The notes under the pieces are model-generated. The model was not told the DNA's origin. It made no database searches and was given only the letters and a program-made list of their open reading frames with translations. The position numbers were made by a program, and so were the translations under genes. A stretch of 47,201 nt of DNA from Chloroflexota bacterium (GTDB lineage Bacteria > Chloroflexota > Anaerolineae > Anaerolineales > Villigracilaceae). The stretch covers positions 1 through 47,201 of the forward strand of contig QMIW01000025.1 in the NCBI GenBank assembly GCA_024434165.1. The letters run 5' to 3'. Shown here in pieces: positions 1-47,201 of the stretch. Each line of letters starts with the position of its first letter. Position 1 is the first letter of the stretch.

Positions 1-14
1 TTCTGGGATGACTT

Positions 15-50
15 CCCCCTCTCCCGATGGGAGAGGGCAGGGTGAGGGCT
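15..50. repeat. Palindromic repeat, CCCTCTCCC family, copy 1
   Basis: Perfect inverted repeat at 17-37 (arms CCCTCTCCC and GGGAGAGGG, loop GAT), followed by a GGGTGAGGG tail. The same arm-plus-tail layout recurs at 15246-15286 inside a coding sequence. It lies just downstream of the gene at 101-493. It has no T-run, so it is better read as a dispersed element than as a terminator. Confidence 0.75.
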
Positions 51-100
51 TTGGGCGGGGAACCTAGAAAATCTATTGGAAGGTGGCAACTTGAGTTAAC

Positions 101-493
101 TTACTGTTTTCTTTTCCCTGATTTCTTTTCTGGAGGGGCGTTTTTTATCTCGCCCTTATCTCCGGCGAGCAGGGTACTGTCATCCACATCCCCGTAGATA
201 TTCACTTCTGTTTTCCTGGTCGTTTCGATGCGACTCAATACTTCCTTGGCGATCACGTCAATAATTTGATTTCCAGCCTGGACGGGTAACTTCTCGCGTC
301 CTTCGTTGGCAAGACGTTGCAGAAATTCCAGATCAATCGGCATTGCTTCGGGAACGTCGGAGAGGGGGACTTTTTCGACGGCTTCGATCTTGGCGATGGT
401 TTTATGAATCGCGGCAAACTCTGCTTGAATGACGGCAAGAAATTCTTTGCGTGTAGCCGCCTCACCCGAAGCCCAGAAGTTTGGATGAATCAT
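101..493 (-). CDS. Small hypothetical protein with Gly/Asp-rich beta motif
   Basis: Unrecognised protein of about 130 residues. I chose the ATG at 493 because AAAGGA lies five bases upstream. Longer in-frame starts at 523 and 631 read through a piece of the ATTCGTGG repeat and are probably artefacts. The middle is predicted helical with alternating charged residues. Near the C-terminus is a beta-like motif, VNIYGDVDDSTLLAGD, that resembles motifs in the NACHT, NB-ARC and ROCO proteins of this window. The tail is Lys/Pro rich. It lies directly downstream of the truncated NACHT gene on the same strand, so it may be a remnant partner or a former C-terminal part of a STAND locus. Function unknown. 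Confidence 0.55.
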   Translation of the reverse strand: MIHPNFWASGEAATRKEFLAVIQAEFAAIHKTIAKIEAVEKVPLSDVPEAMPIDLEFLQRLANEGREKLPVQAGNQIIDVIAKEVLSRIETTRKTEVNIYGDVDDSTLLAGDKGEIKNAPPEKKSGKRKQ

Positions 494-520
494 TTTTTCC
501 TTTGACGTTGGAGGAAGTGC

Positions 521-597
521 CATCCACGAATGGAGCACGAATAAACGAATACGGGCGGGCATTCGAATATTCGTGGTTGTCATTCGTGGATGGTTTT
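521..597. repeat. Solo unit of the ATTCGTGG palindromic repeat
   Basis: Contains the hallmarks of the arrays at 11.8-13.0 kb: CCACGAAT, AAACGAAT, a GGGCGGGCATTCG stretch, ATTCGTGGT and ATTCGTGGATGG. It is a diverged single unit. It lies upstream of the preferred start of the gene at 101-493 and creates an apparent N-terminal extension in that frame. Confidence 0.7.
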
Positions 598-646
598 CAT
601 TTTGTGTTGCGTTCCAGAAATTTGCGTCCATTTTGGATTACGCCTG

Positions 647-700
647 ACTAGTGCCCAAACAACTTATAAAGTGAAGGGGCAAAAGCGGTTGAAATTCACC
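647..700 (-). repeat. Dispersed repeat at the NACHT truncation point
   Basis: Read on the minus strand, 653-700 matches 44219-44264 of the plus strand with one substitution and about two single-base indels (shared blocks GGTGAATTTCA, CCGCTTTTGCCCCT, TAAGTTGTTTGGGC). The last ten or so codons of the NACHT gene come from this repeat, so the open reading frame ends inside it. Confidence 0.75.
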
Positions 701-1446
701 TTGAGGTCTGCGTAATCCTGACTGCGGCTGCACACGGCAAGGGAGGTCAAGCCATTTTGTTTTCTAAATTCGTTGATCGCTTCCACGCATTTGGCGCGGC
801 TGTCCTGCCGCACTTCATCCAAGCCGTCCAAGAGCAAAAGCAATTTATTGCTTTTCACCCAATCGGGCGCGGTCTTGCGGGGGACGCTGTACAGGTTGTT
901 CAACTCCTGCGCCAGCCAATCGGCGAGGGTGATATTCTCTGTCCACGAGGCGAGGTTGAAGACCATCGGGATGGGATAGGTGACGTCTTCTCTGGCGCGT
1001 CCAATCAACCCGCGGGCAAGTTCCAGCAGCATGGTCGTCTTGCCCGAACCAGGCGCACCGAGAATCAGCAGGGAACGTCCCATGCCGATGGAGTCGAAAA
1101 TCTCCAGCATGGACGTTCCGGCAGGGAGGGTTTCTTTGGTGGATTCTTTTTGAATCGCCCACGGATATTGGGTCACCGCTTCGGGGTCTGGCTTGATTCC
1201 CAAGTCCAATAAGGCTGCGCCGTGCAGGGATGCATCCAGCACGCCTTTGATCCATGCGTTTTCGACGTGGTTGAGTAGGATGCGGCGGTTGTGCTGTTCG
1301 AGAGTCTCTGAGTCGCTTTTGAAGACGTTGAAGAATTTTTGGATAAAGGTGTTGTTGTCCCCGATAAAGACGTTGCTATCCCTCACATCTCCGTTGATGG
1401 AGATGCTCTTGTTGGTAGAAGGATTGGACTTCCGTTTGTCAGCCAT
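664..1446 (-). pseudogene. Truncated NACHT-domain NTPase
   Basis: Encodes 260 residues. Residues 14-34 hold the beta motif ISINGDVRDSNVFIGDNN. A NACHT NTPase core follows: Walker A GAPGSGKTT at 130-138, Walker B LLLLLDGLDEV at 202-212, and a sensor-like CSRSQDY near 239. Full NACHT proteins continue with a winged-helix region and a C-terminal sensor repeat domain, often exceeding 600 residues. Here the frame stops just after the sensor, within a dispersed repeat (647-700). The protein therefore lacks its arm and sensor domains and is probably a broken STAND NTPase of the kind used in defence or signalling. No clear ribosome-binding site precedes the ATG. A short functional NACHT protein is possible but less likely. 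Confidence 0.7.
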
Positions 1447-1498
1447 GTAGTTGGTAATATTTCTTTGCGAGGGACATCCCCGCTTATTGTTCCTTCAT

Positions 1499-2530
1499 TT
1501 ATTCGACTTCCTTCAACCTTCCAACCTTCAAACCTTCCAACGTTCCAACTCCCGCCGCAAACATCGTCACTTCGATTTGACGTTTGGTCAGCCTCATCAT
1601 CTGCACCGCTTTTTCCGTTGAAACTGCCGCGGCTTTCAGGAAATTCCCTGCCATGCCGCCCAGCGCTGCGCCCAGGGCGATGCACTTGGCGATGTCGAGT
1701 CCGTCTTTGAGACCGCCGCTGGCGAAGATGGTCATGCCGGGAGCGGCGCGCTTTACGTTCAAGATTGATTCTGCCGTGGGAATGCCCCATCCGATGAACG
1801 TGGCGGCGAGTTGACGGGTGAACTCGTCCGGCGCGCGGTGCATTTCGACCTGCGACCAGGATGTCCCGCCTGCGCCTGCCACATCAATGGCTTGGACTCC
1901 ACACTCGGCGAGCAGTTTGGCTGCCCGTTCGGAGATGCCCCAGCCAACTTCCTTGGCGATCACCGGCGTTTCGAGTTTTTTGCAAACTTCTTCGATCTTT
2001 TTGGCGATGCCGACCCAGTTTGTGTCGCCTGCGTCCTGCACGGCTTCCTGGAGCGGATTGAGGTGAAGGTAAAGCGCGTCGGCTTGAATCATGTCCACCG
2101 CGCGGCGGCATTCGTCCACGCCGTAGCCGTAATTGAACTGCACCGCTCCGAGGTTGGCGAAGAGCAGAATATCCGGCGCGGCGCGGCGCACCTGGAATGT
2201 TTTGGCTTGTTCGGGATGTTCGATGGCGGCGCGCTGGCTTCCGACTCCCATTGCCATGCCGCATTCCTGCGCGGCTTCGGCGAGACGCAGGTTGATGGTC
2301 TCGGCTTCGGCTGTCCCGCCGGTCATGGAACTCACAAGGATGGGAGCGCTCAGGGTCTTGCCGAACAACTTCATGGTTGTATCGAGGCGGTTCAAATCCA
2401 GTTCGGGCAGGGCTTCATGGATGAAGCGATACTTTTCGAGTCCGGTCGTCAATGCGGAGCGGACATCCTGCTCTAAGTTGATTTTAATGTGATCGGCTTT
2501 CCGCTGGTCAATGGGCGCAACTTTTGTCAT
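1499..2530 (-). CDS. fni: Type 2 isopentenyl-diphosphate delta-isomerase
   Basis: FMN- and NAD(P)H-dependent cytosolic enzyme interconverting IPP and DMAPP for isoprenoid synthesis. It has 343 residues, the usual family length. Recognisable family motifs are SSMTGGT at 67-73, HLNPLQE at 156-162, KEVG at 193-196, GAGGTSW at 219-225, SGG at 271-273 and the phosphate-binding GAALGGMAG at 287-295. The final residues ([14 protein letters not shown]) are encoded by a simple GGTTGGAAGG-type repeat and so do not represent a conserved C-terminus. It is divergent from acpP, with no strong ribosome-binding site before the ATG. Type 2 isomerases commonly accompany mevalonate-type pathways; a KAS III/HMG-CoA-synthase-like gene is found at 22.6 kb, but no other pathway gene is visible. 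Confidence 0.93.
1507..1553. repeat. Simple GGTTGGAAGG-type repeat at the fni 3' end
   Basis: On the minus strand the units TTGGAACG, TTGGAAGG, TTTGAAGG, TTGGAAGG and TTGAAGG follow each other. They encode the last residues of Fni. It is a short tandem sequence, not a structured element. Confidence 0.6.
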
Positions 2531-2562
2531 GGGGGGGTGTTCCTGTGATTGATAATGCCGGC

Positions 2563-2590
2563 TTGACAGTGCAAGTCAGGCGGTTACAAT
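2563..2590 (+). promoter_or_regulatory. Promoter of acpP
   Basis: Perfect -35 TTGACA at 2563-2568 and -10 TACAAT at 2585-2590 with a 16-base spacer. The expected transcript starts near 2597, about 25 bases before the acpP ATG. Confidence 0.8.
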
Positions 2591-2621
2591 TGAAATTACA
2601 TATACCAATTTGGAGGATGTT

Positions 2622-2858
2622 ATGTCAGACACATACAATGAAGTTAAGGGCATCATCAAGGACCTGCTCGGTGCGGATGAGTCGAAGATTACGATGGAAG
2701 CGAAATTCCGCGAAGACCTCGAAGCCGATTCGCTCGACCTCGTGGAACTGATCATGGCGTTCGAAGACAAGTTCGGCGCGGAAATTTCCGACGAAGACGC
2801 CCAGAAGATCACCACCGTTGGCGAAGCCGTTGCGTACATTGACGCCCGCAGGAAGTAA
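2622..2858 (+). CDS. acpP: Acyl carrier protein
   Basis: Small acidic carrier of acyl chains in type II fatty acid synthesis. The preferred start is the ATG at 2622, which follows GGAGG at 2612-2616 by five bases; an in-frame TTG at 2610 overlaps that ribosome-binding site and is unlikely. The 78-residue product carries the phosphopantetheine attachment motif DSLDLVEL, with the modified serine at residue 37, and the four-helix ACP pattern. It stands alone, with its own promoter and a hairpin behind it, so it is not part of a fab operon here. Confidence 0.95.
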
Positions 2859-2880
2859 TTGATTTTGGGATTATAACCGT

Positions 2881-2904
2881 AGAGCCGCCCGGAAGGGCGG
2901 CTCT
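2881..2904. terminator. Hairpin downstream of acpP
   Basis: Perfect 10-bp stem, AGAGCCGCCC and GGGCGGCTCT around a GGAA loop, 22 bases after the acpP stop. There is no good T-run on either side, so termination is plausible but not certain. Confidence 0.55.
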
Positions 2905-2974
2905 ATGTGATTCTTGATGGGATTTGGCGCCCACCCTCAACCGGTCCGCAGGGACGGAAGGGGCGGGCAGGGGA

Positions 2975-3838
2975 TCATTGCAACAGGGTTGGAATTTCTT
3001 CGGGGTGTTTGGCAACCTTGACGCCGGCGGACTCGAGCGCCTTGATCTTGTCGGCGGCGGTGCCTGCGCCGCCTTCGATGATCGCGCCCGCGTGCCCCAT
3101 GCGTTTGCCGGGAGGCGCGGTCTGACCGGCGATGAAGGAGGCGACGGGTTTGGTCATCTTGGTGGCGATGAACTCCGCGGCTTTTTCCTCTTCGTTGCCG
3201 CCGATCTCGCCGATCATGATGACCTTTTCGGTCTTGGGATCGTGTTCGAACATTTCGAGGACGTCCATGAAGTTCGTGCCGTTGACGGGGTCGCCTCCGA
3301 TGCCGACGCAGGTGGATGCGCCCATGCCGAGGTTTTTCATCGCGTAAAGCACTTCGTAGGTCAGTGTGCCGGAACGCGAGACCACGCCGACGTTGCCGGG
3401 AATGGCGATGTTGCCGGGGATGATGCCGACCTTGGCTTCGCCGGGCGTGAGCAGACCGGGGCAGTTCGGACCGATGAGACGCACCTTTTTCTGGTCGAGG
3501 TAATTGCGGACGCGCATCATATCGTGGATGACGACGCCTTCGGTGATGCAGATGATGAGCGGGATGCCCGCGTCGGCGGCTTCGAACATCGCATCGGGCG
3601 CGAAGCGGGCGGGGACGAAGATGATGGTGGCGTTGGCGTCGGTGGCTTCCTTTGCGGATTTGACCGAGTCGAAGACGGGGATCTTTCCATCCAGGACCCA
3701 TTCGCCGCCCTTGCCGGGCGTCACGCCGCCGACGACGTTCGTACCGTAGGCAACCATTTGGGTGGTGTGGAACAAGCCTTCGTTGCCGGTGATGCCCTGC
3801 ACGAGAAGGCGGGTGTTTTTATCTACAAGTATGCTCAT
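2975..3838 (-). CDS. sucD: Succinate-CoA ligase (ADP-forming), alpha subunit
   Basis: TCA-cycle enzyme subunit that binds CoA and carries the phosphohistidine. It has 287 residues, normal for SucD. Visible landmarks are the N-terminal CoA-binding Rossmann region with GITGNEG near 15-21, GPNCPG near 123-128, and the active histidine in RMGHAGA at residue 249. It is downstream of sucC on the same strand, separated by 90 bases that contain a palindromic repeat. Co-transcription with sucC is expected from gene order. Confidence 0.95.
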
Positions 3839-3853
3839 TGATAACGTTTCTCC

Positions 3854-3921
3854 ATGTCGTTGCGAAGCAGCCTCCCGATTAATGGTGAGATTGCTTCGGG
3901 CTGCCGCCCTCGCAATGACAT
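3854..3921. repeat. ATGTC(A/G)TTGCGA palindromic repeat, copy 1
   Basis: Begins ATGTCGTTGCGA and ends TCGCAATGACAT, with internal GAAGCAGCCTC and GAGATTGCTTCG blocks that pair. It fills the sucC-sucD gap. Related copies are at 16825-16923 and 40912-41014. Confidence 0.85.
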
Positions 3922-3928
3922 AATCAAA

Positions 3929-5062
3929 TCAATTCCTTGCCGCGGCGACGGCTTTCTTTGCCGCATCGGCGAGAGTTTCAGCGGTGATCATGTTGGCGTT
4001 TTCCAGCAAGCGGCGTCCTTCCTCCGCGTTCGTTCCCACGAGGCGCACGACCATCGGCACCTTCGGCTTGACTTCGTCCATGGCGGTCAGGATGCCGCGC
4101 GCCACTTCATCGCAGCGGGTGATGCCGCCGAAGATGTTGAACAGCACGGCTTTGACGTTCGGGTCGGTCAGGATGATGCGCATCGCCGCCGCAACCTTTT
4201 CGGACCCGGCTCCGCCTCCCACGTCGAGGAAGTTGGCGGGTTCGCCGCCGAAGAGTTTGATCACGTCCATGCTGGTCATGGCGAGACCCGCGCCGTTGAC
4301 CATGCAGCCGATGTTTCCATCCAGTTTGATGAACGAAAGACCGTACTTGCGCGCTTCGATCTCGGCGGGTGCGTCCTCGTCGGTGTCGCGCATTTCGGCG
4401 AGTTCGGGCTGGCGGAAGAGCGCGTTGTCGTCAATCATCATCTTGCCGTCGAGGGCGATCATCTTTTTATCTTTGGTGATGACCAACGGATTGATTTCCG
4501 CCAGGGAGGCGTCGGTGTTTTGATAGACCTGCCACAAGCCCATCGCCACCCGGGTGAAGTCGCGCCAGTAATCGCGCGGCAGGTCAATGGCGACGGCGAC
4601 ATCGCGCGCCTGGTACTCGCGCAGACCGAGCAGGGGGTCAATGTGAACCTTGATGATCTTTTCCGGCGTCTTGGCGGCGACCTCTTCGATATCCACACCG
4701 CCGGCGGCGGAGGCGATCATCACCGGCTTCCTGGCGGCGCGGTCGTCGGTAATGGCGAAGTAGATTTCCTGGTCAATCGCGGAGGCTTCGTCAATCAACA
4801 CTTTACGCACCGGAAGCCCCTTGATCTCCATGCCCAGAATCTGGGTGGCGAGTTGCTCGGCTTCGGCGGGGTCTTTGGCGAGCTTTACGCCGCCCGCTTT
4901 TCCGCGTCCGCCCACCAGCACCTGCGCCTTAACGACAACGCGACCACCAAGCTCTTCTGCAATTTGTTTTGCCTCTTGAGCGGTGGTCGCTACTCTTCCC
5001 TTTGGAATCGGGATGCCGTACTTCGAGAAAATGTTCTTGGACTGATATTCGTGGAGTTTCAT
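3929..5062 (-). CDS. sucC: Succinate-CoA ligase (ADP-forming), beta subunit
   Basis: ATP-grasp subunit of succinyl-CoA synthetase, 377 residues. The N-terminus is typical ([18 protein letters not shown]), followed by the nucleotide-binding glycine-rich stretch [12 protein letters not shown] near 48-59. [20 protein letters not shown] and GGGA segments belong to the C-terminal ligase domain. A clear ribosome-binding site (GGGAGAAG) precedes the ATG, and a near-consensus extended -10 lies about 50 bases upstream. It is the first gene of the sucC-sucD unit. Confidence 0.95.
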
Positions 5063-5106
5063 TCTTCTCCCTCGGGGGATGTGTATTTTTGCTTGAAAGC
5101 ACGGGC

Positions 5107-5115
5107 ATTATACCA
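5107..5115 (-). promoter_or_regulatory. Extended -10 promoter of sucC-sucD
   Basis: On the minus strand reads TGGTATAAT, a full extended -10. No good -35 is seen at the right distance. It follows directly on the terminator of the upstream gene. Confidence 0.6.
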
Positions 5116-5155
5116 GAATAAAAAATGAAGGATGAAGTTTCGGCTTCATCCTTCA
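5116..5155 (-). terminator. Terminator of the Agl23-like gene
   Basis: Perfect 12-bp stem (TGAAGGATGAAG and CTTCATCCTTCA, six-base loop) at 5126-5155. On the minus strand it is followed at once by a T-rich run. It lies 25 bases past the stop of the gene at 5181-8729. Confidence 0.85.
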
Positions 5156-5180
5156 CGTTGTTCCCGCGGGTTCTGATTCC

Positions 5181-8100
5181 TTACGGCAGCGTGAACCGCA
5201 TCACGCGGTTGAAGGCGCCGTCCGTGACCCAGACGTGTCCTTCGGCGTCAATGGCGATGCCGGAGGCGATACCGAAACTGGCGCTGCCGTCGCCGTAATC
5301 GCCCCATACGCGCACGATCTCTCCCTCACGATCGAATTCGATGACGCGATACCCTTCCGGGTCGGTGATGAAGACATGCAGGTCGTCGTTCACGGCGATG
5401 AACGGCTTGTTCTCCACCGATTGACCGAACCAGCCGTACACGTCCCACTGCTTTTCGGGCAGGAACGCCAGCCCGTTTTCCGATTCGAACGGCGTGAAGG
5501 TCTGGATGCGCTGGTTCCACGTATCGGCAACGTAGACCGTGCCGTTTTTGTCAATGGCAATGCCCACCGGCTCGTCGAACTGACCCGGCTCGAACCCGGC
5601 GCTGCCAAACTGGGTGATGAAGTTCCCGTCCGCATCGAACACGACGACGCGCTTGTTCCCGGTATCGGTCACATAGACCCGCCCCTGGGCATCCACCGCC
5701 AGCCCGCGCGGACCGTAGAACGCATCCGGCGCTTCACCCTGACCGAACGACCCCCAGGCTTTGATGAACCTGCCGGTGGGCGAGAATTTTTCGATGCGGT
5801 GGTTCCAGGTATCGGTCACGTAAACCGAGCCGTCCGGTCCGACCGCCACACCCCAGGGCTCGTTCAAGGTCCCGTCGCCGATGGGCGTGTTGATTCCGTC
5901 GGCGAAGGTGCCCCATTCGTGCAGGATGCTGCCGTCCGTGTCCAAATGCAGGATGCGGTGGTTGCGCGAATCCGCCAGGTAGAGCGTACCGTCCGGCGCG
6001 AAGGCAAGCGAACGCGGCGCGTTGAGGACGAGCGGGTTGGCTTGCGCGGCGTCGAAGATTTTATCCGCCGCGAGCAGGATGTATTTGCCTTCGGTGGGGT
6101 CTTCGATCACCTGGCTCGTGGTCGGCGCCACGCCGTAATTCCAGATCTGCGAAGCCACATCCTGGCGGATGTAGAGTCGCATCCGGTCGGAGGGCTGCCA
6201 GTTCGCCAGGTCCAGGTCGGTGCGCCCGTTGGTTTGCGCGTAAAGCGAGTAATCGCGGTTCAGCCAGATTTGAATGATTCCCGCGCGGGTCTGCGGGTTG
6301 GTGAAGCCGTCGCAAAACCTCGAATAGTCCTTCGACTTGAAAAGTTTGAAGAAACCCAGCAGCCCCTTGCACGAGTACTCTTCGGGGAAGGGCTGGCTGG
6401 GGTCGCGGTCATACACGAGGCTGAAGTAATCCTGCATGGGCCACCACATGCGAATGTAATCCACGCGGTAGTAACCGGGACCGATGGCAGGCTCGATCTT
6501 GTCGAAGTTCTTTTCGTCCACGATGATGACGACCGCATCGCGCAGGGAGCGTGTGGGCTGGTCGAACGAACGCTGGTTGGTGAAATCGCGCAGGTACCAC
6601 ACGATGGGCCACGAAACGCCCGTGTCCGGCGCGGAGGCGTCGTAGGCAATCGCCACGCCCATGCCGCCGGTGGTGCGTTTGGAAATCTCCTCCGCCTGCG
6701 CCACGACTTCCTTGACTCCCGTTGCGGCGTGGGCATAGACGAGGAATTCCGTCGCCTGGTCGTAAGTGATGTACGAGGCGCGGAACGATGCCCGCATGGT
6801 CAGCACGGCGAGGAAGCCGAAGAACGTCAGCGCGAACACGTTCCGAAACTCGCGCATCGTCCACGAGCGCAGGAAATACACCGAAGCCGCCGCGCTCGCT
6901 ATCGCAGCAACGACCGGCAGCAGGAAGGCATAGGTCGCCTGCAGCTGCTCCAACTCCTGACCCTGGAACGGGCGCATCGGTCCGTTTGCCAGCAAAAACG
7001 CCCGGCTCGTGCTGGCAATGAAGATCGCCAGGGTAACCAGAGTCAGCGGCACGTTCTGCTGTTTGAGTTTTTCCCAGTCGAGCGAATCCACCAGGTGACC
7101 GAGCGCCCAGCCGGTGATGAGAATCATGGGCAGGGTAATGTGGACGGTAAGCCAGGGCATGCGCTCGCCCGCAAAGGAAAACGCGAAGAAACTCGAAACG
7201 CTCCACCAAACCAGCAGGCTGAAGACGTTGGCGAAATTCCGGTCTTTGGGATGTTCACCCCCGTTCTCATCGGGCAGGCGGGGGACTTCCGGCGCCTCGT
7301 TGACTCCGGCGGCGGCTGTTTCCGCTTCGGCGGGCTTGGGCTTCGCCGACAGTTTTTTCCGCAAGCCGACGAAGAGCGCCAGGATGAACCCGAGCGCGGG
7401 CAAAAATTCGTAGACGGGAATCTGAATCAACAGGTAGTAATACCAGGGCTGGCTGCCGCGCTCCACATCGTGCTGGACGATCCAGTAACCGAGCGAGCCG
7501 ATCACGCCGGTGAAAAAGCCGTTGCTGTTGGTAAAGACGGTGGTGTAAAGAATGACATACGGCACCCAGAAAATGAGCGCGGTCTTGAACCATTTTTCGG
7601 CGTTCCAGATCAAACCGGCGGCGATGGCGGCGATGAAGGTAAGCACGAGAAACGCGCCGATGACCAGGATGCTGCGCATGTCGCCCATCAGCGCCTGCAC
7701 TTCCGGCGCGGAGGTGGGAATGGTGATGTCCGTCAGGTTGATCAGGAAGGGAGATAACTGCGGCAGGACGGCCGTCCCCGCGACCATGAGCAGTTCAAAG
7801 GAGCGATCGTTGCGGACCCGCTCCCAGGTGTAGCCGCGAATGAGGAAGTATGCCGTCACAACGAGCGCGATGACAGCCGCCAAAACGAAGACATAGGTCA
7901 GGGAAAACGCGGCAGGCTCGGGCGGGGCAAGAGGCGAAGCCGTCTCCTCGGGGTTGGCTGGCGCGGCGGTTTCCGTGCCGGAGAGGGTGGAGGCGTCGCG
8001 TGTGATCAGCACGTATCCGAAGGCGGCGCCCAGGAGCAGGATCGTCACGCTCAGCGCGATGATGAACGCGCGGTAATCGCCCTCCGCGCCCTGCCATGGA

Positions 8101-8729
8101 CGCCGCGTGACCTGCACGACGAAATACATGGCAAGGAAGAGCAGCGCCTGCGCCGTGTAAATGAAGGAGGTTTCCTTTGAAACGAAGTGCAGGGCGAGCG
8201 CGGCGGCGAACATGAAGAGGTATTTCCTCCCGCCGTTTTCGAGATGCCTCAACATGGCATACAGCATCAGCACGCCGGAGAACGCCACGAACGACTCGTT
8301 GCGGACGTAACGCCCGTAGTACAGCATGTACGGGGAGATGACCAGTAAAAAGCCGGTGATGAGCGCGCCCCATGTGCCGAAGTACCGCCGCCAGTGCCAG
8401 ACCATCCATACGGTGGCGATGCTGAACAGGACCGCCGGGATGCGTGAGGTGAAGTCGCTGACGCCGAACAGGAAGTAGGAGAGCGCGACGACGTGGAACT
8501 GAAATGGACCGTGCATCATGGGCGAATGCTCGTAGCCCTGCCCGCGATAGAGCAGCCATGAGAAGTAGGTATGCAGGCTTTCGTCGTGGCTCATGACGCG
8601 CGTTTCGAGGTCGTAGAAGCGCGTGACCACGGCAAACAGAATGACGAGCGCGAAGACTGCAATCTCGTTCGTTACGGCGGGCAGGGAGGGGTGGATGGGT
8701 CGTTCCAGCCAGTTACGTTTTGAATCCAT
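5181..8729 (-). CDS. Agl23-like GT-C membrane protein fused to NHL beta-propeller
   Basis: Large protein of 1182 residues when started at the ATG at 8729, which follows AGGTGA by a good distance. The N-terminal two thirds has about 12 or more hydrophobic segments and a GT-C-like early loop motif (SHDESLHTYFSWLL), as in the family annotated 'flippase activity-associated protein Agl23' (TIGR03663). The last 300 residues are six NHL repeats of the kind 'GVAVGPDGSVYVTDTWNHRI', predicted to fold as a beta-propeller outside the membrane. The GT-C part suggests transfer of lipid-linked sugars. The propeller may bind glycan or protein. No other glycosylation gene is adjacent. Substrate unknown. Confidence 0.8.
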   Translation of the reverse strand: MDSKRNWLERPIHPSLPAVTNEIAVFALVILFAVVTRFYDLETRVMSHDESLHTYFSWLLYRGQGYEHSPMMHGPFQFHVVALSYFLFGVSDFTSRIPAVLFSIATVWMVWHWRRYFGTWGALITGFLLVISPYMLYYGRYVRNESFVAFSGVLMLYAMLRHLENGGRKYLFMFAAALALHFVSKETSFIYTAQALLFLAMYFVVQVTRRPWQGAEGDYRAFIIALSVTILLLGAAFGYVLITRDASTLSGTETAAPANPEETASPLAPPEPAAFSLTYVFVLAAVIALVVTAYFLIRGYTWERVRNDRSFELLMVAGTAVLPQLSPFLINLTDITIPTSAPEVQALMGDMRSILVIGAFLVLTFIAAIAAGLIWNAEKWFKTALIFWVPYVILYTTVFTNSNGFFTGVIGSLGYWIVQHDVERGSQPWYYYLLIQIPVYEFLPALGFILALFVGLRKKLSAKPKPAEAETAAAGVNEAPEVPRLPDENGGEHPKDRNFANVFSLLVWWSVSSFFAFSFAGERMPWLTVHITLPMILITGWALGHLVDSLDWEKLKQQNVPLTLVTLAIFIASTSRAFLLANGPMRPFQGQELEQLQATYAFLLPVVAAIASAAASVYFLRSWTMREFRNVFALTFFGFLAVLTMRASFRASYITYDQATEFLVYAHAATGVKEVVAQAEEISKRTTGGMGVAIAYDASAPDTGVSWPIVWYLRDFTNQRSFDQPTRSLRDAVVIIVDEKNFDKIEPAIGPGYYRVDYIRMWWPMQDYFSLVYDRDPSQPFPEEYSCKGLLGFFKLFKSKDYSRFCDGFTNPQTRAGIIQIWLNRDYSLYAQTNGRTDLDLANWQPSDRMRLYIRQDVASQIWNYGVAPTTSQVIEDPTEGKYILLAADKIFDAAQANPLVLNAPRSLAFAPDGTLYLADSRNHRILHLDTDGSILHEWGTFADGINTPIGDGTLNEPWGVAVGPDGSVYVTDTWNHRIEKFSPTGRFIKAWGSFGQGEAPDAFYGPRGLAVDAQGRVYVTDTGNKRVVVFDADGNFITQFGSAGFEPGQFDEPVGIAIDKNGTVYVADTWNQRIQTFTPFESENGLAFLPEKQWDVYGWFGQSVENKPFIAVNDDLHVFITDPEGYRVIEFDREGEIVRVWGDYGDGSASFGIASGIAIDAEGHVWVTDGAFNRVMRFTLP

Positions 8730-8823
8730 GAAGTTCACCTAAAGTTTCGTGGAATGAGGTTTCATTGCTTTCGTTGAAGGTATGAAGCCGCTTTACGGCG
8801 GCATGTTTAGGGAAAAATAATTT

Positions 8824-8996
8824 CGGCTCTCCCGTAACGAACGGGAAAACGTCTCACCACAAAGGGCACCAAGTACACAACGGGGAAAAGAGGGCTGTTT
8901 TTTCGGGATTTCTCCTTTATGACCGTCGCGTCCTTTGTGTTTGCCAGTACCTGGCACAGGTAAAAAGAGTTGTCATGTTAAATAACGGTAGAGCCG
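8824..8996. mobile_element. MITE-like element with CGGCTCT ends, copy A
   Basis: Starts CGGCTCTCCCGTAACG and ends AACGGTAGAGCCG, giving near-perfect terminal inverted repeats. The interior carries ACCACAAAGGGCACCAAG and GGGATTTCTCCTTT. The same ends and interior occur at 21895-22027 and, inverted, at 39484-39654. It has no coding capacity. It occupies most of the 8730-9090 gap between the Agl23-like gene and the anti-sigma gene. Confidence 0.8.
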
Positions 8997-9042
8997 TAAT
9001 TTCCAAATGATAGGCGCGTTACTTTAATGACACGTGAGAGGC

Positions 9043-9051
9043 ATTATATCA
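9043..9051 (-). promoter_or_regulatory. Extended -10 upstream of the Agl23-like gene
   Basis: Minus strand TGATATAAT, a consensus extended -10 without an obvious -35. Its transcript would run through repeat copy A (8824-8996) into the gene at 8729, giving a leader of about 300 bases. Confidence 0.45.
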
Positions 9052-9090
9052 GGATGATTGCCGATTTGCGCGTAGGCAGTGAAAGATTTT

Positions 9091-9744
9091 TCATGGTGTG
9101 TTCATTGTGAGTGGGACGGGCGGGGTAGTTGTGTTCGTGAAAGCCGGCGAATGAACGGTGCTGGAAGGCGTCGCGCCGCAGACGGGAATCCGAACCTCCA
9201 TGCCCGGAACGACGGTGGCGGATGCGAAACCGTTCCCGTTCTGGATGATCTTCACGGAAGTCGAGAACCGCCCGGCAATGCCTTCCAGGGTGTCGCCTTC
9301 CTGAACGATGTACCTGATCTCCCGGCATTCTTGCGGAAGCGGGCGGGCGCTGGCGGTTTGTATCGAAGGCGTGGGAATTGGCGAGACGCTCAAGGGGGTT
9401 TTTGTGTTTGTCGTCCAGCCCGGTTGCGCGACCTGCCACGCGCTGAGAGCCACTGTCACAAAGACGATGCTGGCGATTGCCAGTTGGGCAGCCCAAACAC
9501 GCAACGGTTTTGCGGCGGCGTGCCCTGTCAGTGCATCCATGGATAGGGGGGGATGGGGCGCGTTCCAATATCTTTGCGCGACGGCGCGCAGGGAGGTGTC
9601 CACGTCCTGCATATCTGCGGCGTAAGCGCGGCAAGCCGGGCAGGTTTGCAGGTGGGCGGATAAAGCGTTGTCCTCGTCCGTGCTCAGGGGGTGGTCGAGG
9701 GAACACTGGATTAAGGTGTGCGCTTCCGCATGGGTTAGTGACAT
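9091..9744 (-). CDS. Anti-sigma factor with zinc finger and extracytoplasmic LysM domain
   Basis: 217 residues. The N-terminus has the anti-sigma zinc-finger pattern HLQTCPAC (H-x3-C-x2-C) near 31-38. One membrane segment lies at about 84-104, then a Thr/Pro-rich linker, and then a LysM domain (IRYIVQEGDTLEGIAGRFS... near 142-187). The gene starts six bases after the stop of the ECF sigma gene, so the pair is co-translated or at least co-transcribed. Known zinc-finger anti-sigmas hold the sigma factor at the membrane. The LysM part suggests that the released signal is linked to peptidoglycan or another N-acetylglucosamine polymer. That sensing role is inference. Confidence 0.85.
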   Translation of the reverse strand: MSLTHAEAHTLIQCSLDHPLSTDEDNALSAHLQTCPACRAYAADMQDVDTSLRAVAQRYWNAPHPPLSMDALTGHAAAKPLRVWAAQLAIASIVFVTVALSAWQVAQPGWTTNTKTPLSVSPIPTPSIQTASARPLPQECREIRYIVQEGDTLEGIAGRFSTSVKIIQNGNGFASATVVPGMEVRIPVCGATPSSTVHSPAFTNTTTPPVPLTMNTP

Positions 9745-9750
9745 CGCAGT

Positions 9751-10350
9751 TTATTCTCCGTGCAGGGACGAGAGGGCGCTTCTCAATCTCTCGCGGGCGG
9801 TGTGCAGGCGGGAGTGGATCGTGCCTTCGCTGATGGAGAGGATTTCGGCGACCTCCGCCACAGACAAGCCCTGGATGTATCGCAACAGGACGACCACGCG
9901 GTGTTTTTCGTCCAGTTCATCGAGCGCCTTCAAAAGCACGGCAGACCTTTCGTTTTCGATGACCATATCTTCCGGCGAGGGCGGCCTTTGGCTGTCCGTC
10001 CGCAAGATGGAAGCCAGGGTCGCGCGCAGTTTTTCGAGCGCCTTGCGTTTGCGCAACTGACTGCGGCTGAAGTTGAGTGCGATGGTGTACAGCCACGCTT
10101 TGAGGGAGGACTTTTCCCGGTACGAGTGGAGGGAACGCAAAGCGGCGATAAAAGTTTCCTGCGTGATTTCACCGGCGGTCACCGGGTCCTTTACAAGGGA
10201 GAGCGCCAGCCTGAATACACCTGCCTCGTGCGTGCGGACGAACAGTTCGATGGCTTGCTCATCGCCGGCGAGGCATCTCTCTGCGAGCAGCGACGGTTCG
10301 GCTGTGTTCATCTCTACAATATTAACGCACGTGAGAAGGGAATCCTTCAC
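9751..10350 (-). CDS. ECF-type RNA polymerase sigma factor
   Basis: 199 residues with region 2 (LFVRTHEAGVFRLAL through SLKAWLYTIALNFSR) and region 4 (LDELDEKHRVVVLLRY, then a helix-turn-helix ending SEGTIHSRLHTARERL), the layout of the ECF sigma-70 family. The start is uncertain: GTG at 10350 has GGGGAG upstream, while an internal ATG at 10311 has little. It is followed within six bases by its probable anti-sigma factor. Target promoters are unknown; autoregulation is common in such pairs, but I see no clear duplicate ECF promoter here. Confidence 0.9.
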   Translation of the reverse strand: MKDSLLTCVNIVEMNTAEPSLLAERCLAGDEQAIELFVRTHEAGVFRLALSLVKDPVTAGEITQETFIAALRSLHSYREKSSLKAWLYTIALNFSRSQLRKRKALEKLRATLASILRTDSQRPPSPEDMVIENERSAVLLKALDELDEKHRVVVLLRYIQGLSVAEVAEILSISEGTIHSRLHTARERLRSALSSLHGE

Positions 10351-10516
10351 TCGTCTGGCTCCCCAACTTTAATCTGCGCGCAGCCAATTGATGAGTTTCC
10401 CGCACGCAGGGTGGATGGAATCCCGCCAGTTTCACAGGATGTCATCATGAGGCGGGAGGATCGCGCTTTTCCAAAACAATCGAACAATCCTCAATATCGG
10501 AGAGTTGTATTATCCA

Positions 10517-11635
10517 TCAAACGCGCGGTTCGGATGCCGCCCCTGCGAGTTGACCGCACCCCGCGTTGATGTCAATCCCGCGCCGCATGCGGATCGTGCA
10601 TGGAATCCCCGCCTGCTCCAGCGTTTGCTTGAAAAGGTCCGCCCGCTGACGGCTCGCCGCCTGCCCCTCGTAGCCTGTGGTGGGGTTGAGCGGAATCGCG
10701 TTGACGTGACACAGCAGTCCCTTCAGCCGCGCGGCGAGTTTCAGCGCCACTTCCGGCGTGTCGTTGACTCCGTGAATCAGCGCCCACTCGAAGGTCACGC
10801 GGCGGCGCGTTTTTTCCACGTAGTATTTGCAGGCTTCGAGGACTTCGTCAATTTTGTATCGTTTATTGACCGGCATGATGGCGAGACGCTCGTCATCCTC
10901 CGCGGCGTGGAGCGAGATGGCAAGGTTGACCTGCCGCTTCTCGTCCGCAAAGCGTTTGATCTGCGGAACCAAGCCCACCGTGGAAATGGTCATGCGCCGC
11001 GCGCCGAAGTTGAATCCCTGCGCGTCGTTGAGCCGGTCAACCGCCGCCATAGTATTCTCGTAGTTGTGGAACGGTTCGCCCATGCCCATGAAGACGATGT
11101 TGGTGACGGCTTCGTCCCGCTCTTTCAGCATCCGCGCATAAAACATAACCTGCGCCGCGATTTCGCCGCTGGTGAGGTGGCGTTTGAAGCCCATCTGCCC
11201 GGTGGCGCAGAAGACGCATCCCATCGCGCAGCCCGCCTGGGTGGAGATGCACAGGGTTCTTCGGACCCCCCTCCGGCTCCCCCCAAATTCTCTGAATTTG
11301 GGGGGAGTGTCCCGAAGGGACGAGGGGGGCTCATCCGCCGGATCCCCATACCGCATCAACACCGCTTCGACCAGATTCCCGTCCGAAAGTTGAAACAACG
11401 TCTTGCGCGTGGACTTGTCGGAGGAATCGAGGTACGTTCTCACCGTGAATGGGGTGAAGGTGATTTCCTCCGCGAGTCTTTTGCGCAGGGAATTGGGAAG
11501 ATTGGAGAACTGCTCGGGTGAATCGTACAGATGACGGTATAACCCCTGCCAGATCTGCTTGGCGCGGTAGGCGGGTTCCTTCCATTTTTGGAGGAGGCTT
11601 TCGAGGGCGGGGAAGTCGAGGTCGTAGATTAACAT
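10517..11635 (-). CDS. rlmN: 23S rRNA (adenine-2503-C2)-methyltransferase RlmN, with in-frame palindromic insert
   Basis: Radical SAM enzyme that methylates A2503 of 23S rRNA and A37 of some tRNAs. I start it at the ATG at 11635 (372 residues, MLIYDLDFPALESL). The frame stays open far upstream, but only through the ATTCGTGG repeat array. The radical SAM cluster motif CAMGCVFC has cysteines at 136, 140 and 143. The FMGMGEP, NLAISLHA and IPLNP segments match RlmN. Residues 103-124 are encoded by a palindromic element (11266-11329) inserted just before the conserved RRTLCIS strand. The frame is kept, so the enzyme may still work. No ribosome-binding site is evident at this ATG. Confidence 0.92.
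   Translation of the reverse strand: MLIYDLDFPALESLLQKWKEPAYRAKQIWQGLYRHLYDSPEQFSNLPNSLRKRLAEEITFTPFTVRTYLDSSDKSTRKTLFQLSDGNLVEAVLMRYGDPADEPPSSLRDTPPKFREFGGSRRGVRRTLCISTQAGCAMGCVFCATGQMGFKRHLTSGEIAAQVMFYARMLKERDEAVTNIVFMGMGEPFHNYENTMAAVDRLNDAQGFNFGARRMTISTVGLVPQIKRFADEKRQVNLAISLHAAEDDERLAIMPVNKRYKIDEVLEACKYYVEKTRRRVTFEWALIHGVNDTPEVALKLAARLKGLLCHVNAIPLNPTTGYEGQAASRQRADLFKQTLEQAGIPCTIRMRRGIDINAGCGQLAGAASEPRV
11266..11329. repeat. Palindromic element inserted in frame inside rlmN
   Basis: Outer arms CCCCCCTC (11266-11273) and GAGGGGGG (11322-11329). An inner perfect 14-bp palindrome sits at 11277-11307 (CTCCCCCCAAATTC and GAATTTGGGGGGAG), plus a small hairpin GTCCC-GAA-GGGAC at 11309-11321. It adds about 22 codons without a stop or frame change. 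The same kind of sequence would normally be intergenic. Confidence 0.8.
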
Positions 11636-11776
11636 AAGGGGAAGAGGAAAAAGGGGAGGTGAAAAGTGGAAAGTGGAAAGAAGAAAGAGGAAAGCATGCC
11701 CTGAGCAGCGTCGAAGGGAGGGAAGGGGTGGCGGCGACAGTTCACGAATAACTGGGCTGGCGCAAGGTACAAGTGT

Positions 11777-12127
11777 AAACGAATGCAGGCGGACATTCGC
11801 GAATTCGTGGTCATATTCGTGGACGATATTTTCGTCACCGTCCACGAATGCACGAATGGCTTCACGAGCAAACGAACGCGCGTGGACGGTATTTCCGTCA
11901 CCGTCCACGAATGGCTTCACGAGCAAATGAACGCAGGCGGACATTCGTGAATTCGTGGTCGTATTCGTGGACGGTATTTTCGTCACCGTCCACGAATGCA
12001 CGAATGGCTTCACGAGCAAACGAACGCGCGTGGACGGTATTTCCGTCACCGTCCACGAATGTACGAATGGTTTCACGAATAAACGAATGCGCGCGGACAG
12101 GCATTCATTTGCTCGCGGTCATATTCA
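11777..12127. repeat. ATTCGTGG palindromic repeat array, distal (between GxxExxY gene and rlmN)
   Basis: Units begin AAACGAA/AAATGAA at 11777, 11870, 11925, 12018 and 12081, giving spacings of 93, 55, 93 and 63 bases, with a decayed last unit. Long units carry GAATTCGTGGTC followed by a hairpin with perfect arms ATTCGTGGACGGT and ACCGTCCACGAAT around ATTTTCGTC. Short units keep GTGGACGGT and ACCGTCCAC. Each unit ends CACGAGC or CACGAAT. Few stop codons occur in any frame, so long false reading frames cross it on both strands. This explains the 11636-12135 gap. Confidence 0.92.
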
Positions 12128-12135
12128 GCGATCTT

Positions 12136-12573
12136 TCACTTCTTTATGGCATTATCACGGCCGGTTCGCTGAACAGGCTTCATGTCTTTTCCGGGAAAGA
12201 CCCGACGGTATTCTAATCTTCTACGCCCAAAATTGAAAAGCAGACCCACAGATGCGCCTGTGGCTTTCAAGTAGTTGATGACCTGCGCCAGTTCATCATT
12301 TGTCAATTGATGACCGAATGCCTTGATCTCCACGACCACCTTTTGTTCCGGGAACAAATCCAGGTAAAAAGTTGCCGCCCGTTCCCCTTCAAACTCCACA
12401 CGCACTTCGTATTGACGATACGGCTCGATGCCCGCGTGATCGAGTTTTATCGCCAGGGCATTTTCATACACTTCCTCCTTGAAACCATGCCCAATTTCAT
12501 TGTGGACTTCCATTGCCAGCCCGATGAGTTTGTAAGTCAGGTCATTGCCGGTTGAATCAATTACGAGGGGCAT
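12136..12573 (-). CDS. GxxExxY protein, PD-(D/E)XK nuclease-like
   Basis: 145 residues. Start chosen at the ATG at 12573, preceded by GGAGG; upstream in-frame sequence is repeat array. The family signature appears as GFKEEVY. A PD-(D/E)XK-like core follows: YLDLFPEQKVVVEIKA gives the Asp and the ExK pair. A conserved C-terminal QVINYLKATGASVGLLFNFG segment completes the family pattern (PDDEXK_3, GxxExxY). Biochemical function of this family is not established. Here the gene sits between two arrays of the same palindromic repeat on its own strand, downstream of the NB-ARC/TPR gene. A link between protein and repeats is possible, by analogy with REP-associated transposase-like proteins, but is only inference. 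Confidence 0.88.
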   Translation of the reverse strand: MPLVIDSTGNDLTYKLIGLAMEVHNEIGHGFKEEVYENALAIKLDHAGIEPYRQYEVRVEFEGERAATFYLDLFPEQKVVVEIKAFGHQLTNDELAQVINYLKATGASVGLLFNFGRRRLEYRRVFPGKDMKPVQRTGRDNAIKK

Positions 12574-12625
12574 TTTTCCTCCGCTCTTTTCGAGTATTTC
12601 AATTGTAGTCGAAAGAAACAGATAC

Positions 12626-13054
12626 CGTCCACGAATGTACGAATTTACCACGAGCAAACGAACGCAGGCGGACATTCGCGAATTCGTGGTCATATTCGTG
12701 GACGGTATTTTCGTCACCGTCCACGAATGTACGAATTTACCACGAATAAACGAACGCGCGCGGACATTCGTGGACGGTGTTTTCGCCACCGTCCACGAAT
12801 GTACGAATTTACCACGAATAAACGAACGCAGGCGGACATTCATGAATTCGTGGTCCTATTCGTGGATGGTATTTTCGCCACCGTCCACGAATGCACGAAT
12901 TTACCACGAATAAACGAACGCGCGCGGACATTCATGAATTCGTGGTCCTATTCGTGGATGGTATTTTCGCCACCGTCCACGAATGTACGAATTTACCACG
13001 AATAAACGAACGCGCGCGGATATTCGTGAATTCGTGGTCCTATTCGTGGACGGT
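12626..13054. repeat. ATTCGTGG palindromic repeat array, proximal (between NB-ARC/TPR gene and GxxExxY gene)
   Basis: Units begin AAACGAACGC at 12656, 12748, 12820, 12912 and 13004, with spacings 92, 72, 92 and 92 and a last partial unit. A partial unit also precedes 12656. The 72-base unit lacks the 20-base GAATTCGTGG...TATTCGTGG part. Each unit has a hairpin with CGTGGACGGT or CGTGGATGGT against ACCGTCCACG. Units end TTTACCACGAAT, unlike the distal array's GCTTCACGAGC. The array starts on the base next to the stop codon of the NB-ARC/TPR gene. This explains the 12574-13054 gap. Confidence 0.93.
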
Positions 13055-15604
13055 TCATTCCTCCAGCGAATCCAAGTTCTCTTGCACGGTTTTGATATTG
13101 GGATGGTCGGGCGGCAGGAATTTTTTCAATATAACGAGCGCACGTTCGAACATTTCGCGCGCGGCGCCTGGGTCGCCCAGGTCTTGCAGAACCGAGACGA
13201 GGTTGTTGACAAGCGTAGCGACATTGGGATGGTCGGGACCGAAGGCGGCTTCGTCAATCTTCAAGGCGCGTTCGAACATTTCGCGCGCGGCAGGCAAATC
13301 GCCCAAGTCTTGCAGAACCAAGCCGAGGTTGTTGACGCGGATGGCGGCATTGGGATGGTCGGGACCGAAGGCGGCTTCGTCAATCTTCAAGGCGCGTTCG
13401 TACATTTCGCGCGCGGCGCCTAGGTCGCCCAGGTCTTGCAGAACCGAGCCGAGGTTGTTGACATCAGTGGCAACTTCGGGATGGTCAGGACCGAAGGCGG
13501 CTTCGTCAATCTTCAAGGCGCGTTCGAACATTTCGCGCGCGGCACCTGGGTCGCCCAAGTCTTGCAGAACCGAGCCGAGGTTGTTGACAAGCGTAGCGAC
13601 ATTGGGATGGTCGGGACCGAAGGCGGCTTCGTCAATCTTCAAGGCGCGTTCGTACATTTCGCGCGCGGCGCCTAGGTCGCCCAGGTCTTTCAGAACCAAG
13701 CCGAGGTTGTTGACATCCCTGGCGACCTTGGGATGGTCGGGACCAAAGGCGGCTTCGTCAATCTTCAAAGAGCGTTCGAACATTTCGCGCGCGGCGCCTG
13801 GATCGCCCAGGTCTTGCAGAACCGCGCCGAGATTGTTGACGATGCTAGCAACATTGGAATGATTTTCCCCAAGATGGTTTTCAAAAATCTTCAAGGCGCG
13901 TTCGTACATTTCGCGCGCGGCAGGCAAATCGCCCAAGTCTTGCAGAACCGAGCCGAGGTTGTTGACATCAGTGGCGACGTTGGGATGGTCGGGACCAAAG
14001 GCGGCTTCGTCAATCTTCAAAGAGCGTTCGAATGCTTGACGTGCGCCTGCATAGTCGGCGATCTCCTTCAAGTGATAGCCGTAATTATTCCACAATGTCC
14101 CTGCCGATTTGAGGCTTGCCATTCCCGCATGAGCGGCGAGGACGGGCAGATGTCCGCGCAGGGGAGTGAATCTCGCGGGCAAGCCTGTTTGGATTGCTTC
14201 ATTTGATAATATTCCAATGGCACCCGCCAGCGTTTCGAGCAGTGTCTTGTCATCTTTTGCCAAATGACACGCGTACTCCGCCAGCAGGGGATGCATCGCG
14301 GGCAAACCGCCTTCGTCTTTTGTCAGCAAGCCCAAGCCGTAAAGCAGAGTCAACGCCTCGTCGCAGGTTTCGGGGGAGATTTCGAGCGTCTTTTCGAAAA
14401 TCTCCAGCGGGATGGGCGTGTTCGGCGCAAGAAAGCCGGAGAGCATGAAAATTTTTTGGGCGGTTTCCTCGGCGGTCGAGTAGGTCGGGGCGTCTGCCGA
14501 AACTGTATCGAGACCACCGCGAGTTTCAGATTTCGATTCCTTCGCACTCGACCCGCGTGAAAGTCCCTGCCACGAGAGCGCGAAGGTGCGCTGCAAGTCC
14601 AAATCATGCTTGGTGGCGGCGGGCAGGTCGGCGCGCCAGTCTTTCATCGAGGGATGCTCCAGCGCCTGCCTGGCTTGTTTCAGGTATTCCGCGATGCTCA
14701 GGCGCGGATGTCCGTTCAGGTAACGGCTGGCGAGTTCCAAACCCAGCGGCAGATGACCGAGCCGCTCCGCCAGGGTTTTGAGGTCGTCCCCGCTGTCCTT
14801 CCTCCCTGACATCGAGCGTTCGAGGTAGGCAAGGCTTTCCTCTTCGGTGAAGACATTCAATGGGATGGAGGACAAGCCTGTTGCGGGAGTCCAGTCTGTA
14901 CGGCGCGATGTGACCAACACGCGGATGTTCGAGTGCCGCAGTCTTGCCAGCACATCGCCCGCAAGCGACGGCTCTTCAAAGTTATCGAGAATCACCAGTC
15001 GCGGACCGTCCGCCTTCCAGGCGTTCAGCGTCAGCGCAACCTGCGAAGGCTGGTCGTCGGGGTAACCCGCCGGGAACATTTGCCGTCCACAGGCGGCAAT
15101 CTCCGCCTCGAGTTGCATCGGGTCCGCCAAATTCAGCCAGTGCACCCCGCGGAAATACCTCCCGTAACGATGACCGAATTCAATGGCGAGCTGTGTCTTG
15201 CCCAGTCCACCCATCCCTGTCACGGCTTGGGTGATGACCACTGCCTCCCCTCTCCCGCCCTTGGGAGAGGGGTTGGGGGTGAGGGCATCCGCCAGTTTTT
15301 TCATGACCGCTTCGCGCCCGGTGAAAAGCGGGTTCGGCGGGAAGGGCAGGTGCGAGCCGGGCGGCAGGTCGCCCGCGGGCGGGATTTCGTCAGTTGAAAG
15401 GACAGGGGGTTTTGACGGTTTTGAAACTTTCCTCTCTTGCGCATTCAGAAGGTTTTTATCTCCAATGACGAGATTCGAGCCTTCCACGTTTTTCGTAATG
15501 ACAACCACGCCTCCCTTCTGCGCAATGATCTTTGGCTCCTGCTTTTTCCTGACAGTCTGCCTTGTTTTCTTTTTGCCGCTGGCGTCGTTTGGTTTCTTCG
15601 TCAT
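13055..15604 (-). CDS. NB-ARC NTPase with tetratricopeptide sensor domain
   Basis: 849-residue STAND-type protein. The first 60 residues are basic and then beta-rich (VVITKNVEGSNLVIGDKN near 34-51), like the motif in the NACHT and ROCO proteins. The NB-ARC core has Walker A GMGGLGKTQ at 130-138, Walker B RLVILDNFE at 202-210 and VLVTSRR near 229-235. Residues 532-825 are seven near-identical 42-residue TPR units of the kinesin-light-chain type (DEAAFGPDHPNVAT..VNNLG). Residues 107-121 are encoded by an inserted palindromic repeat just before Walker A. No toxic effector domain is recognised at the N-terminus. A sensing or defence role fits the family; it could equally be regulatory. Confidence 0.88.
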   Translation of the reverse strand: MTKKPNDASGKKKTRQTVRKKQEPKIIAQKGGVVVITKNVEGSNLVIGDKNLLNAQERKVSKPSKPPVLSTDEIPPAGDLPPGSHLPFPPNPLFTGREAVMKKLADALTPNPSPKGGRGEAVVITQAVTGMGGLGKTQLAIEFGHRYGRYFRGVHWLNLADPMQLEAEIAACGRQMFPAGYPDDQPSQVALTLNAWKADGPRLVILDNFEEPSLAGDVLARLRHSNIRVLVTSRRTDWTPATGLSSIPLNVFTEEESLAYLERSMSGRKDSGDDLKTLAERLGHLPLGLELASRYLNGHPRLSIAEYLKQARQALEHPSMKDWRADLPAATKHDLDLQRTFALSWQGLSRGSSAKESKSETRGGLDTVSADAPTYSTAEETAQKIFMLSGFLAPNTPIPLEIFEKTLEISPETCDEALTLLYGLGLLTKDEGGLPAMHPLLAEYACHLAKDDKTLLETLAGAIGILSNEAIQTGLPARFTPLRGHLPVLAAHAGMASLKSAGTLWNNYGYHLKEIADYAGARQAFERSLKIDEAAFGPDHPNVATDVNNLGSVLQDLGDLPAAREMYERALKIFENHLGENHSNVASIVNNLGAVLQDLGDPGAAREMFERSLKIDEAAFGPDHPKVARDVNNLGLVLKDLGDLGAAREMYERALKIDEAAFGPDHPNVATLVNNLGSVLQDLGDPGAAREMFERALKIDEAAFGPDHPEVATDVNNLGSVLQDLGDLGAAREMYERALKIDEAAFGPDHPNAAIRVNNLGLVLQDLGDLPAAREMFERALKIDEAAFGPDHPNVATLVNNLVSVLQDLGDPGAAREMFERALVILKKFLPPDHPNIKTVQENLDSLEE
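13130..14011 (-). repeat. 126-bp tandem repeats encoding TPR units
   Basis: Seven consecutive 126-bp units within the NB-ARC/TPR gene, very similar at DNA level (recurring TCTTGCAGAACC, GAGGTTGTTGAC, GGATGGTCGGGACC on the plus strand). The uniformity suggests recent duplication or gene conversion. Confidence 0.9.
15246..15286. repeat. Palindromic repeat, CCCTCTCCC family, copy 2, inside the NB-ARC gene
   Basis: Arms CCCCTCTCCC and GGGAGAGGGG (15247-15272) with a GGTTGGGGGTGAGGGC tail, the same family as 15-50. It is read in frame as ALTPNPSPKGGRGE, a tell-tale peptide of this repeat when it falls in genes. Confidence 0.85.
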
Positions 15605-15680
15605 GGTTTCCCTGCATCAAAAGAGACTATCGTATTTTACCCCCAACCTCAAATCCCGCCGGAAATAACCGCCGCCCAAA

Positions 15681-15713
15681 AAACAACAATCCCCAAGCCA
15701 GCCTTGGGGATTG
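15681..15713 (-). terminator. Terminator of mrp
   Basis: Perfect 11-bp stem CAATCCCCAAG and CTTGGGGATTG (15687-15713). On the minus strand it is followed by TTGTTTTTT. It lies 20 bases past the mrp stop and before the NB-ARC start. Confidence 0.85.
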
Positions 15714-15732
15714 CTGCTGTCAAACTACCCAA

Positions 15733-16806
15733 CTACTCAACGATATTGATCGGCAGGGTGTTGTTCGTCCCCAGCGCCGCCACTGAGACCTTCTGCGCGA
15801 TCTTCATGGAAATATCCACGAATGCCTTTGCCGCCGCCGACTCGGGCGCGCTCACCACAATGGGCTTGCCGCTGTCGCCGCCGATGCGCACGTTCTGGTC
15901 AATCGGCACTTTGCCGAGGAAGGTCGTCTCGGTGGCTTGCGCCAGCTGCTCACCGCCGCCCGAACCGAAGAGGTCCATGCGCGTGCCGTCCGGCAGGTCG
16001 AGGTACGACATGTTCTCGATGATGCCGAGGATGGGCACTTCGAGCGTCTTGAACATGTTGAGTCCGCGCCCGGCGTCTTCGAGCGAAACCAATTGCGGGA
16101 GCGTCACGATCACCGCGCCGCTCAACGGGAGCGCCTGCGCCAGTGAAAGCGCCGCGTCGCCCGTGCCGGGGGGCAGGTCAACGATCAGGTAATCCAGTTC
16201 GCCCCATTCCACGTCGCCTAAAAACTGGCGGATGGCGGAGTTGAGCATCGGTCCGCGCCAGATGAGCGGCTGTCCCGGTTTGACGAGCAGACCCATCGAG
16301 ACCATCTTCAGTCCGTACGCCTGCGCGGGGATGATGCGCGGTCCGCTGGGCGGCGGGAGTTTTTCCACGCCGAGCATGGTGGGCGTGTTGGGACCGTAAA
16401 TATCCGCATCCATCAACCCGACTCTTGCTCCTGTTTGCGCCAAAGCCACCGCCGCGTTGACGGCGACCGTGGATTTTCCCACGCCGCCCTTGCCGGAGCC
16501 GATGGCAATCGCATTGCGGATGGGCATATTGACCAGTCCGCGCATGCGGCCGTCGTTGGGCACGTCCGAGTCCATTTTGATTTCGACGGTCTTCACGCCC
16601 TCGACGGTTTTCAGGGCGCTGCGGCAGTCCGCTTCGATCTTTCCGCGCAGGGGACAGGCAGGCGTGGTGAGCATCACGGTAAAGGAGACCTTGCCGCCTG
16701 AAATCTCCAAATTGCGAATCATGTTCAGGGTCACAAGGTCCTGCCCGAGGTCCGGCTCTTGAACCGTGCCGAGGGCTTTTAATACGGCTTCTTTGGTTGG
16801 AGTCAT
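15733..16806 (-). CDS. mrp: Mrp/NBP35-type iron-sulfur cluster carrier ATPase
   Basis: P-loop ATPase thought to carry and insert Fe-S clusters. 357 residues: an N-terminal MIP18/DUF59 domain (about 1-80, with TTPACPL) and then the deviant Walker A GSGKGGVGKST at 103-113, DADIYGPNTP and LIVDLPPGTGD. Most Mrp proteins have CPxC after ENMSY. Here that place reads ENMSYLDLPDGT, so the usual cluster-bridging cysteines are absent. An AGGA ribosome-binding site precedes the ATG. It follows nuoI on the same strand with only a palindromic repeat between them, which fits a role in maturing complex I. Confidence 0.92.
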   Translation of the reverse strand: MTPTKEAVLKALGTVQEPDLGQDLVTLNMIRNLEISGGKVSFTVMLTTPACPLRGKIEADCRSALKTVEGVKTVEIKMDSDVPNDGRMRGLVNMPIRNAIAIGSGKGGVGKSTVAVNAAVALAQTGARVGLMDADIYGPNTPTMLGVEKLPPPSGPRIIPAQAYGLKMVSMGLLVKPGQPLIWRGPMLNSAIRQFLGDVEWGELDYLIVDLPPGTGDAALSLAQALPLSGAVIVTLPQLVSLEDAGRGLNMFKTLEVPILGIIENMSYLDLPDGTRMDLFGSGGGEQLAQATETTFLGKVPIDQNVRIGGDSGKPIVVSAPESAAAKAFVDISMKIAQKVSVAALGTNNTLPINIVE

Positions 16807-16824
16807 TGGGTTCCTAAAGGTAAT

Positions 16825-16923
16825 ATGTCATTGCGAGGAGCGCTCTTGTTCTTCGCGACGAAGCAATCTCTTGATGGAAGTAAAGATTGCTTCGTCGGGC
16901 TATCGCCCTCCTCGCAATGACAT
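16825..16923. repeat. ATGTC(A/G)TTGCGA palindromic repeat, copy 2
   Basis: Begins ATGTCATTGCGAGGAG and ends CTCCTCGCAATGACAT, with internal GAAGCAATCTC and GATTGCTTCG that pair. It abuts the nuoI stop codon and fills the nuoI-mrp gap. Confidence 0.9.
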
Positions 16924-17546
16924 TAATTCGCGGGCGCCGCAGCCGCCTCTGCCTTTGCCGCCTTCGCGGCTTCTTTCGCCTTGCGGGCTTCCTCCTCGCG
17001 GCTGTAATTCTGCGGGCGGATCTGGGCGTAATACGAGGCGGGCTTCAACAGTTTTTCGAGATTGTATACGTTGCGGTTGTACGAGGCGATGTCGAAATCG
17101 TGATCCATCTTGATCGCGTCGAAGGGGCAGTACTCCGCGCAGAAGCCGCAGTTCATGCAGATGTCCATGTCAATGTAGAACTCGGCGGGTTCGGGCACGG
17201 GCTTGCCGGTCTGGGGATTGTTGGTGCGGACGATCCAGATGCACTGCGGCGGGCAAACCTTGGCGCAGATGCCGCACGAGGTGCAGCGGATCTCCTTTCC
17301 GCCGTCCGGTTTTTCATCGTATACCAGGAACGGCACATAGCGGAATTCCTCCGGCGTGATCAATTGTTCTTCGGGGTATTGCACGGTGAAGATGCCGCGC
17401 GTGTTTTTGGAGGAGCGGTGCTTGATGCCTTCCTCGCTGTAGTAGCGTTTTTTGCCGCGCAGCCACCACGAAATATCGTCCAGGTACGTATCCCAGAATC
17501 GCTTCCAGGTGACGCTCAATCCTTTAAGAATGCCTTTTCCGTACAT
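16923..17546 (-). CDS. nuoI: NADH-quinone oxidoreductase subunit I
   Basis: Peripheral-arm subunit of complex I carrying two [4Fe-4S] clusters (N6a/N6b). 207 residues with two ferredoxin motifs, CTSCGICAKVCPP and CMNCGFCAEYCPF. The N-terminal region (LKGLSVTWKRFW) is the amphipathic part that contacts the membrane arm. The last 25 residues are Ala/Lys/Glu rich and look non-conserved. A GGAG site precedes the ATG. It belongs with nuoB and nuoCD on the same strand, 96 bases downstream of nuoCD. Confidence 0.95.
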   Translation of the reverse strand: MYGKGILKGLSVTWKRFWDTYLDDISWWLRGKKRYYSEEGIKHRSSKNTRGIFTVQYPEEQLITPEEFRYVPFLVYDEKPDGGKEIRCTSCGICAKVCPPQCIWIVRTNNPQTGKPVPEPAEFYIDMDICMNCGFCAEYCPFDAIKMDHDFDIASYNRNVYNLEKLLKPASYYAQIRPQNYSREEEARKAKEAAKAAKAEAAAAPAN

Positions 17547-17557
17547 AGGTTCTCCAG

Positions 17558-17641
17558 TGTCATGTATCAGGTGTCAGGTATCAGGCGTCAGGTTCATCGG
17601 TACAAAAGACCTGGTGCCTGAAACCGAGTACCTGACGCCGG
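17558..17641. repeat. TCAGGTGTCAGG-type inverted repeat between nuoCD and nuoI
   Basis: Short direct units (ATCAGGTGTCAGG, TATCAGGCGTCAGG) followed by an inverted arm. GGCGTCAGGTTCATCGGT pairs with ACCGAGTACCTGACGCC at 17584-17639 with one indel. It fills the nuoCD-nuoI gap. Confidence 0.65.
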
Positions 17642-17642
17642 T

Positions 17643-19391
17643 TTATCTATCCACTTCACCCATCACGATGTCGAGCATCGCCAGCAGGGCGACGAAGTCT
17701 GCGATCTTGACGCCTTTGCACATCGTCTCCAGCGCCGTCAGGTTGATAAAGGAAGGCGCGCGGACGTGATAGCGGTACGGGTTCGGCTTGCCGTTGGAGA
17801 CGACGTAGTAGCCGAGTTCGCCCTTCGGGGATTCGATCCTCCCATACGCCTCTCCCGCCGGGACGCGCACCTGGTACTGCGGTTTCTGCGAGTTGATCGG
17901 TCCCTGGGGAATCTGCCTGAGTGCCTGGTCCAGGATGCGCAGGGATTGGTAAATCTCGTCGAAGCGGATGAGGTAGTTATCGTACATGTCGCCGTTGTAA
18001 CGCACCGCCACGTCGAAGTCGAAGCGGTCGTAGATCGAGTATGGATCGGCGCGGCGGATGTCGTACGGCACGCCGGCGGCGCGCAGACACGGTCCCGTCA
18101 CCGAAAGGCGCACGGCTTCCTCCGCGTTCAGCAGGTGGACGCCCTTCAAACGAGCGACCAGCACCTCGTTCTCGTTGAGGAAGCGTTCCATCTCCTCGGT
18201 CTTGGCGGGCAGGCGGTCGTACACCAGGTCCTTGATCTTCTGCATCACGTCATCGGGAATGTCGCGCACCACCCCGCCGAAGCGGAAGTAGTTGCACATC
18301 ATGCGCGCGCCGGAGACGGCTTCGAAGATGTCGAGAATCAGTTCGCGTTCTTCAAAGGCGTAAAGGGCGGGGGTATAGAGCGTTCCCAGGTCGTTGAGCA
18401 GCATTCCGACGAAGACCAGGTGGTTCTGGATACGGGTCAACTCCGCCATGATGACGCGGATGTATTCCGCGCGTTCGGCGACGGGAATCTTCATCAGTTT
18501 TTCGACCGTGGTCACGTAGCCGAAGTTGTTCGCCATCGAGTTGAAATAATCGAGGCGGTCGGTGTAGGGAATGATCTGGAGGAAGGTGTTGCGCTCGCCG
18601 ATCTTGTCGTGGTTGCGGTGCAGGTAGCCCATGACCGGTTTCAAGCCGGTGATGGTCTCGCCGTTGAGCGATACCGCCACGCGCAATACGCCGTGCGTCG
18701 AAGGGTGATGCGGACCCATGTTGACCACGATGTTGTCGGTCTTCATGTCGTCTTCGGAGAGCGGCTTGCTCACGCGCTCCAGCGAGGCATACAGGTCTTC
18801 TTCTTTCTCCGGGGTGTAACTCTCGGGGTCGAAGTTTGCCGGGAACTTGAGGTTGTCGCGGAAGGGGTTGCGCGTCTCCGCGTATGCGTGGTTGCCGTCG
18901 GGCCAGCGGCTCTTGTAGGGCTTGGCTTCCTCTTCGAAGAAGGCTTCCTTGTAGTCCTTGCGCAGCGGGTGCCCTTCGAAGCCTTCCCACATCAGGATGC
19001 GGCGCAGGTCGGGATGATTCGTAAACCGGATGCCGAACAGGTCCCAGATTTCGCGCTCCTGAAATTCCGCGCCGGTCCACACGGGGACGAGCGAAGGGAT
19101 TTCGATGGGGTCCACGCGGTCTGCCTGAACCTTGAAGACCAGTCCCGGTCCGCCGGTGGTGCGGAAGGCGTGATAGACGACTTCCATTTTGTTCTCGGCG
19201 ATGTAGTCCACGCCGGTGACGGTGGAAAGCAGGTCGTAACCAAATTCATCGCGGAGGGCAGTTGCCACCTCCACGAGGTTTTCCTTTTTGACGATAAAGC
19301 CGGAGTAGCCGGGGCGGCTGTCTGCGGCGACCTTCTCCGGGAAACGAGCGACCAGGTCAACGGTCTGGGTTTGAAGCGCTTCAGCCATCAT
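17643..19391 (-). CDS. nuoCD: NADH-quinone oxidoreductase subunit C/D fusion
   Basis: 582-residue fusion of the 30-kDa (NuoC) and 49-kDa (NuoD) subunits. The NuoC part covers about 1-165, with [18 protein letters not shown] and GHPLRKDY. A linker leads into NuoD with [22 protein letters not shown], and the C-terminal [13 protein letters not shown] and DIVMGEVDR. NuoD forms the quinone pocket with NuoB. The start overlaps the nuoB stop as ATGA, which implies translational coupling. Fused nuoCD occurs in several bacterial groups. No nuoA, nuoH or membrane-arm gene is in the window. Confidence 0.95.
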
Positions 19392-20020
19392 GCACCTTCC
19401 CTGGCTGCGGCAGCCTGGCGGATTTCCGCGCTGCGGCGCACGTCAATCAAATCGGGACCGAGGATGGGCATGGGCACATAATTGGGATCTTCCTTGCCCT
19501 TTTGATACCAGCGCACCTTCTTGATGGATTGCCTGTCAATCTTTTCCTGCAATTTGATGAGACCCGCAATCAACGCCTGCGGGGTGGGGGGGCAGCCCGG
19601 AATGTACACATCCACCGGCAGGAACTTGTCAATGCCCGCCACTACGTTGTAGCCCTCCTTGAACGGTCCGCCGCTCGAAGCGCACGCGCCCATCGCCACC
19701 ACATACTTGGGCTCGGGCATCTGGTTGTACAGGCGAATCAGGGCGGGGAGCATCTTCTTCGTCACCGTGCCGGAGACGAGCATCATATCCGCCTGGCGCG
19801 GGGTGGGGCGCATCACTTCCATGCCGAAACGCGCCATGTCGTAACGCGAAGCCTGCGCGGCGATCATTTCGATTGCGCAGCACGCCAGACCGAACATGAG
19901 GGGCCACACCGAAGAACGGCGCCCCCAGTTGTAGAGCCGGTCGAGCGTTGTGATGGCTACAACATTCTGCATGTCTTCAGGGATGTTGTAGTTGGGGAGA
20001 TTCAAGCCTTCAATTTCCAT
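19388..20020 (-). CDS. nuoB: NADH-quinone oxidoreductase subunit B
   Basis: Complex I subunit that binds cluster N2, the last Fe-S centre before quinone. 210 residues, with the adjacent-cysteine motif GLACCAIEM, then [11 protein letters not shown] and [11 protein letters not shown] supplying the other ligands. The C-terminus is somewhat longer than in short NuoB forms. A GAGGAG site lies upstream. The ATG lies 11 bases inside the iscX gene, so iscX and nuoB are translationally coupled. Confidence 0.95.
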
Positions 20021-20222
20021 GATGAGAGTTCTCCTCGAACCAGTCTTGGTAGATTGCGTAAAGGATGTCGTCGTTTACCAGCGCGGGATCATCCTCGAAT
20101 TCCGAAAGTTCCAGCGTCCATTTGTAGATTTGCTGCAGGGAAACCTCTTCGATGTTCACTCCCCTGTGCCGCCTCCGAAGTTCCAATGCGATGGCATACG
20201 TGGATTCCCAGTTGAGCGTCAT
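20010..20222 (-). CDS. iscX: IscX-like Fe-S assembly protein
   Basis: Small acidic protein of 70 residues. It fits the IscX (YfhJ) pattern: [15 protein letters not shown] at the start, then [12 protein letters not shown] and a closing [12 protein letters not shown]. IscX binds IscS and iron and modulates cluster assembly. I start it at the ATG at 20222, one codon after a possible GTG. It is the first gene of the unit iscX-nuoB-nuoCD-nuoI-mrp and overlaps nuoB by 11 bases. A promoter with both hexamers lies upstream. Finding iscX fused to a nuo operon rather than an isc operon is unusual. Confidence 0.82.
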
Positions 20223-20254
20223 CACTTTTGGTGTTTTCCTTCACAATTGTGCGG

Positions 20255-20282
20255 ATTATAGCACGGCGGCGGAATTCGTCAA
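20255..20282 (-). promoter_or_regulatory. Promoter of the iscX-nuo unit
   Basis: Minus strand -35 TTGACG (20282-20277), 16-base spacer, and extended -10 TGCTATAAT with the hexamer at 20260-20255. Near consensus. Confidence 0.75.
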
Positions 20283-20293
20283 TTGAATTATGG

Positions 20294-20305
20294 AAATATA
20301 TATTT
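20294..20305. promoter_or_regulatory. Candidate operator palindrome
   Basis: Perfect 12-bp palindrome AAATATATATTT between the iscX promoter and the divergent regulator promoter, overlapping the latter's -35. A binding site for the adjacent regulator is inference only. Confidence 0.3.
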
Positions 20306-20330
20306 GCAAAAATGGATTCATGAGTATAAT
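20303..20330 (+). promoter_or_regulatory. Promoter of the SufR-like regulator
   Basis: -10 TATAAT at 20325-20330 and a weak -35 TTTGCA at 20303-20308 with a 16-base spacer. The predicted transcript begins near 20337, about 140 bases ahead of the coding start. Confidence 0.55.
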
Positions 20331-20336
20331 CACTTC

Positions 20337-20478
20337 CGCCGAATGACATTCCCGCCTCCTTCCCCGGCGGTAGTTGGTTCTGTTTCTTTGAGTAACTGCT
20401 CAGCCGACCTGGGTTCGCGGGGATAAATCCCCCGCTCAGTACGTTGTACCCACCCGCCGCGCCATCCTGCAAAGTCCC
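20337..20478 (+). other. Possibly structured leader of the regulator gene
   Basis: GC-rich leader with a hairpin at 20417-20435 (GCGGGGA and TCCCCGC around TAAA, one bulged C), enclosed by weaker pairings such as CGGCGG with CCGCCG. I do not recognise a known riboswitch. It may be an unclassified leader or simply GC-rich sequence. Confidence 0.3.
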
Positions 20479-21066
20479 ATGACAACCTCCCGCCAAAAAA
20501 TTCTGACTTACCTCAAAAAGACCCGCTTCGCCTCCGCACATGAAATCGGGCGCGCATTGAAACTATCCGCGCCGAATGTGCGGCATCACCTCTCCATCCT
20601 CTGCGCCGACGGGCGGGTGGAGGCGGCATCCGTCCGCGGCGGCGCAAAAAGAGGCAGACCCGAAAAACTGTACTCGCTCTCGCCGGCGGCGCTGGGAGAT
20701 AACCTTCCCGCGCTTACGCTCGCCCTGCTGGCGGAAAACCCAAACCCAAAAGTCATCGGCGCGCGCATGGCAAGATCGCTGGGACTGGTGGAGACAGCCT
20801 CCACCGGCGTGATGGCGAAACGGCTCGCTGCCCTTGTGGAAAAACTGAACGAACTGCACTATCAGGCAAGATGGGAGGCGGGCGCGCAGGGTCCGCGCCT
20901 GCTGTTTGGGCGCTGCCCGTATGCGAGGGTGATCGAGGGACATCCCGAAATCTGCAAAATGGACGAAGCCATGCTGGGGACCGCGCTTGCCCGTCCCATC
21001 GAAGCGGCAAGGAGGAACGAGCCGCCAAGCCAGGGATCGTGTCCGTTGTTGTTCAAGATCGGGTGA
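20479..21066 (+). CDS. SufR-like HTH regulator with putative Fe-S cysteines
   Basis: 195 residues. A winged helix-turn-helix of the ArsR/DeoR style occupies about 1-70 (LSAPNVRHHLSILCADGRV, then a GAKRGRPEKLYSLS wing). The C-terminal half has cysteines at 146, 159 and 188. The spacing C-x12-C then a distant C recalls SufR, a [4Fe-4S]-sensing repressor of suf genes, in which the third cysteine is closer. It is transcribed divergently from iscX-nuo, which strengthens an Fe-S or redox sensing role. No strong ribosome-binding site is seen before the ATG. Ligand and target are inference. The stop codon lies in an 8-bp direct repeat flanking a palindromic element. Confidence 0.75.
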   Translation: MTTSRQKILTYLKKTRFASAHEIGRALKLSAPNVRHHLSILCADGRVEAASVRGGAKRGRPEKLYSLSPAALGDNLPALTLALLAENPNPKVIGARMARSLGLVETASTGVMAKRLAALVEKLNELHYQARWEAGAQGPRLLFGRCPYARVIEGHPEICKMDEAMLGTALARPIEAARRNEPPSQGSCPLLFKIG

Positions 21067-21180
21067 TTAACTCGCCTTACGCAGTACCGCAGGATTCATC
21101 CCGCCTTTGCGGCGCACCATGAATCCTCCGCGAGGACAAGTTGTTGCGGTACGGGTATACCGCGTAAGGTGAGTGATTAA
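21063..21180. mobile_element. MITE-like palindromic element with 8-bp direct repeats
   Basis: Element 21071-21172 has ends CTCGCCTTACGC and GCGTAAGGTGAG (one mismatch in 12), an inner pair AGTACCGCA/TGCGGTAC, and a further pair GGATTCAT/ATGAATCC. GTGATTAA occurs on both sides at 21063-21070 and 21173-21180, as expected for a target duplication. It has no coding capacity. It lies exactly between two convergent genes, whose stop codons fall in the two copies of the direct repeat. Confidence 0.75.
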
Positions 21181-21872
21181 ATCGGGCAGGATTTTTCGAT
21201 CAACGCCGGTCCGGGTGGAATCTTCGGCATGGTGACGGGGTCCGAATTTGCGGCGGCATAGGAGGAAAGGATCGCCTGCACATCGTCTGAGTAGAGCGCA
21301 TCCACCGGGATGACGCTGAAAATCAAAATCGTATCGGGACTGAGGCTGGAAATATAAACGATCGAGGGCGGGGCGTTTTCGTTGATGAAACTCTTCAAGG
21401 TAATGACGGTGAACCGGTTTTTCCCAAGCGCCCTTTCCTGGCTGTGGATGATCGAGTAGGATGTGCCGTCAATCAGGTGGGCGTACGAGTCGGTGACGGT
21501 CAGGCTTGGGTCCATGCCGGTTGCCGCGGTGATATCCATGGAGACCGCTCCCTGCGGAGGGACCCCGCCGATCCATTCGCCGCGCTCCGAGTTGGCGGCG
21601 AAAAAGGCTTCATCGTAACTGCGGATGGTCATCGAAGCGATGACGCCTTCGGCAGGCATGGGAGTCACCTCCCACCAGCAGGGCACGGCAATGCCAAACC
21701 CATAGCGTTCGTTGCGGACTTCCTTCCACAGCAGGGCTGAAGGGTTCGACTCTGCCTGGGTCGGCGGAGCCGCTTCATCGGTCGAAGGAAGCGGCGCGGC
21801 TGTCGAGGGGGTGGGAGCGCAGGCAGCCACCAGCAGGATGGACGTCAAAAAACTGATGATTCTGATTCTCAT
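21177..21872 (-). CDS. Lipoprotein of unknown function
   Basis: 231 residues with a lipoprotein signal (MRIRIISFLTSILLVAAC; lipobox VAAC, Cys at about 18) and a short Pro/Thr/Ala-rich tether. The mature domain begins around WKEVRNERYGFGIAVPCWWEV, a layout seen in small PsbP-like or lipid-binding extracytoplasmic domains, but I cannot assign a family. It has no partner gene nearby. Its stop codon lies in the direct repeat of the element at 21063-21180. Confidence 0.75.
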   Translation of the reverse strand: MRIRIISFLTSILLVAACAPTPSTAAPLPSTDEAAPPTQAESNPSALLWKEVRNERYGFGIAVPCWWEVTPMPAEGVIASMTIRSYDEAFFAANSERGEWIGGVPPQGAVSMDITAATGMDPSLTVTDSYAHLIDGTSYSIIHSQERALGKNRFTVITLKSFINENAPPSIVYISSLSPDTILIFSVIPVDALYSDDVQAILSSYAAANSDPVTMPKIPPGPALIEKSCPI

Positions 21873-21894
21873 GTCAAGCTCCTTTTGAAAAACG

Positions 21895-22027
21895 GGCTCT
21901 CCCGTAACGAACGGGAAAACGTCTTACCACAAAGGACACCCAATACACAAAGGGGAAAAGAGGACTGTTTTTCGGGATTTCTCCTTTGTGTTTAAGATTG
22001 GTTTTCCCGTTAAAAACGGTAGAACCG
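21895..22027. mobile_element. MITE-like element with GGCTCT ends, copy B
   Basis: Starts GGCTCTCCCGTAACGAACGG and ends AACGGTAGAACCG. The interior TTACCACAAAGGACACCCAA and GGGATTTCTCCTTTGTG match copy A at 8824-8996. It lies between the lipoprotein and dCMP deaminase genes. Confidence 0.8.
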
Positions 22028-22045
22028 AAAAACGGTAAAGGGATT

Positions 22046-22477
22046 TCATCCGGGGCTGAACTCCTTGTGAACGACTTCGATGTTTGCGGCGTTCAGGAAG
22101 TTCAGCGCGTTCTCGTCCGTGCGGTACGCCACGCTGTAGACGATCCGCGTAATGCCCGCGTTGATCAACGCCTTGGTACAGTTGATGCACGGCAGGTGGG
22201 TGACGTAGCAAGCTGCGCCTTTGGTGGAGACGCCGTGTAACGCCGCCTGAATGATGGCATTCGTTTCGGCATGGATGGTGCGCACGCAGTGTCCATCCAC
22301 CATGAGGTGTCCCGCTTCGTCGCAGTGCGCCTGCCCGGCGGGCGAGCCGTTGAAGCCGGTGGTGAGGATGCGTTTGTCGCGCACGAGCACACAGCCGACA
22401 AAGGCGCGGTCGCAGGTGCTGCGCTCTGAAACGGCGTAGGCGATTTTCATGAAATAGGAATCCCATTCGGGGCGCAT
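22046..22477 (-). CDS. dCMP/cytidine deaminase family protein
   Basis: Zinc-dependent deaminase of 143 residues. The zinc and catalytic residues are present: HAE at 69-71 (TIHAETN) and PCINC at 96-100, with cysteines 97 and 100. The N-terminal RPEWDSYFMKIAY and TGFNGSPAG stretches match ComEB-type dCMP deaminases, which supply dUMP for thymidylate synthesis. The insert with further His/Cys residues (QAHCDEAGHLMVDGHC) is also typical of that group. Single gene, divergent from the KAS III-like gene. Confidence 0.9.
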   Translation of the reverse strand: MRPEWDSYFMKIAYAVSERSTCDRAFVGCVLVRDKRILTTGFNGSPAGQAHCDEAGHLMVDGHCVRTIHAETNAIIQAALHGVSTKGAACYVTHLPCINCTKALINAGITRIVYSVAYRTDENALNFLNAANIEVVHKEFSPG

Positions 22478-22582
22478 CGTATAAATCTCCGTTTTTGTGA
22501 GGGTTGGGCAATTTTACCCCGTCTGTTTGCGGTGTAGCCTTTTCGGGCGAACGGGGTTTAAGCAGAAAAGGAGTTGTTTGCC

Positions 22583-23833
22583 ATGTCTGAAAATGTACAA
22601 AATTTGTCCTTCTATGACCGCCCCAATGTCGAAAAATTTATCGTGCCCGTTGGCGGCGGAGTCCCGGTTGGGCTGGAGGGCGTTTATAACCCCGCGTTGG
22701 GGATCGGGGGAGCGTACGGCTCATGGGGGCAGAGTTACAGCAATTCGAGCCTTCCGTCGTTCGTCGAGAGCCGGCTCGGCGAGCCGCTGGGCGCCGGGGA
22801 TGTGTTGAATTTATCTGAACTGGGGTTCGACTACCGCCAGCACATCCCGCAGTTGAACGACGAGCAGAATCTCGAACTGGAATTGGAAGTGGGTGCGCGC
22901 CTGCTGAGAAAAGCCATGCAGGTATGCGGGTGGTCCCCCTCGGAGATCGAAGGCGTTCTGATTGGGTTGAGCGGACCGGTGTCGAACGATTACGTGGGGC
23001 GGATTGCGCGCATGGCTGGGATTCCCGAATCTGCCCTGAAGGTCAGCGTGCACAAGGCGTGCGACGGCTCGATGGGCGCTTTGCACCTTGCCCTGAACCC
23101 CGAACTTTCGAGACCGGGTCAATTGAACGTTGCCGAGCGTTTACGCGGAAAGAAGATTTTGGTGGGCGGCATCGAAGGCTTGAGCCGCTTCACGTGCGGT
23201 TCGAAGGATAAGAACGCCTTGCAGTTGTTTGGCAACGGCATGGGAGCCATCGGCGTGATTCCAGGGGAAACCATGAATCTGCTGGCGGGGAAGAGTTATG
23301 AAAATTATGACGAAGAAGGCTTGCTGGCAGTGCGGATGTACTACCCGCATTCCCGCCCGGACCCTTCGTCTGACTCGCTGGTGGATGTGGTGGCGGAGCA
23401 GGAAAACCATATCCGTGTGGCGGGGTTGATGAACGAGCCGAAGGACGGCGCGTCCATCGAAATGGCGGGACTGATGGGCATGGTGAAGTTGTTCGTCCGT
23501 ACCGGGGTGCAGGTGGTCGCCGATGTATACGGGGAATACCATGCGCTGATGGAGCGGCTGGGGCAGTCCGGCAAGTCCATCACCATGGGCATCGTTCATC
23601 ACGCCAACTACAAGATCAACGCCCTGAAAGCCAAGCATCTTTCCAAACTGGGAATCGAATTCCCCATGCCCTGGCTGTTGAGCGATTTCGGCAACGTCAG
23701 CGCTGCCTCCAATATGATCGCCTTCCTCCGCAAATTGCCGGAAATCAAACTGGGTGATCACATCCTCTTCGATGGATTCGGCGCAGGCACCTATTACGAC
23801 GTGATGGCTGTCTCGATGGGCTCCTCTTCGTAA
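22583..23833 (+). CDS. KAS III / HMG-CoA synthase-like condensing enzyme
   Basis: Thiolase-fold enzyme of 416 residues. I start at the ATG at 22583, nine bases after AAGGAG; a TTG at 22574 is too close to that site. The triad expected for FabH/HMG-CoA synthase is present: Cys160 in HKACDGSMGA, His in IVHHANYKIN and Asn in FGNVSAAS, with a terminal GFGAGTYYDV. The long N-terminal region (about 90 residues before the core) is unlike classical FabH. It could make acetoacetyl-ACP, HMG-CoA or a secondary metabolite intermediate. There is no acyl carrier or mevalonate gene beside it. It is followed by a strong terminator. Confidence 0.78.
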   Translation: MSENVQNLSFYDRPNVEKFIVPVGGGVPVGLEGVYNPALGIGGAYGSWGQSYSNSSLPSFVESRLGEPLGAGDVLNLSELGFDYRQHIPQLNDEQNLELELEVGARLLRKAMQVCGWSPSEIEGVLIGLSGPVSNDYVGRIARMAGIPESALKVSVHKACDGSMGALHLALNPELSRPGQLNVAERLRGKKILVGGIEGLSRFTCGSKDKNALQLFGNGMGAIGVIPGETMNLLAGKSYENYDEEGLLAVRMYYPHSRPDPSSDSLVDVVAEQENHIRVAGLMNEPKDGASIEMAGLMGMVKLFVRTGVQVVADVYGEYHALMERLGQSGKSITMGIVHHANYKINALKAKHLSKLGIEFPMPWLLSDFGNVSAASNMIAFLRKLPEIKLGDHILFDGFGAGTYYDVMAVSMGSSS

Positions 23834-23849
23834 CCCCCATAAAACGAGC

Positions 23850-23886
23850 GCCCCTGCCAAACCAGGCAGGGGCATTTATTTTTATT
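23850..23886 (+). terminator. Terminator of the KAS III-like gene
   Basis: Perfect 9-bp stem GCCCCTGCC and GGCAGGGGC around AAACCA, followed by ATTTATTTTTATT. It begins 17 bases after the stop and may also serve glmS from the other side. Confidence 0.88.
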
Positions 23887-23890
23887 GGAC

Positions 23891-23999
23891 TTTATCGGAA
23901 TTAACTTTTTCGCCACGAAGTTCACGAAGCAGCACGAATTTCTTTCGCTTTTTCGTGAACATTCATGTTCTTCGTGGATTCCCGCCTTATTTCCGATAA
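23891..23999. repeat. Palindromic repeat with TTATCGGAA ends
   Basis: Ends TTATCGGAA (23891-23899) and TTCCGATAA (23991-23999). The interior has CGCCACGAAGTTCACGAAG and TTCGTGAACATTC...TTCTTCGTGG, related in style to the ATTCGTGG family. It lies between two convergent genes and is not coding. Confidence 0.6.
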
Positions 24000-24006
24000 G
24001 GGCTAT

Positions 24007-25848
24007 TTATTCCACCGTCACGCTTTTCGCCAGGTTCCTCGGCTGGTCAACATCCAGCCCGCGGATCGTGGCGATGTGATATGCCAGCATTTGCAGGGGC
24101 AGGACCGTCACCACCGGGGAGAGCATCCACGGCGCTTCGGGAATCCACAACACATGGTCTGCCATGCCTTCGACGAGTTCATCCCCTTCGGTTGACACGG
24201 CGATGACTGTGCCTCCGCGCGCCTTCGCCTGCTGAATCTGCGAGATCATTTTCTCATGCCAGGGGTCTTTGGGAGCCAGACAAAGCACGGGCATCTCTTC
24301 GTCAATCAGGGCAATGGGACCGTGTTTCATCTCGCCGGCGGGGTAGCCCTCGGCGTGAATGTAGGAAATCTCCTTGAGTTTCAACGCGCCTTCATACGCA
24401 ATCGGCATGTTGATGCCGCGCCCCAGGTACAGACAGCCGCGAATATCCTTCAAGGCGTGGGCGACCTTTTCGATTTCGGCTTCCGTATCCATCACGCGCC
24501 CAGCCAGGTCGGGGACGAGGCGCAGGTCTGCCACCAGTTGGCGGCGGGTCTTTTCGTCGAGCGCGCCGCGCATATCCGCCAGCAGGATGGCGAGCATGTA
24601 CTGGTCTACGAGCGGCGCGGTGAACGCCTTGGTGGATGCCACGCCGATCTCCGGTCCGGTTTGCATGGCGATGTAACCGTCTGCAATGCGCATGGCTTGC
24701 GAGCCGATGGCGTTGACGATGCTCCAAATGATGCCGCCCTTGCGCCTGCCTTCCTCCATCGCGGCGAGCGTATCAGCGGTCTCGCCGGATTGCGAAATGG
24801 CAAGCACGACCGTGTTCTCGTCCACGATCGGGTCGCTGTACCGGAACTCCGAACCGATCACCACTTCCACCGGGATGCGGGCGATCTTTTCGATCAGGTA
24901 TTTGCCCACCATGCCGGCGTAGGCGGCGGTGCCGCAGGCGGTGATGTAAATCCGCTGGATGCGCTTGGCGAGTTCGGGCGTGAGATTCAACTCCGGCAGG
25001 CGGATGCGTCCTTCTTTGAAATCCACCCTGCCCGCGAGCGTGTCGGTCAGTGCGCGGACCTGCTCGTGAATTTCCTTCTGCATGAAGTGGCGGTATTCGC
25101 CCTTTTCCGCCGAGACCGCATCGAATGAGATCGTATGAATCTCCGGCTGTACTTCCTGCCCGTCGAGCGTTTCCACGCGAATGCCGCCGCGCGTCACGAC
25201 CGCCATCTGCCTCGATTCGAGGAAGATTACCTTTCGGGTGTGTTCAAGGATGGCGGGAATGTCCGACGCCAGGTAGTTCTCGTTCTCGCCGATTCCAAGC
25301 ACTACTCCGCCTGCGTTGCCGATTCGCGCGGCGATGATCTTGTCCGGCTCTTCGGTGGACATCAACAGCACCACGTTGGCGCCTTCGATCTGCTTGAACG
25401 TGCGGCGCGCGGCTTCTTCGAACCCGACCCCCGAAGCCTTGTGGTTTTCAGCGAGATGCACGATGGTTTCCGTATCCGTATCCGAGTTGAACACGATGCC
25501 TTCGCTGGTCAGTTCGTCCTTCAACTCGAGGAAATTTTCCACGATGCCGTTGTGCACCACGACCATCTTCCCGGTATTGCTGACATGCGGATGCGCGTTC
25601 CGTGCCGAAGGCGCGCCGTGAGTTGCCCAGCGCGTATGCCCGATTCCCGGCGCCCCGGTCAACGGCGATTTGGCGACCAGGTCAATCAACTGCGACAACT
25701 TTCCAGCGTCGCGGCGGACTTCGATATGGCTGTTGTTGATGACGGCGACTCCGGCGGAGTCATAGCCGCGGTATTCCAGTCTTTTAAGACCATTAAGGAT
25801 GATCGGCGTCGCGTCGCGCGGCCCGATATATCCGACGATTCCACACAT
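24007..25848 (-). CDS. glmS: Glutamine-fructose-6-phosphate aminotransferase (isomerizing)
   Basis: Makes glucosamine-6-phosphate for peptidoglycan and other amino sugars. Start taken at the ATG at 25848, so that the catalytic Cys2 of the glutaminase domain is exposed (MCGIVGYIG), 613 residues. A longer in-frame start would bury it. Two SIS sugar-isomerase domains follow (ITACGTAAYAG, SQSGETADT, GRGINMPIAYEGALK), and the C-terminus DQPRNLAKSVTVE is canonical. GGAGG lies ten bases upstream. The 5' leader contains a glmS ribozyme, so the gene is expected to be down-regulated by its product. Confidence 0.97.
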   Translation of the reverse strand: MCGIVGYIGPRDATPIILNGLKRLEYRGYDSAGVAVINNSHIEVRRDAGKLSQLIDLVAKSPLTGAPGIGHTRWATHGAPSARNAHPHVSNTGKMVVVHNGIVENFLELKDELTSEGIVFNSDTDTETIVHLAENHKASGVGFEEAARRTFKQIEGANVVLLMSTEEPDKIIAARIGNAGGVVLGIGENENYLASDIPAILEHTRKVIFLESRQMAVVTRGGIRVETLDGQEVQPEIHTISFDAVSAEKGEYRHFMQKEIHEQVRALTDTLAGRVDFKEGRIRLPELNLTPELAKRIQRIYITACGTAAYAGMVGKYLIEKIARIPVEVVIGSEFRYSDPIVDENTVVLAISQSGETADTLAAMEEGRRKGGIIWSIVNAIGSQAMRIADGYIAMQTGPEIGVASTKAFTAPLVDQYMLAILLADMRGALDEKTRRQLVADLRLVPDLAGRVMDTEAEIEKVAHALKDIRGCLYLGRGINMPIAYEGALKLKEISYIHAEGYPAGEMKHGPIALIDEEMPVLCLAPKDPWHEKMISQIQQAKARGGTVIAVSTEGDELVEGMADHVLWIPEAPWMLSPVVTVLPLQMLAYHIATIRGLDVDQPRNLAKSVTVE

Positions 25849-25929
25849 GTTGGGGGATCCTCCAATTTTGTTTGATATGGATGTCAAGGCACAGGCGCAT
25901 CCGACTTAACCGACGCCTGTCCGCTTGAC

Positions 25930-26150
25930 CTCATGGTTTTTGCCACCCTCTGCCTTTTGGTTCCCCCGGTTGCCCGCGGGATGTTGTCGGCAGAGATTTA
26001 TCCTGGAGGGAAAGATTGACGGGTAATGGCGTACCCGGAGGGCTTCCGCTGATCCTTCGATTTTCAGGCGCCGGTGGCGTCCTTAACTCCATTTCGCAAT
26101 GGAGAACCCTCTTCCTCGTCAACCCCGCAAAGTGCGGGGTCCATGCGCTG
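25930..26150 (-). ncRNA. glmS ribozyme (glucosamine-6-phosphate activated)
   Basis: In the glmS leader on the minus strand. The cleavage-site core AGCGC lies at 26149-26145. P2 is a perfect CCCCGC/GCGGGG hairpin (26123-26139). The near-invariant GUUGACGAGG follows at about 26124-26114. A second conserved block AUCGA...AGCGGAAGCCCUC lies at 26062-26038. Compared with the classical form, about 42 bases (26063-26104) stand between GAGGGUU and AUCGA, including a perfect hairpin CTCCATT-TCGC-AATGGAG (26087-26104). The 3' boundary is approximate. Self-cleavage between 26149 and 26148 is expected by homology. Confidence 0.82.
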
Positions 26151-26200
26151 TCTTTCCCGTTTGTGAATGTCCGCTGCACCTCCTTTCGATGACGGGCAGG

Positions 26201-26228
26201 ATTATACCGTAAAAATACCGCCAGCCAA
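26201..26228 (-). promoter_or_regulatory. Promoter of glmS
   Basis: Minus strand -10 TATAAT at 26206-26201 and a possible -35 TTGGCT at 26228-26223, 16-base spacer. The -35 lies inside the terminator stem of the upstream Tad cluster. It would start RNA about 45 bases ahead of the ribozyme cleavage site. Confidence 0.6.
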
Positions 26229-26241
26229 TTGGCTGGCGGTA
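26211..26241 (-). terminator. Terminator of the Tad cluster
   Basis: Perfect 26-base palindrome at 26216-26241 (arms TACCGCCAGCCAA and TTGGCTGGCGGTA), followed on the minus strand by TTTTT. It is 18 bases past the stop of the last Tad gene. Confidence 0.92.
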
Positions 26242-26258
26242 AGAGACATCTTCCCGGC

Positions 26259-27818
26259 TTAGCAGTCTGTACAGATCGGTGTGTAAGTCGGTGTCGGCGA
26301 CGGCGTTGGAGAGGGAGTTCTCGTCCGTGTTGGCGTTATTACGGTAGGTGTCCGTGTTGGCGTCCTCGACGGGGTGTAGGTGATCGTCGGGGTATTGGTG
26401 CGCGTGGGTGTGTTCGAGGGTGTCGGCGTGCGAGAAGGAGTAGGCGTCCTCGACGGCGTGCGCGTGATGGTGGGCGTACGGGTAATGGTAGGCGTACGCG
26501 TGATGGTGGGCGTGTTTGTGATGGTGGGCGTGTTGGACGGAGTGGGCGTGTTCGACGGTGTGGCGGTATAGTTGTTGATACTGCCAGTGACGACGCAATC
26601 GCCCCAGTTCGGGAAGGTGAAGGTCAGGCTGACATTCCAAACGCCGTTCCATGTGGAGTTGCTGAAGTCGGCGATCCAATCCAATGTGGCGCCTCTGCCG
26701 TTCAATTGCATGTCCGGGGCTGGCGAACTCACTGGCGAATCCACGATATTCGGCGTGTTTGGCGGGTCGTAGTAGGTAATCCCGCCGAACTGGAAGTAGT
26801 CGAAATACCTGCCCACTACCGGCGACGGTGACCAGCTCAGCGTGGAATTGGTCAAAAACGCCGGGGCGAAGTTGTTGTTCTGAACGCGCGCCTCAAAGTT
26901 GTCTCCGTTGAAACGCGTGCGGTTGATGAAAATATTGCTGCACGACGGCGTAGGCGTGTTGGTGGGCGTACGGGTATTGGTGGGGGTACGGGTTATAGAA
27001 GGTGTTGGAGTGGCTGTTGGCGTGTTGGTTGCAGTGGGAGTAAAGGTGTAGGTTGGCGTATGAGAAGGAGTGAAAGTTGGGGTTGGTGAGTTGTAGACAA
27101 ACCCGCCGCCGCCGCCGCCCGGATTTGGCGGAGGAAAGTTGACGATCTGAGCGGTTTCAAACGTTTCATTCCGCCCGACGCGATATGAGGCGAGATGAAT
27201 CATTTCCGGCTGAATACCAAAAATGGGAAGGACAATGAACGTAAAGTTGTAATCAGCGGCCACGATTACCAAATCGCCGGGATCCCCTGCGCTTTCTTCG
27301 GGTTTTATGCCAGCCGGGTCTCCGCCAGCGGAGGTGCATTCAGCATATTTCGTGAGGCTGCCCATTTGCGGGCGGACAAAGTACAGCCCGGCAGGATCGG
27401 GTATGGTTGGCGTAGGTTCGGGTCCCGCACACACAGTAATCTTGAGGCGCTCGATCTCGGTTAAGGGTCGCGCCACATTATCGTCTTCATTATAGTGAAA
27501 GCCTAAAATGACACGGCGAGTTTCCTCTTTAATGGAGAGTAGGCGCGCATCTTTGATCTCCTGCTCTTCATTGCCTGCCGCGCAGGGAGAGCCATCGGTG
27601 CTAACCGCCCCGCAATTTGCAGGAGTGTATGAACCTGCTGAAGCATAACGGATGCCAAAGCGTGTTGAATTCTCGATGATTAGCCAGGCATAGAACAAGC
27701 GCCCGAATTCAAGCAAGCCGACCAGAACAAGCAAGAGAATGGGGATGATCAGCGCAAATTCCACCATGGCTTGTGCTTTTCTGTGGCGCAGGTTGCTGCG
27801 CATATTTGCACGGTTCAT
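26259..27818 (-). CDS. TadE-like protein with two Thr-Pro-rich linkers and a C-terminal domain
   Basis: About 519 residues from the ATG at 27818 (GGAG six bases upstream); a longer start would overlap the preceding gene. The N-terminus is the TadE pseudopilin signature: a basic stretch, then [21 protein letters not shown] with a Glu five residues into the hydrophobic segment. A globular part follows. Then come a [11 protein letters not shown] repeat linker, a beta-rich domain of about 130 residues ([16 protein letters not shown], then [16 protein letters not shown]), and a second long Thr-Pro linker ending in ICTDC. The linkers may be glycosylated or span the envelope. Last gene of the Tad unit, before a strong terminator. 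Confidence 0.8.
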
Positions 27819-27849
27819 ACGACGCTCCATACTGAAGAATAAATTCTGC

Positions 27850-29430
27850 CTATTGCGAAATTTTTGTGGCAATATTTTGGGCGATGATCTCAAAGATATT
27901 TCGCAGGGTTACATTGTTTGGCGCATAAAAATATTCGCCATGATTAATGTCAGGGTTTAAGAGGTTGCCCGCTTCGCGCGCAATGTATTGGAGTAGAAGT
28001 TCCGCCTCGCCATCGGTCGAGCCGGAAGGTTGTCCCGATGCCAACGTTTTGACATTTGCGCCCAATCCAATTGTATAGATTGTAACGCCGCTGCCGCTCT
28101 TCATGGCGGCAAGGTTATCTGCCTGGTCGCGGGCATAGTCCTCTGCATCATACAACGAGATGTCTATCGTCACGTCGTTGATGGGATTCGTATAAGATAC
28201 CAGCGGGTCGCTCGCGTCGTGGTAAACGCCCGGATATGCGTCGCGGCACCACAGTGGTTTTGGGTCGGGCATCAAAAAGTACAGCCAGGTATTTTGCGGA
28301 CAATAGCCGTTGGGGTAGTCGGCAAGGTCGGCGCTGCTTGGCGTGCTGGCGTTGGCAGGACCGCTGGCAAGAAGGACGGTTACCCACAACGACTCAGTGC
28401 GTTGATTTGCCGGGTTTCCGCTGCCGGAGTAGGCATTCCGAGCCAGGTTCAGCATTCCGCCAATGTTACTGGAAGGGCAGGAGGATGGGTCGGCGGTCGC
28501 CTGCACCCCGGGGTCCGGATTCCCAATGCGAATCTGAAAGGTTTCGCAAATGGGTCTGTTAAACGTGCCGCTTAGATATTGCAGGCACTCGCCTGGGGTG
28601 TCGGTTCCATCGCAAATGCGGGGTTGAAATACCTTGAGAGTATCAATCGAATAAAGGATGGCATCCCGGTCGAAAGAAAGCGGCAACACTTCCACCGGGT
28701 CGCGCGCGACGGCAGATGACGAATTAGCAGCCTGCCCGGTCATGGCGATAACGGAAACGCGGTCATAACCGAAATAGATCAGCGAATCCACAAATTCGAG
28801 CGCCACATCCTTGACAGCCCGCATCGGTTGGCAGTTATCGTTTGTATTGCACACTCTTGGATCGTCGCCTGGATCGGGTCTGGTCGGATTGCCCGATGTT
28901 TCATATGCCATGGAGCCGGACGTGTCAATAAGCAGCACAAGGTCAATGGTTGCCGCTTCGCCAATGGAGGAAATCCGAAGTTCTGTACCGTTTATTCCAA
29001 GGACGCGCAGAAAACTGAATGTAATATCTGCCACGGCAGTAACTTCCACCAGCTTTCTGTTTTCGATTGGATTATTAATCGGGTCGGGGTTGCATAGGGA
29101 GGGACGATCTGCGCCGGAATTTTCGCAGGTATGAATTATGATGTCCCTGACGTTATTCATTTGATTGACCTGCAAAAAACTGCGCGCCGCATTTTCCATT
29201 GCGCTGACGTTCAATACGCCGGTGTTGGGGTCGGGTCGGAATTCCTGAGCAGCCGCTACCGCTGCCGCGTCCACACTCCGTTTGAGCTTTCCGTATTCGA
29301 TCAACAATATTCCTGTGTCGGCTACCAATCCTACGATAGCGACGAGCCCAATAAACGCAAACGCGATTAAGATAATCGCTTGTCCACGCTCTGATTTTTT
29401 TGCGTAAATTTTCTCGTTTGGCTTTTTCAT
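27850..29430 (-). CDS. TadG-like pseudopilin-associated protein with vWA domain
   Basis: 526 residues. The N-terminus [24 protein letters not shown] matches the Tad/TadG N-terminal segment that anchors the protein in the inner membrane, with [12 protein letters not shown] after it. A von Willebrand A domain starts near 162 with an intact metal site, DTSGSM at 169-174. Several Cys pairs ([22 protein letters not shown]) suggest disulfides outside the cell. TadG-type proteins help Flp pilus assembly or anchoring. It sits 15 bases after a TadE-like gene on the same strand. Confidence 0.85.
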
Positions 29431-29445
29431 AAGGAATGCCCTTTG

Positions 29446-30153
29446 CTAAGGGGTAGTACTATCGAGAGGCTTTGCATAGATGGTTGGCATGACGACAGAA
29501 ATATACAACATGGAAGGCCTGCTGGGCGAAAAGAAGGGGAGTGTCCATGGTAGATTGAGAGTGCCTTCGTAGCTGTAATAAATTTCAATGATTAACAGCC
29601 CGGCGTCCGATGGTTCCGCTCCATTGGCAGTCATTAGTTCCTCGATACGTTCATCTGAATACGCGGTAGGTGGGTCCGTGTCGCTGTAGTGTTTGTAATA
29701 CAGTCCGCCGGAATGCCGCGTGATGGTCGCGATGCTGTCGGGGGTCGTGCTTTCATCTACCTCTATGCCGATCAGGGAAACCAGGATGTTGTCGCGGGTT
29801 GGATCCATGGCGATCTGTCGCGAGGCGGGGTCGCCGGAGGGCGCCAACAGTTCCACTATATATTGTGCTGTATCCTGGTAAAAGACAGGATTATCTGTTC
29901 CGTCCGGGTTATAGGGATTAGTGGTGCTGTACCGACGGGCTGTAGTGCGGGCGGCATCCTGGATGGACAAGTACGTGTTTAACAGGAAACCAAATTCGAT
30001 CATGCCCGAAAGCAGAATGAGGATGATGGGCAGGGTGATGGCAAACTCCACCAGGCTCTGCGCCCTGGGTTTGTGCCATCCCTTCCGCGTGGGCAGCCGG
30101 GTCTTTTTATTAAGCCTTAAAAATGAGAATACTCTTTCAAGCATTTTTCTCAT
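29446..30153 (-). CDS. TadE-like pseudopilin
   Basis: 235 residues. The prepilin-like segment is KPRAQSLVEFAITLPIILILLSG, where the Glu near the start of the hydrophobic stretch is the usual TadE hallmark, followed by MIEFGFLLNTYLSIQDAARTTARR. The rest is a globular extracytoplasmic domain that I cannot assign. It is probably cleaved by the prepilin peptidase encoded at 33297-34085. A TATAAT about 130 bases upstream may give this gene and the next two their own promoter. Confidence 0.85.
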   Translation of the reverse strand: MRKMLERVFSFLRLNKKTRLPTRKGWHKPRAQSLVEFAITLPIILILLSGMIEFGFLLNTYLSIQDAARTTARRYSTTNPYNPDGTDNPVFYQDTAQYIVELLAPSGDPASRQIAMDPTRDNILVSLIGIEVDESTTPDSIATITRHSGGLYYKHYSDTDPPTAYSDERIEELMTANGAEPSDAGLLIIEIYYSYEGTLNLPWTLPFFSPSRPSMLYISVVMPTIYAKPLDSTTP

Positions 30154-30281
30154 ATTTCCTGCTCACTTTTACAATGGCTCATGGCTCGATGGTATCCTAC
30201 ATGGGTACTAAGGCTGAAAGCGATCATTGAGTTGTAATGAAAGGGGGGTGCGAACGATCGCCAGGGACGATAGATATAGAC

Positions 30282-30287
30282 ATTATA
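30282..30287 (-). promoter_or_regulatory. Candidate -10 for the second half of the Tad cluster
   Basis: Minus strand TATAAT within GGTATATAATG, with only a weak TTTTCGG at -35. It lies in the 30154-30369 gap between the two groups of tad genes. Confidence 0.4.
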
Positions 30288-30369
30288 TACCAATATTCAC
30301 ACTGCCGAAAATGTGACAGGAAGCCGCAACGCTTACATTTCTGTAAGATTATCCTGCGGAAACGCCCTC

Positions 30370-31644
30370 TCACTTGACCAAAACGACCTCCGGCATGGTG
30401 AATGTGTCGTAGTTTTGCTCGTCCTCATACTTGACGTAGATATTGTCGGTGCCATCCACCTCGATGTAGTACCCGATGATCTGGCTGTGGTAGGCGCCTC
30501 CGCGCAGGTGGTCCAGCCCGTTGATGTGGATGTCCGCCGAGGGAGCGTAGATGGTGCCCATAAATTTCGACTCGTCGCTGCCGTTCAGGACGATCTCCCC
30601 TTCGTTCAGGATGGGCATATAGAGCAGTAGCCCCTGGTTCGGTCCGGAGTTTGGCGCGCTCAGATCCACGGTGGCGTTTCCGCTGATCTTGAAATCCCCA
30701 TCTTCCATGATGATGACCACGCCATGCCCTTCAAGGGTTTTTCCGTCTCCCACGATGAAATCGCCCTGTATGCAGTAAATGCCCTTGTCCAGCGACGTGG
30801 CGCCGTCGGGAGGAAACGGTTCGTCCTCCTCCCAGTTTCCCGGGGAGACGGTTGCGGTGTCCTGGTCGAAGGTGGCGATTTTCGAGCCGCATCCCGCCCG
30901 CGGTTCTCTGTAAGCGGGTGGATAGGGAATGGGCGCGATGCCGGTTTCCATGGGGAAGGGGGTGATGAGCTGGGGTTTTTGCACGCGCGCGCCGCCCACC
31001 ACCGAGATGCGGCTGGCATCCCTCACGCGGATGCTTCCGCTCCCGAACGAAATGAAGGCGCATTCCGGGTTGTTGGAGTTGACGAACAGACCGCCGCCTT
31101 CCAGATTGAGGGTGGCTTCATTGTGTACCCAAAACGAAATTCGCCGGTCGCAGTCGCTTCGGGGGGCGAGGCTCACCACCGCGTACCCGGGGAACATCTC
31201 TCCAAGCACGGCGGGCTTGGATTGGGAGACCACGTTGGCTACATTCGTAATGGTTGGAATACCGATGACCACGCCGAAATAGGTGCGAAGGTGCGAAGTG
31301 ATGATCACCTCGATGTATTCGGAGTTCCCGCTGTACGGTCCGGTGAGAGGCGGGGTGTTCAATTCAACGGTGTTGGTGACGCCGTCGTTGTTATATCCGT
31401 TTGCCGCGGCGGTTGCCAGCGCAGCGGCGCGCCAGTTTCCACCTTCGATTCTCGTCAACGCAGCGGTCAGCGCAGCAGCGGATGCGGCGGTTTCCGCGCG
31501 GCGGCTGTCTACATAGGCGTTTACGCCGTCAATCGCCAGCGCCGACATGCCGATCAGCCCGATGATCGAAAAGACAATCAGGATGATCGCCTGCCCCTTT
31601 TCACTGATATTGGATTTAGCGAGGGGTGGGAAATGTCGTCTCAT
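30370..31644 (-). CDS. TadG-related pilus protein
   Basis: About 424 residues from the ATG at 31644, which overlaps the previous stop as ATGA. The N-terminal segment SEKGQAIILIVFSIIGLIGMSALAIDG is the Tad/TadG pattern, then RAETAASAAALTAALTR. The remainder is a large extracytoplasmic region containing a beta-helix-like stretch (GATSLDKGIYCIQGDFIVGDG, then GTIYAPSADIHINGLDHLRGG). Such polymer-like beta-helical segments suggest surface binding, but no family can be named. It belongs to a translationally coupled pair with the TadE gene upstream. Confidence 0.8.
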   Translation of the reverse strand: MRRHFPPLAKSNISEKGQAIILIVFSIIGLIGMSALAIDGVNAYVDSRRAETAASAAALTAALTRIEGGNWRAAALATAAANGYNNDGVTNTVELNTPPLTGPYSGNSEYIEVIITSHLRTYFGVVIGIPTITNVANVVSQSKPAVLGEMFPGYAVVSLAPRSDCDRRISFWVHNEATLNLEGGGLFVNSNNPECAFISFGSGSIRVRDASRISVVGGARVQKPQLITPFPMETGIAPIPYPPAYREPRAGCGSKIATFDQDTATVSPGNWEEDEPFPPDGATSLDKGIYCIQGDFIVGDGKTLEGHGVVIIMEDGDFKISGNATVDLSAPNSGPNQGLLLYMPILNEGEIVLNGSDESKFMGTIYAPSADIHINGLDHLRGGAYHSQIIGYYIEVDGTDNIYVKYEDEQNYDTFTMPEVVLVK

Positions 31645-32123
31645 GGGCATGGCGGCTGCAGGATCACGTTGGTCGCCGTGCCGGTCAAACGGATCGTATC
31701 GGACCCGATGATTTCCCCGGCAAACGGCATGATGATGGGATACTGGTAAATGACGTTGACGCGAATGCTGTTGGCGGCGCCGCCAGTGATGCCCTGGCAA
31801 GCCGCGCCGGTGGTTTGAATCTCGACGCTGACCTTCTCTGTGTTTCTCAAATCCACCGGCGAGGAGAAAATGCTTTCCTCCTCGGTGCGCGGCAGGATGT
31901 TGCGGGCGCGGTTTTCGATTGCCTGTTTGTTGGTCGGGTTGAACGAGCCGTACAGCGCCCCTTCCTGCGCCGCGTCCCTGAGGATGGCATAGGAGAACAA
32001 CGCCATGCCGAAATCAATCGTCCCAAGCAGAATCAGGAGGATGACCGGCAGGCTGATCGCCAGTTCGATCAGGCTCTGACCTTTCTCTTTTCCGAAGGGT
32101 CGTTTTGGATTCTTCACCGTCAT
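31641..32123 (-). CDS. TadE-like pseudopilin
   Basis: 160 residues, the compact form of the family: KEKGQSLIELAISLPVILLILLG with the Glu in the right place, followed by IDFGMALFSYAILRDAAQEGALYG. The stop overlaps the start of the TadG-related gene (ATGA). It is four bases downstream of the preceding TadE-like gene, so these three are one transcription unit. Confidence 0.88.
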   Translation of the reverse strand: MTVKNPKRPFGKEKGQSLIELAISLPVILLILLGTIDFGMALFSYAILRDAAQEGALYGSFNPTNKQAIENRARNILPRTEEESIFSSPVDLRNTEKVSVEIQTTGAACQGITGGAANSIRVNVIYQYPIIMPFAGEIIGSDTIRLTGTATNVILQPPCP

Positions 32124-32127
32124 CTTT

Positions 32128-33267
32128 CTACCTGCTCGAATCCACCGGATAATTCACACAGCCGGGGTTGCCGATGGTGATGACGATGCGTTCCGTGCCA
32201 TCCAGCCTGTCGTAATCCTTATGATAGTGGAACTGGACCAGGGACTCGCCCGGCGGAATGACCGGATAAAACGGCGTGATGAATGCCGATGGGGCGAATA
32301 TGTCGCCGGTCCAGGTTTGACCCGCCAGACTGGCTTGCTGCAGGCGCAGGGTTGAGTCGCTTCCGTCGTGACCCGTATCGTGATTCCATTCCACATACAT
32401 TTGCGTCGTCGTCAGGAAGTGCCCGGTGTTGTTGAAGATCGTCATCTGCATGATGTTGTCCTTGAATTGGAGCGGTCCATGAGAGACGCCCGTCAATCCG
32501 GTACAACTGATGGCTGTCGGAGTGATGGTGGCGGTGCTGGTGGGCAGGGGTGTTTTCGACGGGGTAAACGTCAGAGTGGGCGGCAGTGTCACGGTCGGTG
32601 TCCGCGCTCCGCCGCCGGGCGTGATGCCCGGATAGGACGGCAGGGTAAACGTCACAGTAGGCGGAAGCGTGGGCGTTCGCGGGGCTTCGGTGTCTGTTGG
32701 GACGCGCGACGGCGTGCTCGTCTCGGCGGCGAATCCGGTCGGCATCGCGGAGCCGAAAATCGGAACGGAGATCAAAAACGTGCGCGCGCTGGCGGAGACG
32801 ACCTCGATTGGTTCGACCGGCAGGATGTCAATAATCGGTTCGTAACTTGCCCGTACCTGCACGATGATGCGGTCGCCGTTTCGGATGACGTTATCTTCTA
32901 TGGGGCAGCTATCTGTATTCGGGTCGGGATCAATATCGAGAATTCGGATTTGCTCCCCATCCTCGGTCAAGCCGCGGTCGTACGTGATGTTGATATCGTC
33001 GAACTCGGTCAGGATGGCGGAGCGGTTTGCCGCCTCCCGTATCCCTTCGCAATCCTGGTAGTAGTTGTATCCGTCGAGTTCGCCGGAGCCTGCGCCATAG
33101 CGGGCGGCTTGCCGCGAAGCGTTTGCAACCGAGGCGAGGATGAAGATCATCCGCGAGAACTCGATGATCGCATAAATAAGGATCAACAGAATCGGCAGGG
33201 CGAGCATGAACTCGACCATCGCCTGCGCTTTGTTCTTGTTTCTGATTTTGTTGAGTAATTTGTTCAT
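32128..33267 (-). CDS. TadE-like protein with Thr-Pro linker and C-terminal domain
   Basis: 379 residues. It starts with [26 protein letters not shown], a clear TadE signature. A globular part of about 130 residues is followed by a Pro/Thr-rich linker (TPTLPPTVTFTLP, TPSKTPLPTSTATITPT) and a C-terminal beta-rich domain of about 120 residues (KDNIMQMTIFNNTGHFLTTTQMYVEW). This domain has the same overall plan as the C-terminal domain of the protein at 26259-27818, so the two may be paralogues. It is 29 bases downstream of the prepilin peptidase gene. Confidence 0.82.
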   Translation of the reverse strand: MNKLLNKIRNKNKAQAMVEFMLALPILLILIYAIIEFSRMIFILASVANASRQAARYGAGSGELDGYNYYQDCEGIREAANRSAILTEFDDINITYDRGLTEDGEQIRILDIDPDPNTDSCPIEDNVIRNGDRIIVQVRASYEPIIDILPVEPIEVVSASARTFLISVPIFGSAMPTGFAAETSTPSRVPTDTEAPRTPTLPPTVTFTLPSYPGITPGGGARTPTVTLPPTLTFTPSKTPLPTSTATITPTAISCTGLTGVSHGPLQFKDNIMQMTIFNNTGHFLTTTQMYVEWNHDTGHDGSDSTLRLQQASLAGQTWTGDIFAPSAFITPFYPVIPPGESLVQFHYHKDYDRLDGTERIVITIGNPGCVNYPVDSSR

Positions 33268-33296
33268 GCGGTTTCCGGCTCTCTAAGGGTCCCGAA

Positions 33297-34085
33297 TTAT
33301 CCCGGGACGAAGATGGCGACGAAACGGGGGAAGAAAATGATCAAATATGCGCTGACGATGAAATATGGCCCATAGGGGATGAAGATCATCAGCGCATTCT
33401 TTTTGTACCCGCGTGTGATGAACATTCCAATGACAAGAAAGAAACTGACGATTCCGCCGAGCAGGATGCTGATGAGAATGCAGAGCCAGATGAGGGGCCA
33501 GCCTGTCAAAAAACCCAGCACCGTCACAAGGATGACATCGCCCGCGCCGAGGGCTTCTTCATCGTCCGATTGTATTCCCCGCGCCGCCAGCCTTTTGGCG
33601 CGCACCCGCGTGAACAATACGCCCAGCAGGTAGAACGCAAACATGATGAGAAAGCCCGCCAGCCCGCCTTGCAGCGAGGGGAGCCATCCATGCGAGACGA
33701 CCCCGAAAACCAGCGCCAGCAGGGCGCCCGCAATGCTGGTCGGGTGCAGGATCAGGCGGTGTTCGATGTCAATGACCATCACCACGCCGAAATAAACGAT
33801 CAGCAGGAACCCAAGCGCAAATCCCGGTTTGGACGGCGGCTGTATCCACGCATGGAGGCTTGCCGCGATCATCGCGGCTTGCACCGCCCACGGACGGATG
33901 CCGCGCGCGTGTCCGTTCGGACAGGGCTGAAAGAGCAAATACTCTTTCAGCGAATAAGGTGACTGGCAGTGAGGGCATGTGGGCTGGCTGAACCGTCTCG
34001 TAACGGGGAGGACATCGGAAAGATAATTGACGATCCAACCTGCGCACCAGCCGAGTAGGATGGGAACAATCAACAGAATTGACAT
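33297..34085 (-). CDS. Prepilin peptidase (type IV, A24 family)
   Basis: Membrane aspartic protease that cleaves prepilin signal peptides, 262 residues with about seven membrane segments. The two catalytic aspartates are visible: Asp106 in VIDIEHRLI and Asp183 in the GAGDV motif. The N-terminal zinc-binding-like cysteine group (CPHC, then CPNGH) is kept. It is the first gene of the Tad unit. A promoter with good hexamers ends only a few bases before its ATG, so the message may be leaderless. It probably processes the TadE-like proteins encoded downstream. Confidence 0.92.
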   Translation of the reverse strand: MSILLIVPILLGWCAGWIVNYLSDVLPVTRRFSQPTCPHCQSPYSLKEYLLFQPCPNGHARGIRPWAVQAAMIAASLHAWIQPPSKPGFALGFLLIVYFGVVMVIDIEHRLILHPTSIAGALLALVFGVVSHGWLPSLQGGLAGFLIMFAFYLLGVLFTRVRAKRLAARGIQSDDEEALGAGDVILVTVLGFLTGWPLIWLCILISILLGGIVSFFLVIGMFITRGYKKNALMIFIPYGPYFIVSAYLIIFFPRFVAIFVPG

Positions 34086-34093
34086 CTTGAATT

Positions 34094-34122
34094 ATTATAA
34101 TTCCAATTGCAGGGGCGGGCAA
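34094..34122 (-). promoter_or_regulatory. Promoter of the Tad cluster
   Basis: Minus strand -35 TTGCCC (34122-34117), 17-base spacer, -10 TATAAT (34099-34094). The expected start is about 34087, within two or three bases of the prepilin peptidase ATG. Confidence 0.75.
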
Positions 34123-34156
34123 AAACGCATTTCGGTGTAAGCCGATTGCAATGTTC

Positions 34157-34185
34157 TTGGCGGATTACCGAAACCGCCTTACAAT
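34157..34185 (+). promoter_or_regulatory. Promoter of murA
   Basis: -35 TTGGCG at 34157-34162 and -10 TACAAT at 34180-34185, 17-base spacer. AAAGGAG at 34196-34202 then sets the start codon at 34208. Confidence 0.7.
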
Positions 34186-34207
34186 TTTGCATGGTAAAGG
34201 AGATGAA

Positions 34208-35488
34208 ATGGAAGAATTTGTCATTGAAGGCGGCGTTCCGCTGCGGGGCGAAGTCACTCCCTCCGGGAATAAGAACGCCGCATTGCCTCTGCTTGCCGCC
34301 TGTCTGCTCACCGACGAGCCGGTTGTGCTTCATAACATCCCGAACATTCGCGATGTGATTGCCATGAGGAAATTGATCGAAAGCCTGGGGGCTGTGATCG
34401 AGGAACTGGACGCGAACACCTGGCGCATCACCACCCGGGACCTCACCGCCTCTCACCTGGACCCGGACCTGTGCCGCCGCATTCGGGCTTCGATCCTCGT
34501 TGCGGGACCCGTCCTTGCCCGCGCCGGCGGGATCAACCTCCCGCCCCCCGGCGGCGATGTCATCGGACGCCGGAGGCTGGATACTCACATCCTTGCCCTG
34601 CGCGCCCTGGGCGCGGATGTTACCTACAACCGCGTGTTCGATATCCACGCCTCCGAACTGCACGGCGCAGACATCCTGCTGGATGAAGCCAGCGTGACCG
34701 CCACTGAAAACGCGGTCATGGCGGCTGTCTTCGCGAAAGGGGAGACACGTATCCGCAATGCCGCCTCGGAGCCGCATGTGCAGGAACTGTGCAACTTCCT
34801 CAACCTGCTTGGCGCGCGCATCGAGGGAATCGGCTCCAACACGCTGCACATTCAGGGGGTTTCCAAACTGCACGGCGGGGAGTTTACGATTGGACCCGAC
34901 CTGCTGGAAGTCGTAAGTTACATCGGCGCGGCAGTCGTGACGCGCGGGACGATTCGCATCCATAATGCGGGTATCGAGCATCTTGAAATGGTGGCGCAGA
35001 CCTTTCGCCGTCTTGGTGTCCACTGGGTGGTGGATGGCGGCGATATCATCGTGCCTGCCGACCAATCCCTGGTCGTTCAATCTGACCTGGATGGAGCCGT
35101 GCCGGAAATCAAAACGAACGTTTGGCCCGCCTTTCCGACCGACCTGACGAGCATTGCCATTACCGTGGCGACACAAACCTCCGGCTCGGTCTTGTTCCAC
35201 GATTGGATGTTCTCCGGGAGAATGTACTTCACCGACAAACTGGTCGGCATGGGCGCGCGCATCATCCTGTGCGATCCGTACCGCTGCCTGGTTCAGGGAC
35301 CCACCCCGCTGTACTCCGAAAAGCTGGAAAGCCCCGATATTCGCGCCGGCATGGCTTTGCTCCTGGCGGCGCTTGCGGCGCAGGGTACGTCGAAAATCCG
35401 CAACATTGTGCAGATCGAACGCGGTTACGAAAAAGTGGATGAAAAACTGAAACTCCTCGGTGCAAACATCAGGCGCGCCACGGAATAA
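34208..35488 (+). CDS. murA: UDP-N-acetylglucosamine 1-carboxyvinyltransferase, Cys-to-Asp form
   Basis: First committed step of peptidoglycan synthesis, transferring enolpyruvate from PEP to UDP-GlcNAc in the cytoplasm. 426 residues from the ATG at 34208 (AAAGGAG five bases upstream). SGNKNAALP near 19-27 supplies the substrate lysine and asparagine. The mobile-loop motif that normally reads GGCxIGxRPxDxH here reads GGDVIGRRRLDTH, with Asp117 in place of the catalytic cysteine. In families with Asp at this position, such as mycobacteria, fosfomycin cannot form its adduct, so resistance is expected. Otherwise intact. Single gene with its own promoter and terminator. Confidence 0.96.
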   Translation: MEEFVIEGGVPLRGEVTPSGNKNAALPLLAACLLTDEPVVLHNIPNIRDVIAMRKLIESLGAVIEELDANTWRITTRDLTASHLDPDLCRRIRASILVAGPVLARAGGINLPPPGGDVIGRRRLDTHILALRALGADVTYNRVFDIHASELHGADILLDEASVTATENAVMAAVFAKGETRIRNAASEPHVQELCNFLNLLGARIEGIGSNTLHIQGVSKLHGGEFTIGPDLLEVVSYIGAAVVTRGTIRIHNAGIEHLEMVAQTFRRLGVHWVVDGGDIIVPADQSLVVQSDLDGAVPEIKTNVWPAFPTDLTSIAITVATQTSGSVLFHDWMFSGRMYFTDKLVGMGARIILCDPYRCLVQGPTPLYSEKLESPDIRAGMALLLAALAAQGTSKIRNIVQIERGYEKVDEKLKLLGANIRRATE

Positions 35489-35500
35489 CAATCTGTCATG

Positions 35501-35548
35501 AAAAAACGGCGTCTCGCATCCTTTGCGGATGACGAGACGCCGTTTTTT
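35501..35548. terminator. Bidirectional terminator between murA and a lipoprotein gene
   Basis: A-run, then stem ACGGCGTCTCG...CGAGACGCCGT with further pairing ATCC/GGAT, then a T-run (AAAAAA at 35501 and TTTTTT at 35543). It should stop transcription from both sides of this convergent pair. Confidence 0.95.
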
Positions 35549-35563
35549 ACGTCTGTGAAACCG

Positions 35564-36163
35564 TTACGGCACGACGATGACTTCCGGTTTGATCTTTACG
35601 ACGAAGAGGTGGTTGTCGCCGACGCGGTTGTTAATATAACCGGAGGCGTTGCCCGAAGAGCCGTCGGAGTAGGCGATCAATGCAAAGGCAAAGTATTCGC
35701 CCTTCGGTATCGAAACGGTCAGTTTTTCCTTCTTGCCCAGATAGTATGTCAGGAAGCCGCATTGCCCATGCAGGTTCTTCGAAAGATGCAGGGACAACGT
35801 TACCGTTCCGTTGGTATCGTTTTCGATGCGGACGCTGGATTGCGGACCGGCTTCCGCGACATTCAACGGACCTTCACATTCGCCAGCCGGTTTGGATGTG
35901 GCGGTGGGCGGCGCGATTGCGATGGTGGGGGAAGGCAGCGCCGGAGGCGTAAAAGTCGGCAGGGAGGTGGGGCTGGGGGTTTCTGTTGGCGGGGGCGGTG
36001 TGGCGGTGGGAATGGACGCCTGCGTCATCGCAACCATGGTCCAAGCCGCGGCGACGGCTGTGCCCTGCACCTCTTCCGAGGACATGGTCGGGGCAGCCGG
36101 CTGGCCGCATGCCGCCAAAAACAAGGCGAGCGCCGCGAGGATGGGTAATACTTTTTTCATCAT
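35564..36163 (-). CDS. Thr-Pro-rich lipoprotein
   Basis: About 199 residues from the ATG at 36163 (GGAGAG five bases upstream). Lipoprotein signal MMKKVLPILAALALFLAAC with lipobox LAAC. A Pro/Thr tether (TATPPPPTETPSPTSLPTFTP) leads to a C-terminal domain of about 100 residues (VRIENDTNGTVTLSLHLSK...YYLGKKEKLTVSIPKGEYFAFA). This domain resembles small beta-sandwich modules. It has the same plan as the neighbour at 36234-36929, so the two are probably paralogues. Function unknown. Confidence 0.8.
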   Translation of the reverse strand: MMKKVLPILAALALFLAACGQPAAPTMSSEEVQGTAVAAAWTMVAMTQASIPTATPPPPTETPSPTSLPTFTPPALPSPTIAIAPPTATSKPAGECEGPLNVAEAGPQSSVRIENDTNGTVTLSLHLSKNLHGQCGFLTYYLGKKEKLTVSIPKGEYFAFALIAYSDGSSGNASGYINNRVGDNHLFVVKIKPEVIVVP

Positions 36164-36233
36164 TTGTCTCTCCATTTTAGTTTCCTGCCAAGTACGACTG
36201 TGTAAATTGTGTTTGTACTTGGGACAAACCGGT

Positions 36234-36929
36234 TCATTGCTTTTTGATCGTTATCTTATCTTTGAATAAAGTGATCAACAACTCGTCGTCTTTTGCCAGC
36301 GAAAAACTTCCGGTAAACTGCCTGCCGCCCACCCAGGCAACATAGGTGTACTTGCCGGCGGGCGCCTTTGCCTTGACCTGCCTGTTCACCGGGTATTCAA
36401 GGATGGTGACATAACCTTCCTTGGTCACACAGCGGAGCGAAATGTAGGCGTCCACGTGGGATTTATTGAACAGATTGATCACGCCGTAGGGCAGGTCCGG
36501 CGGGAGCGTGCCGTAAAACTGCGGGTGGGGCGTTGTCGTCTGGGTCAGCGGGTTGAGTGTGCTGCCCGGCGTTCCAGTGAACGGCAGTGTTCCAACCAGG
36601 GCGGAGACGCCCGCTGTGCCGGTCAGATTTTCGGGTGCAATCGTTCCCGTGCCAAGAGTCGCTGTCAGCGTGAGGAGAAGCGGGTTTTGCGTCTCGGTTG
36701 GAGTGGCTGGAACTTCGGTGCTCGTCGGCGTAAAAACAACGGGGGTCTCGCTTGGAACCGGTGTCGCTGAAGGCAATGCTTGCAGGGTCTGTTGGGAAAG
36801 GACAGCCGCCGTGCCTTGCAGGTCGGCTTCCGAAAGCGGGGTTGGGCTGCCCGCCCCCTGTGTGGCGGCTGGCAGGCACGCGCTCAAAACCAGGCTGGTT
36901 AACAAAACCGTGATGAGCAATTTTTTCAT
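36234..36929 (-). CDS. Thr-Pro-rich lipoprotein, paralogue of the downstream gene
   Basis: About 231 residues from the ATG at 36929 (GGGAG nine bases upstream). Signal MKKLLITVLLTSLVLSAC, lipobox LSAC, then an alternating Pro/Thr linker of about 100 residues. The C-terminal domain (VINLFNKSHVDAYISLRCVTKEGY...VKAKAPAGKYTYVAWVGG) aligns by eye with the neighbouring lipoprotein: both have a nucleus of 'xVxxPxGxYxxxA'. Possibly a two-gene family exposed on the cell surface. Function unknown. Confidence 0.8.
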   Translation of the reverse strand: MKKLLITVLLTSLVLSACLPAATQGAGSPTPLSEADLQGTAAVLSQQTLQALPSATPVPSETPVVFTPTSTEVPATPTETQNPLLLTLTATLGTGTIAPENLTGTAGVSALVGTLPFTGTPGSTLNPLTQTTTPHPQFYGTLPPDLPYGVINLFNKSHVDAYISLRCVTKEGYVTILEYPVNRQVKAKAPAGKYTYVAWVGGRQFTGSFSLAKDDELLITLFKDKITIKKQ

Positions 36930-36962
36930 GATACCCAACTCCCTCGCCCTGCGTTTTCCGGC

Positions 36963-37310
36963 TTACGCCTGCTGACCGACGACATCCATGAACTGCGTGA
37001 CTACATCGCGCAGCATGCGCTCGGGCAGCGCCCCAACCTGGCGGTGCACAACCTTGCCGCCCGCCACGAACAACAACGTGGGGATGCCCTGAATGCCGAA
37101 CTTTTGCATCCATTCAGCGTGGTCGTCTGTGTTGATTTTGGCGACGATCAACTTCCCCTCCATTTCCTTTGCCAGTTTCTCGAGCGTGGGTGCGATCATC
37201 TTGCAAGGACCGCACCAGGGCGCCCAAAAATCCACGATGACCGGCAGCGTTGACTGCATGACGACTTTCTCAAAGGTTTCATCTGAGATGTGAATGGGTT
37301 CTCCAGACAT
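36963..37310 (-). CDS. trxA: Thioredoxin
   Basis: Disulfide reductase of 115 residues with the active site WCGPC (Cys33 and Cys36) after VIVDFWAP. The cis-proline loop GIQGIPTLLF is present. Typical cytosolic TrxA length, with no signal peptide. AAGGAA stands before the ATG. It diverges from ftsY; the short space between them must hold both promoters. Its downstream neighbour is a lipoprotein gene that is probably unrelated. Confidence 0.95.
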   Translation of the reverse strand: MSGEPIHISDETFEKVVMQSTLPVIVDFWAPWCGPCKMIAPTLEKLAKEMEGKLIVAKINTDDHAEWMQKFGIQGIPTLLFVAGGKVVHRQVGALPERMLRDVVTQFMDVVGQQA

Positions 37311-37384
37311 GATTCGTTCCTTTTTCTTTCTCCTATGTTTTGAACATTGCTTTATTTAGCCGAATGAGTATAACATAAAAACCC

Positions 37385-37393
37385 TGATATAAT
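37385..37393 (+). promoter_or_regulatory. Extended -10 promoter of ftsY
   Basis: TGATATAAT with the hexamer at 37388-37393, only eight bases from the ftsY ATG at 37402, which predicts a leaderless or near-leaderless message. A second candidate, TTGCTT (37347-37352) with TATAAC (37369-37374), lies 16 bases further up. Confidence 0.6.
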
Positions 37394-37401
37394 CGCCGCC
37401 C

Positions 37402-38310
37402 ATGAGTATTTTTTCACGTTGGCGCGAAGGACTTTCGCGCACCAGCAAAGCCGCCTTTGGACAAATCGCATCCATCCTGGGGACATCCGAGATCACAAAC
37501 GAAACATGGGACGATTTGGAAGCGTTGTTGATTCAAGCCGATATGGGGATCGAGACAACCTCCTCCGTTCTGGATTCTCTCAAACGCCTCACGCGGACCG
37601 AGGGCCTGATCCGCGCCAATGAGCTGACCGATGCCCTGAAGCGCGAACTGCGTTCGCGCCTCACCGCGCCGCCCCCGCTTAATTTCGATTGCAAACCGAC
37701 CATCATCCTTGTTGTGGGCGTGAACGGCTCCGGCAAGACGACCACGATTGCAAAACTGACCTCCCGTTTCATTGGAGACGGCAAAACGGTCCTGCTCGGC
37801 GCGGCAGATACGTTCCGTGCCGCGGCGGTGGACCAACTCCAGGTCTGGGGCGACAGGCTGAACGTCAGCGTGGTGGCGGGCGCCCCGGAGAGCGACCCGG
37901 GCGCGGTGGCGTTCAACGCCGTCCAGTCGGGCATCGCCCGCGGCGTGGATATCGTCATGATTGACACCGCCGGGCGTTTGCACACCCGCTTCAACCTGAT
38001 GGAAGAGTTGAAAAAGGTCAATCGCGTGGCTGGCAAGGCGCTGGAAGGCGCGCCGCACGCCGTCTGGCTGGTGCTGGACGCGACGACCGGACAGAACGCA
38101 TTGCAGCAGGCGCGTTCATTTAAAGAAGCCGTGAATGTGACGGGCGTGATTCTCTCGAAACTCGATTCATCGGCGCGGGGCGGCATGGCGTTTGCCATTC
38201 AACGCGAACTCGGTTTGCCGATTCTATTCGCAGGCTTGGGCGAAAAACCCGAAGACCTGACTCCCTTCGACCCCGATGCCTTTGTGGAAGGCGTCCTCGC
38301 AAATGATTAG
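37402..38310 (+). CDS. ftsY: Signal recognition particle receptor FtsY
   Basis: SRP-GTPase that docks ribosome-nascent-chain complexes to the membrane. 302 residues, essentially the NG domain without the acidic A domain. GTPase motifs: GVNGSGKTTTIAKL near 104-117, DTFRAAAVDQL, DTAGR and TGVILSKLDSSARGG. It begins MSIFSRWREGLSRTSKAAFG, an amphipathic N-helix region. No ribosome-binding site is seen before the ATG, in line with a leaderless transcript. prfB follows within eight bases. Confidence 0.96.
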   Translation: MSIFSRWREGLSRTSKAAFGQIASILGTSEITNETWDDLEALLIQADMGIETTSSVLDSLKRLTRTEGLIRANELTDALKRELRSRLTAPPPLNFDCKPTIILVVGVNGSGKTTTIAKLTSRFIGDGKTVLLGAADTFRAAAVDQLQVWGDRLNVSVVAGAPESDPGAVAFNAVQSGIARGVDIVMIDTAGRLHTRFNLMEELKKVNRVAGKALEGAPHAVWLVLDATTGQNALQQARSFKEAVNVTGVILSKLDSSARGGMAFAIQRELGLPILFAGLGEKPEDLTPFDPDAFVEGVLAND

Positions 38311-38318
38311 GAGACCTT

Positions 38319-39405
38319 ATGCAAGATTTGCTTCAACGATTGAACAATGCAAACGAAGTAGTCCAACAACTTTTGGAGCGTCTTTGACCTGGCGGGGAAA
38401 CAGAGTCAACTTTCCGTGCTGGAAAAGGAAATCGAGCAGCCCGGTTTCTGGAACGATACCTCCAACGCCCAGCGGGTGATGAAAACCGTTTCGGCGTTGA
38501 AGGATGAGGTGGAAACCTGGGCTTCGATTCAACGACAGATTCACGACCTGACCGACCTGGCAAGCCTCGGCGACGAGTCGCTGCGGGCGGATCTGGAAGC
38601 CGAGACCGCCAAACTGGAAGCCGATCTTGAAAAGCGTTCCTTTGCCGCGATGCTCTCCGGTCCATACGACCACGACGATGCCATTCTCGCCATCCACGCC
38701 GGGGCGGGCGGCACCGACTCGCAGGATTGGGCGGAAATGCTTCAGCGCATGTATTTGCGCTGGGCAGAGGCTCACGGATTCACTGCAGAAATTGTGGATT
38801 CCACGCCGGGCGAAGAAGCGGGCATCAAAAGCGTGACCATTGCCGTCGGCGGAAAATACGCCTTCGGGTATTTGCGCTCCGAAAAGGGAGTGCACCGCCT
38901 TGTGCGCCTTTCCCCGTTCGATGCGGCGCACCGCAGGCATACCTCCTTTGCGCTGGTGGAGGTCCTGCCGCAGGTCTCGATGGATGAAGCCGATGTGGAG
39001 ATCAACCCCGGCGACATCAAGATGGACGTGTTCCGTTCCTCCGGCGCAGGCGGACAAAACGTGCAGAAGAACGCCACCGCCGTGCGCCTGACCCACATCC
39101 CAACCGGAATTGTGGTGACCTGTCAAAACGAGCGCTCGCAAACTCAAAACCGCGAGTTCGCCATGCGGATTTTGCGCGCCCGCCTGCTCGAATTGAAAAC
39201 CGCCGAAAAGGAGGAGGAGCGGGCAATCCTGCGCGGTGAATACACCAAAGCCGAGTGGGGCAGCCAGATTCGCTCGTATGTGCTGCACCCTTACCAGATG
39301 GTCAAGGACCACCGCACCGACTATCAGGTTGGCAACGCCCAATCCGTTCTGGATGGCGACCTGGATGCCTTGATGGAAGCTTACTTGAGAAACGGGGGAA
39401 AGTAG
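38319..39405 (+). CDS. prfB: Peptide chain release factor 2 with programmed +1 frameshift
   Basis: Terminates translation at UAA and UGA. The gene starts at the ATG at 38319 (AGGAG five bases upstream). It reads 22 codons to CTT TGA C at 38382-38388, where a +1 shift continues into the main frame, giving about 361 residues. A Shine-Dalgarno-like GGAG stands just before the slip site, as in other bacterial prfB genes. The specificity tripeptide SPF is near residue 198 (RLSPFDA), and the catalytic GGQ near 244 (SGAGGQNVQKN). Both are intact, so the apparent stop is regulation and not damage. It is eight bases after ftsY. Confidence 0.96.
38372..38388 (+). promoter_or_regulatory. Programmed frameshift site in prfB
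   Basis: TTTGGAGCGTCTTTGAC: an internal GGAG, then CTT, the in-frame TGA, and C. Low RF2 levels slow termination at this UGA and favour the shift, an autoregulatory loop known in prfB. Confidence 0.95.
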
Positions 39406-39438
39406 CGGGTAAAGGCTGCGTTACGGAAATTGGAAAAC

Positions 39439-39470
39439 AAAAAGAGCGGACAGTGACGCCCGCTCTTTTT
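39439..39470 (+). terminator. Terminator of ftsY-prfB
   Basis: AAAAAGAGCGG and CCGCTCTTTTT pair perfectly over 11 bases around a ten-base loop, with the T-run in the 3' arm. It lies 33 bases past the prfB stop. Confidence 0.9.
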
Positions 39471-39483
39471 ACTTTGCTTTTGT

Positions 39484-39654
39484 GGTTCTACCGTTTTTTA
39501 ACGGGAGAACCATTTTCACCGCGACCCTCATGCTGAGGGCTTAGGACACGACGATCACGAAGGAAAAACGCCTGTAAAGTGGACGCCTTTTCCCTTCTTT
39601 GTGTACTTGGCGCCCTTTGTAGTTAGGTTCTTTCCCGTTAATTACGGGAGAGCC
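39484..39654. mobile_element. MITE-like element with GGTTCT/GGCTCT ends, copy C (inverted)
   Basis: Left end at 39484-39511 is itself a hairpin (GGTTCTACCGTT and AACGGGAGAACC). The right end at 39626-39654 pairs GGTTCTTTCCCGT with ACGGGAGAGCC. The interior, read on the minus strand, carries ACAAAGGGCGCCAAGTACAC, matching copy A. Located between prfB and the S1-domain gene. Confidence 0.8.
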
Positions 39655-39662
39655 GCTTTTGT

Positions 39663-40433
39663 TTAGCCGCCGGTGGGAAGCCGCTTCTCAAGGGTGCTGT
39701 TGAGGATGTGCTCGTGCTCCTCGGAATTGGATTTCAGCGACTTGCGGCGAATCTTGTTGCGTCCCTGTGCTCGTTCGAGCGCCTGCTGCCAGGCGATTTG
39801 CATGGCGGTGTATTCGGGCTCGTTGGAAACCTCGACCTCCATCTCGGACGCGCCTTCGTCCTTCTTGTTCCTGCGTTTGCCCCTGCCTTTGTGTTCATCG
39901 TGTTCGTGCTTCACTTCCTCGATGACCTCGGTTTGCAGGGCTTTCATGCTCAGGCGGATCTGCCGCTTGCGGCGGTCCACATCGAGGACTTTCGCCTCGA
40001 CTTCCTCGCCTTCCTTGAGCACCTCGCTGGCGGTTTTGACGTAGCCGTGAGCCAGTTCGCTGACGTGAATGAGACCGGGGCGCTCCGCGCCGAAATCCAC
40101 GAACGCGCCATAGGATTCAAGGCGGACGACCCTGCCCTTCACAACCATCTCAGGCTTGATTTCCTTCCATTCGTAGGCGAGGGGTTCGATCATGGTCAGT
40201 TCGATGCGGTCCTTGCGGACGCGCTTGACCCACACTTCCACATCCTGTCCCTCCTTTACTACGTCTTCCACTTTATTGACCGGGTTTTCACTGAGTTGTG
40301 AGATGTGGATGACACCGGGTAAACTTTGTCCGATGTCCACGAGCGCCCCCGCAAGTGTGGTTTTCAGGATTTTGCCGCCTAGTTTCATTTTTGGTTCAAG
40401 CGCTACGGCGGGCGCGCTGTCGGGTGTAGCCAT
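39663..40433 (-). CDS. S1 RNA-binding domain protein
   Basis: 256 residues with two S1 domains in tandem: about 16-82 (KTTLAGALVDIGQSLPGVIHISQLS) and about 93-165 (RVVRLESYGAFVDFGAERPGLIHVSEL). A highly charged, low-complexity C-terminal tail follows (EHDEHKGRGKRRNKKDEGAS). Shorter than ribosomal protein S1, but of the same domain type. A role in translation or RNA metabolism is likely. It is transcribed away from ileS, with about 600 bases between them holding the ileS regulatory region. Confidence 0.85.
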   Translation of the reverse strand: MATPDSAPAVALEPKMKLGGKILKTTLAGALVDIGQSLPGVIHISQLSENPVNKVEDVVKEGQDVEVWVKRVRKDRIELTMIEPLAYEWKEIKPEMVVKGRVVRLESYGAFVDFGAERPGLIHVSELAHGYVKTASEVLKEGEEVEAKVLDVDRRKRQIRLSMKALQTEVIEEVKHEHDEHKGRGKRRNKKDEGASEMEVEVSNEPEYTAMQIAWQQALERAQGRNKIRRKSLKSNSEEHEHILNSTLEKRLPTGG

Positions 40434-40552
40434 AATTTATACTCCTGCTTCTCTGAAATAATGCCGAAAAAAGATTATACCTGTCCGGTAAAAATCAGTC
40501 AATGCGGATTCGGTCAGTTGCAAATACGCTGCAAAGCCGTGCGGCGGTTCTC

Positions 40553-40581
40553 TTGCCGTTTCGGAACGACCTGTGTATAAT
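40553..40581 (+). promoter_or_regulatory. Promoter of the ileS T-box transcript
   Basis: -35 TTGCCG at 40553-40558, 17-base spacer, and -10 TATAAT at 40576-40581. RNA should start near 40588, at the beginning of the T-box leader. Confidence 0.8.
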
Positions 40582-40587
40582 CCGCAA

Positions 40588-40900
40588 ACAATTGCAAAAG
40601 CAAGGATGGGAACGAGTAAACTTGTCGAAACGTTCAGCGAGTCCGAAGTCAGGTGTGAAGCGGATACGCGTAGACGGTTGAAAATCCTCCCGGAGCTGTG
40701 ATCTGAAATCAGCGACCAGTAACCAGTAATCGGTTATCAGTCACCAGTGGTTAGTTGCTGAAAGTAGGTGAGCCGAGGTTGTTCCTCGTTATCGGAACAG
40801 GACGATGGTTGTCGTCCAATGAGTGTCCCGCGTATTTGCGGGGAACCAGAGTGGTACCGCGTGAGCATGGCTCTCGTCTCTGAGTGAGATGAGAGTTTTT
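40588..40900 (+). promoter_or_regulatory. T-box riboswitch controlling ileS
   Basis: Leader of about 310 bases. The T-box sequence AGAGTGGTACCGCG is at 40848-40861; its UGG(U) bulge reads the tRNA 3' end. The terminator follows at 40871-40900: CTCTCGTCTC with GAGATGAGAG (one G-T pair), then TTTTT. Upstream, AGCGAG and GGTGTGAAG resemble Stem I features. GAAAATCCTCCCGGAGC carries a likely isoleucine specifier ATC at 40684-40686. High uncharged tRNA-Ile should favour readthrough into ileS. Boundaries of Stem I are approximate. Confidence 0.9.
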
Positions 40901-40911
40901 ATTTTAATTTC

Positions 40912-41014
40912 ATGTCGTTGCGAGGAGGAGCAGCGCGAGCCGCGTCGAGACGACGAAGCAGCCTCCCGGAAAATGGAGATTGCTTCGTGGCGTCCTGCAC
41001 CACTCGCAATGACA
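40912..41014. repeat. ATGTC(A/G)TTGCGA palindromic repeat, copy 3
   Basis: Begins ATGTCGTTGCGAGGAG and ends CTCGCAATGACA, with internal CGAAGCAGCCTCC and GAGATTGCTTCG. It lies in the ileS leader between the T-box terminator and the ribosome-binding site, and is the source of a false N-terminal extension of the ileS frame. Confidence 0.88.
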
Positions 41015-41029
41015 ATTCAAGGAGCGAGA

Positions 41030-44000
41030 ATGTTCAAACCCGTCAACCCAAAACTCGACGTTCCTGCAATGGAGGATGCGGTCCTCAAGATGTGGAAGAA
41101 ACAGGACATCTTTGCAAAGACCGTCGAGCAAAGAAAAGGGGGACCCGAATACGTCTTCTATGAAGGTCCTCCCACCGCCAACGGCAAGCCCGGCGTGCAC
41201 CATGTTCTGGCGCGCGCGTTCAAGGATATGTTCCCGCGTTACAAGATCATGCGCGGGTATCACGTCTCGCGCCGCGGCGGCTGGGATACGCACGGCTTGC
41301 CGGTGGAGATCGAAGTGGAGAAGCAGCTCGGCTTCACCAACAAACAGCAGATCGAAGAATACGGCATTGATCGATTCAACGAACTGTGCAAGAAATCCGT
41401 CTTCACCTACATTCAGGATTGGGAAAAACTCACCGAGCGCATCGCCTTCTGGGTTGATCTCGAAGAAGCCTACGTGACCTACACCAACGATTACATCGAA
41501 TCGGTCTGGTGGATTTTGAAAAATTTCTGGGATAACGACCTGCTCTTCAAGGGCTACAAGATCGTGCCGTATTGCCCGCGCTGCGGCACGCCTCTCTCCG
41601 ACCATGAAGTTGCCCTCGGTTACGACGACGCCACCGACCCTTCGATATTTGTCCGCATGCCGCTGGTGGACAAGCCCGATACCTCGCTGCTGGTGTGGAC
41701 AACCACCCCATGGACGCTGCCCGCCAATGTCGCTGTCGCCGCGCATCCCGAAGTGGATTACGTGACGGTGGAGCGCGACAACAACGGCACGAAGGAAAAA
41801 CTCATCCTTGCCAGGAACCTGGTCGAAAAGATTTTCAAGGATGAAGAAGTCAGGGTACTCGAAACCTTCAAAGGCAAAAAACTGAAAGGCGTCAGGTACC
41901 AGCCGCTCTTCACCTTTATGACCGTGGACAAACCCGCCTACTACGTTGTGCTGGGCGACTTCGTCACCACGGAAGACGGCTCCGGTCTCGTGCACCAGGC
42001 TCCCGCCTTCGGCGCGGAGGATATGGAAATGGCGAAGCAGTACGACCTGCCCATCCTCCTCACCGTCCAGCCGGACGGCACATTCGTGCCCGAGGTCAAG
42101 CCCTGGCGCGGAGTCTTCGTCAAGGACGCCGACCCGCAAATCATCAAGGACCTCGATGCGCGCGGATTACTCTTCCGCGCCGGGACGCTCGTGCATACCT
42201 ATCCCTTCTGCTGGCGCTGCCACACACCGTTGTTGTATTATGCGCGTGAGTCGTGGTACATCCGCACCAGCGCCAAACGCGACCGCCTGGTCGAGTTGAA
42301 CAAGACCATCAACTGGGTCCCCGACCACATCAAAAACGGACGCTTTGGCAACTGGCTCGAAAACAACATTGACTGGTCGCTTTCGCGCGAACGGTATTGG
42401 GGCACGCCTCTGCCGGTTTGGGAATGCGATGACTGCAAACACCGCGAGTGCATCGGCTCGGTGAAGGAACTTTCCGAAAAAGCCGGCAGGGATCTGAGCG
42501 AACTCGACCTGCACCGCCCGCACGTGGATAATATCCATTGGAAGTGCGAAAAATGCGATGGAAAAATGACGCGCGTCAAAGACCTGATTGACGTGTGGTT
42601 CGACTCGGGCGCGATGCCGTACGCCCAATGGCATTACCCGTTCGAGAATCAGGATAAGTTCGATGCGCAGTATCCCGCCGATTACATCTGCGAAGCCGTT
42701 GACCAGACGCGCGGCTGGTTCTACTCCCTCCATGCCATCTCGACCCTGCTCAACGACAAGGTTTCGTTCAAGAACGTCATCTGCCTTGGGCACATCCAGG
42801 ATGCCGAGGGACGCAAAATGTCCAAGTCGCTGGGCAACATCGTCCAGCCCTGGGATGTGATCAACGAACACGGCGCGGATGCGCTGCGCTGGTATCTCTA
42901 CACCGCCTCGCCGCCGGGACAGGAACGCCGCTTCTCCTCCGATCTGGTTGGGGAGGTCATTCGCAGTTTTACGCTCACGCTGTGGAATGTGTACTCGTTC
43001 TTCGTGACCTACGCCAACCTCGACAAGCCGCAGGGACTGACCGTCACCGCCACGACCAACGAACTGGACCGCTGGCTGCTCTCCGAGTTGAACGTACTGG
43101 TGCGCGATGTGACCAAAGCCTACGACGAATACGACGTGACCAACGCCACCCGCCCGGTGGAAAAATTCGTGGAGAACCTTTCCACCTGGTATGTGCGCCG
43201 CTCGCGCCGCCGCTTCTGGAAGAACGAATCCAGCGCGGACAAGCAAGCCGCTTATTCCACGCTCTATACCGCATTGACCACAGTCGCCAAGCTCATCGCG
43301 CCCGCCATGCCCTTCCTGGCGGAGGAGTTGTACCAGAACCTTGTCCGCTCGGTGGATGAGACCGCGCCTGAGTCGGTTCACCTTGCCGAGTGGCCCCAGG
43401 TGATGGAAGAGTTCATTGATCAGGCGCTAAACCGCGAAATGGAACTGGTGATGAAACTGGTCTCGCTCGGTCACTCGGCGCGTCAGAAAGCGAACCGAAA
43501 GGTGCGCCAGCCGCTGGCGGAAGCCGCCTTCTCGGTCGGGAATCCCGCCGAGCGCAGCGCCTTGATGAAGAACGTGGATGTCATTGCGGACGAACTGAAC
43601 GTGAAGAAGGTCCGCCTGTTGGATGCCTCCACCGAGGCGGTCTCGCACACGATCAAGCCGCTGCCCAGGCAATTGGGACAGAAATACGGCAACAAATTCC
43701 CCGCCATTCAAAAGGCGATTCTCGCCATGGATGCTGAAGAGGCGGCGCGGACTCTACGATCCGGCAGCCCGCTCAAGGTCAAAGCGGGAGGCGAAGCGTT
43801 CGATATCCTCGCCGAGGAGGTGGAGGTCAAAGCGCAGGCAAAGGAAGGCTTTGCCGTCGCGGAGGATGGGGCGTACGTCGCCGCGCTGGTCACCGACCTG
43901 ACGCCCGAACTCGCCGCCGAAGGCTTGGCGCGTGAAATCGTCCGCCGCGTGCAGGATTTGCGCAAATCCGCCGATCTGGATGTCGCCGACCGCATCGAGT

Positions 44001-44176
44001 TGTTCGTCGAAGCCAGCGCAGGCTTGAGGTCCGCGATCGAGGCGCACGCGGAGTACATCAAGACCGAAACGCTGACGGTCAAGTTATCCTTTGCCGCCGC
44101 CCCTGCGAATGCTTCTGTTGTGGAAGATGAATTTGAAAATGAAAAGGTGAAGGTGGGGCTGGTGAAGAGCGGGTGA
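41030..44176 (+). CDS. ileS: Isoleucine-tRNA ligase
   Basis: Charges tRNA-Ile. I start at the ATG at 41030 (AAGGAG six bases upstream), giving 1048 residues; an earlier in-frame ATG lies in the T-box terminator and reads through a repeat. The HIGH-type signature is TANGKPGVHH near 49-58, and the second class I motif is GRKMSKSLGN. The editing (CP1) domain and WSLSRERYWGTPLP are present. Two zinc-like cysteine pairs occur (CPRCGTP, and later CEKCDG). The GVHH form and overall length fit the IleS group 2 (eukaryote-like), often less sensitive to mupirocin. Controlled by the T-box. Confidence 0.97.
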   Translation: MFKPVNPKLDVPAMEDAVLKMWKKQDIFAKTVEQRKGGPEYVFYEGPPTANGKPGVHHVLARAFKDMFPRYKIMRGYHVSRRGGWDTHGLPVEIEVEKQLGFTNKQQIEEYGIDRFNELCKKSVFTYIQDWEKLTERIAFWVDLEEAYVTYTNDYIESVWWILKNFWDNDLLFKGYKIVPYCPRCGTPLSDHEVALGYDDATDPSIFVRMPLVDKPDTSLLVWTTTPWTLPANVAVAAHPEVDYVTVERDNNGTKEKLILARNLVEKIFKDEEVRVLETFKGKKLKGVRYQPLFTFMTVDKPAYYVVLGDFVTTEDGSGLVHQAPAFGAEDMEMAKQYDLPILLTVQPDGTFVPEVKPWRGVFVKDADPQIIKDLDARGLLFRAGTLVHTYPFCWRCHTPLLYYARESWYIRTSAKRDRLVELNKTINWVPDHIKNGRFGNWLENNIDWSLSRERYWGTPLPVWECDDCKHRECIGSVKELSEKAGRDLSELDLHRPHVDNIHWKCEKCDGKMTRVKDLIDVWFDSGAMPYAQWHYPFENQDKFDAQYPADYICEAVDQTRGWFYSLHAISTLLNDKVSFKNVICLGHIQDAEGRKMSKSLGNIVQPWDVINEHGADALRWYLYTASPPGQERRFSSDLVGEVIRSFTLTLWNVYSFFVTYANLDKPQGLTVTATTNELDRWLLSELNVLVRDVTKAYDEYDVTNATRPVEKFVENLSTWYVRRSRRRFWKNESSADKQAAYSTLYTALTTVAKLIAPAMPFLAEELYQNLVRSVDETAPESVHLAEWPQVMEEFIDQALNREMELVMKLVSLGHSARQKANRKVRQPLAEAAFSVGNPAERSALMKNVDVIADELNVKKVRLLDASTEAVSHTIKPLPRQLGQKYGNKFPAIQKAILAMDAEEAARTLRSGSPLKVKAGGEAFDILAEEVEVKAQAKEGFAVAEDGAYVAALVTDLTPELAAEGLAREIVRRVQDLRKSADLDVADRIELFVEASAGLRSAIEAHAEYIKTETLTVKLSFAAAPANASVVEDEFENEKVKVGLVKSG

Positions 44177-44207
44177 GTCAGTAAGCAGTAAACAGTGGGC
44201 AGATGCA

Positions 44208-44269
44208 GGGCAAAAGCGGTGAATTTCACCGCTTTTGCCCCTCCACTTTTAAGTTGTTTGGGCGCTGGA
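44208..44269. repeat. Palindrome and dispersed repeat shared with the NACHT locus
   Basis: Perfect inverted repeat at 44208-44240 (arms GGGCAAAAGCGGTGAA and TTCACCGCTTTTGCCC, one-base centre), followed by CTCCACTTTTAAGTTG. Its second half and tail match 647-700 on the other strand. Here it lies between ileS and the convergent DUF3592 gene, and may act as a terminator for both. Confidence 0.8.
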
Positions 44270-44713
44270 TTAAATGTATAGGAGCAGAAACCCCGCTGCG
44301 ATGACCCCCATGCCGGCTGCAAACCCGGCATAGACGAGGTTTTTAACGCCGGGCAGGAGGACTGAATCGGCAGGCTTGGACGGTTTGTAATAAACGGTGA
44401 CAGTTTGCCCAATTTCGTATCCGGCGGCGTATTTCTTTCCTGCATTGATTCCGATCATCGAAAGGAAGAAGTCGCCGAAAAAGATGCGGGTGCCGATCTG
44501 TTTTTCGCCGTTGACCGTGTATTCATATTGAAAAAATGAACTGGTGCTTTTCCTCATAATTCCGTCGCTTACCCTGTGGGTGGTGAACTCTCCGGAATGG
44601 GTGACAACGCCCTGTGTGGTGCTCCATTTGCGTGAGGCGTTCCCGTTATTGATCTCGAACAACGTTTTTGCGATGATGAAGAGTCCGAGAGGTACTGCGA
44701 TCAGTAAAATCAT
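44270..44713 (-). CDS. DUF3592 membrane protein
   Basis: 147 residues with a membrane segment at each end (about 1-18 and 125-146) and an exposed domain of some 90 residues between them. The domain fits DUF3592: WSTTQGVVTHSG, then FQYEYTVNGEKQIGTRIFFGD, then GYEIGQTVTVYYKPSKPADSVLLPG. Biological role of the family is unknown. TAGGAG stands eight bases before the ATG, and a promoter lies about 60 bases upstream. Its stop abuts the repeat at 44208-44269. Confidence 0.88.
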   Translation of the reverse strand: MILLIAVPLGLFIIAKTLFEINNGNASRKWSTTQGVVTHSGEFTTHRVSDGIMRKSTSSFFQYEYTVNGEKQIGTRIFFGDFFLSMIGINAGKKYAAGYEIGQTVTVYYKPSKPADSVLLPGVKNLVYAGFAAGMGVIAAGFLLLYI

Positions 44714-44771
44714 GTTGTTATCTCCTAAGAAGGGAATTTGGTTTTGGAGAGCCTTTCCATAAAACCCGGCT

Positions 44772-44801
44772 ATTCTACCATTACACCAAAGGCAGGCTCA
44801 A
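44772..44801 (-). promoter_or_regulatory. Promoter of the DUF3592 gene
   Basis: Minus strand -35 TTGAGC (44801-44796), 18-base spacer, extended -10 TGGTAGAAT with hexamer at 44777-44772. The leader is about 50 bases. Confidence 0.6.
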
Positions 44802-44873
44802 AACCGCCGGGGATTTATGCCCGGAAGATGTGTGCCCATAAGGGTAGGAGTCCACGGACGGAAGGGGGCAGAA

Positions 44874-47201
44874 TTACGCAGGCAGCGTATTGATCAACTT
44901 GATGACCGTCATCGCCAGTTCCAGCACAGGCTTGCCGATCTCGTTCAGGTTCCTGGCGGCTTGAGCGAGACTTTCCACCGTGACCTTGACCCTTTCCATC
45001 TTGGGCTTGGATTTCCTTGCCTCGCTTTGCAGGCTTTCCAACTCCTCCCGAACATCTTCCGTATGCTCGGATACCACGGCATTTTTCAGCAGGATTTCGG
45101 TGGTTTTCATCAATTCAGCCAGCGCATTTTGGACTTCGGCAGGGAAGGTGTTGAAACTGTTTTGCATGGATTGGGTGATTGTGTTGCCTTCTCCCAAATT
45201 GAAAGCGCTGCCTTTCATCTCGCCGATGTTGATGTTTGTAATTTTGACGGATCTATCCGGGTATTCGTCTTCCATAAATTTTTCATCACTCATCCCATCC
45301 CGCATTCGGCGTCCTTTTTCGCGTTCCGCCAAGTCCATGTAACCGTTGAGCAATTCCCGAACGGACAAATCCATCACCCCACCCTTCGCTGTTACGGTGA
45401 TCTTATCCCTGCGGCTGCCTTCATAGACCAGCAGATCGTCAAACGAGATGCAGACATCGGGATATTCCGCCGGGAAGATGAATGCTTTGGGCTTGGGGTC
45501 GAAGGGTTTGTGGATCTCGTCGAAATGCCCGCGTAAAAAGGACAGCAGGTCGCGGCGGGTGTTTTCCCTGCCGGTTACTTGAATCGTGAGCCGCTTGGTG
45601 TACAGGTTGGCTCTGACGAGGGCGCGGTTGCCGTCCTTCTCCAGGTGGACCCCGGTGCGCCAGACGTGGTCCTCTTTGATCCACTGATGAGTGCGGACAA
45701 TGAAGCGGGTGATGACGTTCTCAGGCAATTCGGGATATTCATACTCGAAAGTCAACGCGGAATCCCAGGACCCGGTTTCGGGTTCGCTTTTGTCCATCAG
45801 GTTCGGAAGCCAGAAGGTGGAGTCGTCGGCTGGGTAGCAAAGTTCGAATCGTTTCATCAAGTCTACGATCAGGCGGCAGTGATGATGCGCGTAGTCGCTT
45901 GAGGGCAAGACCTCGTGGACCATGTCCATCGTCAGCCTGCCCTTGGTGTCCTTGCGAATCTTTTCGCTGTTGATGACGCGGTAGACGCCATTCGTCACCC
46001 AGTTGGGATTCAGGATGCCGACCTCGCTGATGGGTTGACCCTTTTCATCCTTGAAGTGAAAGACTGTTCCGAGGTCGTGCAGAAGCGCAAGCAGGTTGTT
46101 CTGATCGCGCTTGTCTTTGACGCTATTCTCTTCGCACAATTCCACATAGCGTTCGAGGGAGATGATGTTTTTGCGTTGTTTTTCCTCATCCATCGCCTCC
46201 TTGACCGCCAGATAACTGACCGGCAGCTCGACACGGACCTGCGGCAATGCTCCCACTTGTTCGACGATGGCGGCGCGCAGCTCTGCGATTCGGAGGTCGT
46301 CCTGCGCGGAGGTCTCGATCACGGCTTTCAGATTTGGATATTCGCGTTTCAAACGCTTTTCGGGGATATCGAGGGTATGCTGGTTCTTATCCGCTTTGTT
46401 GCCGACCAGGATGACCGGCGAATCCTTGCCGTACAAGGCGATGGTTCTCAGCCAGTATTCGAGGCGGTTCTGTTCCTCGGTATCGCGGACGTTGATGACC
46501 AGCAAATACACGCACCTTGCCGAGAAGAAGAACGGGTGCGTGGCATGCATGTGTTCCTGCCCGCCGAAATCCCAAATTTGGGCAGTGTTCTCGCCCGCGG
46601 GCAGGCTGTGCATTTCCACGGTGATGGTGCTGTCTTCGGCGGCGTTGAAACTGCCGTCTTTGAGGCGGTTGACCAGGGAGGTTTTCCCGACCTGAGGTTG
46701 ACCGACCACGAGGACGCGCGCCTCGCCCAATGGATGCCCGCCTTCTTCCCAGAGTTTTTTATAGAATTCCAGAATACGCCGGGCATCGCCGCCTATATTT
46801 TTATCGCCTAACAACTCTGCAGGCAGGGCAATCGAGAGTGGAGTTTCGTGCAAATTCAACCATTTGAGGGAGTGCAGGTTAAGTATTTCTTTGGGCAGGC
46901 TGGCGAGCCCGTTGCGGGAAAGGTTCAGTAAGGTGAGGTTTTGGAGTTGACCGATCTCTTTAGGCAGGCTGGCGAGTTGGTTCGAGAAAAGGTTCAGTGA
47001 GATGAGGTTTTGGAGTTGACCGATCTCTTTAGGCAGGCTGGCGAGCCCGTTGCCGGAAAGGTTCAGTGAGGTGAGGTTTTGGAGTTGACCGATCTCTTTA
47101 GGCAGGCTGGCGAGTTGGTTATCGGAAAGGCTCAGTGAGGTGAGGTTTTGGAGTTGACCGATCTCTTTAGGCAGGCTGGCGAGTTTATTGTAGGAAAGGT
47201 C
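44874..47201 (-). CDS. LRR-Roc-COR (ROCO) GTPase, partial
   Basis: The gene enters from beyond the right edge, so the N-terminus is missing. The visible part has at least four leucine-rich repeats of 23 residues (LASLPKEIGQLQNLTSLNLS) encoded by 46860-47201. A Roc GTPase follows: G1 GQPQVGKTS, G3 DFGGQ, G4 NKAD. Then come the COR region (PVSYLAVKEAM through LNPNWVTNGVYRVI) and a C-terminal part with a beta motif INIGEMKGSAFNLGEGN. The last 100 residues are predicted helical and coiled. ROCO proteins sense ligands and signal by dimerisation. No clear effector domain is seen. A leucine codon at 46859 is not a start: the repeat frame continues without a break. Confidence 0.9.
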   Translation of the reverse strand, partial: DLSYNKLASLPKEIGQLQNLTSLSLSDNQLASLPKEIGQLQNLTSLNLSGNGLASLPKEIGQLQNLISLNLFSNQLASLPKEIGQLQNLTLLNLSRNGLASLPKEILNLHSLKWLNLHETPLSIALPAELLGDKNIGGDARRILEFYKKLWEEGGHPLGEARVLVVGQPQVGKTSLVNRLKDGSFNAAEDSTITVEMHSLPAGENTAQIWDFGGQEHMHATHPFFFSARCVYLLVINVRDTEEQNRLEYWLRTIALYGKDSPVILVGNKADKNQHTLDIPEKRLKREYPNLKAVIETSAQDDLRIAELRAAIVEQVGALPQVRVELPVSYLAVKEAMDEEKQRKNIISLERYVELCEENSVKDKRDQNNLLALLHDLGTVFHFKDEKGQPISEVGILNPNWVTNGVYRVINSEKIRKDTKGRLTMDMVHEVLPSSDYAHHHCRLIVDLMKRFELCYPADDSTFWLPNLMDKSEPETGSWDSALTFEYEYPELPENVITRFIVRTHQWIKEDHVWRTGVHLEKDGNRALVRANLYTKRLTIQVTGRENTRRDLLSFLRGHFDEIHKPFDPKPKAFIFPAEYPDVCISFDDLLVYEGSRRDKITVTAKGGVMDLSVRELLNGYMDLAEREKGRRMRDGMSDEKFMEDEYPDRSVKITNINIGEMKGSAFNLGEGNTITQSMQNSFNTFPAEVQNALAELMKTTEILLKNAVVSEHTEDVREELESLQSEARKSKPKMERVKVTVESLAQAARNLNEIGKPVLELAMTVIKLINTLPA
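46880..47201 (-). repeat. 69-bp tandem repeats encoding LRR units
   Basis: Units of 69 bases, recurring as GAGGTTTTGGAGTTGACCGA and TAGGCAGGCTGGCGAG on the plus strand, nearly identical across four to five copies and continuing past the window edge. Confidence 0.92.

Follow-up and report, generated by a model that had tools for sequence, protein, structure and literature searches.

A small gene of the GxxExxY family and the repeats on both sides of it probably constitute one minimal mobile element, a Cas4/Hjc-like nuclease together with its cognate end repeats. The gene lies in the window (the whole analysed stretch of 47,201 nt), which is part of a 4.4-Mb genome; among the best 80 of 437 relatives, the nearest protein relatives are from Anaerolineae MAGs. 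Comparison across genomes confirmed the arrangement and showed it to be broader than first seen, a module of gene and repeats that occurs in several phyla and whose repeats are specific to the clade.

The gene, its product and the enclosing arrays

Tandem Repeats Finder and profile matches confirmed the arrangement proposed from the letters alone, two arrays of one unit that enclose a small PD-(D/E)XK-like gene (Table 1). On the 3′ side of the gene the program reported repeats at 11777-12061 (period 148) and 11966-12098 (period 63), and on the 5′ side at 12694-12841 (period 72), 12766-13054 (period 92) and 12624-12933 (period 164), with 90-96% matches. With base 13054 this array borders directly on the stop codon (13055-13057) of the NB-ARC/TPR gene, just as had been claimed, and the different tails described for the two arrays are visible in the sequence. 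The TPR part of this neighbouring gene contains seven 126-bp tandem repeats (13143-14032), and elements of the type found on contig C116 of the same genome likewise sit behind TPR-like gene ends. A further tandem repeat of 69 bp with 4.5 copies is located at the end of the window (46888-47200), and we take it to resemble leucine-rich-repeat coding sequence.

Table 1. Features of the window discussed in the text
Feature	Position	Strand	Remarks
GxxExxY gene, PD-(D/E)XK nuclease-like, 145 aa	12136..12573	minus	TIGR04256 and PF13366 profile matches
Array 5′ of the gene, some four or five units 72-92 bp long	12622..13054		Tandem Repeats Finder
Array 3′ of the gene, some four or five units that differ in length	11777..12098		Tandem Repeats Finder
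NB-ARC/TPR gene, element behind its stop codon	13055..15604	minus	Context, outside the element
rlmN-like gene, downstream	10517..11635	minus	Context, anchor of the empty-site comparison; name presumed from its sequence
Solo unit of the CACGAAT/ATTCGTG type, no gene	519..598		
Solo unit, CTTCGTG class	23893..23999		Word flanking two other GxxExxY genes of the same genome (C114, C102)
Possible solo unit, CTTTGTG class	21926..22000		Weak

The protein scored 115.9 bits against TIGR04256 (cut-off 35) and 115 bits against PF13366 (PDDEXK_3; cut-off 22) in profile searches. At E 0.01 PF13366 was the sole match, with no transposase domain and no match to PF04754 (Rpn/transposase_31). A longer frame reaching 12843 was rejected as read-through of the array, and the alignments of close relatives begin at the first residue of the protein encoded by 12136-12573. 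In 60 aligned GxxExxY sequences G28, E33, Y36, D72, E82, Q97 and Y101 are invariant and K84 is nearly so (90% or more). Judged from these residues, the PD-(D/E)XK active site is intact in the window protein, a predicted nuclease. The predicted structure (mean pLDDT 87) is closest to the Cas4 protein SSO0001 (4ic1; Z 10.1, with an rmsd of 5.7 across 116 residues), and Hjc resolvases resemble it more weakly (1gef with Z 7.1, others below; a Z under 8 is weak). Foldseek with this model gave a best E of 1.5e-3 and no hit passing 1e-3, and a sequence search of solved structures gave no credible match. The window protein shares with Cas4/RecB-type nucleases and Hjc the fold and the active-site layout E, D, ExK, QxxxY, of which QxxxY is typical of RecB/Cas4 nucleases. 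Cas4 has Fe-S cysteines, whereas the window protein contains no cysteine. A search of the related protein of locus L075 against phages gave no match at 1e-5.

The repeat unit is an imperfect palindrome with up to six half-sites CACGAAT/ATTCGTG. Its plan, derived from 56 distinct unit strings of this and related genomes (overlapping matches are included, so that independent units are fewer), is RCCRTC, CACGAAT, four or five bases, CACGAAT, often a third weaker site, a loop, and the mirror image. Half-sites are mostly spaced by 8-12 bp, about one helical turn: 8, 11 or 12 bp for ATTCGTG, and mostly 9-10 bp for the better-sampled other words. The original prediction had described the unit as a hairpin; the spacers between the half-sites are not complementary (0.353 versus 0.363 for the null, in a small sample of 15 equal-length spacer pairs). 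Covariation in the stem, as a stem kept by selection would show, was not found in the small sample of units, and the R of CCRTC varies independently on the two arms. We therefore favour, from this small sample of sequences, that the half-sites would be recognised in duplex DNA or in cruciform arms.

Units are also found without a gene. The single related unit predicted near 521 is real, and as single-stranded DNA it gives a much better fold than 200 shuffled sequences (z −7.7). The loosely related unit near 23891 exists as well, but it is a doublet of CTTCGTG and so of another word class; the window thus contains solo units of two classes of word, and for each class this genome has a gene. In the whole genome the inverted half-site pattern gave 41 forward and 39 reverse matches, which for the most part are identical sites counted on each strand, and its backwards control gave 0. 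Doublets of CTTCGTG are likewise dispersed (12 forward and 11 reverse matches, 0 for the backwards pattern). An RNA element was considered and rejected: no Rfam family reached its gathering score in the arrays, and the whole-window scan yielded only a glmS ribozyme (25938-26160, minus strand, 42.5 bits, cut-off 37). At L260 (G000:C61, about 189200-189690) five tandem units lie about 101-113 bp apart with a common spacer that is not part of the unit, and the ORFs listed there include no GxxExxY gene.

Clade-specific words beside GxxExxY genes

For the best 80 of the 437 relatives, i.e., those nearest the window protein, we compared the density of CACGAA/TTCGTG close to the gene and far from it. 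The stretches up to 600 bp from the gene, 89,295 bp in total, contained 430 copies of the word, and those more than 1.5 kb away, 482,227 bp in total, contained 243, a roughly tenfold difference in density (4.82 versus 0.50 per kb). Three control words showed no comparable rise (0.84 near and 0.76 far, 0.22 and 0.40, 0.49 and 0.70 per kb). A k-mer ranking with no preset word placed ATTCGTGG, CACGAATG and CACGAATA at the top in the 32 loci L031-L062 with 51- to 83-fold enrichment; in the 48 loci L063-L110 the top k-mer was AATCTGCG (34-fold), which was present in 16 of them.

We then scored clusters, defined as one 7-mer of the form ATYNGYG present three or more times in 150 bp, a form that was chosen after looking at the data. 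Clusters were found beside 28 of the 30 window-clade genes (those in L031-L063 with a profile E under 1e-50, and the one in the window), so that orthologues without nearby repeats are the exception, compared with 3 far windows (0.7%); six control patterns reached 0-2 of the 30. Genes outside the clade had such clusters in 20 of 128 cases versus 1.3% of far windows, and 15 control forms on the same genes gave 9 for CTYNGYG, 5 for ANYTGYG, 3 for TTYNGYG and 0-1 for the rest. With the form [AC]TYNGYG, also chosen after seeing the data, and 175 genes (matches spanning 90 or more profile positions, loci with two GxxExxY genes entering once per gene), 87 of 330 near flanks and 26 of 1077 far windows had a cluster. 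Twelve permuted templates scored 0-19 of 330 near the genes, and the two that scored 13 and 19 can match shifted copies of true half-sites. These pooled frequencies are no unbiased census, since L242-L261 were chosen because doublets lie in them or next to them, and most loci from the order and genus for high rank. No cluster under the set rule was present at 103 of the 175 genes. In a motif-free test, the sharing of 8-mers between the two 400-bp flanks was higher than in all control windows at some Chloroflexota loci and at few others; when compared with first-order Markov shuffles, the top 7-mer stood out at 39 of 158 genes.

In the genome of the window, clusters are present at four of six GxxExxY genes (two matches on C144 being taken as one broken gene), with ATTCGTG at the window gene, CTTCGTG at two and CTTCGCG at one, there on a single side. 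Two other families were considered as partners of the repeats and rejected: all three Y1 matches of this genome, candidates for a RAYT, are without units, and of its 11 genes for four-helix-bundle proteins (23S IVS, TIGR02436) one has a cluster, of another word, while CACGAA occurs at these loci only as stray single hits. Nine GxxExxY loci from plasmid records, fetched later, give partial independent support, as they fit only in part. Two (L345, L355) pass the fixed rule of three words in 120 bp, and a looser, post-hoc reading finds one word inverted on both sides in five of nine; in L345, L346, L348 and L354 it faces inwards (L346 having just one copy on each side), and in L355 either side of the gene bears a complete palindrome. 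An inverted repeat beat all 200 shuffles in three of the nine (L345, L355 and, with another word, L358).

Words of the form [AC]TYNGYG fall by clade on a tree of the 175 proteins, which was built from 122 columns and has many weak forks. The window clade comprises 34 rows, 30 of them labelled under the stricter 120-bp rule (L051, L013, L057 and L064 are unlabelled). Outside this clade the nearest labelled relative had the same word in 22 of 42 cases, compared with a mean of 3.8 and a maximum of 14 in 2000 shuffles. As 12 of the 22 matching pairs have a flanking protein in common, the test was rerun with neighbours that share none, and 16 of 42 still matched (null mean 3.8, maximum 12 in 2000). 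One genome (G006) has a GxxExxY gene flanked on both sides by ATTCGTG and another flanked by CTCCGTG. Its arrays are direct 10-bp repeats with 57 doublet hits, and most of the fetched arrays have no adjoining gene; this pattern, together with the flanked gene, would fit an action in trans. At L197 (G079:C14:58000-67000) three GxxExxY matches lie within 6 kb, and two copies stand beside ATCTGTG and ATTCGTG.

Presence of the repeats also follows presence of the gene. GxxExxY genes were found in 76 of the 121 genomes drawn from the order and CACGAAT doublets in 28, of which 26 have such a gene (Fisher p about 1e-4, uncorrected for kinship); arrays are thus not equally frequent without the gene, and G068 and G069 are the genomes with doublets alone. 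Among 57 genomes of the genus, the median number of doublets was 16 in the eight with a window-clade gene and 2 in the 49 without it (Mann-Whitney p 6e-4, uncorrected for kinship, and inflated by one of the eight, G153, which is discussed below). Doublets without a window-clade gene were found in G167 (70), G133 (16), G149 (11) and G087 (10). One 1.8-Mb, 59%-complete genome (G046) has 33 GxxExxY matches, possibly a burst or fragments.

Occupied sites, empty sites and the spread of the repeats

The 32 window-clade loci and the window itself contain only two sets that share neighbours, the window with L031, and L034 with L036, L038, L040 and L041. The 33 loci therefore represent at most 28 contexts; this is a maximum, since the sequence covered includes no upstream ORF for seven loci and no downstream ORF for three. 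The site between the rlmN-like and the NB-ARC/TPR gene is filled in the genome of the window and in G126 (presumably CFX11), with different unit numbers. Neither gene nor array is present at this site in five other genomes of the genus, where the intervals measure 76, 150, 180, 192 and 595 bp, including about 40 bp of matched gene ends. Contig C116 of the window's own genome carries a unit without the gene where relatives have gene and units; both of its flanks match L034, and one flank each matches L036, L038, L040 and L041. Loss of the gene and a unit that was never given one would both fit.

Compact cassettes are seen in culturable bacteria. Sphingomonas parapaucimobilis has one between fabD and fabG. 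By contrast, a start codon comes within about 30-40 bp after fabD in S. paeninsulae, Rhizobium indigoferae and a Shinella (fabG is annotated in the Rhizobium record and was assigned by DNA similarity in S. paeninsulae and Shinella). In Bacteroides finegoldii a cassette lies directly behind radA, and its inverted ends match at 27 of 30 positions. Only 13 bp separate radA and the next gene in Parabacteroides distasonis, and Phocaeicola massiliensis has a longer stretch behind radA.

The word is present on both sides within 400 bp in 54 of 72 clustered genes. Of these 54 loci, 21 have nearest half-sites that face one another with the gene between them, 16 have nearest half-sites that point away, as parts of complete units, and 17 are mixed. 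From outer half-site to outer half-site the elements measure 470-1022 bp (50 loci), and the six bases outside the two ends agree at 3.38 positions compared with 2.59 in within-word shuffles (0 of 5000; 50 loci). In 39 of the 54 the outermost half-site lies −20 to +26 bp relative to the stop codon of an ORF on the same strand, a count that has no random control; selection against harm may contribute to this placement. A target duplication was not seen by eye in the printed units and cassettes, a comparison that includes no strain-level empty site, and no excision product was found. The many contexts, the gene-free rlmN sites and the compact cassettes indicate that gene and repeats move together. 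Units are also scattered over many places where there is no GxxExxY gene.

Other causes account for some of the spread of the repeats. In G153, which counts among the eight genomes of the genus that have the gene, seven of eight fetched doublet places (27 hits in all) lie inside a MITE-like element with the ends CAGCAATTCCAAATCT, and in G133 all eight fetched places (16 hits) lie inside an element with the ends TAGGACTTACGCA. Since the fetched doublets sit inside other short elements, we ascribe the copy number in these two genomes to hitch-hiking. The G153 element (L305-L312) is interspersed and roughly 190 bp long, with the CACGAAT unit in its middle, a repeat riding in a repeat. The G133 element (L317-L324) is roughly 150 bp long, has at least one TAGGACTTACGCA end in eight of eight loci, and contains half-sites resembling CACGAAT/ATTCGCG. 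The arrays, moreover, arise partly from duplication that includes pieces of neighbouring genes, and unit number differs between orthologous sites. At L313 and L314 (G127:C78) units are repeated together with the 3′ end of a gene, presumably resembling the tail of a type I restriction specificity subunit.

A candidate transposition mechanism and its alternatives

The element that we consider probable would have clusters of 7-bp half-sites ([AC]TYNGYG; here ATTCGTG) as inverted repeats at its ends and a Cas4/Hjc-like PD-(D/E)XK nuclease as its sole cargo. The protein would bind its own word at both ends and cut or nick there, and host repair or recombination would copy the element elsewhere, frequently to a position immediately after a stop codon within a co-directional run of genes. 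A gene-less version of arm, loop and arm, the solo unit, would be copied likewise. If flanking units recombine with each other, the gene may be deleted so that a solo unit remains, or units may be multiplied into arrays.

The repeats could instead be passive patches of homology, the gene being moved by homologous recombination or transformation while the nuclease acts elsewhere, e.g., on cruciforms. We regard this as unlikely, yet it has several observations on its side: units are duplicated with neighbouring gene pieces (L285 included), orthologous sites differ in unit number, no target duplication was seen, and the fold also resembles Holliday junction resolvases. Passive movement alone leaves unexplained why a clade-specific word recurs at unrelated sites and why the two ends match beyond the class consensus. 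Still less likely is a homing-like process, in which the nuclease would cut solo units and repair would copy the gene in, as for homing endonuclease genes. The gene lies between complete units in 16 of the 54 two-sided loci and C116 has a unit where relatives have the gene, as homing would predict, but at 21 loci the nearest half-sites face across the gene as in a transposon, and the relatives examined have no unit to home into at their fabD-fabG and radA sites.

A role of the repeats as local protein-binding or RNA elements (operator, terminator or mRNA stabiliser) with no part in movement is very improbable. Their position close behind same-strand stop codons and the good folding of one solo unit would agree with it; against it stand the units at many places without a GxxExxY gene, the presence or absence at orthologous sites, the stem covariation not found in the small sample, and the arrays free of any Rfam family at gathering score. 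Finally, accessory genes collect in permissive genomic places, but a mere gathering of genes and repeats at such hot-spots or by chance is the least probable explanation of all, given that clusters accompany one of 11 four-helix-bundle genes and none of three Y1 transposases in the same genome and that the word matches the protein clade also where flanks are unrelated.

The proposed element has parallels among known systems. REPs associated with RAYTs are described, in the part of the source used, as short extragenic repeats in inverted pairs with matching clusters beside the gene, and several REP types can occur per genome, each beside its own RAYT gene with further units elsewhere (PMC3116915). 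REPs lie mainly downstream of coding regions, RAYT genes are flanked by REPs or terminal inverted repeats, and CGTC-tagged REPs have no dedicated transposase, according to the excerpt of PMC3733652. The window-type gene similarly has cognate inverted repeats beside it and dispersed in the genome. In contrast to the RAYT, a Y1 (HUH) transposase (PF01797), the enzyme here is a PD-(D/E)XK protein (PF13366), and the arms consist of several 7-bp half-sites. The comparison with REP and RAYT made in the original prediction thus holds in its logic and is extended by the co-inheritance of word and protein, but it does not cover that part of the repeat spread which has other causes. Insertion sequences and MITEs resemble the element in their cassettes of arm, gene and inverted arm and in their short gene-less derivatives; the GxxExxY gene, however, has no known transposase domain, no target duplication was found, and the ends of the element consist of clustered half-sites whose word is specific to the clade. 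Judged by sequence, the element would work like RAYT/REP or IS/MITE with another enzyme, and the enzyme that defines either group is not the one it carries.

Among PD-(D/E)XK proteins, the Rpn family (YhgA-like, PF04754) is thought to spread horizontally, and for its members in E. coli nuclease activity and promotion of RecA-independent recombination were shown (PMC5350276, in part). Rpn is a different Pfam family, and the same portion of that paper makes no mention of cognate flanking repeats. One gene scored as GxxExxY adjoins a reverse transcriptase and is called cas4 by another program, as reported in a section of PMC8934634. The open-licence PubMed Central papers searched give no role for GxxExxY, PDDEXK_3, PF13366 or TIGR04256 genes and contain no description of PDDEXK_3 tied to repeats or of such a gene-repeat module.

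More tentatively, and with somewhat less than even confidence, we propose a superfamily of minimal bacterial transposons, undescribed in the literature searched, in which a lone PD-(D/E)XK nuclease would be the mobility enzyme, each clade would have its own [AC]TYNGYG word, and gene-less derivatives would be a large source of short repeats (ATTCGTG, CTTCGTG, CTCTGTG, ATCTGCG and others) in many bacterial genomes. If GxxExxY genes are the partners of these repeats, a gene family and a class of repeats, both common and both unnamed, would explain each other, and the code of word by clade would allow the family's DNA specificity to be tested directly in vitro. The cassettes of Bacteroides and Sphingomonas provide culturable models.
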